Positions 1 to 64,000 of a DNA stretch of 64,000 nt are shown here, one piece after another; the stretch's first letter is position 1; every line of letters starts with the position of its first letter. The position numbers and the translations under genes were made by a program. The notes beneath the pieces were generated by a model. The model worked only from the letters and a program-made list of their open reading frames with translations, made no database searches and was not told the DNA's origin. The stretch is from Dactylorhiza incarnata (lineage: Eukaryota; Streptophyta; Magnoliopsida; Asparagales; Orchidaceae): the NCBI GenBank assembly GCA_033032865.1, contig JAWHQI010000019.1, forward strand, positions 8,288,001 to 8,352,000, in the 5' to 3' direction.

Positions 1-227
1 AGACTCCCTAGAATGAAGAGCGCTGAAGGAGATGTTGAAGATACGCCATGACCACGTCGGAGTTGAAGCGAGCGTCCTTCTTCAAATTTGCCATTGGAAA
101 TCTCCTTATCACTCTTGTTTCTCAATGTTGGTGTTGGGAGTTCTCTCTGAATTCGGAATGAAATGCTCTCTCAGGTCTCTGGAATGAACGCTTTTATGAT
201 CATTTCTTGAGCAAATAAAATCAGGTC

Positions 228-237
228 TTTAAATAGA
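228..237 (-). promoter_or_regulatory. TATA-like box of the partial LTR
   Basis: The minus strand reads TCTATTTAAA, directly downstream of the motif array. This is the same spacing logic as in the other LTRs of the window. A 28-codon ATG ORF follows on the minus strand near position 94 and is too short to call. Confidence 0.5.
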
Positions 238-244
238 CATGGGA

Positions 245-800
245 GCTAACGCACGGCGTTAAGAGTTAACGCCAGTGTTACGCATCATGTACGGCAGTTG
301 TTGAGATCGCGCGAACCGTCGGGATCATCGCAGTTTGTGGACTCAACGCGTGCGTTAAGAGTCAACGCTGGCGTTGAGTTTTGTTCTCCTTTTAAACAGC
401 TGGCGTGCCATTTCGTCGAACTGCATCTCATCCCGTCGAGTGCCATTTATTCGAACGACATCTTATTTCGTCGAACGTCATCAAATTTCGTCGAACACAA
501 TTTCGTCGAACGGAATCTCATTTCATCGAACGCAATTTTGTCGAACGCAATTTCGTCGACCGGCATCTCATTTTATCGAATGCCATTTAGTCGTGCGGCA
601 TCTCATTTCGTCAAACGCCATTTCGTCGAGTGGCAGCTCATTTCGTCGAATGGCTAGCGCCCAGCGTTAAGACCTAACGCCTAGTGTTGTCTCTGGCTTC
701 TCGACGGATTCATTCTCAACTGCATTTCTTCTCGACAGATTCCTTCTCGACGGAAGTTAGTGCAGGGTGTTAACTACTAACGCAGGGCGTTAGCTCTCCT
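245..800. repeat. CpG-rich motif array (TTAACGC and TTCGTCGAAC types)
   Basis: Two interleaved motifs recur. The first is spaced inverted pairs such as GCGTTAAGAGTTAACGC at about 258-274, with diverged copies near 345-375, 660-690 and 765-790. The second is about a dozen near-palindromic TTCGTCGAAC units at 408-650, separated by 6-12 bases of CATCTCAT/GCAAT type. ORFs across this stretch are products of the repeat and not genes. Confidence 0.85.
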
Positions 801-943
801 TTCAGAGAATCATCATCAATCAGCATCCTGTTCATAGGGTTATATAACTATAGTACCTGCACACTATAAACACAAGCAAGATCAAATACATAGTTTGATT
901 TGTTATTTCTCAAACTAAGAGAAGTGGAACACAAGCTCCAACA

Positions 944-1310
944 AAGCATACCTAGACTAGCGAGTCAGGGGGATTGCGGGTATAGAAGATAGGATCAAAG
1001 TGAATCGGTCGTGGTATAAGGCGAACGGGAAAGCGTGGGTGAGCTTCACTCGTGATTCCTAAAGACGAGTGAGTCGGGTCTGAAGCGCGGGTGCCATGTA
1101 AAGGGTAAGTGAATACACGTGAAGTAAAAAGGTGGCGAGTGCCGTGGGAAAGACGTGCAAGTACCATGTAGAGGGTATGTGAATACGTTGCGACAAGGCA
1201 AAATAAGACGGACAAGGGAAAGCATTAAACAAAATTTCATTTCATAAGTTTCTATTACAGACATTGTGGCGATCTCACCAACAAAAAATCAAAAAAGAGT
1301 ACATTATGGT
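944..1310. other. Non-coding 3' flank of a decayed antisense gene
   Basis: No supportable ORF. It contains two diverged direct copies of CCATGTAAAGGGTAAGTGAA at about 1094 and 1163. By position it corresponds to the region below the last exon of the antisense gene of element E (44050-44555). Confidence 0.4.
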
Positions 1311-1822
1311 TTAAGGGTCATCCACGGACCGCTCTCTCTCACTATCCACAGATGCCAGAATTGGTTCAAACAACTTTGGGACCACCTCTTCGACGGTTAG
1401 CTGCGCCGCCTCCACAGAGAGAACACATGTCCCCTTCAGGGTTTGGAAGATGTGCTTAGCCACCGCGACTGCGGTCTTCTGCATCTCCTCCTCCTGCTTG
1501 CATAACTTGTTCCTCAGGTCCCTGGGGCTGTGAGGATGCAGAGGAAGGGTAGCCTGGGCCAGCTCATGGATCTGGGCCTTCAGCCCAGCAACTTCCTTCT
1601 CTAGGTTGGAGGCGTGAGTGAGAAGTTGACTGGAAGTCTCAGCGTCCTGCAAAAGGTAAATTATCCAATGGGAAGAACAACGAGGGAGGTAGGTGAATTC
1701 TAAACAAACATACCATCCCGCCCTGAAGGCTGACGAGGAGGCCCTTGGAGATGTCCTATTTCTCCTTAAGGCTTGCAATCTCCTTTATCGCGGCCTTCAG
1801 TGCACACTTGAGCTCTCGGGAT
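1311..1822 (-). pseudogene. Antisense gene of a Tat-type gypsy element, 3' part (Transposase_28-like)
   Basis: Two exon remnants can be read on the minus strand: about 1822-1714, ending in a GT donor, and 1646-1311, following a TTTTGCAG acceptor and ending in TAA. The last exon encodes a coiled-coil-like segment followed by LTVEEVVPKLFEP, which aligns with the last exon of the antisense gene in E (LEDVVPELFLP, 44885-44556). The upstream exon has a TAG stop. The rest of the gene lies at 16539-16922, on the other side of Copia-1. Function of this family is unknown; it is found in plant gypsy elements. It is clearly a pseudogene: two stops, and separated from its 5' exons by 14.7 kb. Confidence 0.7.
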
Positions 1823-3105
1823 TGTGAAATTTTCTCGAATCTTTATGGAGCAAGCAGGAGTTAGTCAACTTAGAGTTAAAAACCAAACAACCAGAAGCAA
1901 GTGGAGGCAAACAACTGATCTTTATTGATAACAATCTTCAAAATCACAAGGCAAGGCATGCTTGACGAGACATAATTTCGCCAACACAAACACTAAAGGA
2001 AAGATACAAAGTTGAAGATAACTTGAGACCGCACAGACCGCGCGACCTCCCTACGATCTCAAAAAATTGCCAGACCGCAGCAACTTGACGATCACAGAAC
2101 ACCACCAGCTTGCTGATCAAACCGCCCACTTCTTCAGACCTCCTGATTCTCCTGAACTCCAGCACCACAACTAAAAGCTGCAGACCACCCGAACACTTTC
2201 AGAGGAAGAGGTGATCACTGCTGTCCGCACTATCCGCAGAAGCTGCACAAGAGAAATTCAATCAGGAGACCGCCCGGTCACATAAACTCAGACCGCAGGA
2301 AAGAAGAAAGTTTAGCTTACGCTTGGTGTGTCTATTTGCTGCTACAGTGTCCTCCTATTTATAGGCGTGGGACCTGATCCAGTCACCACCCTATGAGATA
2401 GGATCACCACCCCCCAGACCGCGCGACCTGACCGGTCACACTGCGCGATCAGCAACATTACTTCTGCTTCATTTTGGTGAACCCGCCAGCTTCAATGTCG
2501 CCATGAGAGACCGCCACTCTCACAGTAGACCGCGACTCCACAAGGAGCTCGCCAGCCCGCCCGAAGCTATTCACCACCTGTGTTCGCACGAGACCGTGAA
2601 CACAGTCAGTTCGCCATCAGACCACGAACTCCTGTCCGCATGCCGATCTCCTCCTGAGACCGCGAACAGCAACTAGCTCGCATACCAGTCTCCTTCTGAG
2701 ACAGCGAACTGAGACCGCGCGACTAAGACCCTTAGTCCGCAAAAACCCCCAGAAAGCCCGGTCAGCTACCAGACTGCATTCAGGAGAAAACCTGGATCAA
2801 ACTGTGCGGTCACACCAGACCGCCAAAGCCTTGAAGAGGACAGCACGCCACGCGGTCACGCACAGACCGCGCATACCTGAAGACGAATAGCCCGCCACGC
2901 GGTCAGAGACAGGCCGCGCGACCTCCATCTTCAGTCGCCTTGAACCCATACCAGCGATCAAGCCAGGAGACCGCAGCTAGGCTTAGATCAGCCAGACCGC
3001 AGATGCAGACCGCCAGGTCGTGCGGTCAGGTCAGACCGCCCGACCTCCTCCCAGACCGCCCAGGTCCAAAAAACCCTCCAAACTTCCACTTCAACAATTT
3101 CAACA
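1823..3105 (-). repeat. Copia-1 3' LTR
   Basis: 1283 bp, TGTGAAATTT to TTTCAACA. A TATA box (minus strand CTATAAATAG, about 2355-2364) lies in the middle. The upstream part (2400-3060 on the map) is filled with AGACCGC / GCGGTCT motifs, and further copies follow downstream at 2020-2330. Confidence 0.95.
2400..3062. repeat. GCGGTCT motif array in Copia-1 U3
   Basis: Some thirty copies of AGACCGC or its complement occur, many in forms such as AGACCGCGCGACC, at irregular spacing of 15-40 bases. The same array is in the right LTR (15840-16500) and, with the same core, in Copia-2. Confidence 0.85.
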
Positions 3106-3117
3106 CTCCCCCTTGAA
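3106..3117 (-). other. Copia-1 polypurine tract
   Basis: The minus strand reads TTCAAGGGGGAG immediately before the 3' LTR start. This is the plus-strand primer site for reverse transcription. Copia-2 has the same tract. Confidence 0.9.
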
Positions 3118-3249
3118 GTGGGAAGTTGAAACTAGCCCCAGTAGGCTCCTTAGCCGTGTGAACGGCCCCTTTGCTAGCGCCTTTGTGAATATGTCTCCGA
3201 CATTGTCCGCACTCCGCACATGCCCGACCGAAAGAGATCCCTCCAGCAC

Positions 3250-4377
3250 CTTCTACCGTATGAAGTGATGCTCGATCTCGTTATGTTTGGTCCTCGCGTG
3301 ACAAACTGGATTGGTTACCAGTTTGAGAGCACTCTCATTGTCACCACGTAGCAGAGTCGGCTCCCGAACCTCCTTGTGGACGTCTCCCACCAACCTCTTA
3401 AGCCAGAAGGCTTCCTGAGCTGCCAAGGCCGAAGCCTTGTATTCCGCTTCCGTGGTGGAGACCGACACGGAATCCTGCTTCTTGCTTCACCATGATATAG
3501 CTGTAAGGCCCGCCATGAAGACGAATCCAGACGTTGACTTCCGATCATCCGAATCTCCCACATTGTCAGCATCCATGTACCCGTGCACCTTGAAGCCCGC
3601 ATCTCTCCTATATAGGAGACCCATGTCCGAGGTCGCCTTGACATACTTCAGAATATTCTTGGCTGCTAGCAGATGAGGTACCCGTGGCTCCGCCATATAC
3701 CAGCTCACTCTGCCAACTGCATATGCAATATCCAGCCTCGTGATCGTCAGATAAATCAAGCTCCCAACCAGAGCTCGGAACACCAACGGATCTTGCATAA
3801 TCCTCCCCTATTCTTTCCGAAGCTTCATAGCCTTCTCCAGAGGTGTGGAAGTGCACTTCCCTTCCTTCATGCCGAACCGCTCTACGATCCGCTCCGCATA
3901 TCTGGCTTGGGTCACCAGCACTCCATCTTCCTTCCTCTGTACCTGTCAAGGAAATGGTGAAGCTCACCTAAGTCCTTCATCTCGAACCTGATAGACAGCT
4001 CGGTTCGTAGCTGTGCTACTTCCTCCTTCGAGTTCCCCGTCATGATCATATCGTCGATGTATAGCAGCACGATGACTTGAAGCTCCCCGCTCTTCTTGAC
4101 AAACAAGCTTGAGTCTGAGTCTGAAGCACAAAACCCATAGAATATGAGATATTCTGCGATCTTCCCGTACCACGCCCTCGGCGCTTGCTTCAACCCATAC
4201 AGGGCCTTCTTCAGCTTGCAGACATGCTTCGGAAAATCTTCAGACACAAAGCCAGGTGGCTGGACCATGAAGATGTCCTTGTCAATCTCGCCGTACAAGA
4301 AGGCGTTCTTGACGTCGAGCTGCCAAATCTCCCATCCACTAAACGCCGCCAAGGCAATGATGAACCGAACTGAAGTC
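3250..4377 (-). pseudogene. Copia-1 reverse transcriptase and RNase H, 3' part
   Basis: The minus strand encodes the remainder of the Copia reverse transcriptase: WQLDVKNAFLYGEI near 4320, ALYGLKQAPRAWYGKI near 4180, and the active-site YIDD near 4055. RNase H follows, with STTEAEYKA near 3450 and KHNEIEHHFIR at the end. The frame shifts near 3950 (after GELHHFL), near 3800 and near 3480. The protein continues from the integrase half at 12373-14406; T sits between them with its ATTTT duplication. RNase H acidic residues are partly kept, but the reading frame is not. Confidence 0.92.
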
Positions 4378-4539
4378 ATTTTTGTTGGAACATGGTCTTC
4401 CGCATCTCCTAGGTTTGAGAATAACAAATCCTATGTATTTGATCTTGTGTGTTCAAGTGTGCAGGTTTACTAGGTCCACATGACTCAAGGAGTACACATG
4501 TTGACTGCCCCCAAAATTGAGGCCAAAATTCGAACAAGC

Positions 4540-4768
4540 TCACTATCGCCGGCGGTAGCGATAGCGCCCGGCGATAGCGTTGATTAGCGCATTTTCGGCA
4601 TCATTTTTAGAAAGGGCTAACGCCAGGCGGTAGCAGATAGTGCTGGCGGTATCATGGCACATATGAGGCATAGAGCAATATGTTGCCTCGGATTGAAGAT
4701 CCTCCCGCGCAAATTGTTTCTTAATCCGGGCTAGCGTCGGCGGTAGCGCTAGCGCCGGCGGTAGCGTG
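4540..4768. repeat. GCTAGCGCCGGCGGTAGCG motif array in T U3
   Basis: About eight copies of variants of GCTAGCGCCGGCGGTAGCG. The last two form a clean 18-bp tandem pair at about 4730-4766. The 3' LTR (11446-11652) has one of these two units only. Confidence 0.85.
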
Positions 4769-4771
4769 AAG

Positions 4772-4780
4772 GCTATAAAT
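4772..4780 (+). promoter_or_regulatory. TATA box of T 5' LTR
   Basis: GCTATAAAT directly follows the motif array; the same sequence stands in the 3' LTR at about 11655-11663. Confidence 0.75.
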
Positions 4781-5491
4781 TGGACCCCTTGCCTTCATAT
4801 TCTTTATCCTCTTTAGATCCCAAACTCCAGAGCCTCGTGCCACAGCAGAGAGAGGATGTTGTAGAGAGATACTCCCACAAATCTGAAAAGCTGAAGGAGA
4901 TCCGTGGAGAAAATTTCAACACGCGTCATCATCTTGACGAAAGACCGCATCAACTACGATCATACTCTGCGGACCTTCGTCCACTTCTCCAGGAGATCCA
5001 CATAGGGAGTTTTATATTATTGTTTGTCTTTTTATTTCATTTCTTATTCTTGTAAACGGTTCGTTAATTCGCCTTGTGTTGGTGACTCGGTCTGGGTTAG
5101 ACTTAGGGGGTAATTCACCTCGGGTTGGCGACTAGGTCTAGGGAGTAGATCTAGGGGGTGCTCGAGGCCTTTCTGGGGATAGATTGGCTAGAGCGGCTTG
5201 AGGCCGTATCTGGGGAGAGATCGGCTAAAGCCAACCGGTTCGTGGGGATACGAGTCGGTATAGAAAACGAAAAAGAGTTTTACTAGTCGCCTTAGATTTC
5301 TAGCGTCATAGAAGTCAAGTTTTATAAAACATTATTTGATATTAATAAAGCATGTCTCTTCTTTTGTTTTTACAAAACTTCTTATTGTTTTAATATTGCA
5401 TTATTTCAAAGTTTTCTAAATATAATCTAAACTTATTGAGAACCCTTATTCACCCCCCCCCCCCTCTAAGGGCGCCTACCGATCCAACAAG

Positions 5492-5503
5492 TGGTATCAG
5501 AGC
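5492..5503 (+). other. Element T primer binding site
   Basis: TGGTATCAGAGC, complementary to the 3' end of plant initiator Met tRNA, stands 2 bases after the LTR. Confidence 0.92.
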
Positions 5504-5539
5504 CAGGTTTTATTCCAATCGGCTTAACAACCCGGAATA

Positions 5540-6997
5540 ATGGCGTCTCATGATCTCGCTTCTTTTAGTGGGGGAAATTTTTGTGAAGAGGAAAAATCAC
5601 TTGCACCACCTTTATTTGAAGGGACAAACTATAAAGGATGGAAAATTTTAATTGAAAATTTTATTAAAACTTTAGACATCGAAGTTTGGAATTTAGCAAT
5701 AGCAAGACCCGCAAATGAATCAAATAAAAAAGAACTTCAATTAAATGCAAAAGCTAAACACTATTTATTTTGCGGTCTATCAAATGAAATTTTCAAATTA
5801 ATATATTGTTTTTCAAGTGCATATAAAGTATGGCATTTTCTTGAAGAAATTTATGATTCTACGGGTATGGAACAATCGCAAGAACCGGAGAATACGCAAG
5901 CATGCACAACTCTTCAAGAATGCCCTCCTTATGACAAATCAATGGAGCATACATCAAAAGAAAGAGATGAAACAATCTTACTTTTGGAAGAAGAGTGTCA
6001 AGAAGAAGACAAAGGAACATTATGTTCAAATCCTCCCTCATCCAAAAGCAATGTAAGGAAATCAAACTTAATCGCTTGTACTTCCATTTCTACTTTACAA
6101 TTGCTACAAAATACTAAGCGCAAAATTAAGAAATTAAAGAATGCTAATAAACTATTGCGCTTAGAAAATAAAAATTTAAAAGCAAAAGTTAAAGTAGTAT
6201 CAAAATCTGATTTATCTAGCTTTACTCATGTCACTTCAATTGAAAATACAAAATCTTGTTTTGATTGCAATAATTTAAATGAAAAATGCAAAGAACTTGA
6301 AAAGGAACTTATTTGTGTAAAAGAACAAAATGAAAGATTTTGTGTAGAAAATTCTTTCTTGAAAAATGATTGTGCTAAGTGCAAAGATTTTAAAATTGAA
6401 ATTCAAGAGATGGATGAAACATTTGATGAATATAGAAACAACTATCAAAATCATATTGAGTCTATTGTATCCACTCTTAAAAATAGCACAATCGCATATA
6501 ATAAAGCAAGACATAATTTTAAACTCAAAAATGATGAATTAAAATAAAAAATCAACTTGCTTATGAAAATTGTAAATACCAATTCACAAAATCAAACAAT
6601 ATCCAAAAGCAAGTTGAATATAAATTCCCAAAATATTAATGAATCAAACAAAGAAAATGAAAGACATCAACAAATTAAAAATGAAATTCCAAAGTACAAT
6701 TATTATCATCAAACTTCTCCCAACATAACACTTCACAAATTTTCTATGAAAAATGCTTTCTATAATCACTACAATTATAATCCTAGAGATAAAAATTATC
6801 ACAATGGAAATTTGACTCATAATAATAATATTAAACCACAATTTGAATGGAGACCCAAAGTTAAAGATGAAACACAAACTCAAATCAAAAGGGCCCATTC
6901 AATCTTATCTCCCCAAAAGCAAACACGATTTATTTGGGTACCCAAAGGAACCGTCACTCCCGGTCCTCTTTGGATACCTAAATCTCTTATTCATTAG
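5540..6997 (+). pseudogene. Element T gag-like protein (DUF4219/UBN2 type) with one in-frame stop
   Basis: The ATG at 5540 opens a frame that stays open to 6997 except for one TAA at 6545-6547. Residues 25-110 have the Copia gag pattern: PPLFEGTNYKGWKI, then a region ending KVWHFLEEIYDST. A lysine-rich coiled-coil-like segment with several Cys pairs follows, as in the C-terminal half of SIRE-type gag. Near the end are WVPK and WIPK motifs typical of SIRE-like gag-pol junctions. The CCHC knuckle and the second half of UBN2 are missing, which suggests an internal deletion. It likely packages element RNA in the cytoplasm, or once did. Base composition is AT-rich, unlike the Copia-1 coding sequence around it. 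Confidence 0.8.
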
Positions 6998-8271
6998 TAT
7001 CCCATCATGTGCATGAAGTAGAAATCAATTAAAATGAAATACACAAATTTCTACTTCACGATGTGCTTTAATGTCTTTTCTATTTTTTTTCTTTTTGTTT
7101 CCTTTTGAACTATCATGTCGTGGTCATCCTATACAATATTGAAAATATGATTTTATCTCTTAAAAGATTAATATGTGTATAAAATTAAATTGATCAAAAT
7201 TCAAAATCATATTTTATTTTGATGACCTATCTTTTATTCTTATATTCATTGCTTCTAAATATCTTATATTATCCATATGAATCAAACTCTAAATTTGCTG
7301 TAAGATATTTCAAATTAAATCCGGTTATTAGGCTATTAAGATTCTTAGCCTTCACCAACAAGTGGTTTAGTGAAATAACTTGATCTAAAAGAAAATTCAA
7401 GATTTAAATAAAAGCAAAACTTTCTTAAAACCATCATGATATGATCACTTTATATATCTTGTAATATGACTTTCATAATTTAAACCATAATTCATAAATG
7501 AATCAAATTGAATAAAATTGAATAAAAGTCATATCATTTTTAGGTGATCTACTTATCCTTTTTATTTTATTTTCTTCTAAATCCATTACCTTTTAAAATG
7601 TCTTGAATTATAAATTGAAAATTGAAATTATTATCAAGACTAATGATATTACTTTAATGGATTTAAATGGTTTATTAAAGCGAGTGGGCTAAAACTTAAA
7701 ATGCAAAATGCATTGATCTTTGTTTTGTTGATTATGATAGCCCTTATAATAAAGAAAAATATTGCTTACAAAATGCATGATTAATCCTATGTTTAACATT
7801 GCATCTAAACTCATCAACCTAGCATCTCGTTTTGGTTTATGCTTATATATCTATGCCAGGTACAACATTTATGATGTTATTCATATTTTATGACAACTAT
7901 GTGATTTGAAATCATAATAGAATACTAAAATTCCATCAATCACATAGTTTATGGATTAATCATTAAGACATATATTATTTGGCTTATTCAAACATGCTAT
8001 CTTGTGTTTACATTCTCTATCTATTTTTTAGTTTACATTATTTTGGTAAACACAAGCCTTTGAAAAATCGTAATAAAGATATAAGAAAATATGTCTCATG
8101 CGATGGTTAGGGAGTCTAGTCATATAAAAAAAAGCGCTAACATTTCATGCAATTTGCACTATCTAAACATCTCCTAAAATTCTGATATTTCAGCATGAAA
8201 CTCCTAATGGGACACCTAATCAAGATCAAGAATCAAAATTTCCAAAAACCTAAAAAATCACTTACTGTTTC
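6998..8271. other. AT-rich non-coding interior of T
   Basis: No ORF of interest on either strand and no recognisable domain. Position corresponds to the missing pol. Confidence 0.6.
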
Positions 8272-8310
8272 CCGAGCTAGCGCTAGCGCCGGCGCTAGCG
8301 TTGAGGTTCA
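8272..8310. repeat. Internal copy of the T LTR motif
   Basis: An isolated GC-rich island in AT-rich sequence: GCTAGCGCTAGCGCCGGCGC and continuation. It matches the array in T's own LTR. No ATG ORF of note follows it, unlike in Z1, C and D. Confidence 0.75.
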
Positions 8311-9249
8311 TTTTTTTGTATTTTTTAAATTTTTAAAAATCCCTAAAAATATATAAATCTATATTTTCTACTTAGTTTTGCACTTCTGTGTTTCTTTATT
8401 TTTTTGAAAAATCAAATACAAAACTACAAAAACCAAATTACAAAAAATATTTTTTGCTTGTGTTGTTTTCTTTATTTAAAGTTCATTTTTATGCAAAAAT
8501 CAAATATAAAAGTTACAAAAGCAAAAATTACAAAAATATGCTTTTATTTGAAAAAAAAAATAACTACAAAAATATAAAACAAAACAAAAACAAGCATCGA
8601 AATTATTCTTCTGAACTTAACTTTTCTATGTATCTTGCGAAAGGGTGATTTGGGCTATCATTCCATCATGTCACCTAGTACCGGGCGAACCTCTCACAAG
8701 GTAGTCCTCGGGAAGTCCAAGATCAATCTTATAAGTTCAAACTTTAAATAAAGATTATTTTTTCAAAAATATCAAAAATTACTGTATGGACATTATTGTA
8801 AAAATCAAGCATGATTTAATATATTATTTAGTACTTCTATAATGTTGCGATTTATCATCTCAAACTACTTTGAACATTGTTTTCATCATGCTTAGATATA
8901 TCTATTAATATGTGCATCAATTATATTGTAAAAGTTGTGTAGAACTATGCGTAGCATGCCTCTAAGTATGAGTAAATGTTTTATGTTTGATAATGATCTT
9001 TATTCACTCACCTATTTTTGGCATTGTCTACATTTGTGTTTAAATCTAAGAATGCTTGTGTATGTTTTGTATTAGTACAATGAATTAAAATTGCACAAGT
9101 ATCTTACCTACACTCCTTTATTTGCACTTTTACAAATTAAGAAAAGTGGTTATCTTTCTTATAAATTATATTGGTTTGCAAAACAAGTGTATTCGGAGAA
9201 CTTTGCACAAAACAAAAAATCATGAAATAATTTAACAAAGTTATCTCCA
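8311..9249. other. AT-rich non-coding interior of T
   Basis: Poly-A and poly-T rich. The short ORF at 8388-8648 is lysine/asparagine low-complexity and not supported. A GC-richer patch stands near 8655-8730, of unknown nature. Confidence 0.55.
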
Positions 9250-9488
9250 CCAAGCACTACTTGAACCTCCTGATAAGTCTTAATAAGCATTGTGAGGTTG
9301 AGCACCTTGGAAAGAATAATAAAGTATCTTGTGCAAACCATATCTTTCTTTCAAAATAAAAACCACTTATTCTTAAGTACACCGGATCATAATAAAAAAA
9401 AACACAAGAATAAAATTATGTGATCCCCCAAGCACTACTTTGCACCCTGATAAGTCTTAATGAGCATTATGTGTGCAGAGCACCTTGG
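9250..9488. repeat. Pair of hairpin-forming direct repeats
   Basis: Two related units of about 60 bases lie at 9250-9310 and 9428-9488, 178 bp apart. Each is bounded by CCAAG and CTTGG, which pair. The inner arms differ between copies yet pair within each copy: AACCTC with GAGGTT in the first, TGCAC with GTGCA in the second. The loop side shares CTGATAAGTCTTAAT. Confidence 0.65.
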
Positions 9489-11270
9489 TTGTTGTACATT
9501 TTTCTTTGTGCATTGAAGTGAGTGGAAGTAAAATTATTTGTGTTTTATTGTGCTCTTTACTTTACATATTACTTGTATTTTTGATTAAAACATTTGTTTA
9601 CTCTACTCAAAAATACACTAATGTGCACATCATTATCTTCCATAACACTTCTTCTCATGAGTATTGGATCCTAATGCAAACTCTATACTACTCTTTACTT
9701 ATGAAATGCACTAGATAACCTAGCATGCTTTCTACAATGTTTGGTATGACTTGAAATTGTGAATTGAAATAACATTGTAGTAATCTCTTTGTGATAGTAT
9801 TATTTCATGCTTGGTTATTTTTGTCAACCATAAAAGATTTTCATTGAAACATGATTTACAAAAACATCTTCTTTCTTGAAATATCACTTATATATTTTTA
9901 GATCATACTTAACTACAATAAGATGTTTCTTGTAGTTCTATAAGTCTTCCGCATCATCATCACCGTATAATTTTTACCTTGCACTTTCATGCTTATATCA
10001 AGTCTTAAAACTCAACTTTTCTTAAAAACAAGTGATAGACTTGCTTGGTAAAATTTATATTGGTTATTCTAACACGCATATCATTTTTATAATACAAACT
10101 CTGATTTATTTCAAATGTAAAACTTTCATGCTAATCACTCCTCCAACAAGTGAAATATTGCTTATCGAACATCCTCTTATTATTGAATTTCAAATCAAAT
10201 TTTACCTCTTATTTCTAATTGCTAAAAGGATGTTGAAAAATGATTTAACTCTTATCTATATAAAATTTGTTTCTTTAAACTCAATAAACATCTATTTTTT
10301 TTATAACTCAAACTCTTATTATGATGTTTCTTTTTTTTGAAATCTTCTGAAATGCTCAAACTCTGTTTCATTCATGATTTTTCAATATAGCTATGTGAGT
10401 TTTATTTCAAAATAATTCAAATAAAATATAAATCCATATGCTATGAAATTTCCCATTAGATTTAAATGCTTAATGCTTCCAATAATCATTATCCGTGACT
10501 TCATATCTCACCATAGCAGGGGCGTAGGGTTGTAGACATTAGATAAACTTATCTTTAGTCACGTCTTGTCCTTAACCGGGGAAGGGTTCCAGTGGGGCCT
10601 TGCGAGGCACTGGGGGGAAAGAGTGCTAGGTTAAGTTTTTATCTAGTGTTTGCATATGGGACTAACACCCCAACCTACGGCATGTTTGCAGCTCCTCATG
10701 CCCATCCGTCACTTAGTACGGGGCTAGGGTGTAGACGTATTGTCTGGGTAGATGGGTTATTTGAAAATCCTTATTTTTATGCTTAAACTTTTTATATAAA
10801 GGGAAAATCATTACTTTTTTTATATATACTAAAAACTCTGATGAAAAATTGTGTAATGCTTATAACTCTGATCTAGTAAAATGAAAAACAATTCTACAAC
10901 TCCTTATCATTTACTTAAAAAGCTCGATCATGCCTTATATTCTATTTACAAATTCTTTGGTGCTCTGTCTCCCTACCCACTTTTGCTAATAACAAAGGGG
11001 GAGAACTAACATGATAAAATGCAAAAGGGGGAGAACTAACATGATAGAACTAACATGATAAATATATAATCCGCTATCAAAATGCAAACCCAACATGATT
11101 GATTAAGTTGATAGCATATATATTAGGGGAGCATGTATTTAGGGGGAGCAATTCTAAATGCTAAAATCAATAATTATCCTAAAGTCATCACTCTCACACA
11201 CACACAAGTATAGTTTCATCATGATTATCTATTAATGCTGTGTTTTATCATTAATGGATTTGTTATTATC
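9489..11270. other. Non-coding interior of T
   Basis: Mostly AT-rich without credible ORFs. A GC-richer stretch at about 10500-10760 contains short G runs and an ORF of 64 residues without recognisable features. AGGGGGAG-like purine runs occur at 10997, 11027 and 11135. Confidence 0.5.
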
Positions 11271-11283
11271 AAAAGGGGGAGTT
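11271..11283 (+). other. Element T polypurine tract
   Basis: AAAAGGGGGAGTT immediately precedes the 3' LTR. Confidence 0.9.
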
Positions 11284-12367
11284 TGTTGGAACATGGTCTT
11301 CCGCATCTCCTAGGTTTGAGAATAACAAATCCTATGTATTTGATCTTGTGTGTTCAAGTGTGCAGGTTTACTAGGTCCACATGACTCAAGGAGTACACAT
11401 GTTGACTGCCCCCAAAATTGAGGCCAAAATTTGAAAAAGCTCACTATTGCTGGCGGTAGCGATAGCGCCCGGCGATAGCGTTGATTAGCGCATTTCCAGC
11501 ATCATTTTTAGAAAGGGCTAACGCCAGGCGGTAGCAGATAGCGCTGGCGGTATCATGGCACATATGAGGCATAGAGCAAAATGTTGCCTCGGATTGAAGA
11601 TCCTCCCGCGCAAATTGTTTCTTAATCCGGGCTAGCGCCGGCGGTAGCGTGAAGGCTATAAATTGGACCCCTTGCCTTCGTATTCTTTATCCTCTTTAGA
11701 TCCCAAACTCCAGAGCCTCGTGCCACAGCAGAGAGAGGAAGTTGTAGAGAGATACTCCCACAAATCTGAAAAGCTGAAGGAGATCCGTGGAGAAGATTTC
11801 AACACGCGTCATCATCTTGACGAAAGACCGCATCAACTACGATCATACTCTGCGGGCCTTCGTCCACTTCTCCAGGAGATCCACATAGGGAGTTTTATAT
11901 TATTGTTTGTCTTTTTATTTCATTTCTTATTCTTGTAAACGGTTCGTTAATTCGCCTCGTGTTGGCGACTCGGTCTGGGTTAGACTTAGGGAGTAATTCA
12001 CCTCGTGTTGGCGACTAGGTCTAGGGAGTAGATCTAGGGGGTGCTAGAGGCCTTTCTGGGGATAGATTGGCTAGAGTGGCTTGAGGCCGTATCTGGGGAG
12101 AGATCGGCTAAAGACAACCGGTTCGTGGGGATACGAGTCAGTATAGAAAATGAAAAAGAGTTTTACTAGTCGCCTTAGATTTCTAGCGTCATAGAAGTCA
12201 AGTTTTGTAAAACATTATTTGATATTAATAAAGCATGTCTCTTCTTTTGTTTTTACAAAACTTCTTATTGTTTTAATATTGCATTATTTCAAAGTTATCT
12301 AAATATAATCTAAACTTATTGAGAACCCTTATTCACCCCGCCTCTAAGGGCGCCTACCGATCCAACA
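11284..12367 (+). repeat. Element T 3' LTR
   Basis: 1084 bp. Same termini as the 5' LTR; shorter by one 18-bp array unit and by a C-run difference near the 3' end. Confidence 0.95.
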
Positions 12368-12372
12368 ATTTT

Positions 12373-14406
12373 TGCCACCGGACTGAAAGTCTCCTCGTAG
12401 TCTTCACCGTACTGCTGCGAGAACCCCCGATCCACAAGGCGAGCCTTGTATCGCTCGATACTGCCGTCAGCTTTCTTCTTGAGCTTGTAGACCCACTTGC
12501 ATGTCACAGGAGTGATGCCCTCGGGCTTGGGCACAAGAGACCAGGTCTCATTCTTCTCGAGAGCTGCCATCTCTTCTTGCATAGCAATGTCCCACTCCTT
12601 CACGCCTCTGGCCTTTTCAAAGCTCGACGGCTCCCTCTCATCCAAGGGACCAGCGAAGAAACATGAGATGAAGCTCACTGCGTTTCCTCCTGTATAGCGA
12701 TCAGGGGCAACGATCGCTCGCTTCGACCTCCTCAGCTCCTTCCCCTGAACCGCATTATCTCCAACTGCTTCTTCCCTAGCTCCCCTTCCAGACGTGCTAG
12801 GAGCATTGCTCCCCCTGCTCCCTGAACCAGAAGCCTCCGTCTCAGAACTAGAAGGAGATGGTCCACCTGGTGACACAGGTAGCTCCACCTGAAGATCCTC
12901 CACAGCTTTTTCCGGTACTTCCACCCTGCTCTCTGGTAGATCCACATCAGAGGACCCCTTGTAAGATGTCACCTCATCGAACACAACGTCGCGAGATACC
13001 ACAAATCTCCGCGTCTCTGGGTCCATGCACTTCCAGCCTTTCTTCCGCTCATCGTATCCCACGAAGACTAGCTTCCTTGCTTTCGCATCAAGCTTCGTCC
13101 GAAGAGCATCTGGAACATGCACATAGCAGGTGGAACCAAACACCCTATGGTGTGCCACGCTTGGCTTCTCTTTGAACATCATCTCATGCGGAGTCAACAT
13201 GTTGATGGGACTCAAAGGCATCCGGTTGATGACGTAGGCAGCACAAGACATTCCCTCCGCCCAGAAGGACTTTGGGATACTCTTGGCATGCAACCAACAC
13301 TTGCAGGTCTCCGTCAGATGACGGATCTTCCGCTCTGCAACTCCGTTCTGTTGTGGAGTATGTGCACAAGTGAGCTCCCTCCGGATACCTGCCTTCCTGC
13401 AAAAACTAGAGAACTCACTAGAGGTGAACTCCCCTCCATTGTCAGTTCTCAGCTTCTTCACCCGCAGGCCAAGCCGGCCCTCCACAAGCTCCTTGAACTC
13501 CACAAATTTGGCAAACGCCTCCGCCTTCTCCTTCAAGAAATATACCCAGACATATCTGGTGTAATCATCGATCAACACCAGCATATATCTGCTCCCTCCG
13601 AGGCTTGGGGTAGAAGTAGGTCCCATCAAGTCACCGTGGATGCACTCCAACGGCACACTACTCCTCGTCTGCGACTTGTCAAACGGTAGCCGATGAGACT
13701 TGCCGAACTGACATCCCTCGCAAACATGACCTTCTCCGTAGGAGGATAGACTTGGCAGGCCCTTGACCAGACCTCTCACCGCCATTGCTTTCAGCTTGTC
13801 CATCCCTACGTGCCCCAACCTCTCATGCCATATAACGGCACCATCATTCGTCTTCATCTTGTCAACGTAGGAACTTGTCGATAAAACGAACAAGTCCTTT
13901 GCCCATCTCCCGACATGGACAACCTCGGCCTTTACAGCCTCAAAGTTGCGTAGAAACTTCACTTCTGTTGGGCCGAACAGAACGTGATACCCAGCGTCTA
14001 AAGCGTTGGTCACGGAGAAGAGATTTTTCCTCATACCGGGCACATGATAGACACTCTTCAAGGTAAGTGGCCCTCTTTCACTGCCCAAGGAAACAACCCC
14101 CACCTTCTCCACTAGATGTACAGTATTATCAGCAGTAATGATTGCATTGTTACCTGTATAGGGCTGTGCAGAAGAAAGCTTGGTCTCGTCTCCGGTGAGG
14201 TGATGACCACACCCCGAGTCCACGATCCAGTCCTCCAGATAGTTGATAGGAGCAGAAGCTCCAACAGAAGCCGAGAAGGCTCCTCCCCAACCTCCTTGAA
14301 TGTGCCTGGCCTCAGCTTCCTCCTTCTCCGCAGCATGCCCAGCTTGGGTGACCACCTTGCAATCCTTCCTGATGTGGCCATACTTGCCACACTTGAAGCA
14401 CTTCGG
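12373..14406 (-). pseudogene. Copia-1 pol, 5' part: zinc knuckle, protease, integrase, start of reverse transcriptase
   Basis: The frame is open from the CCHC knuckle ([14 protein letters not shown], about 14406-14362) to the T insertion. Domains in order: protease with DSG in [14 protein letters not shown], the GAG-pre-integrase segment [13 protein letters not shown], zinc pair near [11 protein letters not shown], integrase core with [14 protein letters not shown] and QNGVAERK (the DDE residues), then the reverse transcriptase start ETWSLVP and [23 protein letters not shown]. It makes the enzymes for cDNA synthesis and insertion. This half looks nearly intact; the loss of function comes from T and from frameshifts on both sides. 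The last codons next to T belong to T. Confidence 0.95.
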
Positions 14407-15167
14407 ACCTTCACCCTTCTTCTTCCCATCAGCCTTGGGAGCATACCCCCATTCCTGCTGCCCAGAAGTTGAAGGCCCATAGCCTCTCCAGCGGTCTTCT
14501 TCTTCTTATCCCACTTCTTCTTCTTTCCCGAGAAGAGCACTTCGCCATCTCCCCCAGCCACTGACACCCCCGCCATCTGCCTTGCCAAACTTTCTTGCGA
14601 TGCAAGCAAGTTCTCCAGCTTCAACAGAGACGGCTGATTTGCCCATCCCTGCACCGACGTCACAAAGGCAACATATTCCTTCCGCAGGCCGCGGATGATG
14701 TGCCTCTTCAGCTTCGCCTCAGAGATAGACTCATCAGGGTCCAATGCTGAGATTTCAGCGCACAAGTTCTTCAGCTTCAGAAAGAAAGTGGAAATAGAAA
14801 GATCGCCCTGAGTCGACCTTGCCAGCTCATTCTCCAAGAACTGCAGCCTCGCTACATTCTTCTTGTTAAACAGCCCATCCAGGGCTCTCCAGATCTCCGC
14901 AGCTGATCCACACCCCAAGATGTGATCAAATAGGTCAGGTGAGATTGCCCTCTTCAGAGTGAACTCTGCCTTCGCATTCGTCCTCCTCCAAGTTCTCACC
15001 TCAGCCCCATTATCCCCTTCCGGGACGACTTCATGCGTCTGATCTCCTCCAACAACTTCCCAGAGGTCCTCACCTACAAGATAGCTTTGCATACACGACT
15101 TCCACTTCTTGAAGTTAGTCGATGTAAGCACCTCAATCCCAAGACCCTTTGCAAATCCACCTTCCAT
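14407..15167 (-). pseudogene. Copia-1 gag
   Basis: ATG at 15167, 88 bp inside the 5' LTR. It begins MEGGFAKGLGIEVLTSTNFK, with the Copia gag UBN2 region (LWEVVGG; AEIWRALDGLFNKKNVARL; LQFLENEL) and a basic tail [10 protein letters not shown]. The frame is lost before the CCHC knuckle, near 14500, so gag and pol are out of phase. Role: nucleocapsid of the virus-like particle in the cytoplasm. Confidence 0.92.
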
Positions 15168-15242
15168 TGTTCTTCCACTGGTTCCTTCTTCACAAAGGCG
15201 ATGGCTACTCTAAGATACTCACTGCTCAACCACTCCAACCTC

Positions 15243-15254
15243 CCTCTGATACCA
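15243..15254 (-). other. Copia-1 primer binding site
   Basis: The minus strand reads TGGTATCAGAGG directly after the 5' LTR. It matches initiator Met tRNA except at the last base. Confidence 0.9.
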
Positions 15255-16538
15255 TGTGAAATTTTTTCGAATATTTATGGAGCAAGCAGGAGCTAGTCAA
15301 CTTAGAGTTAAAAACCAAACAACCAGAAGCAAGTGGAGGCAAACAACTGATCTTTATTGATAACAATCTTCAAAATTACAAGGCAAGGCATGCTTGACGA
15401 GACATGATTTTGCCAACACAAACACTAAAGGAAAGATACAAAGTTGAAGATAACTTGAGACCGCACAGACCGCGCGACCTCCCTACGATCTCAAAAAACT
15501 GCCAGACCGCAGCAACTTGACGATCACAGAACACCACCAGCTCGCTGATCAAACTGCCCACTTCTTCAGACCTCCTGATTCTCCCGAACTCCAGCACCAC
15601 AACTCCAAGCCGCAGACCGCCCGAACACTTTCAGAGGAAGAGGTGATCGCTACTGTCCGCACTATCCGCATAAGCTGTACAAGAGAAATTCAATCAGGAG
15701 ACCGCCCGGTCACATAAACTCAAACCGCAGGAAAGAAGAAAGTTTAGCTTACGCTTGGCGTGTCTATTTGCTGCTACAGTGGCTTCCTATTTATAGGCGC
15801 GGGACCTGATCCAGTCACCACCCTATGAGATACGATCACCACCCCCCCAGACCGCGCGACCTGACCGGTCACACTGCGCGATCAGCAACATTACTTCTGC
15901 TTCATTTTGGTGAACCCGCCAGCTTCAATGTCGCCATGAGAGACCGCCACTCTCACAGCAGACCGTGACTCCACAAGGAGCTCGCCAGACCGCCCGAAGA
16001 TATTCACCACCTGTGTTCGCACGAGACCGCGAACACAGTCAGTTCGCCATCAGACCGCGAACTCCTGTCCGCATGCCGATCTCCACCTGAGACCGCGAAC
16101 AGCAACCACCTCGCATACCAGTCTCCTTTTGAGACCGCGAACTGAGACCGTGCGACTAAGACCCTTAGTCCGCGAAAACCCCCAGAAAGCCCAGTCAGCT
16201 ACCAGACCACATTCAGGAGAAAACCTGGATCAAACTGTGCGATCACACCAGACCACCACAGCCTTGAAGAGGACAGCACGCCACGCGGTCACACACAGAC
16301 CGCGCATACCTGAAGACGAATAGCCCGCCATGCGGTCAAAGACAGGCCGCGCGACCTCCATCTTCAGCCGCCTTGAACCCATACCAGCGATCAAGCCAGG
16401 AGACCGCATCTAGGCTTAGATTAGCCAGACCGCAGATGCAGACCGCCAGGTCGTGCGGTCACGTCAGACCGCCCGACCTCCTCCCAGACCGCCCAGGTCC
16501 AAAAAACCCTCCAAACTTCCACTTCAACAATTTCAACA
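15255..16538 (-). repeat. Copia-1 5' LTR
   Basis: 1284 bp, near-identical to 1823-3105 with scattered substitutions. TATA box on the minus strand at about 15787-15796; GCGGTCT array at 15840-16500. Confidence 0.95.
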
Positions 16539-16930
16539 GGGATTCCTCTCCACCTGGAGGCATCGCCGACCCATCATATGGGCGAGCTCCAGGGTGCGGA
16601 GCTGGGCTCATTCACTCTCTTGTGTGAGAGCCCGGGACGTCAGAGAGTCTAATGCAGCGGCACTCTCCCGGCCATAGAGCCTGAAGGAAAGGGCGAAGGT
16701 GTGACCTCCGATGGTCTCATGTTCCACACAGGAGGAGAGGAGGGTTGATATGGAGTCCATGTTGGCCTCCGGATGCCAATTCAGTAGATGCTCGCCAGCC
16801 TCATCCCAATGCCTCATGCCGAGGCTGAAGTTTCGATGGCTCTTCAGGCCAGGAGTGCCCGACGCGCTGGCGAACACTTCGGCGACCTCGTCGATCCCCT
16901 TATCTGCTGGCAGGCCCGCCAAGGGATCAT
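16539..16930 (-). pseudogene. Antisense gene of a Tat-type gypsy element, 5' part of the same broken gene as 1311-1822
   Basis: The minus strand encodes a segment aligning with exon 3 of the antisense gene in E. Shared points are the order G-L, NFSLGMR versus NFGLGQR, DEAGEHLLNWHPE versus DETGEPLVTWKPE, YGRESAA versus YGREDAG, and LELAHMMGRRCLQ versus AELAHMTGRRCLQ. There is a TGA stop after LTQESE near 16608. Copia-1 inserted between this part and 1311-1822. The upstream side is cut at about 16930, where LTR-like sequence of another element begins. Confidence 0.75.
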
Positions 16931-17339
16931 CTCCTTGCAGGGTTCTTTATGATCCTGAGATTGGTAGGGTTCTGTGTGAGCCTGAGAGTGGTAGGGTTCT
17001 TTGTAAGCCTGAGTTTGGTAGGATCTTAGGAAGATCTGAGTTATTGTAAGAGTTGCAAAGTCTGAGTTTTGTAGGGTTCTGTGTGAACCTGAGTTGTAAG
17101 ATCTGAGTATTGAGAAAAGATCTGAGTTGGAGAAGTTGCCTAGTCTAGCTCATTTCTAGATAGGTGGGAGGGACAGTGGAGTACCTCTAGACACATTATC
17201 TTGTAGGGAACCACTATTAATCTTGTGTGTTTTTTGTGATTGCTCTTGTGTTGTGATAGTTAAATTTTAAAGTGGCAAATAATATTGAAAACACCTAATC
17301 ACCCCCTAGGTGTAGATTATAAACAACCCATACATTTCA
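16931..17339 (+). mobile_element. 3' portion of a plus-strand Copia-type LTR, with 27-bp tandem repeats
   Basis: It ends ...TACATTTCA and is followed by a Met-tRNA-like primer site. The stretch CACCCCCTAGGTGT near the end is typical of SIRE-type Copia LTR ends. At about 16940-17050 a 27-bp unit (GGTTCTTTATGATCCTGAGA plus TTGGTAG) repeats at least three times and decays further on. The LTR start is missing, replaced by the antisense-gene fragment. Confidence 0.6.
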
Positions 17340-17341
17340 AT

Positions 17342-17350
17342 TGGTATCAG
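17342..17350 (+). other. Truncated primer binding site
   Basis: TGGTATCAG, then the sequence turns directly into the reversed 3' end of the element D ORF. Confidence 0.55.
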
Positions 17351-18213
17351 ATTTCCAATAGCATCCATAAGAGTGCCTTGAGATGCTCTGACAGATTTTT
17401 GAAGGAATTTGAAAGTTGATCTTGGGCAACTTGAAATTGATGAAGTAAAGTTTCATCGACATTGTCTACTAGCTCTTGAGTGACCTGAGCAGAAGAAGAT
17501 ATTATTTGAAGTAAGGTATAGATTGCATCTTCATAGTCATTAAAGGCCACATCTTCATTTTGTATGATGGCCTGCTGATTTTCTCTTAGACTAGACAGTC
17601 TATCAAACACAATGTTCAGTTGATGTCCAATTAGATAAGTAGCTTTATTGATATTGGCTATTTTAGTTCCTGTATTAGCCACAACATTGGCAACAATGTG
17701 ATACACATTTGTGTTTTGATGATTAAGATGTTGGATATCTTCTTGCAATACATCTATTCTGGCAGACAGTTCATTCTTGCAACTTGTAACACCATGATTT
17801 ACATATACTTCAAAATGTTTTCTTTGTCTATTTAATAGAGCTTCCAATTGGGACATAAATTCAGTTGATGTGACTATGGGAACTATGCTAGTTGGAGGAT
17901 GTTGCTCATCTACTATTCTTTGAGGTGAGGGCAGCATTGTGAATTGACCAGTAGGCTCCTCCATTGTTGCAGGGATTTCAGAGATGTGCTCATATTCTTC
18001 TTCTTCAGAATTTATATGCATGTCATCATTTAGAAAATCTTTCAAGGATCTATCAGACTCATCTAGTTCTTCAACAACTTCATGTCCACCACTTGGATCT
18101 TTCTCAGATTCTTCTAATTCCACATTAAAAACAACTTCTTGATCAGGTAGCTGCCCATGTTCTGGATTCTCCTCCTCTTGAGGTGCTGGAGAACTGTCCA
18201 TCACAGTGGTATC
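17347..18213 (-). pseudogene. Element D accessory ORF, C-terminal part
   Basis: The minus strand has one open frame from the Copia-2 insertion point to a TGA beside 17347. The segment starts TVMDSSPAPQEEE, continues highly acidic (runs of Glu/Asp), then a helical, probably coiled-coil region with Asn/Gln-rich heptads to the end. It continues in frame from EPLTQDT at 33123 across the GTATC duplication. N-terminal part is at 33123-33943. It is homologous in layout to the accessory ORF of C (55353-56943). The C-terminus may be cut at the junction with the plus-strand LTR. Function unknown. Confidence 0.7.
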
Positions 18214-18471
18214 TGTTGAAAATGTTGAAGTGGAATTTTGTGAAGTTGGCGGTCTGGGGGGAGACCGCGCGGTCTGGTCTGACCGCACTGTCTTACGGTC
18301 TCCTCTGGCGGTCTGACCTCTCTTGTCTAGCCGCGGGATATTCGGCGTGATCGCCGTTCTTCTGTCCAAGGGTGCCAAGGTGAGGTCGCGCGGTCTGGTC
18401 GTGTGACCGCGTGGCAAGCTGGTGTAATCTCACGATTTGGTGCTTGTGATCACGTGGTGGGGGCAGCCCGG
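18214..18471 (+). repeat. Copia-2 5' LTR, first piece
   Basis: TGTTGAAAATGTTGAAGTGG start, identical to the 3' LTR start at 31930. It ends at the Z1 duplication CCCGG (18467-18471). It carries the first part of the GCGGTCT array (AGACCGCGCGGTCTGG at about 18260-18275). Confidence 0.95.
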
Positions 18472-20172
18472 TGATGCGTGTCGGCAAGTGCACCGGTCGC
18501 GCAAGTAATAAATTTTGGGAATAGAATTCCCGAGTGTCGGTCTCTTGAGGAACACAGTAAGGTGGAATTTATTATCGAGGAAGGACTTGAGATCGAAGTC
18601 CTGCGGTAGATGGAATGCGAACGAAAGGGGCTTTGAGGTTTGCAAACAAAAGTAAATACTACGCCTACTCCTATGCAATGCCGCTATGCAATGCTTCGAT
18701 CGGCGGGAAGGAAACTAGGCAGGCCTTGAGCGTGCTGTGTCGAAAGGGCGGATGGACGAGAAGGCTAACAGGAACGAGCCATGCAGGCCTTGAGCGCGCT
18801 GCTTCGTTAGGCGAGTGGAATACGGGCCGCGATGCCACGCTTCGGTGCCGAATGGGCGAGTAGGCTTACGGATTGAGGGTCGCAAGCACCTCATCGACAA
18901 GCACGCCACTAGAAATTGCTAGTGCGGCACCGGACATGGTGGTGGAGCGGAAAATCGATGGGGGCGCACCTCATTAACACAAATGAACAAATTGATTTCA
19001 TAAACATGAAATAAACAATACTAAACATGATTCATAGTGTTCATCATCAAGATAAAGAGAATACAACAAATATAACCACACAAGTAGAAGAAAAAGGCAA
19101 GAAATACGACCGAATCCGGAGTCTCGTTGTAGATTCACGGTAGGAAGCACCGGGTTGTCAATCCGCGTCCTAGCTCGGTCCCAACTGCGTCCGGGGTAGA
19201 GGAGGGCTGTCACACCTCCCAATGGACCCGTCTTCTCCAGCGATTTACCATCCGGTCACGTCTACTGCGAAGAACTTCTTCCTTAGCGATCAAAATGAGT
19301 GTAGAATCTCTTCTTTCAAGCCCTTGGATGATGGAGGAGGCCTAGGGGGTGAAAAACCTCTGGAAATGGCGAAAACGGCGGACTGAACGGAGTCCAAATG
19401 CATAATCCTGACCTAATTCGCGATCAGGTCATTATATAGGCGCTGAATTAAACAGCGCGCACGGTCATTGGCGCACGACCAGTGGTCGTGCGCACTAGAA
19501 TCCTGTGATCGTGCGCCTGTCTGGGTGGAACCTGCAAGACACGAAATTTATAAAATAAAATGTTCGCACGACCAGTGGCGCACGACCGGTGGTCGTGCGC
19601 ACTATCGTCGGTGGTCGTGCGCATTAGATGAAACAGAACTCATAAAATAAATGTTAAGTGCGCACGGACAGTGGCGCACGACCGGTGGTCGTGCGCACTG
19701 GAGTTGACGGTCGTGCGCACTTCAGCAAACAGAACTCAGAAATTTAATGGCAAATGCGCACGAGCAGTGGCGCACGACCGGTGGTCGTGCGCGCTGGCAT
19801 TGGTGGGCGTGCGCACTGCACCAAACAGAACTCGTGAAAAGAAGGTTAAGTGCACACGATCAGTGGCGCACGACCAGTGGTCGTGCGCAATAGAACCGGT
19901 GATCGTGCGCAGTGTTCCTGTGCAGAATTGCACCGGGAACACTTGCACGACTCCTATTCCAGCTCAACCACAGATCTAGCCACTGAAAGTGGCACTTGAC
20001 AGCACATGAATACTACTAATGACAATAAGCACGAAAATCACACCAAAGTGGGCCTAGATGTGCACCTAGCATGGATTATCAAATATAAGCTATAACAAGG
20101 CTATAGTGCGGTGAATTGACTAAATAACGACCCGGATGAGTCCCTAAATGTGTATATGATCAGGACTCATCA
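18472..20172 (-). repeat. Z1 3' LTR
   Basis: Begins TGATGCGTGTCGG and ends GACTCATCA on the plus strand. The minus strand has a TATA box (CTATATAAT, 19432-19440) just downstream of the array at 19450-19935. Confidence 0.96.
19450..19935. repeat. GCGCACGACCAGTGGTCGTG motif array in Z1 LTR, in units of about 95 bp
   Basis: Five units start near 19457, 19564, 19660, 19755 and 19851. Each carries three or four copies of CGCACGACC / GGTCGTGCG, the middle pair forming a palindrome such as GCGCACGACCGGTGGTCGTG. Unit spacers share AAACAGAACTC. The second LTR has the same array at 26150-26640. The four to five open frames through it are repeat products. Confidence 0.9.
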
Positions 20173-20186
20173 CACCCCCAGACTTA
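20173..20186 (-). other. Z1 polypurine tract
   Basis: The minus strand reads TAAGTCTGGGGGTG immediately before the 3' LTR. Confidence 0.92.
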
Positions 20187-21581
20187 ACTGTTTGCGCGTC
20201 TCGAGCAAACGAATCCGGCGGAGTGTGAAAACGATAATTAACATAGAGAATTACACAAAGGAGTACGGTGCGAAGTAACATACGCATGCAAGTAGAGAAT
20301 TTAGTAGAAGGAGATTCTAACTATGCTAACTAATTTACAAGAGTATTAAAGCGTAATTAAAGATTTAGATGTACTCAATTGGTGAGTTATGAAGAATTTG
20401 ACGATCATGCCCGGTATGAAAGTGACGAGACACTGAGGCGGGTGTTGCAGAAGATCGGGGCTTAGGAATAACTCCGCTGAAATCCATCAACGTCGTGAAC
20501 CATACGCTTGCCCGGTCACACTCTCTCCACGGCGCTAGCAAACTTGCAAATCAAATCAGTAGGGCTTATAGGATTAAAATGGGGCTTAGGTTACGGTATG
20601 ATATTCAAAGTTAAACACGGCGGCTACGCAACCCAAGTGAGCTAACGGAACGCTGCACCACGCAAGACCAACAACTATGCTCGTGTGACACACCCCCAGA
20701 CTTATCATGAAAACCAGGTGTGCACACGGCCTACTTCAAAAATACCAACAGATTGTCTTTTTTAGCTCGGAAGGATTTTTTTAAAATACTCTCTTTTTTT
20801 CTTTTAACATATTTTACTTCTTTTATGTATCCTCCGGTTGGATCAAAATCAGCAGATAGACTTTATTCCCCTTTCATGACACAATGATTCCACACACCAC
20901 ACATGTTGAGACTTATGAGCGCAGTTAAAAACATTTTGGTTGCGGGAGTAGGATAGGCTTCAGGCTTTGGTGGATGAAGAGGAGCTGTACAAAGGAATGG
21001 TAGGCACAAAATGGGCTTGCAACGGTGAACGAAAAGGACATGGAATAACAAAGCTCAAACTAGCCAAATGGTGGCCTACATCATGCTTAACTCAACGAGT
21101 AGCTCTCACCCATGCTTCGAGAGTCGCTTGGGGCAAGTTCTTAGCCCACGAGAAAGGTAAACCTTCCTCCCGACTCGAGCAACACACGACTAGTAATCGC
21201 ACACACACAACACCGGGTTATCGTCAATTCCATACAAATTCACCACTTGAGTATATTAAATCTAAATTTACGCAGAAATACTAAACATAAATTAGATGCA
21301 TAAAGAAAATCTAGTTCTACTCAAATTCTACCATAGCATGCAAAGTGACTAGAACACTACATGAGTCAACATCGCACTCCAAATAATAATTCCTACGTTA
21401 ACAACCTATTTCATACTCCAACCAAGATAGTTTACAACGGAACAAAAACAAAAAGATAAGCGCGCACTCAAGTGGGTGAAATGGTGTGTGAAACATGGAA
21501 AACAACGATAATGATAAGATAAATAAGAATCAACCTTCTAGTATGCGGTGCAACTCGTGCATAGTGGATAACAACAACCGC
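20187..21581. other. Non-coding 3' region of Z1
   Basis: No credible ORF. A second copy of the polypurine motif (plus strand ACCCCCAGACTTA) lies near 20694. Sequence around 21110-21145 (CGAGAGTCGCTTGGGGCAAG) is conserved in Z2 near 52835, on the matching strand. Confidence 0.7.
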
Positions 21582-21595
21582 TCCCCCAGACTTAG
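21582..21595 (-). other. Internal polypurine tract of Z1
   Basis: The minus strand reads TAAGTCTGGGGGAG, about 1.4 kb upstream of the terminal tract. Z2 has the same motif at 52370 at nearly the same distance from its 3' LTR. It could be a second plus-strand start, like a central polypurine tract. Confidence 0.6.
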
Positions 21596-21650
21596 TCTAA
21601 ACAATATATCTAGAAATTTGAAGCTAAAAGAGGGGAGGAAGCGTTACCCC

Positions 21651-21668
21651 ATGCTCAGAAATGAGCAT
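21651..21668 (-). other. Conserved hairpin in Z1
   Basis: ATGCTCA-TTTC-TGAGCAT on the minus strand: a 7-bp perfect stem with a 4-base loop, followed by GGGGTAAC. Z2 has the identical hairpin at 52290-52307, in the same place before the internal polypurine tract. Confidence 0.75.
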
Positions 21669-22081
21669 ACCAGACGATTGGCGTTTACGATCAAAAGCAG
21701 TCCGCAGCATCCGCCATCACAAGGAACAAAGACCCACCTGAAAGTGACACTAGAAACAGCAAAAATAGTAAAAACTGAACTAGACATGCGAGAGCACTAA
21801 AAATTAAGAAATCTGGGTTATCACCCATGAAAGTGAACCTGTTCCTGCAATTAAAATTAAGCACTCGCACATAAGATAAAGGAAGCAAAATATGCTGAAT
21901 TCAAAAAAACTATGCCCGGAGGAGCATCCAAAGGCAAAATGCTATTATTACAATTAACAAAAGAGAAGGAGTTCAAGCGACTCCACAAAAGACCGAAAAA
22001 AACAGCAAGACAAAAGAAGAAAACAAGGCTTCGAATAGCTCGCACACAGGGAGAAAGATCACTCGTCGTCGTTGTCGCTAT

Positions 22082-23326
22082 CTACAACCACAACGGACGG
22101 CGACCGTCTGGAGATGATGTGGCCCGACCCGGAGGTGGGGGAATATTTAACCCTCCCCGCAATGCTTGCTGATAAACGAAATCCGTCAGCCAATACTGAT
22201 TCGCTTCCAGATCGGAGAGGCGCCGATCGAAACTTGGCACCTCCGGCGCTCTAGAAGAACTGCCCTCCTCCTTGGCTCTCCGCTCCTGCTTAAATGAATG
22301 ACTTCGTGGCTGCGGAAGGGCTACCTCGCGGTGAGTATTTGGCGGTTCAGCCGGCTCTCCGTGCTCCTCGTCGTCCTGCCTCTCCTTGGGCGCATCTCCC
22401 GGCATCACGACCACAAAGCGTCTACTACTCTTCTTCCCCACGACCCGTAATAGATGGAAACTCACCATGGTGGCCCGAGTGATGAAGGAGGGCGCAGTCA
22501 CCTGCACCATCGGAGGCAGATGACTCCAAACCCCCAGGCTTTTGGCAATGCGGGTAATATAGTAGGCACCACCAATGGCACCTGTGAGACCGTAAGTGGC
22601 CTCGTGGTGGAAGAAGAAAGCTAGCATGTAGCCAAGATGCAAAGGCTGCCAAAATTCCATACTATAAAGGGAGATCAGATCTTGCCACCCCACCACATTC
22701 TGACTAAGGGCACGGGCGACAAGAGAGTGGCTAAGGACGTGTTGCAGGAAACGGAGAGAAGGCGCGACGATCCAGGTAGATTTGCTTTTCCTAGCAACAT
22801 ATTCTTCATCACGACCCGTGAGAGCACACCACGCAGTACGCGGGGTGACACCATCAGGGAAGGAGACATTCAAATCCAGAAAAGGAATCGCTGCAGCCTC
22901 GGCTTCGGTGTAAAAGCCTGCGTGCACCGCCAACTCGGATAAGGACAGAGTGAAGACCTTGCCCAACATTCGGAAAGAGCACTTCCCTGGACGTTTACCG
23001 GAGGGCAACACATCCCACTCAAACGTAGCAAGGAACTCCAAGGTAAGCTCCCGGTAGCCGAGGTCATTGCACTCGAACACCCCACTCCAATGATTGAAAT
23101 AATAACGTTGGCGGACGGCCTCCCCCAACTCTCCATTGTCGCCGATGGAATTTAACTCGTTCCAATCCACCAGACGCTGCGATAGGAATGGCTTCTCCTT
23201 GAGAGAGTTGAATCGCCTCGTGTGCGAATCTTTGGAAAAAGTAGCCATCCTAGCGAGGATCTGAGCAGGAGAGGAGGAAGAGCGGCCGGAGCGTTGGTAG
23301 ACCTTTTGGCGATCTCTGGAGCTCAT
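22082..23326 (-). CDS. ATHILA ORF1-like accessory protein of Z1
   Basis: 414 codons, uninterrupted, ATG at 23326 in the context CCACCATGA. It resembles the ATHILA ORF-1 family of plant retrotransposons (Pfam PF03078 by recognition, not by search). Points seen are YYFNHWSGVFECNDLGYREL near residue 75, LEFLATFEWDV, GKVFTLSLSELAVHAGFYT, then DGVTPRTAWCALTG. A long globular region of about 290 residues is followed by an acidic, proline-rich C-terminal tail (PKERQDDEEHGEPAEPP) and a short basic stretch. No membrane segment or zinc motif. It has its own TATA box (23481-23490) and motif array (23500-23560) upstream. Family function is unknown; a DNA-binding or regulatory role is my inference from the array. 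Confidence 0.82.
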   Translation of the reverse strand: MSSRDRQKVYQRSGRSSSSPAQILARMATFSKDSHTRRFNSLKEKPFLSQRLVDWNELNSIGDNGELGEAVRQRYYFNHWSGVFECNDLGYRELTLEFLATFEWDVLPSGKRPGKCSFRMLGKVFTLSLSELAVHAGFYTEAEAAAIPFLDLNVSFPDGVTPRTAWCALTGRDEEYVARKSKSTWIVAPSLRFLQHVLSHSLVARALSQNVVGWQDLISLYSMEFWQPLHLGYMLAFFFHHEATYGLTGAIGGAYYITRIAKSLGVWSHLPPMVQVTAPSFITRATMVSFHLLRVVGKKSSRRFVVVMPGDAPKERQDDEEHGEPAEPPNTHREVALPQPRSHSFKQERRAKEEGSSSRAPEVPSFDRRLSDLEANQYWLTDFVYQQALRGGLNIPPPPGRATSSPDGRRPLWL

Positions 23327-23480
23327 GGTGGTAGGAGGGCAAAGGAAAGAGAAGAATCGGAAGTGGGCTCACCGGAAGGAAGGAGGGCGCACGATCGGCG
23401 GCAAACCAGCGGAAGCGGCGCGCGGGCGACGAACGAAGAAAACCCTAGAGCGTGTGTGAAAGGCTCGGGCGGACGGGAAT

Positions 23481-23490
23481 TTTATAAAAA
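23481..23490 (-). promoter_or_regulatory. Internal TATA box before the ATHILA ORF1-like gene
   Basis: The minus strand reads TTTTTATAAA, about 155 bases upstream of the ATG and just downstream of the internal motif array. It suggests a separate transcript for this gene. Confidence 0.65.
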
Positions 23491-23499
23491 ATCTGGGCC

Positions 23500-23560
23500 G
23501 ATCGCACGACCAGTGGTCCTGCGCGATAAGTAGTGCGCACGACCAGTGATCGTGCGCCTT
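23500..23560. repeat. Internal copy of the Z1 LTR motif array
   Basis: Two palindromic units are present: GCACGACCAGTGGTCCTGCG, and CGCACGACCAGTGATCGTGC close behind. They match the LTR array (CGCACGACCAGTGGTCGTGC). The surrounding sequence is unrelated to the LTR. Confidence 0.85.
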
Positions 23561-23764
23561 AGGAATTTTCCAACGGCCAAAATTTTAGTAGAATGTCCAT
23601 CCACCGTGCAGTTTACGCACAAACAGGAATCAGCACAAGCAGCGAGGTATTCACAGCCTTAACAAAACTTAACTAAACTAGACAAAATAAAATTTCAGGA
23701 AAAAGAAAGATAACTACTGGGGTTACTGTCATCCCAGCACGACTTATTCGAAAACATAAAAGTC

Positions 23765-24958
23765 CTAGCTAATGGGCCTATGGAAGAGAAAATGCACAGG
23801 TAACTGTTCCAATATCCGTTTCGGTTGCGGGTACCGATACGGTGATAGAACAGTCACCCCGCTACCTAAATAAAGATACCTACTCCCCACAGGTAGAGGG
23901 TAGAGAATGTAAGAAAAGGAGGAGGCCTGGTCCTTACTCATCTCACGAAACACATCCTTGCTTAGCAAGGTATCGTCAACAGCAAGGTGGCAGAAAGAAA
24001 AGGCAATGAGTGGAGCTTCCTCTACGGAGGGAGAGTAAACCTCCTCGCATGAGAGGATGCTCGCATCATTGACTTGAGCACACAGCTCCAAGTCCTCCTG
24101 ATGTACCCGTGAAGACTCAACCTGCAAAGGCTCAGATGAAGAAAGGGGATCAAGAAATAAATAAGGCGAAGAACATAAATCATCAATCGGGGAAGTGATC
24201 CCGGTCTCACTCCCATCAGGTTGGGGCAGTAAAATAATGTTAGCATTGTCATCAATGCCACAAGATTCGGCGGGATCAACGGTGGCCAGGCTTAGGATTT
24301 GGACTTCCTCCACCGGTGTTGAGGAAGACTCCTCTTCACCTAGAAGGTTGTCCTCCTCCATAGGAATAGGCACAACACTCAGATCACCCACCTCATCCTG
24401 CGACACATCATCAACAATGTCGTCGGGGATGAGAATAGTATGCGCGATAGGGGGAAGAATCGAATCCACTAGAGGTGGTGGATGCACATGGAGAATAGGC
24501 TCAACAATGTCGGTGCATAAATCAGCCGCACATCCGGTGACCGTATCCAGGCCATACCCTTCAAGATGCGAAGGTGGCAAAGACACATACCCGGATGTTG
24601 AAGGTGTGCCGCCAGAGTTAGGAGTTGGGACGATCCGGATATCCGGCTCGTCATCCTCGTCCAATTGGCGAAGATACTCGGCACAATCCTTCAAGACATG
24701 ATCAGTGCTCCGACAAAACCGGCACTGCCTTACGGACTTCTTTGGCGCAGCGGGAGCTGGAGCCGAAAAGAAGTATGACGGTAAAGGCTCAGCAGAGTAG
24801 CCATAAGACTTACGCGCACCATATGGAGTACTAGACGAAGTCGGTGCTCCATATGCTGGGCTATAAGAATTATGCCTACTATTCTCCGTAGGGCATTCAT
24901 CACTAGAGTGAGAGGTATCTCTACACCAACGGCAACGGATATTAAGATGTGCCCACAT
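23765..24958 (-). CDS. Gag-position protein with two CCHC zinc knuckles (Z1)
   Basis: 397 codons, open throughout, ATG at 24958, about 190 bases after the primer site. Two CX2CX4HX4C motifs occur: CRWCRDTSHSSDEC at residues 9-22 and CRFCRSTDHVLKDC at about 79-92. A Ser/Tyr/Pro-rich linker separates them. The rest is acidic (DDEPDIRIVP; EEDNLLGEEESSS) with no match I recognise. The position right after the primer site is that of gag, but I see no capsid-like region. Z2 has a diverged homologue (50895-51722) with both knuckles kept. An RNA-binding role is inferred from the knuckles. Confidence 0.85.
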   Translation of the reverse strand: MWAHLNIRCRWCRDTSHSSDECPTENSRHNSYSPAYGAPTSSSTPYGARKSYGYSAEPLPSYFFSAPAPAAPKKSVRQCRFCRSTDHVLKDCAEYLRQLDEDDEPDIRIVPTPNSGGTPSTSGYVSLPPSHLEGYGLDTVTGCAADLCTDIVEPILHVHPPPLVDSILPPIAHTILIPDDIVDDVSQDEVGDLSVVPIPMEEDNLLGEEESSSTPVEEVQILSLATVDPAESCGIDDNANIILLPQPDGSETGITSPIDDLCSSPYLFLDPLSSSEPLQVESSRVHQEDLELCAQVNDASILSCEEVYSPSVEEAPLIAFSFCHLAVDDTLLSKDVFREMSKDQASSFSYILYPLPVGSRYLYLGSGVTVLSPYRYPQPKRILEQLPVHFLFHRPIS

Positions 24959-25148
24959 AGTGTAAAAATAAAACGATTCTCAATAAAAACGCTACTGCAC
25001 AATACTACACCTAACAATGACTACTAAAGCAACCTAAAATAAAACAGGAAAATAGAATACGAAGAAATAAAAACAAAGAAACGCAATTTACAAATGGAAG
25101 GGCTTCTCTCTCAGGTTCTCCCTCTCCAGAAAACTCACACGACTGTGT

Positions 25149-25166
25149 TCCCCGGCAACGGCGCCA
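25149..25166 (-). other. Z1 primer binding site (tRNA-Asp)
   Basis: The plus strand TCCCCGGCAACGGCGCCA equals the 3' end of plant tRNA-Asp. It stands 6 bases from the 5' LTR. This primer is characteristic of Athila elements. Confidence 0.92.
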
Positions 25167-25172
25167 AAAACT

Positions 25173-26873
25173 TGATGCGTGTCGGCAAGTGCACCGGTCG
25201 CGCAAGTAATAAATTTTGGGAATAGAATTCCCGAGTGTCGGTCTCTTGAGGAACACAGTAAGGTGGAGTTTATTATCGAGGAAGGACTTGAGATCGAAGT
25301 CCTGCGGTAGATGGAATGCGAACGAAAGGGGCTTTGAGGTTTGCAAACAAAAGTAAATACTACGCCTACTCCTATGCAATGCCGCTATGCAATGCTTCGA
25401 TCGGCAGGAAGGAAACTAGGCAGGCCTTGAGCGTGCTGCATCGAAAGGGCGGATGGACGAGAAGGCTAACAGGAACGAGCCATGCAGGCCTTGAGCGCGC
25501 TGCTTCGTTAGGCGAGTGGAATACGGGCCGCGATGCCATGCTTCGGTGCCGAATGGGCGAGTAGGCTAACGGATTGAGGGTCGCAAGCACCTCATCGACA
25601 AACACGCCACTAGCAATTGCTAGTGCGGCACCGGACATGGTGGTGGAGCGGAAAATCGATGGGGGCGCACCTCATTAACACAAATGAACAAATTGATTTC
25701 ATAAACATGAAATAAATAATACTAAACATGATTCATAGTGTTCATCATCAAGATAAAGAGAATACAACAAATATAACCACACAAGTAGAAGAAAAAGGCA
25801 AGAAATACGACCGAATCCGGAGTCTCGTTGTAGATTCACGGTAGGAAGCACCGGGTTGTCAATCCGCGTCCTAGCTCGGTCCGAACTGCGTCCGGGGTAG
25901 AGGAGGGCTGTCACACCTCCCAATGGACCCGTCTTCTCCAGCGATTTACCATCCGGTCACGTCTAGTGCGAAGAACTTCTTCCTTAGCGATCAAAATGAG
26001 TGTAGAATCTCTTCTTTCAAGCCCTTGGATGATGGAGGAGGCCTAGGGGGTGAAAAACCTCTGGAAATGGCGAAAATGGCGGACTGAACGGAGTCCAAAT
26101 GCGTAATCCTGACCTAATTCGCGATCAGGTCATTATATAGGCGCTGAATTAAACAGCGCGCACGGTCATTGGCGCACGACCAGTGGTCGTGCGCACTAGA
26201 ATCCTGTGATTGTGCGCCTGTCTGGGTGGAACCTGCAAGACACGAAATTTATAAAATAAAATGTTCGCACGACCAGTGGCGCATGACCGGTGGTCGTGCG
26301 CACTATCGTCGGTGGTCGTGCGCATTAGATGAAACAGAACTCATAAAATAAATGTTAAGTGCGCACGGATAGTGGCGCACGACCGGTGGTCGTGCACACT
26401 GGAGTTGACGGTCGTGCGCACTTCAGCAAACAGAACTCAGAAATTTAATGGCAAATGCGCACGAGCAGTGGCGCATGACCGGTGGTCGTGCGCGCTGGCA
26501 TTGGTGGGCGTGCACACTGCACCAAACAGAACTCGTGAAAAGAAGGTTAAGTGCACACGATCAGTGGCGCACGACCAGTGGTCGTGCGCAATAGAACCGG
26601 TGATCGTGCGCAGTGTTCCTGTGCAGAATTGCACTGGGAACACTTGCACGACTCCTATTCCAGCACAACCACAGATCTAGCCACTGAAAGTGGCACTTGA
26701 CAGCACATGAATACTACTAATGACAATAAGCACGAAAATCACACCAAAGTGGGCCTAGATGTGCACCTAGCATGGATTATCAAATATAAGCTATAACAAG
26801 GCTATAGTGCGGTGAATTGACTAAATAACGGCCCGGATGAGTCCCTAAATGTGTATATGATCATGACTCATCA
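25173..26873 (-). repeat. Z1 5' LTR
   Basis: 1701 bp, same length as the other LTR. TATA box on the minus strand at about 26132-26140 and motif array at 26150-26640. Several of the differences from the other LTR are C-to-T or G-to-A changes at CpG inside the array. Confidence 0.96.
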
Positions 26874-26878
26874 CCCGG

Positions 26879-27809
26879 TCTGGTGGCTGTCTGATCTCTT
26901 TGTGGTGCGCGTGGACTAAGGTCTTCTTAGTCGCGCGGTCTCTGGTGTGTGCTCGCATGGCTGGTCCTTCGGCGATCTGTTGGTATATGCGATCACATGT
27001 GTTTGGTCGACTTGGCGGGCTGTTGTCCTAGTCGACCTCGTGTGTTCGCTGTCTCTGGAGGAGATCGGCTGGCGAACACAGGTGGTGAGCGCCATGACCG
27101 GGCGAGTTGTCATGATCGCGCGGCTTCTATTGAAGTCGGCGAGCTCACTAAGCAGGAGGATTTTTTACTGATTACGCTGGTTGACCGGTCTGGTCGCGCG
27201 ATCAAGGGTGGTGACTCTATCTCATAGGGCGGTGACTGGATCAGGTCGCCCGCCTATAAATAGGAGTCACTGTAGCAGCAAAATAATCACACCGAGTGTA
27301 AGCTGAGCTCGCGTTCTATTCTTGCGATCTCTTTTTTGTGACTGGACGGTTAGCTGATCGAACATGTTTTGTGCAGCTTCTGCTGATTATGCGGGTAGCA
27401 GCGGTCACCTCCTCTTTTGAGGGTGTTCGGGCTGTCTCGCGGCTTGTAGTGCGGGTTGCTAGAGTTTGGGAGGATCAGTGGAGTTCGGGAGTTCGCGTGG
27501 TTCTCAGTTGGTGTTGTTCAAGTCGCAGGCAGGCAGTTCGGGCGGTCTTGTTTTCTAGCCGAGCGGACTGTCAGGTCGAGCGGTCAGGCGGTCTCAGTTG
27601 GCAGATCGCTGGTTATCTTTTCAGCTTGTTTTTCTTCTCCTATTTTTGTGTACTAGAAAAATCATGTCTCGCCATGTATACCTCGTCCTGTAATGAAGAA
27701 TTTTGCTTGATCAATAAAGATTGTGTTTGCTTCATGTGCTTCTGGTTTTTGGCTATAACTTTTAGTTGTACAATTCCTGCTCACTCCTAGATCTACAGAA
27801 AATTTCACA
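26879..27809 (+). repeat. Copia-2 5' LTR, second piece
   Basis: Continues from 18471 after Z1 and its CCCGG duplication. TATA box CTATAAATAG at 27253-27262. Ends AATTTCACA. Confidence 0.95.
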
Positions 27810-27821
27810 TGGTATCAGAGC
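27810..27821 (+). other. Copia-2 primer binding site
   Basis: TGGTATCAGAGC directly after the LTR, for initiator Met tRNA. Confidence 0.93.
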
Positions 27822-27897
27822 CAGGTTGGAGTGGATAGAGCAGTGAATAACTAAAAGTTGCCATCGCCTTTGTGAAGAAGGAACCAGTGGTAGAGCC

Positions 27898-28649
27898 ATG
27901 GAAGCAAGGGGTCTTGGAATTGAGATGCTTACATCGACTAACTTTAAGAAGTGGAAGTCATGTATGCAGAGTTATCTTCTGGGTGAGGACCTCTGGGAGG
28001 TGGTTGGAGGAGATAGCACGGAGGAAGTTATCCTGATTGGGGATAACGGTCATGAGGTGAGGAACTAGAGGCGGATTAATGCCAAAGCAGAGTTCGGCCT
28101 GAAAAGGGCAATATCACCTGATTTGTTTGATCACATCTTGGGCTGTGGATCAGCTGTTGAGATCTGGAGAGCCCTGGATGGGCTGTTTAACAAGAAGAAT
28201 GTAGCGAGGCTACAGTTTTTGGAGAATGAGCTGGCCAGATCGGCTCAAGGTGATCTTTCTATCTCTACGTTCTTCTTGAAGATGAAGAACCTGTGCGCTG
28301 AGATTTCAGCACTGGATCCTAATGAGCCAATTTTTGAGGTGAAGCTGAAGAGACACAGCATCCGTGGCTTGCGGAAGGAATATGTTGCCTTTGTGACGTC
28401 GGTGCAGGGTTGGGCAAATCAGTCGTCTCTGCTGGAGCTGGAAAATCTGCTTGCTTCGCAGGAGAGTCTGGCAAGGCAGATGCGGGGGTGTCAGTGTCTG
28501 GGTGAGAAGGCGAGGTTCTCTTCACGGGGAAGAAGAAGAATTGGGATAAGAAGAAGAAGACCGTTGGAGGCAATGGGCCTTCAACTTCGGGACAGTACGA
28601 GAGGGGCTATGCTCCTAAGGCTGAAGGGAAGAAGAAGGGAGAAGGTCCC
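27898..28649 (+). pseudogene. Copia-2 gag
   Basis: Starts ATG GAA GCA at 27898, close to the Copia-1 gag (TSTNFKKWKSCMQSYL; AVEIWRALDGLFNKKNVARL). There is a TAG stop near 28066 and a frameshift near 28500, before the knuckle. Clearly dead. Confidence 0.92.
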
Positions 28650-31600
28650 AAGTGCTTCAGGTGCGGGAAGCTTGGCCACATCAGGAAAGACTGCCAGGTG
28701 AATCTTCAGCCGGGGCATGCTGCTGCAGGAAAGGAGGAAGCTGAGGCCAGAAAGATTGATGGAGGATGGGTAGGAGCCTTCTCGGCTTCTGTTGGAGCTG
28801 CGGCTCCTATCAACTATCAGGAGGACTGGATCGTGGACTCGGGGTGTGGTCATCACCTCACCGGGGACGAGTCGAAGCTTTCTTCAGCTCAGCCGTACTC
28901 AGGTAATGATGCCATTATTACTGCTGATAATACCGTGCATGCTGTCGAGAAGGTGGGGGTTGTTTCCTTGGGCAGTGATAGGGGGCCGCTAACTTTGAAG
29001 AGTGACTATCATGTGCCTGGAATGAGGAAAACCTCTTCTCCGTGACCAATGCTGCTGACGTTGGGTATCACGTTCTGTTCGACCCAACAGAAGTGAAGTT
29101 TCTTCAAAATGTTGAAGCGGTGAAGGCAGAGGTCGTTCATATGGGGAGAAGGGCAAAAGACTTGTTCATTTTATCGATAAGTTCTTATGTTGACAAGATG
29201 CGGACGAATGATAGTGCTTTCATATGGAATGAGAGGTTGGGGCATGTAGGGATGGATAAGCTGAAGGCTATGGCGGTGAGAGGTCTAGTCAAGGGCCTGC
29301 CTAGTCTATCTTCCTACGGAGATGGTCATGTGTGCGCGGGATGTCAGTTCGGCAAGTCTCATCGACTACCGTTTGACAAGTCACAGACAAGGAGTAGTGT
29401 GTCGTTGGAGTGCATCCACGGTGACTTGATGGGACCGACTGCTACCCCAAGCCTCGGAGGCAGCAGATATATGCTGGTGTTGATCGATGACTACACCAGA
29501 TATGTCTGGGTATATTTCTTGAAGGAGAAGGCGGAGGCGTTTGCCAAGTTCATGGAGTTCAAGGGGGTTGTGGAGGGTCGGCTTGGCCTGCGGGTTAATA
29601 AGCTGAGGACTGACAACGGAGGGGAGTTCACCTCTAGTGAGTTCTCTACTTTTTGCAGGAAGGCAGGCATCCGGAGGGAGATTTCTTGTGCGCATACTCC
29701 ACAACAAAACGGAGTTGCAGAGCGGAAGATCCATTATCTGACGGAGACCTGCAAGTGTTGGCTGCATGCCAAGAGTATCCGAAAGTCCTTCTGGGCGGAG
29801 GGAATGTCTTGTGCTGCCTATGTCATCAACAGGATGCCTCTTAGTCCCATCAATATGAAGACCCCGCATGAATTGTAGTTCAAGGAAAAGCCAAGCGTGG
29901 CGCACCTTCGGGTGTTTGGTTCCACCTGCTATATGCACGTTCCAGATGCGCTTCAGACGAAGCTAGATGTGAAAGCAAGGAAGCTAGTCTTCGTGAGTTA
30001 TGATGATCAGAAGAAGGGCTGGAAGTGCATGGACCCGGTGACGCAAAGATTTGTTGTATCTCGGGACGTCATGTCCAACGAGGTGACGTCCTACAAGGGA
30101 AGCTCTGGTGTTGAGCTACCAGTAAGCAGGGTGGAGGAGCCAGAGAAAGCTGTGGAAAATCTTCAGGTGGAGCTGCCTGTGTCACCAGGTGGTCCATCAA
30201 TATCTAGTTCTGAGGTGGAGGCTTCTGGATCAGGAAGCAGTGGGAGCGATGCTCCGAGTACGTCTGGAAGGGGAGCTAGGGAAGAAGCAGCTGAAGATAC
30301 TATATGTCAGGGGAAGGCGTTGCGGAGATCGAAGCGAACTATAATTTCCCCTGATCGCTATACAGGAGGAAACATGGTGAGCTTTGTCTCATGTTTCTTT
30401 GCTGGTCCCTTGGATGAGAGGGAGCCATCGAGCTTTGAAAAGGCCAAAGGCATGGAACAGTGGGATTCAGCTATGTAGGAAGAAATGAGTGATCTTGAGG
30501 AGAATGAGACTTGGTCTCTGGTGCCCAGGCCCGAGGGTATCACCCATGTGACATGCAAGTGGGTCTACAAGCTCAAGAAGAAGGCTGACGGAAGTATCGA
30601 GCGATACAAGGCTCTCCTTGTGGCTCGGGAATTCTCGCAGCAATACAGTGAAGTCTATGAAGAGACATTCAGTTCGGGTTGTGATTGCCTTGGCCGCATG
30701 TTGGGGGTGGGAGATTTGGCAGCTCGACGTAAAGAATGCGTTCTTTTACGGCTAGATTGACAAGGACATCTTCAAGGTCAAGCCGCCAGGCTTCATGTCT
30801 GAAGATTTTCCTGACTATGTCTACAAGATGAAGAAGGCCCTGTATGGGTTGAAGCAATCGCCAAGGGCGTGGTATGGAAAGATAGCAGAATATCTCCTAT
30901 TTTGTGGGTTTGGTGCTTCAGACTCAGACTCAAGCTTGTTCGTCAAGAAGAGCGGGGATCTTCAAGTCATTGTGCTGCTTTACGTCGATGATATGATCGT
31001 GACGGGGAATTCAAAGGAGGAGGTTGCTAAGCTTCGGGCTGAGCTATCCATCAGGTTTGAGATGAAGGACTTAGGTGAACTTCACCATTTCCTTGGACTC
31101 AAAGTGCAGAGGAAGGGAAGTGGAGTGCTGGTGTCCCAGGCTGGATATGCGGAGCGAATCGTGGAGCGGTTCGGCATGAAGGAAGGTAAGTGCATTTCCA
31201 CACCTCTGGAGAAGGCCGTGAAACTTCGCAAGGATGAGGGGAGGATTCTGGAAGATCCGCTGGTGTTCCAGGCTCTGGTTAGGAGCTTGATCATCCTAAC
31301 GATTACCAGGCCGGATATTGCATATGCAGTTGGCAGGGTGAGCCATTATATGGAGGAACCACGGATGCCTCATCTACTAGCGGCCAAGAATATATTGAAG
31401 TATGTCAAGGCGACTTCGGATATGGGTCTCCTTTACAGGAGGGATGCGGGCTTCGAGGTGCATGGGTACATGGATGCTGATTACGGGGGAGATTCGGATG
31501 ATCAGAAGTCGACGCCTGAATACGTCTTCATGGCGGGCCCCACAGCTATATCATGGTGCAGCAAGAAGCGGAATTCCGTGTCTGTCTCAACCACGAAAGC

Positions 31601-31860
31601 GGAATACAAGGCTTCGGCCTCTACAGCTCAAGAAGCCATCTAGCTTAGGAGGTTGGTAGGAGACGTCCATAAGGAGGTTCGGGGTCCAACTCTGCTCCAC
31701 GTCGATAATGAGAGTGCTCTCAAACTGGTTACTAATCCAGTTTGTCACGCGAGGACCAAGCATATCGAGATCGAGCATCATTTCATTCGTGAGAAGGTGC
31801 TGGAGGGGTCTCTTTCGGTCGAGCATGTTCAGAGTCAGGACAACGTTCACAAAAGCACTG
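28650..31860 (+). pseudogene. Copia-2 pol: zinc knuckle, protease, integrase, reverse transcriptase, RNase H
   Basis: CCHC knuckle CFRCGKLGHIRKDC (28653-28694), protease DSG near 28838, integrase motifs [14 protein letters not shown] and QNGVAERK (29420-29720), reverse transcriptase with ALYGLKQSPRAWYGKI and YVDD near 30985, RNase H with DADYGGD and KHIEIEHHFIR. Breaks: frameshift near 29030, TAG at 29876, TAG at 30476 (Copia-1 has CAA there), frameshift near 30690-30790, TAG at 31641 (Copia-1 has TGG). It is a close relative of Copia-1 pol, and several stops look like C-to-T type decay. Confidence 0.95.
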
Positions 31861-31917
31861 GCACTGGGGCCGTTCACTCGGCTAAGGAGTTTAATTGGGC
31901 TGTTTTCAACTTCCCAC

Positions 31918-31929
31918 TTCAAGGGGGAG
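31918..31929 (+). other. Copia-2 polypurine tract
   Basis: TTCAAGGGGGAG directly before the 3' LTR, the same as in Copia-1. Confidence 0.92.
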
Positions 31930-33117
31930 TGTTGAAAATGTTGAAGTGGAATTTTGTGAAGTTGGCGGTCTGGGGGAGACCGCGCGGTCTGGTCTGACCG
32001 CACGGTCTTGTGGTCTCCTCTGGCGATCTGACCTCTCTGGTCTAGCCGCGGGCTATTCAGCATGACCGTCGTTCTTCTGTCCAAGGGTGCCGAGGTGAGG
32101 CCGCGCGGTCTGGTCGTGTGACCACGTGGCGAGCTGGTGTAATCTCGCGATCTGGTGCTTGTGATCGCGTGGTGGGGGCAGCCCGGTCTGGTGGTTGTCC
32201 GGTCTCTTTGTGGTGCGCGTGGACTAATCTCTTCTTAGTCGTGCGGTCTCCGGCGTGTGCTCGCATGGCTGGTCCTTCGGCGATCTGCTGGTTTATGCGG
32301 TCACAGGTGTTTGGTCAACTTGGTGGGCTGTTGTCCTAGTTGTCCTGGTGTGTTCGCGATCTCTGGAGGAGGTCGGGTGGCGAACACAGGTGGTGAGCGT
32401 CATGACTGGGTGAGTTGTCATGATTGCGCGCTTATATTGAAGTCGGCGAGCTCACTAAGCAGGAGGTTCTTTTGCTAATTCCGCGGGTTGACCGGTCTGG
32501 TCGCACGGTCAAGGGTGGTGACTCTATCTCATAGGGCGGTGACTGGATCAGGTCGCCCGCCTATAAATAGTAGTCACTATAGCAGCAAAATAATCGCACC
32601 AAGTGTAAGCTGAGCTCGCGTTCTGTTCTTGCGGTCTCTTTTTTGTGACCTGCCGGTTAGCTGATCGAACTTCTTTTGTGCAGCTTCTGCGGATTGTGCG
32701 GGTAGCAGCGGTCACCTCCTCTTCTGAAGGTGTTCGGGCGGTCTCATGGCTTGCAGTGCGGGTTGCTGGAGTTCGGGAGGATCAGTGGAGTTCGGGAGTT
32801 CGCGTGGTTCTCAGTTGGTGTTGTTCAAGTCGTAGGCAGGCAGTTCGGGCGGTCTTGTTTTCTAGCCGAGCGGGCTGTCAGGTTGAGCGGTCAGGCGGTC
32901 TCAGTTGGCAGACCGCTGGTTATCTTTTCAGCTTATTTTTCTTCTCCTGTTTTTGTGTACTGGCGAAATCATGTCTCGCCATGTATACCTCACCCTGTAA
33001 TGAAGTATTTTGCTTGATCAATAAAGATTGTGTTTGCTTCATGTGCTTCTGGTTGTTTGGCTATAACTTTTAGTTGTACAATTCCTGCTCACTCCTAAAT
33101 CTACGGAAAATTTCACA
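31930..33117 (+). repeat. Copia-2 3' LTR
   Basis: 1188 bp, TGTTGAAAATG to AATTTCACA. GCGGTCT-type array at about 31965-32540 and TATA box CTATAAATAG at 32561-32570. Confidence 0.96.
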
Positions 33118-33122
33118 GTATC

Positions 33123-33943
33123 TTGTGTCAGAGGCTCCCCCTCAATAAGAGTCAGAGGTTCCTGAGCAGCGACAGGAACTAGGGCAGGGGTTTTTGAACC
33201 TTTAGCACCATGAAGTGAAGACTCATCTACTTCCATCTTGGTGAACTTCTTCTCCCACCTACTTACTATCTTGACATATATCTTTTTGAGATAGTGGAGA
33301 GGGGTATATTCTGAATCTTTGAGATGATGAGGGATGCAATTTTGAGATATAGAGATAAGATTCTGCCAAGGTTTGGAGATCTTATCTGTTCTGTTATCTT
33401 TTCAAACACAAGCTTCCCCCAGTCAGTCCTCTTGTTCAGGATCACTCTGACCATTACTTCAAACATCCCTTTAGATGCTCTGTCATGTGAGCCTGTTTTA
33501 CACAACAACAATTTCCCAATAATGTCTGTAAGTAATTTTCCTTATCTGTTCATATGCATTCTCTGTAAGCTTCCATAAGGTTTGTTTTCAAAACCACACC
33601 ATCTCAACCCTTCAGATATATCTGCCTCAGTAACTTCTTCTTTCTCATCCTTTTCAAAGTCAGTGAGTTGTAGGACTTTGGATAAACTTACTGCAGTCAC
33701 TTTAATATGTTGCCCAGACACAACAGTGTGAATAGCTCTTTCAGATTTACTGAAGTCGGCGTTCTCATAAAACACAGAGACGACAGAGTTGTAGAGACGG
33801 GATGGCTCAGTTAGGATTCACTCTAACTCAGACGCATACAGAAGGGTTAGTACCATATCCAAATCTATTTCAGTCTTTTCAAAACCACCCTTTAAAAGTT
33901 CTCCACCAGACGGAATTTTCTCTTCAGTCTTTTTCGGCGCCAT
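33123..33943 (-). pseudogene. Element D accessory ORF, N-terminal part (plant transposon protein type)
   Basis: ATG at 33943 (MAPKKTEEK). After a TGA near 33830 the frame continues: SVFYENADFSKSERAIH, SGQHIKVTAVSLSKVLQL, then DIIGKLLLCKTGSHDR, and further on the segment joining 18213. The first part has the pattern of the putative plant transposon protein family (FYxNA..., then VxGxxIxxSxxxLxxxLxL); the second part aligns with DIVGKVLLCKISAHD in the ORF of C. At least two stops and a frameshift. A TATA box and motif array lie upstream (34035-34335). Lies downstream of the RNase H of D, where SIRE-type elements carry an extra ORF. Function unknown. Confidence 0.7.
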
Positions 33944-34034
33944 TTCTTTAGAAGAGAGTCGTCGGAAGGAAGAATATGAAAGAGGGATTCTAGGGTTTTA
34001 CATGTGTGCGTAATTTCTATGCTTACACAATGTC

Positions 34035-34050
34035 TAATATATATAATAAT
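34035..34050 (-). promoter_or_regulatory. Internal TATA box before the accessory ORF of D
   Basis: The minus strand reads TTATTATATATATTAG, about 95 bases upstream of the ATG, with the motif array at 34165-34335 upstream of it. Confidence 0.6.
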
Positions 34051-34164
34051 GCATTGGGAAGATAAAGAGGCGCGTATCTTTTCAAATCCTCCCGTATTGT
34101 TTTGAGATTCATGGAATAGCGGTGCAATAATGACGGTGTAGTGTCCTATGATGTCATTTTGTCA

Positions 34165-34335
34165 GTCTGATTGAGTTTTATTGTCGAGAGTGTCATCGAT
34201 ATTTCTCTATCCTTGTCGTCAAAATCATTTCAACCTAGTCGTCGAAATCGCTTCAGTTTTGTCGTTGAGATGCCAGTAATGTCGTCGAGACTTAGATTTT
34301 TTCATCGAGACTTCATCAATGTCGCTGTGTCCATC
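34165..34335. repeat. GTCGTCGAGACTT motif array in D
   Basis: About eight units of the type TGTCGTCGAGACTT, TCGTCGAAATCG, CATCGAGACTT, spaced 15-25 bases apart. Similar core (GTCGA) to the array of C. Confidence 0.75.
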
Positions 34336-34544
34336 AAGACGATATTATTTGTGTAAGTTGTTTACCTCTAGACAACTTGAAGTTATGCCTCATTCATGCT
34401 TTCTGGGTTTCCCGTCTTCAAAACTAAAGTTGTCAGATTACTTTAGGGTGGGCCTTGTGTGAGATCCAGCCCATTATCAAAATGTTTCATGTCTACTAAC
34501 AGAAGATATAATGAATTCAGCATGCCCAATTTAAGAACTCAACA

Positions 34545-35149
34545 TCACCAATTCAATTTTGAATTGTGATATCTAATTTCAATATGTTTTGTTTTACTAT
34601 GTGCCATAGGAGTTTTAGCAATGGAGATGGCACTTGAGGAATCACAAAAGAGAGGTGTTCTCTTTATGTGCACATTGTAATCCTCTAGTTGGTGTTGAAT
34701 CCAAAGAAGTTGTGCACAACAACTACCTGCTGAAATATATTCTGATTCATCTGTGGAGATAACAATGTTATTTTTCTTTTTACAACTCCAGGATACAAGC
34801 CTTCTCCCCAAGAATTGACAATTTCCTGAAGTGTTTTTTTGTCTTCTTTGCACCCAGCAAAGTCTACATCAGAATAGCCACACAACTCAAAGTCATCTGA
34901 CTTATGATACCAGAGCCCTAGATTTGGAGTACCCTTTAGATATCTCAAAATTCTTTTCACAGATGAGTAATGAGATTTTTGGGGTTTACTTGATATCTAA
35001 CACAAACACATATATCAAACATGATGTCTGCCCTACTAGCAGTGAGGTATAGAAATGAGCCAATTATGCTTCTATACATGGACTCATTATAGGGTTTCCC
35101 CTTTATATCCTTGTGTAGAGACACATTTGAACCCATAGGAGTTCTCATA
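34545..35149 (-). pseudogene. Element D reverse transcriptase end and RNase H (Copia)
   Basis: The minus strand reads MRTPMGSNVSLHKD, then YRSIIGSFLYLTASRADI, later LRYLKGTPNLGLWY, RRLVSWSCKKKNNIVISTDE and KTKHIEIRYH. These are standard Copia RNase H motifs. The frame is shifted near 34850. It continues upstream at 61270-61341 beyond element C, where GIFIFQTKF and VKKFGMENSTP precede MRTPM. So C is inserted in the reverse transcriptase of D. Confidence 0.9.
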
Positions 35150-35154
35150 GGGGT

Positions 35155-36834
35155 TGAAAGTGCACAGTGTGCCTCTGAGAATCCTCTAGAGGGGGGAGGG
35201 GGGTGAATAGAGTATTAAAATATTTCTATCCTAACTGTGTAGATAATAAAACACACTAAGGAATTATGCTCACAAACAACACACAGGCGGAATAATTGTT
35301 GCAGGAAATAAAAATGCTAAGAAAGAAAATTGGGACAGCACAGAAAAGCACAACACAAACACAAAAGATTTTATAGAGGTTCCACAAAATGTGGGTAGTC
35401 CTCTCTTATACCACCTGGTTGGAATGCAACACCTGTGTCTGGGTCTTTTGATAAGGAGACTCTTAGAACCACTGATCTTTTGATAAGGAGATCATGAACC
35501 AACCAGATCTTTTGATAAGGAGATCTTGAACCAAACAGATCTTTTGATAAAGAGATCTTGAACCACTGAATCCATTGCAAGAGGGATTCTTAAAACTCTT
35601 TTACAGTTGAGTAGAGTGAAGGAAAGGAGAAAGAAGTAGAGAATTAAATTCTGCTATCAGAATTATGATGAAGCATTCTGCTTCAATTTTGTCTTTTCTG
35701 GATCTGATAAAGATGAAGCCCTGCTTTTGATATAGGTGATTTGCAGAGGTTATGAGATTCAGATCCTATCAGTTTCTTCTATTCAAATCTTGCTGCTATA
35801 TGATCTTTGATGAAGAGCAGCCTTCTATTTTTATTGTGCTGAGAGAGAGCAGTATTTGTTCTTCACTGTCTTCTAGAGTTCAGGAGGAAGAAGAAGAAGG
35901 AGAACCCTAATCGACAGAATTTGAATGCGTGTGTTGAATGCTCTAGTTTCTTCTCTCTAATCTTCGTATTTATTGTCCATCCTTTAATTTGAATTTGTTT
36001 CCACTTTTAGAGTGTGCTGAAAAGGTATTGGCCTGGACAATTTCTCTTCCTTTCCTCAGTTGTTCTAGACCCGTCTGCCAACTATCTTGATCCTTTCCAA
36101 GAAAGCTTTTGTTGTCTTCTCTATTGCTCCTTTATATTCTAGGCAATAAATGAGCCATTGTAGAATGGTCTTCAGTATTGTGAGCCTTGAGAGAGAGTTC
36201 AAAAATGACAGCTGAAAAGGTTTCCTTTTCACACTGTATTCGACGTTGCATCAATTTCTCTTTCTCTCTTATCGACGCACCTTCGATTTATTGTAAAAGT
36301 AGCTTCGAATTCATTCTTGCTCTGATTGAACTCTGCTGTCGACGTTGCGTCGATTACTTATCAACGTAACCTTCGAGTGGAAGGCTTGACTCTAAACTTC
36401 ATCATCTACGTCGAATTGTAGTCGATGTTGCATCGACTTCAGATGCCTTCGACAGATTCTTTCTTCTACATTGAGTTGAAGTCAAAGTTGCGTCGACTTC
36501 TAGTGATACTTTGATATGTCCATTTCCTCTACGTCGAAATCCTTTCAACATTGCGTCGAGTTGATCTACTTCGACAAAAAGTTGAGTTGCTTGGACTTCT
36601 AGTCAAAGTTGCGTCGAATGAAATCGATGTTGTGTCGATTTCTATTCAACACAATTGTTAATTTAACCCAAATTTTGCTTATCTTGATCTAGTCTTGTCA
36701 CCCTAAGTTAAGTGAGATATCCTTAGACATCTAATGACCATATTACCCTCAGTATACAATGGGTAATTAAAACCTAAGAGATAAAATCACTTTAGATAAT
36801 TTGTTAAGTTAAATCTGAGGAGTTTTTCCCAACA
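35155..36834 (-). repeat. Element C 3' LTR
   Basis: 1680 bp, TGAAAGTGCACAGTGTG to TTTTCCCAACA on the plus strand. TATA-like AATAAATAC on the minus strand near 35966-35975, downstream of the array 36235-36660. A run of short repeats containing GATCTTTTGATAAGGAGATC occurs at 35436-35565. Confidence 0.94.
36235..36660. repeat. GTCGATGTTGCGTCGACTTC motif array in C U3
   Basis: About ten units of GTCGATGTTGCGTCGACTTC in diverged form. The other LTR has it at 60665-61090. Confidence 0.88.
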
Positions 36835-36847
36835 ATCTCCCCCTATT
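36835..36847 (-). other. Element C polypurine tract
   Basis: The minus strand reads AATAGGGGGAGAT directly before the 3' LTR. Confidence 0.9.
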
Positions 36848-36990
36848 TATCTTAACAAATTTTACAGATTGGTTAAAATGATTTTGCACAATCTTTTATA
36901 TAATCAGCAACATATAAGATAACATAGATAGAACAAGTATAGTAGAATGAAATCATAGAACATTTCAGACATTGTAAAATAAGTAATATT
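36848..36990. other. Non-coding 3' end of C interior
   Basis: AT-rich, no ORF. It continues across E at 49070-49190. Confidence 0.6.
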
Positions 36991-36995
36991 GTTCA

Positions 36996-37749
36996 TGTAA
37001 AACCCCGATATTCGCCAGGCAAGGAAACCGAGCGAGACAGGAGTAGCGAGATCCAGACCTCGCCGAGATCGGCCCCCAGCCGATGAGACCTCGGCAGATC
37101 ACCAAAATGGGCAAGCGAGGTCCTCGCAAGGCGACCCTCTAAAAGAGGCGTCGCGAGCAGTGTTTGCGAGAAGACCCGCGAGAGCTCCGTCAGCGGGGTT
37201 CTCGCAAGGCGACCCTCTAAAAGAGGCGCCGCGGGCAGGATCCGCGAGAAGACATGCGAGAGCTCCGACAGTAAGGTTCTCGCAATCCTATATCCATAAA
37301 TCATTAGGGTCAACTTACCCTTTTACCCTTGGTGGCCTGCCCCTAGCCTCTCCAAACAGCGGAGCTTGCTTGTTAGCAGACCCATTTGGGGTGCGGATAG
37401 TAAAATCAAAAGGCGGAATCCTGTTAGTTGCAGACCAGATCAGGAAATCTATAAATAGGACCTTAAGGTCACCTTTGGAGGGCAAGTCACTTCAGCTTCC
37501 CTCTCCTTAGGCTTTCTTTGGTTAGCATTTCCAGAGTTCTCCAAGGTGCCCAAGTCTCAGTTTTGGCTTGGGAGGGGAAGCGCTCAACGATCTTACGGGT
37601 TAGTGGAGGGACCTCCTCGCTGTGACTAAGGTCTTAGTCAATTTCATAATCTTCCGTCTACCCTCCTCGAGGGATCAGTAAGGGCTAGCCGTCCCTCATT
37701 TTGGTGAGGGCCCCGAGCTCTACGAGAGACCGAGAAATCGGTTTCAACA
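36996..37749 (+). repeat. Element E 5' LTR
   Basis: TGTAAAACCCCGATATTC to CGGTTTCAACA. Array of GCGAG motifs at 37025-37300, including a duplicated unit with GGCGACCCTCTAAAAGAGGC at about 37130 and 37209. TATA box TCTATAAATA at 37448-37457. Confidence 0.95.
37025..37300. repeat. GCGAGGTCCTCGCAAGGCGA motif array in E U3
   Basis: About fifteen CTCGC/GCGAG cores, many as inverted pairs (GCGAGGTCCTCGC). The same motif fills the noncoding parts of the antisense region (44070-44420, 46680-46990, 48270-48300). Confidence 0.85.
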
Positions 37750-37752
37750 TTT

Positions 37753-37770
37753 TGGTGCGGTGAGCGTGGA
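37753..37770 (+). other. Element E primer binding site (tRNA-Phe)
   Basis: TGGTGCGGTGAGCGTGGA is complementary to the 3' end of plant tRNA-Phe over 18 bases. It stands 3 bases after the LTR. Confidence 0.85.
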
Positions 37771-37805
37771 GCGTGGCTGGTTCAGGAAAGTTCAAGAGAA
37801 AGGTT

Positions 37806-39346
37806 ATGACGGGAGACGAAGAATAAGGCGAGGAATTCGGCGAGACAACCCAGGTGGCGATGGCCAGGATGCTCGCAGATTTCAGAAAGGAAGTGCTCGA
37901 TACCTTAGGGTTTACGGTCACAGCTCTGCGAAACGAGTTTGCGACCCCAACACCTCAGGTGACCCCTCCCCCAACGACGGTTGGCTAGAATGCCCCGGGG
38001 GGAAGGGCTGGAAAGGAAGTTGTCGTTGGATCAGGACAGGACAGGGAGGGGCGAGTGTTGTTCGCCAGTCCGGCGAGCCCGAGGCCAGCGAGCTCCGCGC
38101 AGGCGAGCGCCGGGCTGGCAAACTCAGTGCCGACAAGCTCTGTCCCAGCGAGCACGGCGAGCGCCGCCCTCGCTAGTGCAGTCACGATAAGCTCTAGTCT
38201 AGCAAGAGAGCTTGGGGGGCGAGTGGAGCCAGAAAGGGTGACAGGAGGGGGAAGTCCCTTTTGCGAGTTGGTGCTTTCCGCACCCGTCCCAGGGGGGTTT
38301 GGAGAGTGGGATCGGGTGTACTACAACGGTAGGGATGACCCTGTCCAGCACCTGCAGAGTTTCGAAGACTCGGTCTCCATCAGGCCGATGTCAGATGCCT
38401 TCAAGTGTCGGCTCTTTGCCGTCACCCTCAAGGAGAAGGCCAGGGACTGGTTCCATCAGCTCCCTGCAGGATCAATATACGCATTCGAGGATTTGCGCCG
38501 AAGTTTTTTGGTGAGGTTCTCGACCTCAAAAAAGAGGAAGAAGGACGCTGATTCCCTCTTCAAGGTGAAGCAGGAACCCAGGGAGTCATTGGATCAATAT
38601 GCCGATCGGTTCCAGGAGGAAGTGCAGCTCACTCAGGAGATGCCTGGGTTCGCACTCCAACTCGCCTTCACGGTCGGGTTGAAAGAAAGTTTCTTCAAGA
38701 TGTCGTTGAAAAGAAAAGCCCCCGTCTCCTATGAGGAGCTGATGGAGAGGCTGTCAGAGGAAGTCGCGAGTGAAGAAGCCAACCCAGAGCTCACCAAGAC
38801 GCTAGCAAAGCTCTGTGAGCCGGAGGTGAGGCAGCAGGAGGTCAGGAGAAGGGAAGAGCCCCGGGCCCCAGAAGGGGGATGGAGGCCGCAAGGCGGAGGG
38901 GTGCAAGGGCAGGGAAGGGGTTACGGCCCAGGAAGGGGTAACCACGTCGGAGGTCAATGGAGACCCCCCCAGTTAGGGTGGAGGCAAGGTCTGATGCAGA
39001 TGCCTCCCCCTCCCCAATAGGCTATGGCAATTGGAAGGGGAAGAGGAAGAGGAAGGAGAGGCGAGGTAGAAACAGCAGCCGCTTGGAGGAGAAGGAATAG
39101 GGTGGCGGAGGCCGATGCAGGGGAGGTGACGTTGCCATATTGTATCTTCCATGATGAGGAAGGTCACTCAACGAACACCTGCCCAGAGTTCCTGGAAGTG
39201 AAGAGAGGCAGAGCGCCCGCGCCACAGCAGCTGCAGCCAGTAAGGATCGTGGAGGTCGAACCTCGAGAGGAGGATCAGGAAAGGTGTGAAGATAGAAACG
39301 ATGTGGGGAATATGGGAGGGATCGGGGTGATCCATGGGGGGGGGGG
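37806..39346 (+). pseudogene. Element E gag
   Basis: One frame carries the whole gag from ATG at 37806 (MTGDEE) with stops TAA at 37824, TAG at 37986 and TAG at 39018. Seen: MARMLADFRKEVLDTLGF, a Ser/Ala-rich spacer, then the retrotransposon gag core (VYYNGRDDPVQHLQSFED; ARDWFHQLPAGSI; DLRRSFLVRF; ESLDQYADRF), an Arg/Gly-rich tail, and a Tat-type zinc knuckle CIFHDEEGHSTNTC near 39140. The frame is lost in an 11-G run at 39336-39346, where pol continues in another frame. Stops look like point changes of Gln or similar codons. Confidence 0.88.
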
Positions 39347-42300
39347 TGGAGGCGACCCGCAAGGCTAGCCTCCATACCATCTACCGCCGGAGCGTAGCTT
39401 CGACATCCACCGCTCCACCCCCGGCCGAAAAAATCATTTTCACCCAGAAGGACATGCCGGGCTATGAGGACCCATTCTGCGACGTGCTGGTCATTCAGAC
39501 GGTGGTCGAGAACTTCACCGTCTCCCGAATTTTAGTGGACAACAGGAGTTCGGTCAACGTCATCTTCAAGAAGGCGTTTGACAAGATGGAGGTGGAGCAT
39601 AGAAGGGTGTTGGCCTCAGATGGCCCTCTGTTTGGATTCTCAGGGGAGAGGAAAGAAGTGGAAGGGGGAGTAGGACTTCATGTGACCCTGGGTGGGCAGT
39701 CCAGGAACTGTCGTTTTGTCATAGTGGACGCTCCAAGCAGTTACATCGCCATCTTCGGACGACCACTCATCAGCGCGTTCCGCTGTGTCCCCTCCACCTT
39801 TCATCAATGCCTTAAGTTCAACGACGGAGGGGTCCAAGTGCGTATCAAGGGGGATCCCAAGGTGGCAAGGCAGTGCTACGTGACGGCTGTCAACACCATC
39901 TCCTGGATAGGAGAAGCGGAGGAATGGGATAAGATGATGGAGGAAGCGGCCGAAGCCGGAGGTAAGGAGGTAGCCGAGGAGAAGTTGGCGGGAGATGAAG
40001 TCCATGCCCAGGAAGGGGTAGCTGAGGGACCCCAGGTGGAAGGAGAGGAAGAAGAAGAGAAGGCCCAGGAGGGAGGGGCGGAGGAGCTGATGTTGGTAGA
40101 GAAGGAGGTCGAGGAAGGAACCCAGGCTCTCACTTGTGCCGAGGAGGAGAGGGCTTGGGGAGAGCAGTCCCGGTTGGAAGTGGTGGACGAGGTCATGGAG
40201 CTCGAGGTCACCACCCGGCTGGGGGTGGTGGAGAAGGCCCGGGTCAGCGGAGGTCTCAACCCGGAAGATCAAGTGGAGATCCTGGCTTGCGTACAGAAGA
40301 ACGTGGACGTCTTCGCTTGGAGCGCCGCGGAAATGCCCGGGATCGACGCGGATGTGGCTTGCCATCGCCTCAACCTCGACCCTGGCACCCGCCCCATCCT
40401 CCAGAAGAGGAGGGCCATCGCCGACAAGCTGGAAGGGCCCATCCACGAGGAGGTGGGCAAGCTCCTACAGGCAGGCTTTGTATCGGAGATCCAGTATCCA
40501 GGCTGGGTCTCCAACGTCATTATGGTAAAAAAGGGAGGAGGTAAATGGAGGATGTGTATCGAGTTTTCTTTGCTTAATAAATCGTGCCCTAAGGATTGTT
40601 ACCCCCTGCCTAGAATCGACGCGCTGGTTGACTCAGCCGTCAGTTTTCCTGTGATGTCTTTCTTAGATGCTTTTTCAGGTTACCATCAAATCCGCATGCA
40701 CCCCCCAGACATCAAAGATGTCTCCTTCATCACGGGGGATGGATGCTACTGTTATAAGATGATGCCGTTCGGGCTCAAGAATGCAGGGGCCACATACCAA
40801 AGGATGATGGACAGAGTCTTCCGCGAGCAGAAGGGAAGAAACTTGGAGGTTTATGTTGATGACCTCATGGTGAAGAGTCGAGACCTTGGGTCTCACCTCC
40901 AAGACCTTGAGGAGACGTTCGGGACCCTGCGGCGGTACAAGATGAAACTCAATGCCTTGAAGTGTGTCTTCGGGGCAAGGCGAGGAAAGTTCCTAGGCCA
41001 CTTGCTCACCCCCGCGGGAGTGGAACCTAACCCGGACAAGGTTAGGGTGGTGATGGAGTTGGGGTCGCCGAGGAATCCGAAGGAGGTTCAGAGCCTTACA
41101 GGGAAGTTGGCTGGGCTCAGCAGGTTTCTCTCCAAGGCGGGAGAAAAGTGTGCGCCTTTCTTCAAGGTGCTACGGGGCAACAAGAAGTTTGAATGGACCC
41201 CGGAGTGCGAGAAGGCCTTCCAGGCTCTGAAAGAACAACTCACCCAGACCCCTCTGCTCCAGGGGCCAAGGCCAGGAGAAGACCTGTCCCTGTACCTGGG
41301 GGTAGGGTCCTAAGCAGTAAGTTCCGTGTTGATCCGGGAGGAGGGGAAGAAACAGTTCCCTATCTACTATGTCACCCGAGTGCTGAGGAAGGCGGAGCTC
41401 CGGTACCCGATCCTGGAAAAGTTAGCCTTCGCATTGGTGGTGTCGTCCCGGAGACTCCGGCCTTACTTCCAAGCTCATTCGATCAAGGTAGTGACAGATC
41501 ACCCGCTCCATAAAATCATGGAAGGGGTGGAGCACTCGGGAAGGTTGGCAAAGTGGTCCGTGGAGTTAAGTGAATTCAATGTCACGTTCATGCCCAGGAC
41601 GTCCATCAGGGCTCAGGCAGTGGCAGACTTCATGGCTGACTACGCGGCCGAGGTGGGGGAGCACGAGCCACCTCCCCCAGAGGCATGGAAGATGTTGGTG
41701 GACGGAGCATCGGGGAAGTACTCCTATGGAGGGGGGATAGTCCCGGTGAGTCCCCAGGGGACCCGGATTGAACAAGCCTTGAACATCCATTTCCCAATTA
41801 CCAACAACCAGGCTGAGTACGAGGCAGTGATAGCGGGCCTTCGGCTGGCCCGAGAACTAGGGGTGCAGGACGTGGAGGTCTCAACGGACTCCATGGTGGT
41901 AGCATGCCAAATCAAGGGAGAGTTTGAAGCGAAGGACCCGACCCTCCTACTATACCTGGAGAAGGTCAAGGGGATCATCAGGCAGTTCCGCACCTTCTCT
42001 ATCAAGCACGTGCCGAGGGAGGAGAGCATCCAGGCGGACCTCTTAGCCAAGTTCGGTCCCCGAGCGGGAGGGACGGCTTCAGAACTCTTCCGGCCCTCCA
42101 TCGAAGAAGGGGAGTTGATGGAGGTGGACCGACGAGCCTCGTGGATGGATCCATTCATCACCTTCTTGTCCTCCGGAAGGTTCCCTGGAGAGGACGTGGA
42201 CAAGAGACGCTTCAGGTATAAGTCCACCTATTACTCCTTGCATGCAGGAGGGCTATATAGAAAGACCCTCTCGGGACTCCTGGCCTGTTGTGTCTCCGAG

Positions 42301-43364
42301 GAGGAGGTTCCGAGAGTGCTGGAAGAAATCCACTCCGGGGAGTGCGGCAGTCACTCCGGGAGTCGGACCCTGGAAGGGAGGGTGTTGAGGCAAGGCTACT
42401 TCTGGCCCACTCTCAGCAAGGATGCGACAGAGTTCGCGAGAAAGTGTCCGAAGTGCCAGCTCTATGCTCCGCTCCAACTCCTCCCAGCTCAAAGGCTCCG
42501 GACCATCACGGCTCCCTGGCCCTTCGCCATATGGGGGCTGGACCTGGTCGGTCCCTTCCCCCAAGTCAGCGGCCAGAGGAAGTTCCTGCTGGTCATGATC
42601 GACTACTTCTCCAAGTAGGTAGAAGTTAAAGCACTCGCTAAGGTAACCTCTCAGGTTGTGTGGGGGGAGATAATTTGCAGGCACGGGCTCCCTCTAGCTA
42701 TAGTGACGGACAATGGGCCGCAGTTCACCAGTGAAGAGTTTGTTCGCTTCTGCACTCAGCTCGGCATTGACCTCAGGTTCGCATTGGTCCACCACCCGAG
42801 GAGTAATGGGCAGGTGGAGGCGGCGAACAAAATAATCGTTAACCTATTAAAAAAGAAAGTGGAGAACCTTCGGGGAAACTGGGTGGAACATCTACCCTCC
42901 GTCCTCTGGGCCATGAGGACTACTCTGAATACCGCCACTGGGGAGACTCCATTCAAGCTCTCTCACGGGTCCGAGGCCGTTCTCCCCATAGAGTTTGAGG
43001 TAAAGACCCCCCGGGTGATCGCTGCGAGCGAGGGGGATGAAGAGTGGCTAGAAGATAACAATGCAGAGCAGAGGTTGTCTTTGGACCTGGTGGAAGAACT
43101 CCGGGACTTGGCCACCATCAGGCAGGAAGAGGTCAAGCGACGGATGGCTCGATATTTCGACAAACATATCCGGATAAAGCACTTTTAGAAAGGAGACCTA
43201 GTCCTGAAGAAGGTCGATGCGGCCGGCAGAGGGGCCGCGGTAGGTAAGCTCAACCCCAACTGGGAGGGACCATATATTGTAAGTGAGGTGCTCAAGTCAG
43301 GGGGTATCACCTCCAGGATGTGGAAGGGGTACCCCTCGACCGAGCCCGAAGTGGGGATGATTTG
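39347..43364 (+). pseudogene. Element E pol: protease, reverse transcriptase, two RNase H domains, integrase
   Basis: Protease near 39525-39560 reads LVDNRSSVNVI where the family has D-T/S-G, so the catalytic triad is lost. Reverse transcriptase 40500-41000 has SFLDAFSGYHQI, PFGLKNAGATYQRMM and YVDD near 40855. The first RNase H follows to about 41640, then a second one at 41695-42060 (DGASGKYSYGGG; ITNNQAEYEAVIAGL; STDSMVVACQI), the hallmark of Tat elements. Integrase has HSGECGSHSG and CPKCQ (zinc), DLVGPFP, TDNGPQFT and NGQVEAANK, with NWEGPYIV at the end. Stops: TAA at 41311, TAG at 42616, TAG at 43186. Otherwise well kept. Confidence 0.93.
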
Positions 43365-43459
43365 AAAAGGTTTTACCCTTGAGAGCTTTATTATGTTGTT
43401 TAATTAATGTCTTACTCATTTTTTATGATGCTTATAACTACTTGCCGTGACGGCGTGAC

Positions 43460-44045
43460 AAAGGTTGGATATGTTGGTGCTGGAATGCCCCAGATCGATT
43501 CCGCTCCCGGGCTCTCACCTAGACGGGGGGTTCAGGTTGATCTCTGGAGAGGCTGGCAAGGTTGGATATGTTGGTGCTGGAATGCCCCAGATCGATTCCG
43601 CTACCGGGCTCTCACCTAGACGGGGGGTTCAGGTTGATCTCTGGAGAGGCTGGCATGGTTGGATATGTTGGTGCTGGAATGCCCCAGATCGATTCCGCTC
43701 CCGGGCTCTAACCTAGACGGGGGGTTCAGGTTGATCTCTGGAGAGGCTGGCAAGGTTGGATATGTTGGTGCTGGAATGCCCCAGATCGATTCCGCTCCCG
43801 GGCTCTCACCTAGACGGGGGGTTCAGGTTGATCTCTGGAGAGGCTTGCAAGGTTGGATATGTTGGCGCTGGAATGCCCCATATCGATTCCGCTCCCGGGC
43901 TCTCACCTAGACGGGGGGTTCAGGTTGATCTCTGGAGAGGATGGCAAGGCTAGATATGTTGGCGCTGGAATGCCCCAGATCGATTCCGCTCCCGGGCTCT
44001 CACCTAGACGGGGGGTTCAGGTTGATCTCTAGAGAGGCTGGCAAG
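43460..44045. repeat. 97-bp tandem repeat, six copies
   Basis: Units start near 43463, 43560, 43657, 43754, 43851 and 43948, nearly identical. Each contains GGTTGGATATGTTGGTGCTG and ends GATCTCTGGAGAGGCTGGCA. It lies between integrase and the antisense genes. Since 97 is not a multiple of 3, the frames rotate and give overlapping artificial ORFs. Confidence 0.95.
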
Positions 44046-44555
44046 GGTGACAGGTCTTTATACTGGAAGGTTCCGTCTCGCTCGGCGGACAGGCCCGCTC
44101 GGCACAGAGAAATTTCGCACACCATGCGAGTGGCGAGAATCAATCTTATGCGATCCAGAACAACCGGTCCCCGGCGGAAAGGTTGCCGGCACCGGGTAAG
44201 AGGTGAGCTCTCGCCAAGAGGAAAAATGCCTTGCGAAACCTAGAGAAAATACACATAACTAAAAGGGTAGTAATCCCAAGGCAAACGACGAAAGGTCCGA
44301 GCAACCAAAGTATCCTATACCTATGTATTCAATAACGCACAGCGTGAGAACAATCATCGCGAGAATAGCCTCCACGAAGGCGGATATCGAGATAAGCGAG
44401 GGCGAGACATTCAACGAATGAAAATTGCAAGACAGGAAAAGGAAGGCACAATGAGCAAAACAAAATTTGCATTCAACATTTCATAGTTCGGTTACAATCT
44501 TCGGCGATCTCGCCGATCATAATTACAGCGCAAAAGAAAAGAATAGCGGCGAGCT
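44046..44555. other. Non-coding region with GCGAG motifs
   Basis: No gene. Scattered GCGAG motifs at 44070-44420 (for example GCGAGTGGCGAGAATC). It forms the 3' flank of the antisense gene. Confidence 0.6.
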
Positions 44556-46523
44556 TCAGGAACCACCTGCAGATCCTTCTTCGTCATCACTGTCCTTCAC
44601 GGGCTGAAGAGGGAGGAAGAGCTCCGGGACGACGTCTTCCAGAGTCATGTCGACCGCATCATCAGCCAAGAGGCCGATCGCCTTCACCACCGAAAAGATG
44701 TAGCGAGCTGACTCTATAGATCCCACGCGGATTTCTTCATCTCGCGCTCGCCGGTCTTCTTTTAAACGGCGAGGTGAGAGGGTAACAACCGCGCGAGTGA
44801 GGTCGCAGTTTAGGGCCTTCAGCCCAGCCACCTCGCCCTCCAAATCCTCGATGCGAGCGTTGGCTCTCCCGGCGGCCTCGACATCCTGCAAATTTCAATT
44901 AGAGAGGCGAAATGGCCAGGGGAATGGAAGATGGGGGAGGTCTAGATGACTCACCACACTGCCCTCCGCGACGAGCAGCTTCTCCTTTAGCTGCACGTTC
45001 TCGGCAAGAACCCCCTGGTAGGCCCTCACGAGCTCCACATTCTGGAGCTCCAGCTGTAAGCAACGCCTCCCCGTCATGTGGGCGAGCTCGGCAGAGCGCA
45101 GCTGGTACCTCGCACTCTCGTAAGCAAGGGTCCTCGCGGTCTCATCCTTATAAGACCCCGCATCCTCGCGACCATAAAGAGCGAACGCGAGGTCGAAGGC
45201 ATGACCACTGACGGTCTCCTTCTCCACCCAGGAGGGGAGGATGGAGGATATATCCACCCTGTTGGTCTCCGGCTTCCAAGTGACGAGGGGCTCACCAGTC
45301 TCGTCCCGGCGCCTCTGGCCGAGGCCGAAGTTGTAGTGGTTCACCGGGATGGGGAAGACGGAGGTCCTAACCGTCTCCTGGCAGGGCTCTTCGTCCTCGC
45401 CCCCCGAGAGGCCGGTAAGGTCAAACTCGTCGAAGGCGGCCTCGCGAGGTTCCTTACCCTTCGAAGGAGCGAGCAAGACCGTGCTCTTCTTGCTCTTCTT
45501 CTTGGGCGGAGATTTCGAAGGGGCAGCATGACTACCAGAAGCCCCCGATCTCTTGCAATAAGGGGGCTCGGCCAGAGTGACGACGCCTCGGCAAGCTTCC
45601 GCCCCCATGGTAGCGAGAGCCATGGTAGCGTCGGTTTTCTTGGTGCTCGCGTAAGGGGGATGAAGGGGCAGATCTCGCTCGCCTAGAAACAAACAATAGT
45701 TCGGATAAGTACGATATGTTAGCGAATAAAGACAAAGGTGTTAGGCGAGATCTTTACCTTCTCCGGCGAGAACCGGAGGTAGCGAATCTAGGTTGCGGCG
45801 GAGGTAGACGACTTCAAAGTTCTTCTTGCAGAAGAATTGATGGAGGAGGGCGTCATGGCCGCCGAGGGCGATGGGCCGGTAGGTGGTCTCGCTATGTTGA
45901 ACTGGCGAGAGGGGAATGTTGCCGAAGTTCCCCTTGACGACGACGAACTTCTGGGCCCAGAAGTGGGCCTTGTTGACGGTCTCGACCACCTTCGGACCCG
46001 TGCCCACAAAGTAGGCTGTCCCATCTTTGTAGGCGCGGAATGAGAACAGCTTCCGGAAGACCGGGAGGCTGAACTCGATGCGCTCCTCGCGAAGGTAGCA
46101 GGCGAAGGCGGTGACCACCGCCATGGCATTAGGAGTGAGCTGGCCGGGAAGCACCCCATAGTGTTTGAGCACCTAATGAGCAGCGAGAACAGGATTAGTC
46201 TGCACGGCGAGCGAAACTCGAGTGGCAAAAAAAAGGGAAATATGCGAGAGCGATTATTACCTGGCGGACTTCCGGCCACAATGGAAGGCACAGACCGACC
46301 GCGAAATGGGCGGTAGGAATGGCCAATTCGTCGACCAACGGGTCGTTGATCACGTCATCCTCGCTGGGGCGGCGTGCCTCAAACGGGGGGGGGGGGGGGG
46401 GGTGACGTAGTCAGCGACCGCGGTGAAGTATTCCTCATCGGTCAAGTTACAAGTAAAGAAGCTATGCTCGGCGAAGGCCTTCGCGACCCTTCACCGACCC
46501 TCCGACTCCGCGACACCGCCCAT
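44556..46523 (-). pseudogene. Antisense spliced gene of E (Transposase_28-type), four exons
   Basis: Exons on the minus strand: 46523-46261, 46172-45758, 45682-44955 and 44885-44556, all with GT donor and AG acceptor, joined in matching phase. The junctions read PEVRQ/VLKHYG, AGEG/ERDLP and EGSV/DVEAAG. Together about 570 residues. The first half (VLKHYGVLPGQLTPNAMAVV; FRKLFSF; FWAQKFVVVKG) has the pattern of the putative gypsy-type transposon family (Pfam PF04195 by recognition). The C-terminal half is a coiled-coil-like region followed by an acidic tail. Breaks: a TGA near 46493 and an 18-base C run (46385-46402) in exon 1; exons 2 to 4 are open. TATA box at 46637-46646. Decayed copy at 1311-1822 plus 16539-16922. 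Function unknown. Confidence 0.8.
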
Positions 46524-46636
46524 CTTAGCAACCTGCGAGAAAGGATGAAATATGAAAACGAGAAGAAGCGAGAGCTCTGAAGCAGAGGAAGAAGAAGGTC
46601 GAGAGTAAATGTGGTGGTTGACTCAGTTAAAACCGC

Positions 46637-46646
46637 CTATTTATAG
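46637..46646 (-). promoter_or_regulatory. TATA box of the four-exon antisense gene
   Basis: The minus strand reads CTATAAATAG, about 115 bases upstream of the ATG. GCGAG motifs crowd the region just upstream of it (46680-46990). Confidence 0.65.
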
Positions 46647-46679
46647 CCAAAGCAAAAGGGCGGGAAGAAGTCCAAGCGC

Positions 46680-46967
46680 CGGCGAGCGCGGGTAGCAGTA
46701 AAAACATCACATCATGGCCATGGGTGAGATGGACCTGCAAGATTAGTATAAACATCTTTTGCGGGATACGTCTAGCGAGAATAGAGGGTCTTCGCGAGCA
46801 CAATATAACAACTAAAATAGATCCATAGACAGCGAGCGAGAGATCATAAAAAAATAATGGTGATTGTCAGACAAGCCAGCATCAGTGGCAATTACGCGAG
46901 CCACGAAACATAGCGAGATCGTTCAAAAACAGCGACACCTATTACAAATAATTCCATAACATAGCAG
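46680..46967. repeat. Internal GCGAG motif array upstream of the antisense gene
   Basis: About nine GCGAG/CTCGC cores, such as GGCGAGCGCGGG, CTAGCGAGAATAG, CTTCGCGAGCAC, CAGCGAGCGAGAG, TTACGCGAGCC. The motif is that of the E LTR. Confidence 0.7.
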
Positions 46968-48122
46968 TTAGCGAGAATCATGGGGTAGCCATTTCCACCG
47001 GCCCCCACCCCATGATCCGGACCTTGGCGGTACCCTAGAATTAAAATAGTCCTCCGCCAAACGACCCTCCCTGTCCGTGAGGAAGGCGTAGTCTCTCATC
47101 CTAGCTATATGAACCTCCGGCGTCGTGGCGCTCTCATCCTGGTCACGCTGTCTCTGCTCTTCCATTAAAATCGCGTGACTGTCCTCGGCAGCTTCTCGGT
47201 CCCGCCTCGCCTGCATGTTGAGATCCATCAGCATCCTCCCATATTTCCTCAGCAACTCCGCGGTTCGCTGCTTCAACCTCTCGGGGTCTCGCAGATCCCC
47301 TAAGAAGTCCTCCACCTGGTCCGGAAGGGGGACATCTCGTCGTCGCCAAGCTCGGAATCGGTAGGCGGATTTTCGGCATTGTCTGCAAGATATTACGAAG
47401 AGGTCAGATGGCGCGCGTGAGTTCGCGCAGAGTTCCGGCGAGGTCAGAATACTTACCAAGCGGGAGGCGAGAGGTCGAGGGACGACCCTGGAACATGTTG
47501 CCGTAGTGGGGATAGAGAGATTTTCCCAAGCCGGCGGGGTAGGCTGCACTGTTGGTAGGAGGGATCTTCGGCGGCGCAGAACCCTCGGTCTCCTCGCTCG
47601 TCAAGAGCTGGAATCCAGGCTTGTCTATGATTTTGTCAGGAGGCGGAAGCGGAGACGGAGGCCGCGACGACCGGCGGACCAGAAACTTCAGGGGCGAGAC
47701 TGTAAGAAAAGAGTAACGAAGGTCATATATGGTTGACAGAAATATTATGGTATGTGAGATCCAGATCGTACCGGTTGTGTTTTTCCCAGTGAGGTTCGTA
47801 TTCACCTGCGGGCTTTTCCGAGACCCCTAAGCAAGTTCTCCAACGATCTCGCTCGGCAAAGTATCCTGCAAGTAGAAATGAATGAGGAGCAATTTATTGA
47901 CGTAAGTTGAATAGCTCATACCTTCTCGGGGCGGCAATCGTCCGGGGAGGAGTCCAGCATCACAGAGTCGTCTCCGGTGCGACGAGCAGCCTTTGCCTTC
48001 TTGACTTTCGGCGACTGGGCGGGGGACGGCCGGATCATCTTGGCGGGGACCTTGGTCGTGGAAGGTAGCCCGCCAACTCTCATCGCCTTCAGGCGAGCCT
48101 CTGCTTCTTCGGAAATCGGCAT
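46968..48122 (-). pseudogene. Second antisense transcription unit of E, probably spliced and broken
   Basis: Candidate first exon 48122-47922 (ATG, MPISEEAEARLKAMRVGG, then basic PKVKKAKAARR) with a GT donor, followed by 47865 onward (DTLPSEIVGELA, then TAG). Further down a Pro-rich segment (PPSPLPPPDKIIDK) at about 47715-47470 ends in a GTAAGT donor. A last segment 47396-46970 reads PDQVEDFLGDLRDPERLKQR and a charged helical stretch to a TAA. The exon phases beyond the first two do not join cleanly, and a shift after GDDEMSPF is likely. I do not recognise a family. Confidence 0.5.
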
Positions 48123-48187
48123 CTCCAGGCAACTAAAGTAAGAAAAGGAAGAAAAGTAACGGCGCGCGCCAATGGGGGTTCGGGACG

Positions 48188-48197
48188 ATATTTATAG
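48188..48197 (-). promoter_or_regulatory. TATA box of the second antisense unit
   Basis: The minus strand reads CTATAAATAT, 65-75 bases upstream of the ATG at 48122. Confidence 0.6.
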
Positions 48198-48270
48198 CCC
48201 ACAGGGTGGGTCCCACCAAAGATTCCTGACAGGGCATCCGGGAATGGGTGAATATTAGGGGTTGGATGAT

Positions 48271-48310
48271 TCTTCGCGAGGACATTTGACCTCGCGAAGA
48301 GCGGGGATTG
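48271..48310 (+). other. Hairpin and polypurine tract of E
   Basis: An 11-bp perfect inverted repeat (TCTTCGCGAGG, 8-base loop, CCTCGCGAAGA; 48271-48300) runs straight into the purine tract AGAGCGGGGATTG before the 3' LTR. The stem carries the family motif. Confidence 0.75.
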
Positions 48311-49064
48311 TGTACAACCCCGATATTTGCCAGGAAAGGAAACCGAGCGAGACAGTAGTAGCGAGATCCAGACCTCGCCGAGATCGACCACCAGCCGATG
48401 AGACCTCGGCAGATCACCAAAATGGGCCAGCGAGGTCCTCGCAAGGCGACCCTATAAAAGAGGTGCCGCGAGCAGTGTTTGCGAGAAGACCCGCGAGAGC
48501 TCCGTCAGCGGGGTTCTCGCAAGGCGACCCTCTAAAAGAGGCGCCGCGGGCAGGATCCGCGAGAAGACATGCGAGATCTCCGACAGTAAGGTTCTCACAA
48601 TCCTTTATCCATAAATCATTAGGGTCAACTTACCCTTTTACCCTTGGTGGTCTGCCCCTAGCCTCTCCAAACAGCGGAGCTTGGCTGTTAGCAAACCCAT
48701 TTGGGGTGCGGATAGTAAAATCAAAAGGCGGAATCCTGTTATTTGCAGACCAGATCAGGAAATCTATAAATAGGACCTTAAGGGCACCTTTGGAGGGCAA
48801 GTCACTTCAGCTTCCCTCTCCTTAGGCTTTCTTTGGTTAGCATTTCCAGAGCTCTCCAAGGTGCCCAAGTCTCAGCTTTGGCTTGGGAGGGGAAGCGCTC
48901 AACGATCTTCCGGGTTAGTGGAGGGACCTCCTCGCTGTGACTAAGGTCTTAGTCAATTTCATAATCTTCCGTCTACCCTCCACGAGGGATCAGTAAGGGC
49001 TAACCGCCCCTCATTTCGGTGAGGGCCCCGAGCTCTACGAGAGACCGAGAAATCGGTTTCAACA
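48311..49064 (+). repeat. Element E 3' LTR
   Basis: 754 bp, TGTACAACCCCGATATTT to CGGTTTCAACA. Array at 48335-48600 and TATA box at about 48763-48772. Confidence 0.95.
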
Positions 49065-49226
49065 GTTCACCACACCACATTTTGTTTGACTTTCTTCAGA
49101 AGATATAAGTAGAGATACTTGAAGTCATTGATCCTTCTCAGGGGTTTTTCTTTTTCTTAAGAAAACTTTTGGAGTTTTCATTAAAGCAATCTACAGAGGC
49201 TCAACATCTTCAGGGGACATGACTGC

Positions 49227-50768
49227 TGATGAGTCCCATTTATATACACTTTTATGGACTCATCCGGGCTGCTTTTCACTCTCGTGCACGTCATTTTCGA
49301 GCTATTAGTGCATCTATTTATCTTATGCTCAGTTACGCGCACTTACATGCTTCGTGCTCTTTTTAGGCCTGTTTTGGTGTGCATTTGTGCTCCTTGTTAT
49401 TGGGGGTAAGCATATGGTGCTCCCCATTCCTTTTTCTATGTTAAATTGGTGCTGGAGGTGTATTCCCACCTGGATTGCTATGCTTGCAGGTGGTTGGATC
49501 ATTCCCGTTTATCCAGAAATCATGATTGTGTAAAATGCACGGTCGTGCGTTTTTTTGACGCACTGACGGCTGCGATCGTGCGCCTTTATCTGGGGAGAAA
49601 ACCGGTGATCTGACTTTGTTCGTACGCTTTTACGCACGGGTAGTTGCCCGTGCACGAAGGAAATGCACGATCGCCTGTTTCAACTATTTTTTAGCCAATC
49701 TGAATCTGTTCGTGCATTTTTACGCACTGGCGGATTCGCCCGTGCGCGAGTATAACGCACGGGCATTGCTGCTTCTTCCTCAAGCCATTTTATTCGTTAA
49801 ATAATGCACGGGCAATGCACGGTCGTGCGTTCGACCAGGCGTGACTAAAATTCTGACCTTTTAGCATTTAAAGCAGAAAATTTGCTGTAATGGAGGATCC
49901 CCCGTGGGAAAAGCTTCAGAGCCCGCCATTTTTGTCCAGTTCACCTCTCCACCACCATTCGACCTAGGAGGAGCTCCGACAACCATAGTCTTGCAAATCT
50001 TCTGCCGAAGCTCCCTCCTTGGCCCCCTCCATCATCCTTGAGCTCAAGAACGTCATAGATGGAGAGCTTCCGCTGCATTCATGGTGTCGAACAAGAGTTA
50101 CCTCGAGCTAGACCACGAAGAAGACGGGTAATAGTAGAGGAAGGTGACAGCTCCTCCAGACCCCGGACGCAACTAAAGACCGAGCACGGACGAGGCTTGA
50201 CAACCCTACGATTCCGGCCGAGAATCTTCAGCATAGTCTTCGAGCTTTGGTTTTCTCTTTTACCCTATGTTTTGCTTCAGAGCTTTCCTTGTATGTGCTT
50301 GTTATTATGGTTGATGTTCAAAAACTCTGTGTTTTAGTTAATATGATTTCATGTTTGTGAGTTTTCTTATGGTTTATGAGATTTGAGGAGCGCCGTAGTC
50401 CGCCATCCACTACACCACTTTGTAGTGCTCCGCACTACCAGTTGCTAGCTCCTTGTTCAGCGACGAGGTGCCTACGACCCTCATCCGCTATCCTTCTCGT
50501 CCACCCGCTCACCGAAGCACGACATCGCGGCCGTTGCATCCATCCCGCCTTGCGAAGTAGAGTTTTGACCCGCATTTCTCTTATTTCTGCAATAGCTTAG
50601 GACACCAATCACAACGCCCTTGTTTTTACGTTCTTTTACTCGTCGTAACAATCACCTCACACTATTTTCTTGTCACCACAACCTGCATTCCCTGAGAAAT
50701 CGATATCTGGGGAGTTGCCTCCCAACTTTTACTTGCACGCGACCGGTGCACTTGCCGTAATCGCATCA
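49227..50768 (+). repeat. Z2 5' LTR
   Basis: Starts TGATGAGTCCCATTTATATA, ends GTAATCGCATCA. Motif array 49535-49845; TATA-like TTTAAAGC at 49866-49875. Two-copy internal similarity with Z1 LTR is limited to the ends and motif core. Confidence 0.95.
49535..49845. repeat. GCACGGTCGTGCGT motif array in Z2 LTR
   Basis: About a dozen units, for example GCACGGTCGTGCGT, GCACGGGTAGTTGCCCGTGC and GCGATCGTGCGCC. The core GCACGN(A/T)CGTGC resembles that of Z1. Second copy at 54115-54425. Confidence 0.85.
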
Positions 50769-50774
50769 AGTTTT

Positions 50775-50792
50775 TGGCGCCGTTGTCGGGGA
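50775..50792 (+). other. Z2 primer binding site (tRNA-Asp)
   Basis: TGGCGCCGTTGTCGGGGA, one mismatch to the tRNA-Asp end, 6 bases after the LTR. Confidence 0.9.
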
Positions 50793-50894
50793 ATGCAGGC
50801 GTGCTGAGATTCTGGTTGTGAATCGATTATTTTTGATTGAGTCTTTTATTCTTTTTAATTTAGTCTTTATCATGCTATTTTCTTCTTCTGTATC

Positions 50895-51722
50895 TTGTGG
50901 GCGCATTTGAATATCCGATGTCGTTGGTGTGGGGACACATCCCACGCTAGTGATCTTTGTCCCAAAGAGTATGGTGTTGTTCAGAAACCGTATGGAGCCC
51001 ATAAATCTTTTGGCTACTCTACTGCGCCTCCGTTGTCGCACTCTTACGCGACTGCTGCACCTTTGGTGCCGGCGAAGCCGGTAAAGCAGTGTTTATTTTG
51101 TAAAAGTAGAGTGCATGCCTTGAAGGACTGTGTTGATTATCTTCTCCAATTGGCGGATGACGATGAGCCGGATATCCGGATCGTCCCATCTTCGAATTCT
51201 ACGAGCACAGCTCCTTCCTCTGATTACGTGTCACTTCCACCTTTACTTCTTGAAGGCTCTGGAATCGAAACATGCATCAGTGTCCCTCATGACTCTATTT
51301 CTGATGCGACCCCCCATACCTCTTCGGTTCATATACCACTTTGCGTGGATTTGTGCCCTTGTGTGGAGAGTGAGCCCGAACTCTTAAGAAGCACGTCTTC
51401 TCCCACTACAAACGAAACTACATCTATTTTTGATGTTATCATTGAGGTCAATTTGCAGGATGTTGCAGACCTTCGCAGTGTCGTGCCTACTCTCATGGAG
51501 GAGGATAGTCTCGATTATGCTGAAGCAACCGTTTCGGTCCAGTGCGAGGAAGTCCAAGTAATAGAGGAGGCCATTGCGTGCGCTGTTGAGTCTAGTGAAA
51601 TCTTCGATGATATCCTCAGTTTGTCATTGCCGCACCCTATGGGGGATGAAGCCGGGATTATCCCCTCAGATGAGATTTCTATTAGTTTTTCTTCCAGTTT
51701 ATTTCCTGACCCCCTTTCTTAA
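50895..51722 (+). pseudogene. Gag-position protein with two CCHC knuckles (Z2), start codon lost
   Basis: The frame is open for 275 codons, but the codon at the Z1 start position is TTG, not ATG. Knuckles: CRWCGDTSHASDLC and CLFCKSRVHALKDC, spacing like Z1. Further shared points: PYGAHKSFGYS, DDDEPDIRIVP, DYVSLPP. It ends in TAA after FPDPLS, where Z1 reads on; an open frame at 51732-52043 may be remains of the C-terminus. Zinc ligands and the DDEPDIRIVP block are the most conserved parts. Confidence 0.8.
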
Positions 51723-52289
51723 TGTACAAGGATGCAGGATGCCCCTCCTCCGGTTGATCAAACCTTATGCATGGAGGAGCCACAAGCCTGGCGGGATGAG
51801 GAAGGTACAGTGAAGGAACATCTTGTTTCCTCATCATCGTTCGTGCTTCCCTTTGAGGATTGGTTACAAGGGGGCAAGTGGTTTTTCTTTGAAGACATAA
51901 TACTGGAGGAGATGAAGAGAGCGAAAAAGGAGGAGATTTGGCGTTGGAGGCTGAGCATCCTACTTAATTTCCACCCCTACTACCAGGTCCCCGGACCTTT
52001 TTCTTTCATCAGTTGTTACTACTTCAAATCAGCATATAGCTGATTTGTTTTGAGCTTGTAATAATAATTAGGATTTATTGACTTTTACTTATTCCTAGAC
52101 TTTATACACTGCTTAAAACAGGTATTTGGTCCACCTTAAGGACGGTAAACAAAAGGGCTTATGGGAGACGACCCAATTTTGTTGTATTACTTTTGTTTCT
52201 GCGTGTGTGGAGATGTCATTTTGCAATTATGGCGACATCTATGGCGGACACATTGTAGCTGAATTCAAGATTAACGCCAATCTTCCAGT
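51723..52289. other. Non-coding or decayed coding part of Z2
   Basis: Contains the short open frame 51732-52043 (FEDWLQGGKWFFFEDIILEE) and then no gene. The ATHILA ORF1-like gene of Z1 would lie here and is absent. Confidence 0.55.
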
Positions 52290-52307
52290 ATGCTCATTTC
52301 TGAGCAT
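52290..52307 (+). other. Conserved hairpin in Z2
   Basis: ATGCTCA-TTTC-TGAGCAT, identical in stem and loop to that of Z1, followed by GGGGTAAC. The upstream AACGCCAATC is also shared. Confidence 0.75.
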
Positions 52308-52369
52308 GGGGTAACCTCTCCTCCCAATTCTCTTATGAATATAGCATTATAATCTGTGATGATTAGATA

Positions 52370-52383
52370 TAAGTCTGGGGGAG
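52370..52383 (+). other. Internal polypurine tract of Z2
   Basis: TAAGTCTGGGGGAG, the same 14 bases as in Z1, about 1.4 kb before the 3' LTR. Confidence 0.6.
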
Positions 52384-53798
52384 AGCAGTTGTCGTTACCC
52401 ATTTGCATGTGCACATGAGCACAACATACTAGAAGTTGCAATATTTTTTTTTCATTCTCATAGCACACCACTACACCCACTTGAGCGCGCAATTAACCAT
52501 AGGCGCGTAACGAGTCTAACTCGTTTTCTTTTGTTGGATTGGGAAAATTGTTGTGCTGGCTTAGGGTTGTAAGACGGAGTAAAATGTTGACTCCCGTAGT
52601 TCTCTAGTCGAGTACTCGCGTCTTGCATAGATTTGTGTGTAGAATAATTTTCTTTATGCTTATAGTTTTGTAATTTTTCTATTTGAGTAATAATTGTTTA
52701 TTCTACTCAAAAGTGGTGAATCCGGTGTGAATCTGACGGTAGCGTAGGAATGTGTGTAGACGGTTGTTAGGTTCGTATTGCTAGAGTCGAGAGGAAGAAT
52801 TATCTTTCTCGGTGGCTAAGAACTTGCCCCAAGCGACTCTCGAAGCATTGGTATAAGTTAGTTCAGTGCATGAGCATGATGTTGGCCATCATTTTGGCTA
52901 GGTTGAGCTTTTGTGCCGATCCTATCATGATCCTTGCTAACCCCTTTGTGCCTACCCCGTCTTTTGATTCAGCTCCACCTTTGTTTCACCAAGGCCTGCA
53001 AGCTAATCCTAGTCGCACACCCAAATCTGAGCTTTAGTTTTGTTTTGTTTTCTTTATTGGAGTGTTGCTGTAGTGATGTCTTATTGTGGAAATTGTGGTT
53101 GTTGCTATTGAGAAAAATTCCGCTGAAAAAGAAAAAAAAAGTATAATAAGAATGAAAAAGAAAAATAAAAAAAGGGGAATGAGATTGTTTTGAGAAAAGG
53201 GTTAAATTGAAAATCTATAATTATTGTGTGTTGGGAGTAGGCGGTGCACACATCCATGTTGCAAAGTCAAAGTCTAGGGGTGTGGTGCACCCGTGTGTTC
53301 ATTGTGTTGCGTGGATAGTTTATTCTGCGCGAGCTCAATTGGGTTTAGGTGCTTTAAGCCTTCAAGTTTATCTTTGTGTACCCTACCTTAACCCAAGCCT
53401 CATTTCCAACCTAAAGTCCTACTGATTTGCGCGTGAACCGAACTAGTATCGTGGAGAGAGTGTGACCGGGTGAGCTTATGGCCACCGACATTGATGGATT
53501 TCAATGGAGGTTGTTCCGAGCACCGATCTTAGGTAATACCAGCCTCAGCAATCAGTTTACTTTCTTCCTATGCGAGACCAGACGATTCACCGTGATTCAA
53601 CTTTTGAGTAAAAAATAATATATATGTACGCTATTAGATTATTACAAATTGTTTGTATAACTAAACATTTCTTCTACTGCATTTCTATGCGCGCAAGCAT
53701 GCGACTTCGTATGGCACTCCGCTTCTACAATTATTAAGCCAGCTAATCAATTTTTCCATCCGCCTAAGGAATGATTTCCTCTAGACGAGCAAATGGTT
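52384..53798. other. Non-coding 3' region of Z2
   Basis: No credible ORF. Segments such as CTTGCCCCAAGCGACTCTCG near 52825 are shared with Z1. A poly-A rich patch at 53118-53175. Confidence 0.65.
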
Positions 53799-53811
53799 AA
53801 GTCTGGGGGTG
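53799..53811 (+). other. Z2 polypurine tract
   Basis: AAGTCTGGGGGTG directly before the 3' LTR. Confidence 0.92.
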
Positions 53812-55352
53812 TGATGAGTCTCATTTATATACACTTTTATGGACTCATCCGTGCTGCTTTTCACTCTCGTGCACGTCATTTTCGAGCTATTAGTGCATCT
53901 ATTTATCTTATGCTCAGTTACGCGCACTTACGTGCTTCGTGCTCTTTTTAGGCCCATTTTGGTGTGCATTTGCGCTCCTTGTTATTGGGGGTAAGCACAT
54001 GGTGCTCCCCATTCCTTTTTCTATGTTAAATTGGTGCTGGAGGTGTATTCCCAGCTGGATTGCTATGCTTGCAGGTGGTTGGATCATTCCCGTTTATCCA
54101 GAAATCATGATTGTGTAAAACGCACGGTCGTGCATTTTCTTGACGCACGGACGACTGCGGTCGCGCGCCTTCATCTGGGGAGAAAACCGGTGATCTGACT
54201 TTGTTCGTGCGTTTTTATGCACGGGCGGTTGCCCGTGCACGAAGGAAACGCACGATCGCCTGTTTCGACTGTTTTTAGCCAATCTTAATCTGTTCGTGCG
54301 CTTTTATGCACGGGCGGATTCGCCCGTGCACGAGTATAACGCACGGGCACTGCTGCTTCTTCCTCAAGCCATTTTATTCGTTAAATAACGCACGGGCAAC
54401 TCACGGTCGTGCGTTCGACCGTGCGTGACTAAAATTCTGACCTTTTAGTATTTAAAGCAGAAAATCTGCTGCAATGGAGGATCCCCCGCGGGAAAAGCTT
54501 CAGAGCCCGCCATTTTCGCCCAGTTCGCCTCTCCACCACCGTTTGACCTAGGAGGAGTTCCGGCAACCATAGTCTTGCAAATCTTCCGCCGAAGCTCCCT
54601 CCTTGGCCTCCTCCATCATCCTTGAGCTCAAGAATGCCATAGACGGAGAGCTTCCATTGCATTCAAGGTGTCGAACAAGAGTTACCTCGAGCTAGACAAC
54701 GAAGAAGACGGGTAATAGTAGAGGAAGGTGACAGCTCCTCCGGACCCCGGACGCAACTGAAGACCGAGCACGGACGAGGCTTGACAACCCTACGATTCCG
54801 GCCGAGAATCTTCAGCATAGTCTTCGAGCTTTGGTTTTCTCTTTTCCCTTATTTTTTGCTTCAGAGTTTTCCTTGTATGTGCTTGTTATTGTGGATGATG
54901 TTCATAAACTTTGTGTTTTAGTTAATATGATTTCATGTTTGTGAGATCTTTTGTGGTTTATGAGATTTGAGGAGCGTCGTAGTCCGCCATCCACTCCACC
55001 ACTTTGTAGTGCTCCGCACTACCAGTTGCTAACTGCGTGTTCAGCGATGAGGTGCCTACGACCCTCATCCGCTAGCCTTCTCGTCCACCCGCTCACCGAA
55101 GCATGGAATCGCGGCCGTTGCATCCATCCCGCCTTGCGAAGCAGAGTTTTGACCCGCATTTCTCTTATTTCTGCAATAGCTTAGGACACCAATCACAACG
55201 CCCTTGTTTTTACGTTCTTTTACTCGTCGTAACAATCGCCTCACTCTATTTTCTTGTCACCACAACCTGCATTCCCTGAGAAATCGATATCTGGGGAGTT
55301 GCCTCCCAATTATTACTTGCACGCGACCAGTGCACTTGCCGTAATCTCATCA
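53812..55352 (+). repeat. Z2 3' LTR
   Basis: 1541 bp, same termini and array as the 5' LTR, scattered substitutions. Confidence 0.95.
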
Positions 55353-56943
55353 ACTGCTTCTTCAGCAACATTGTCTTTGAGAAGCTCCACCTGAATTTGT
55401 GCATTCAGCTCAGCAATATAAGCAGCTTCCTTGGCAATCCTTGCCACCTCATCCAGCAGATTTTCATCCTGAGGCTCCTCCTGATCCACTACTGTACAGA
55501 CAACTACCATTTCTTCTTCCAGATTCCTTTGGGCATCTGGGACAGGCTCCCCCTGAGTAGATGGAAGCTCCCCTTGGTTATCTGCAGCAATTTCCACCTG
55601 ATTCTCTAGCTCTTTTTCTTTTTCTTGCTCTTCTTGATGCTCTGAAGCTGGCTTCCCCTGGACCTCTGGACCTTGGAAGATGGTCACTTTCTCAGGGACT
55701 TCATCATCTTTCCCCTTATTATGGCCACTCACCTCTTGGACAGGCCTTTCTTCCTCCATAATATTCTCCCCCATCTTAACCTTGCTGGCAAGAGAGGTTA
55801 AGAATTCTTTTGTAACTAGGGAGGAAGACATGAAGTCCTTGAGGCCCTAGAGGGATCTTTTAGAGTCTAGCAGTTCAGCCTCCATTTGGGAGTATTTTCT
55901 ATCAAATTTTCTGGCTTGAGTGGCTAATAGATCAGCCAATGTAGTGGAGGCCAAGCCAACTGCCTTAGAGATAACCTGCTCAAGGTCAATTGGACGGATA
56001 TGTGTGGTGGATGGAGGAGCTGATGGTGGCAAATCTTCTGAGATAGGAGAGAGTGCATGGTAGGTTTCAGGGGAGATATGAATTGATGGTGGTGGTGGTG
56101 GTGGAGGAGCAGACTGTGAGTCTGAAGTACTAGTTGATGGTTGTTGTTGTTGATGTTGCTGAGGAGATGGTTGTGCTGGAATAGCATCCTGAGGGAGATC
56201 TGGGATAGTGTCCTGTGGAGTTGGAGAAGGAGGAGGAGAAGATACAACTTGACCAGGCATGAGGATCTGTCTGGTCCATTTAGATAAGATACCTATATCC
56301 AGCCTTTTTCCAGGAGGAATGGGCACCCCTTGGATTTGCACACACTAAGATAGTGGTGGAAGAGCACTTGGCTCATGATCCTCATGTAATCATTCTCTTT
56401 GTGGGCATATTTTTGCCCAACCATCTTTAGGAGGCATTTTCCCCGGTTTATCTTCTTCTATAGTACCAGAATATCCATGATCTGCAGCTGCTGCTTGGGT
56501 ATAGCATCATGTGCAGATATCTTGCACAGTAGCACCTTTCCTACTATGTCAGCTAGGAATATGTATTCTGCCAGATCCACCTTCTTCAGATTGATAGCTC
56601 TCTCTTTATTGAATTGCATGATTGTTAAGGCCTTCTTTGTCTCTTCCCCTGGCAGTTCATCAGATTCATCACTAGTGTGAAGGTGAAATGTCTGACATAG
56701 CTGCTCCTCTGTGATGTGTATATCTGTCTCAGAAATTTTCCCATTAAGGGAGCCATCATCTCCTATCTGCACACACTCCTTGAACTCTTTCAGCTCTATA
56801 TAAAGTATCTTGCTCCTTGTGGAAATCACTTTCGATAGCCCAGCTGCCTGAAATAAGCCAAGAATGTCTTTGAAATTGTCTGCAACCACATTGAAGGAGT
56901 CGACATCCACATCAAAGCCTGAATTAATCTTTGCAGGTGCCAT
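55353..56943 (-). pseudogene. Accessory ORF of element C (plant transposon protein type), continuing at 49226-49191
   Basis: ATG at 56943 (MAPAKINSGFDVDVDSFNVV). The first open part runs to about 56458 and contains LPGEETKKALTIMQFNKERA and DIVGKVLLCKISAHD, which align with the ORF of D. After a TAG and a shift near 56360 it continues with IPPGKRLDIGILSKW, a Pro/Gln/Ser-rich linker with a run of eight Pro, a helical part, then after a stop near 55845 the acidic MSSSLVTKEFL segment. The end, EEAVMSPEDVEPL and TAG at 49191-49193, lies on the other side of Z2. Its own TATA box and motif array stand upstream (57060-57450). Function unknown. Confidence 0.75.
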
Positions 56944-57059
56944 TTAGTCTGAGGTACCTGCAAGCACAATGAAAATAGAGAGAGAGGAAGAGAGGACAAG
57001 AACACAAGAGAGCTAGAGGAGGAGAGAGTAGGAGAGCAAGGGGAAGAAAATTCAAAAGA

Positions 57060-57450
57060 GTAAATGATTCGACGCTGAAGTTGCTTAAAGGAAGACGATC
57101 CGTCGCAAATTAGAGTTTAAGTCAGCATCGTCGATAATATTTATTATTTGGCACGCAAACATATGTTGAGATTGCGTCTAGAAGCAACTCTGCGCGCGTT
57201 GTTATATTGACGTTGCTTCGATTAATATTCGATGTAACTATGAGATTGTTCAGCAATCATTAAGTCGACGTAGTCATGTCGATGTTACATCAAGTTCCAA
57301 TTGACCCGACCTTGACTATGATCAGCGACCATTAAGTCGATGCATGCATCGATATGAACTAGATGTTGCGTCGAATTCTATTCGAATTATCCACTCATAG
57401 TGCTTCTCGACGCTGGCGTCGAGTAGGAATCGATGGTACGTCGACTTCGA
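57060..57450. repeat. Internal copy of the C LTR motif array
   Basis: About ten units such as TTGACGTTGCTTCGATT, TAGATGTTGCGTCGAATTC, CTCGACGCTGGCGTCGAG, GGTACGTCGACTTCG. Same motif as the LTR array (GATGTTGCGTCGA) in otherwise unrelated sequence. Confidence 0.85.
57135..57150 (-). promoter_or_regulatory. TATA-like box before the accessory ORF of C
   Basis: The minus strand reads AAATAATAAATATTAT, about 190 bases upstream of the ATG and inside the downstream part of the array. Confidence 0.5.
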
Positions 57451-57690
57451 TTTGACGCTCTGAATTAATAGATCTATTTTCTTAGAAAATTCTTGCTGTC
57501 TTTTCCAGCAATTATATTTATTGAAAATAGAGTTTATGATATTAATTTTATGAACTATAAGGATAATCAAGGAGGTTTTAAAGAAGAAATTACTCCCTTG
57601 GTTTCATTTAGTTCTTTCTTCATGACTCAAATCTTTCTTCCCACTCCATTCTCTATTGAGTGAGACCCTACCTAATTATGCACCAACAAT
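57451..57690. other. Non-coding part of C between gag and internal array
   Basis: AT-rich, no ORF of interest. Pol would be expected here and is missing. Confidence 0.6.
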
Positions 57691-59574
57691 TTAAACATTA
57701 GAAGTAACCCAGGTTACCTTGGGCCCTATGCTTTTACTATTGTAAGGTTCAATGAAAGAATAGAAGGGTCTTTCATGATACCCTTTTGGATGATAAGGAA
57801 TGGGTTCTCCAAACCAATTATTTTGATACTTAAAGTGAGTATATAATGTATCTAAATATAGAAGATCAGCAGAATGTTTTATTATCCTAGGTTTGCCTTT
57901 AGCCTTTTGATTGTCTAGTTTAACTGTATTATCCTTCCCTTGAGATTTCTTTTCTTTGTCAAGATTGGTTTTAATGCCTCTGGTTGTTTTCTTTGGTTGA
58001 TTAGCTTCCCGACCCTTAGCCACTGTCCTTATATGATTCATAATCACTAGGTCTAATGAAGTTAACTAGATTTTTCCAGGCAGGTTTTCTAGGGATTTCT
58101 GTGCTAGTGGATGGCTCTGCTCCTAGCCCTAGGTGATTGAATCTCATTGAGAGATTTTCTGTGATGTCTCTGAGTTTTTGACTCCTCCCATTGAGTGAGT
58201 CCTCAAAGGTTTTTGCCTTTGCTAGCTCTTCCTTTAACTTTAGATTTTCTTTTCTGATTTCAATTAATTCTGATTCTTTATTATCCATTTCTTCTACTAC
58301 GCCTTGATTTCTAACATATAGATCATCCTTCTTAAGGTTTTCTAATTCTTCCCTACATGCTTCTAATTCTTTTTGAATTTTAATAAAATCATTACAGAAT
58401 TCTTTAAAGCATGTTTTAAAATTATCAGAAGTAAAATCAAAATCAGCAAACAGGGATACCTGTTCTTCTTCATCATCTGATGACATCCCCAGTGCCATCA
58501 TGCAGGCTGCTTCTACTTCTGCTTCATCATCACTTTCAGATGATGAGGAGCTTAACTCTGCTTCAGAGTCACTCCAAGTTTCAGCAATGAAACCCTTGGA
58601 TTTCTTCTTGTCCTTCCCTTTGAAAGACTTGTTCTTCTCATCCTTATTGTTGCTCTTATCCCTTTGCTCTTATGGAAAGTCAGGGTCTATGTGCCCTGGT
58701 TTGTTGTAGGTGAAGCAGATAATCTCCTTCCTTGGAGTCTTATCATATCTGGGATTTGAGCTCCTTTCTCTTCTCCTTGAGTCTTCAGTCAAGACCCACT
58801 TTCTGACTCTCCTTGCTGGGAGACTGAACATCTGAGCTCCATGAGTAGAGGGCTCTCCTTCAGTAGCTTTCAGAGCAAGATTCCTTTGGATAGGAGCTGG
58901 GGTTGTCTCCCTTTCCTCTGATTCAGCTCTGTTCTTCAGAAGCATCTCAAATGACTTAAGCTTTCCTAGCAAAGCTTCAGTAAAGATTTCTCTATGGCAT
59001 CTGGATTCTCTAATGGCCCAGATCCTTGAATCCCATGAGCTTGGGAAGCACATGAGGATTTTATAACTAATTTTATTTAAGGATATCTCCTTATCCAAGC
59101 CTCTGAGCTCATTAATGATAATGTTGAATCTATCATACATATCAGCAACTGTCTCTTCAGCTTTCTTCTAAAAGTTCTCATACTAGGATATGAGAAGGGA
59201 CTTCTTATCCTTTCTTTCATCAGAACTTCCTTCTACCATTCTGGAAAGAGAATCTCAGATTTCTTTGGCTGATTGACTGTCAGCAACTTTCTAGAAGATG
59301 TCATTAAACATTGTGGAGACCAGAATTTTCATTGCTTTGGCATCACATGCCTTCTGCTTTTTCTCTGTTTCAGTCCACTCTACCCTGGCATAAGTTCCTG
59401 AGTTGAAGTCCCACTGGCATCTTTCTTGTATGGAGTTGGTGGACCTAAAATAATGACATCAAATATGTCTTCATCAATAGAATTCATATATAATTTTATT
59501 CTAGCCTTCCAGAGTGTGAACTTATTCAAGTTACACACTGGAGGTCTTGTTGAGGCATAATCCTTAGAACTCAT
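57691..59574 (-). pseudogene. Element C gag (SIRE-like)
   Basis: ATG at 59574. The first segment (NKFTLWKARIKLYMNSIDED) is the DUF4219-like start, followed by stops and shifts. The UBN2 part (MYDRFNIIINELRGLDKEIS; YKILMCFPSSWDSRIWAIRE) is at 59140 onward, with a degenerate knuckle CFTYNKPGHIDPDFP, where the second Cys is Tyr and the last is Phe. A Ser/Glu-rich part and a coiled coil (ELEACREELENLKKDDL) follow at 58501-58016, then basic and aromatic residues to WVTSNV. Typical of SIRE-type gag length and order. At least four breaks. Confidence 0.85.
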
Positions 59575-59657
59575 TTTCTTTATAAAATTTTTATAGTAAA
59601 GAAATAAGAGTAGGAGTTCTTTTTGATCAAGGTGTTAGCCTTTTAATGATCAACCTA

Positions 59658-59669
59658 GCTTTGATACCA
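59658..59669 (-). other. Element C primer binding site
   Basis: The minus strand reads TGGTATCAAAGC, one mismatch to the usual Met-tRNA site, 2 bases after the LTR. Confidence 0.88.
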
Positions 59670-59671
59670 AT

Positions 59672-61269
59672 TGAAAGTGCACAGTGTGCCTCTGTGAATC
59701 CTCTAGAGGGGGGGTGAATAGAGATTTAAAATATTTCTATCCTAACTGTGTAGACAATAAAACACACTAAGGAATTATGCTCACAAACAACACACAGGCA
59801 GAATAATTATTGCAGAAAATAAAAATGCTAAGAAAGAAAATTGGGACAGCACAGAAAAGCACAACACAAAAGATTTTATAGAGGTGCCCCAAAATGTGGG
59901 TAGTCCTCTCTTCTACCACCTGGTAGGAATGCACCACCTGTGCCTGGATCTTGTGATAAGGAGACTCTTAGAACCACTGATCTTTAGATAAGGAGATCAT
60001 GAACCAACCAGATCTTTTCATAAGGAGATCTTGAACCAAATAGATCTTTTGATAAGGAGATCTTGAACCACTAAATCATTTGGAAGAGGGATTCTTAAAA
60101 CTCTTTTACAGTTGAGTAAAGTGAAGAAAGGAGAAAGAAGTAAAGAAATAAATTCTGCTATCAGAATTATGATGAAGCCTTCTGCTTCAACTTTCTCTTT
60201 TCTGGATCTGATAAAGATGAACCCCTGCTTTTGATATAGATGATTTGCAGAGGTTATGAGCTTCAGATCCTGTCAGTTTCTTCTAATCAAATCTGGCTGT
60301 TGTATGATCTTTGATGAAGAGCAGCCTTCTATTTTTACTGTGCTGAGAGAGAGAGCAATATTTGAATGTGTGTTGAATGCTCTAGTTTCTTCTCTATAAT
60401 CTTCTTATTTATTGTCCATCCTTTAATTTGAATTTGTTTCCTGTTTTAGAGTGTGCTGAAAAGGTATTGGCCTGAACAATTTCTCTTCCTTTCCTCATTT
60501 ATTCTCGACCAGTCTGCCAACTGTCTTGATTTTTTCCAAGAAAGCTTTTGTTGTCTTCTTTTTGCTCCTTTCTATTCTAGGCAATAAATGAGCCATTATA
60601 GAACTGTCTTCAGTGTTGTGGGCCTTGAGAGAGTTCCAAAATGACAGATGAAAGGTTTCCTTTTCAGACTGTATTCGACGTTGTGTCGATTTCTCTTTTT
60701 CTCTTATCGACACACCTTCGATTTCTTGTAAAAGCAGCTTCGAATTCATCCTTTCTCTGATTGAACTCTGTTGTCGATGTTGCGTTGATTATTTATAAAT
60801 GCAACCACTGAGTGGAAGGATTGACTCTAAACTTCATCATCTACGTTGAATTGTAGTCGATGTTGCATCGACTTCAGATGGCTTCGACAGATTCTTTCAT
60901 CTGCGTTGAGTTGAAGTCAAAGATGCGTCGACTTCTAGTGATACTTCGATATGTCCCTTTCCTCTACGTCGACATCCTTTCGATGTAGCATCAACTTCAT
61001 CTACTTCGACATAAAGTTGAGTTGCTTGGACTTCTAGTCTAAGTTGCGTCGACATGAAATTGATGTTGCGTCGATTTTTATTCGACGCAATTATTAACTT
61101 AACCCAAATTCTGCTTGTCTTGATCTGGTCTTGTCACCCTAAGTTAAGTGAGATATCCTAAGACATTTAGTGACCATATTACCCTCACTATATAATGGGT
61201 AATTAAAACCTAAGAGATAAAATCACTTTACATAATTTGTTAAGTTAAATCTAAGGAGTTTTCCTAACA
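59672..61269 (-). repeat. Element C 5' LTR
   Basis: 1598 bp. It lacks about 65 bases present in the other LTR near 35850-35920. TATA-like box near 60405-60413; array at 60665-61090. Confidence 0.94.
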
Positions 61270-61341
61270 GGGGTAGAGTTCTCCATACCAAATTTCTTTA
61301 CAATATCCAAGGTAAATTTGGTCTGAAAAATGAAGATTCCT
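61270..61341 (-). pseudogene. Element D reverse transcriptase, piece upstream of C
   Basis: The minus strand reads GIFIFQTKFTLDIVKKFGME and NSTP, a standard Copia reverse transcriptase motif, joining MRTPMGS at 35149. Ends at the gypsy element that begins at 61342. Confidence 0.85.
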
Positions 61342-63432
61342 TGTCACAACCCGCACTTTCCCAATAATTAATAAATATTATCAGAGCAAGGGGAAAATGT
61401 GCGTCATGATGCCACATCATGCAGGGGACAACTACAGACGCTCAGGTATCCACTCCTTAAGAATAATTATAAAAGACATAAATATGATTGAGTTAAAAAA
61501 ATAGAATTTATATTTTTAGCTTGAGACAATGTCCCTCGGTCCAGTGGATCAACTAGTTCACGAGTAGAAAATTATTCATACGTAGCGGAAAAATTGGTTC
61601 ATTTTATCCTACATGAGCATGAGGATCAAACATTCCAGCAAAGATATGCACATCTCTAAATTTAGTATAAGGAACGATTTTCTACGATCTTCAAAGTAGG
61701 TGACATTTACAAAAAATCATGCTATGCAGGAATGCCTTTTCCTGTACATAAAATAACTCCTACATCCTAACATAAAACTTCTCAGTGAGCAAGTATGTAA
61801 CTTAACTAATAAGTAATATCAGAAAAGCTAGCAACCAATCTAACAGCAGAAAACTAAATCTATGGGCGTCAACAACTCACACGAACTCATAGAAAACAAG
61901 CCACGAGTTTAAACTGAGGCAAGAGAAAACAACTACCTCATAGCAGTGAGGGGAAAACAAACAATTGCAATAAGCCGCAAATCCGAGGAACACCGACTCA
62001 ATTACCCAGACTGCTACTGCTCCGAGCCTGAGACATTCGTAAGAAAAGAATGCTTGACAAACCCTTGAACGGTCCAAGGTATCTGGGACTCGACTTTTTC
62101 AAGCGTCGAATCCTTGACACGCACTTGAAAGGTTTAATTTTGCGATACACCCAGTCGCCCGCGACGAACTCGAGGTTTTTGTGTCTGGCATTACAGTACT
62201 TCATTTGACTTTCTTGCTCGAGTAGTTGAAGTAGCATTTTCGACTTCCTTTCGCTTAAACAGCTTAGTCTTGCCCGTCTCTGCCGAAGCCAAAGGTGTAC
62301 GACACTTTTTACCATAGAGAGCCTCAAAGGGAGCCATTTATAAGCTTGTTTGATAGCTGTTGTTATAAGCGAACTCAATCATAAAAAGGTGATCCTCCCA
62401 CCTCTTGCCGAAATCCAAGGTGTACATTCAGAGCATATCCTCTAATGTTCTATTGGTCCGATCAATCTGCTCATCCGTTTGAGGGTGGAAGGCAGTGCTA
62501 AACTTCAGCTTGGTACCCAACAGTTGGTGGATCAACCTCCAATCATTTGAATTAAAGCACCCATCTCAGTCACTTACGATGCTACGGGGCACACCATGCA
62601 ATCGTACTATCCTATCAACATATCACTTTGCTAATTTTTCCACTGAATTATCTCGCCGGTTCGGAATGAAGTGTGCAACTTTCGTCAATCGGTCCACAAT
62701 CACCCAAATGGCACCGTTCCCAGACTGCGAACTCGGCAAACCATGCACGAAATCCATAGATATGGCATCAAACTTCCATCCGGAATCGGTAACGACTTCA
62801 GGACACCACCAGGTTTTTGGCATTCAGCCTTCATGATCGCACAAGTGTGACACTTGGCTACGTATAAGGTGATGTCTTTCTTTAAACCCGGCCATCAGAA
62901 TAACTTTTTCATGTCCTGGTACATCTTTGTTCTCCCTGGGTGGATTGAGTACTTAGTAAAGTGTGCCTCGTACATCAACTCCTCCTACAATCTACCAACA
63001 TTGGGGATGAACAATCGACTATCTTTCCCCAACAGACCGTCTTCAATAAAAACTTGGTATTAGACGCGTCCACGGTCTCTTCCACATATTGTTTCATACT
63101 TTCATCAAGTTCCAATGCCAATCGGACTCTGTTCGCAAGGTCACACTATACCTCCGTCCAGTTTAAACATGTTGTGGCACTGGTTCTCTTGTCAACGCAA
63201 ACGATGTCTAAGGCCTTCAAGTCCCTGATCAGACGCTCATCATGCATCTGAATCCAGTTTGCTTGTGCAGAAACCCTCAAACTCAAAGCATCAGCGACAA
63301 CAGTCCCCTTCCCGGGAGTGTAGTGAACCTTGAAAGTGAAGTCCGCCAAGAACTCCATCTACCTTCGCTGTCGCATTTTTAGCTCCTTCTGATCTATTGG
63401 GTATTTCAGGCTCTTATGGTCTGTAAAGATGT
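61342..63432 (-). mobile_element. Ty3/gypsy element (chromovirus-like), minus strand, 3' part, split by F
   Basis: Starts on the map with TGTCACAACCCGCAC, a common terminus of Tekay/Del-type LTRs. The 3' LTR occupies roughly 61342-61990; its inner border is not clear to me. Minus-strand integrase and RNase H sequence follows to 63432, where F interrupts it. The other end is outside the window. Inserted in the reverse transcriptase of D. Confidence 0.75.
61995..63432 (-). pseudogene. Gypsy RNase H end and integrase
   Basis: From right to left: FTDHKSLKY and RQRR near 63420-63370, FKVHYTPGKGTVVADALS near 63330 (RNase H end), [16 protein letters not shown] and [10 protein letters not shown] near 62750 (integrase core), VRLHGVPRSIVSD followed by TGA near 62580, FAYNNSYQ near 62370, AGDWVYRKIKPFK near 62130 and SPRYLGPFK near 62075. 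Multiple stops, including within the SDRD motif. I see no chromodomain after SPRYLGPFK; it may be lost by frameshift. Confidence 0.85.
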
Positions 63433-64000
63433 TGATGAGTAGTAAAATATAAGTATTTTTAGTATAGTTTCTAGTGTAAATTTAAGTAATATTGTAAATA
63501 TTATATGTAAATTAATAAATAAATTGCTTGTTTTATTATTTATCTTACTAACGTATTTTTGTTTTATTTTTCAGCAATTTTGGCATTTTTTGTTAGGTCA
63601 CGCCCGTGACCAAGGGCGTGTAATCTTAAAATGCCAATTTCCAGCTCGATCGACATACCATCCCGTCGATCGACATCCCATCCCATCGATTGGCTTGATG
63701 TCCCATCGATTTACATGGTCACTCTCGTGTTCCTCTCGGTTAACTTCACCTCCCGTCGATCGACCTCTCGTCTCGTCGATCGACCTCCCGTCCCATCGAT
63801 CGACCTCCCATCTCATCGATCGGCTCCTGGTCTCATCGATTTTGTAAAGCCACGCCCGTGATAGATGTTGTGACCCATCAACTCCTTCCAGAAGCTAGCG
63901 TACACACCAGTTGTCATGCCCCAGTTGAATTTGACGTCTGCCGCCCAAGGTCATGCATGTGACACCTCAAGTCACGGCTGTGTGCAGCCATTTTCCCGGT
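63433..64000 (+). mobile_element. Element F: start of another insertion, probably an LTR
   Basis: The gypsy RNase H frame stops at GATGT, and sequence starting TGATGAGTAGTAAAATATAA follows. The start resembles the LTR start of Z2 (TGATGAGTCCC). No ORF of note. The other end and the duplication lie outside the window, so orientation and class are tentative. Confidence 0.5.
63595..63860. repeat. CCGTCGATCGACCTCC motif array in F
   Basis: About eight units with the palindromic core GTCGATCGAC or CATCGAT, at 63645-63840, spaced 15-20 bases. The array is framed by two copies of CACGCCCGTGA at 63600 and 63851. Confidence 0.8.

Follow-up and report, generated by a model that had tools for sequence, protein, structure and literature searches.

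A pol-less LTR retrotransposon in the window (the whole 64-kb stretch of DNA that was analysed) probably carries an internal promoter for its ORF1-like gene, and this promoter appears to reuse the enhancer module of the LTRs. The same palindromic dyads would serve in the LTR promoter and in the internal promoter, where the dyads are followed by a TATA box, a putative leader and the start codon, with a capped start predicted around 23450-23460 (minus strand); the two promoters may answer to one regulator, and a self-activating loop is possible. The wider question in plant retroelements is how their extra 3' genes are expressed and what role the encoded proteins have; here an abundant family has such a gene with a seemingly complete and constrained internal promoter made from the regulatory sites of its LTR.

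The element (18472-26873, minus strand) is an LTR retrotransposon with two LTRs that have TG..CA ends, a CCCGG target-site duplication on both flanks, a primer-binding site, which we take to be of the tRNA-Asp or Athila type, and a polypurine tract (Table 1); the LTRs are 98.65% identical by BLAST, over an aligned pair that extends one base further than the LTR bounds. The interior spans 4,999 bp, and a survey of ORFs and profiles in the element found no pol ORF. The gag-like ORF encodes two CCHC knuckles (C-X2-C-X4-H-X4-C) followed by an acidic tail, and a Pfam profile search found no capsid domain in it; the inferred LTR leader that precedes it holds 13 ATGs in 1,132 nt. The window also contains a full-length Ty3 element at 36996-49067 that has gag, RT, integrase and two RNase H-type domains. 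Six 97-bp units form a tandem array in it at 43461-44046, and antisense ORFs without a convincing Pfam match lie ahead of its 3' LTR, a layout that is presumably Tat/Retand-like.

Table 1. Positions of the parts of the element within the window
Feature	Position	Strand	Remarks
3' LTR	18472-20172	-	TG..CA ends; CCCGG at 18467-18471
Dyad array, 3' LTR	19450-19935		5 full dyads, 96-bp period, CpG o/e 1.38
Polypurine tract AAGTCTGGGGGTG	20173-20185	-	
ORF1-like gene (Athila-type 3' additional ORF)	22082-23326	-	414 codons; ATG 23326, stop 22082
Inferred 5' leader	23327-23455	-	129 nt, 0 ATGs, pyrimidine-rich; ACCACC precedes ORF ATG
Internal TATA box	23478-23490	-	sole TATAWAW site of the 5-kb interior
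Internal dyad, proximal	23504-23522		1 mismatch
Internal dyad, distal	23537-23555		1 mismatch
gag-like ORF	23765-24973	-	402 codons from ATG
Primer-binding site AGTTTTTGGCGCCGTTGCCGGGGA	25149-25172	-	adjoins 5' LTR
5' LTR	25173-26873	-	TG..CA ends; CCCGG at 26874-26878
LTR TATA box	26133-26139	-	nearest dyad 34 bp away
Dyad array, 5' LTR	26150-26640		5 full dyads, CpG o/e 1.28

An earlier note on this DNA had placed the motif units in both LTRs and at 23500-23560 only, and the dyad search bears this out: with up to three mismatches, GCACGACCNNTGGTCGTGC occurs at 12 places (24 strand matches), five in each LTR and two in the interior, and at none in the 64-kb window outside both LTRs and 23504-23555, while 100 shuffles gave a mean of 0.08 matches. 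Dyads with at most one mismatch number two in the interior, against none in 1,000 first-order Markov samples. Comparison of the LTR with the interior gave a best E of 1.1e-6, and the eight best matches displayed all fall within 23502-23562; the same comparison for two other elements of the window gave best E values of 0.58 and 0.98. The internal sites are 74% identical to one LTR unit over 65 aligned columns, a likeness that could reflect descent or shared constraint. Exact matches to the dyad core number 72,698 (forward) and 72,515 (reverse) across the host genome, compared with 0 and 2 for the reversed core.

The TATA box that the same note had seen ahead of the ORF also stands, as the interior's only TATAWAW (minus strand, 5' base 23486; the plus-strand match at 23483 is the same near-symmetric site), 17 bp past the dyads where the corresponding LTR distance is 34 bp, and 160 bp from the ORF ATG; the 60 bp upstream of a TATAWAW box take in 1.2% of interior positions. 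Within the interior, CpGs are most numerous at the putative internal promoter (29 per 250 bp, with an o/e of up to 1.52), which in this resembles the LTR array. Near the inferred start of the leader lies AAACCCTA (23441-23448), which we take to be telo-box-like and which differs among copies.

The ORF itself is intact over its 414 codons, as first described, whereas 300 Markov samples of 20174-23600 gave no ATG ORF longer than 230 codons. Its description as ATHILA ORF1-like fared less evenly: the Pfam evidence (PF03078, ATHILA ORF-1) is weak, with E values of 0.23 and 0.068 and scores of 10.7 and 12.4 bits that fall below the cut-off of 20.2, and the affiliation draws support from one Linum protein (26% identity over 54% of the query), itself without a Pfam match. 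Protein homologue searches returned no further relatives, the profile search gave no links beyond ATHILA, and viral contigs yielded neither a match to the motif nor a relative. A match to a solved structure at E 0.41 was judged to be chance, and a structure predicted from a two-sequence alignment (mean pLDDT 34) was discarded. The dN/dS ratio is 0.10 between the window ORF and that of L019, a copy retrieved through its LTR motifs, and 0.23 for the L013 ORF against either of them, with a break in the L013 frame at about codon 290; over 435 ORF pairs it is 0.08, a value biased low because the copies were picked by protein similarity, and so we rely on the L019 value. As judged from these copies, the substitution pattern shows purifying selection on the ORF in a pol-less element. 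Matches to the 100 other listed copies cover residues 1-406 of the query and leave out the last eight (22082-22108), which raises the possibility of a different end in the window copy.

Such a constrained ORF behind LTR-like sites raises the question of whether its product acts on them. In this special case of an internal promoter, which we consider unlikely, the ORF protein would bind the dyads of its own promoter and of the LTRs in a positive feedback of the type known for foamy-virus Tas, and might in addition lift silencing in the manner of VANC. The dyads at the ORF promoter and the LTRs, and nowhere else in the window, are consistent with it, as is selection on the ORF although the element lacks pol. 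To our knowledge, and on a light check of the literature, no plant LTR retrotransposon is known to encode its own transcriptional activator. Precedents come from Tas, which binds both the LTR and the internal promoter (PMC7390438), and from VANC proteins, which bind motifs of their own TE family (PMC5735166). A full loop of the foamy-virus kind, in which the accessory protein would first be made from the internal promoter, bind the dyads as a dimer and activate its own gene together with all dyad-bearing LTRs, including those of ORF-less relatives in trans, is likewise doubtful. The dyad is an exact DNA probe for asking what controls both promoters, a host factor or the protein encoded by the element; BZR1 binds CGTGCG (PMC3343102).

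Evidence for the internal promoter also comes from other copies in the host genome. A search with the ORF protein gave 3,810 candidates, and 86 of the 101 scored, which are the best-scoring copies, have no internal stop. In a sample of 50 of the 101, picked by rank or by moving down the list, with the promoter playing no part in the choice, 49 retain both dyads and 46 have a TATA[AT]A box. The least diverse of 447 54-bp windows in the 500 bp upstream (49 copies) starts at -228 and is the dyad pair, with a pi of 0.013 against a median of 0.049 despite its CpG richness; in the same 49 copies the nine bases ahead of the ATG have a pi of 0.0045 and the TATA box 0.057, which is no better than its surroundings. 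The dyads and the start context therefore look constrained, and the TATA sequence not tightly so; in L019 the dyads are kept and T- and A-runs replace the TATA box. Part of the upstream conservation is descent, since the copies are related, and when the window copy is set against L013 or L019 alone, the dyad bins (92-100% identical) are no better kept than other good 25-bp bins (96-100%). An upstream ATG is present in the leader of L024 and L044 among 30 copies examined, and L072 and L073 have an ATG between TATA and start. Among diverged ORF classes, L070, L071 and L073 keep the dyad pair and TATA, and in L070 one dyad has changed in both arms and is still symmetric; in L072 only 23 bp, the motif, can be aligned, but the order is retained, with a dyad-like site followed by a half-site and then a TATA. 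As regards VANC-type anti-silencing, the LTR arrays gave no sign of protection from CpG decay (12/316 vs 30/762).

A second comparison used 13 stretches fetched from the first listed genomic motif places, and thus chosen by motif; an element with both LTRs is present in 8 of them. Two internal dyads are present in both ORF-bearing elements (L013 and L019) and, at up to three mismatches, in none of the six ORF-less ones (L007 and L014-L018), a split with a chance of 1 in 28 if the elements are independent. In the ORF-less elements, sequence matching about 21718-23666 is absent, so that gene and promoter come or go as a unit, which weakens the presence/absence test, and the co-occurrence is partly one loss or gain. 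The LTRs of the ORF-less L015 and L018 are identical, indicating recent movement of the family.

In a different route of expression, the ORF would be translated from an LTR transcript, either spliced or polycistronic, and the internal dyads would be due to chance or a neutral remnant of LTR sequence. An acceptor-like splice site of fair quality ends at 23778 and could let the ORF be expressed from a spliced LTR mRNA, and acceptors have been predicted for the env of BAGY2 and Athila (PMC2829016); the resemblance of the internal sites to an LTR unit suggests a common origin. The dyads are, however, the least variable upstream block and persist in diverged ORF classes, where CpG-rich neutral sequence would be expected to decay, and we regard this route as quite improbable. 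Very unlikely is an element acting as RNA, in which the paired palindromes form hairpins that feed small RNAs or work in translation or packaging and the TATA is incidental: the internal pair (-37.3 kcal/mol, z -6.5) and one LTR unit (z -7.1) do fold, one dyad of L070 has both arms altered with symmetry retained, and small RNAs of maize Sireviruses are enriched at palindrome clusters (PMC10760457, citing Bousios 2016), but the LTR stretch 26155-26210 folds moderately (z -2.4), small-RNA targeting alone gives no selection to keep a structure, and neither the adjoining TATA nor the tie to the ORF start is predicted.

An internal promoter built from LTR sites, the reading we favour, has partial counterparts in several systems. 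Non-autonomous Athila elements of Arabidopsis are likewise pol-less and carry a gag ORF, in some cases joined by a second, env-like one; both types coexist, and their ORFs are under purifying selection (PMC2410132). The 3' additional ORF of sunflower Athila is also in sense orientation, a few hundred codons long and related to Transposase_32 / Athila ORF1, and its product has a predicted nuclear localisation (PMC11728184). Maize Grande gene23, whose product is a nuclear protein, is another plant Ty3 accessory gene with its own promoter, although that ORF is antisense and the part of the account cited here does not mention LTR motif sharing (PMC7264820). The family motifs that VANC proteins bind lie in tandem repeats of the TEs that encode these proteins (PMC5735166), but VANDALs are DNA transposons, the VANC21 motif is a 9-mer arrayed in one orientation and no dyad, and anti-silencing is demonstrated there, whereas here it would be hypothetical (PMC5735166, PMC10398659). 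Foamy viruses share the layout of two promoters, the internal one serving a 3' accessory gene, and their cascade starts at the internal promoter; in these vertebrate retroviruses, Tas binding is proven, and its sites in one promoter have little sequence in common with those in the other (PMC7390438).

The closest parallel is with the Sireviruses (Ty1/copia), which have a CpG-rich LTR palindrome cluster upstream of TATA and extra copies just upstream of a 3' gene: among 13 with repeated palindromes, copies precede ENV in 9/9 that have ENV and internal copies occur in 0/4 ENV-less ones, as here they are missing from motif-bearing elements without the 3' gene (PMC2829016, Table 3). Six ENV-bearing Sireviruses have no boxes, and Bousios et al. 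(2010) termed the motif Sirevirus-specific, with the ENV promoter not conclusively identified (PMC2829016). The CGG-CCG core found in 12 of those 13 differs from the motif here, apparently in another superfamily (PMC2829016), and that arm pair is absent from GCACGACCNNTGGTCGTGC. The two-promoter layout is thus of a kind already known from Sireviruses, with what appears to be a clearer internal promoter, in that a TATA box, a leader and an ATG follow the dyads, and with visible conservation, as comparison of many copies supports constraint; the 2010 Sirevirus suggestion becomes testable in what looks like another superfamily.
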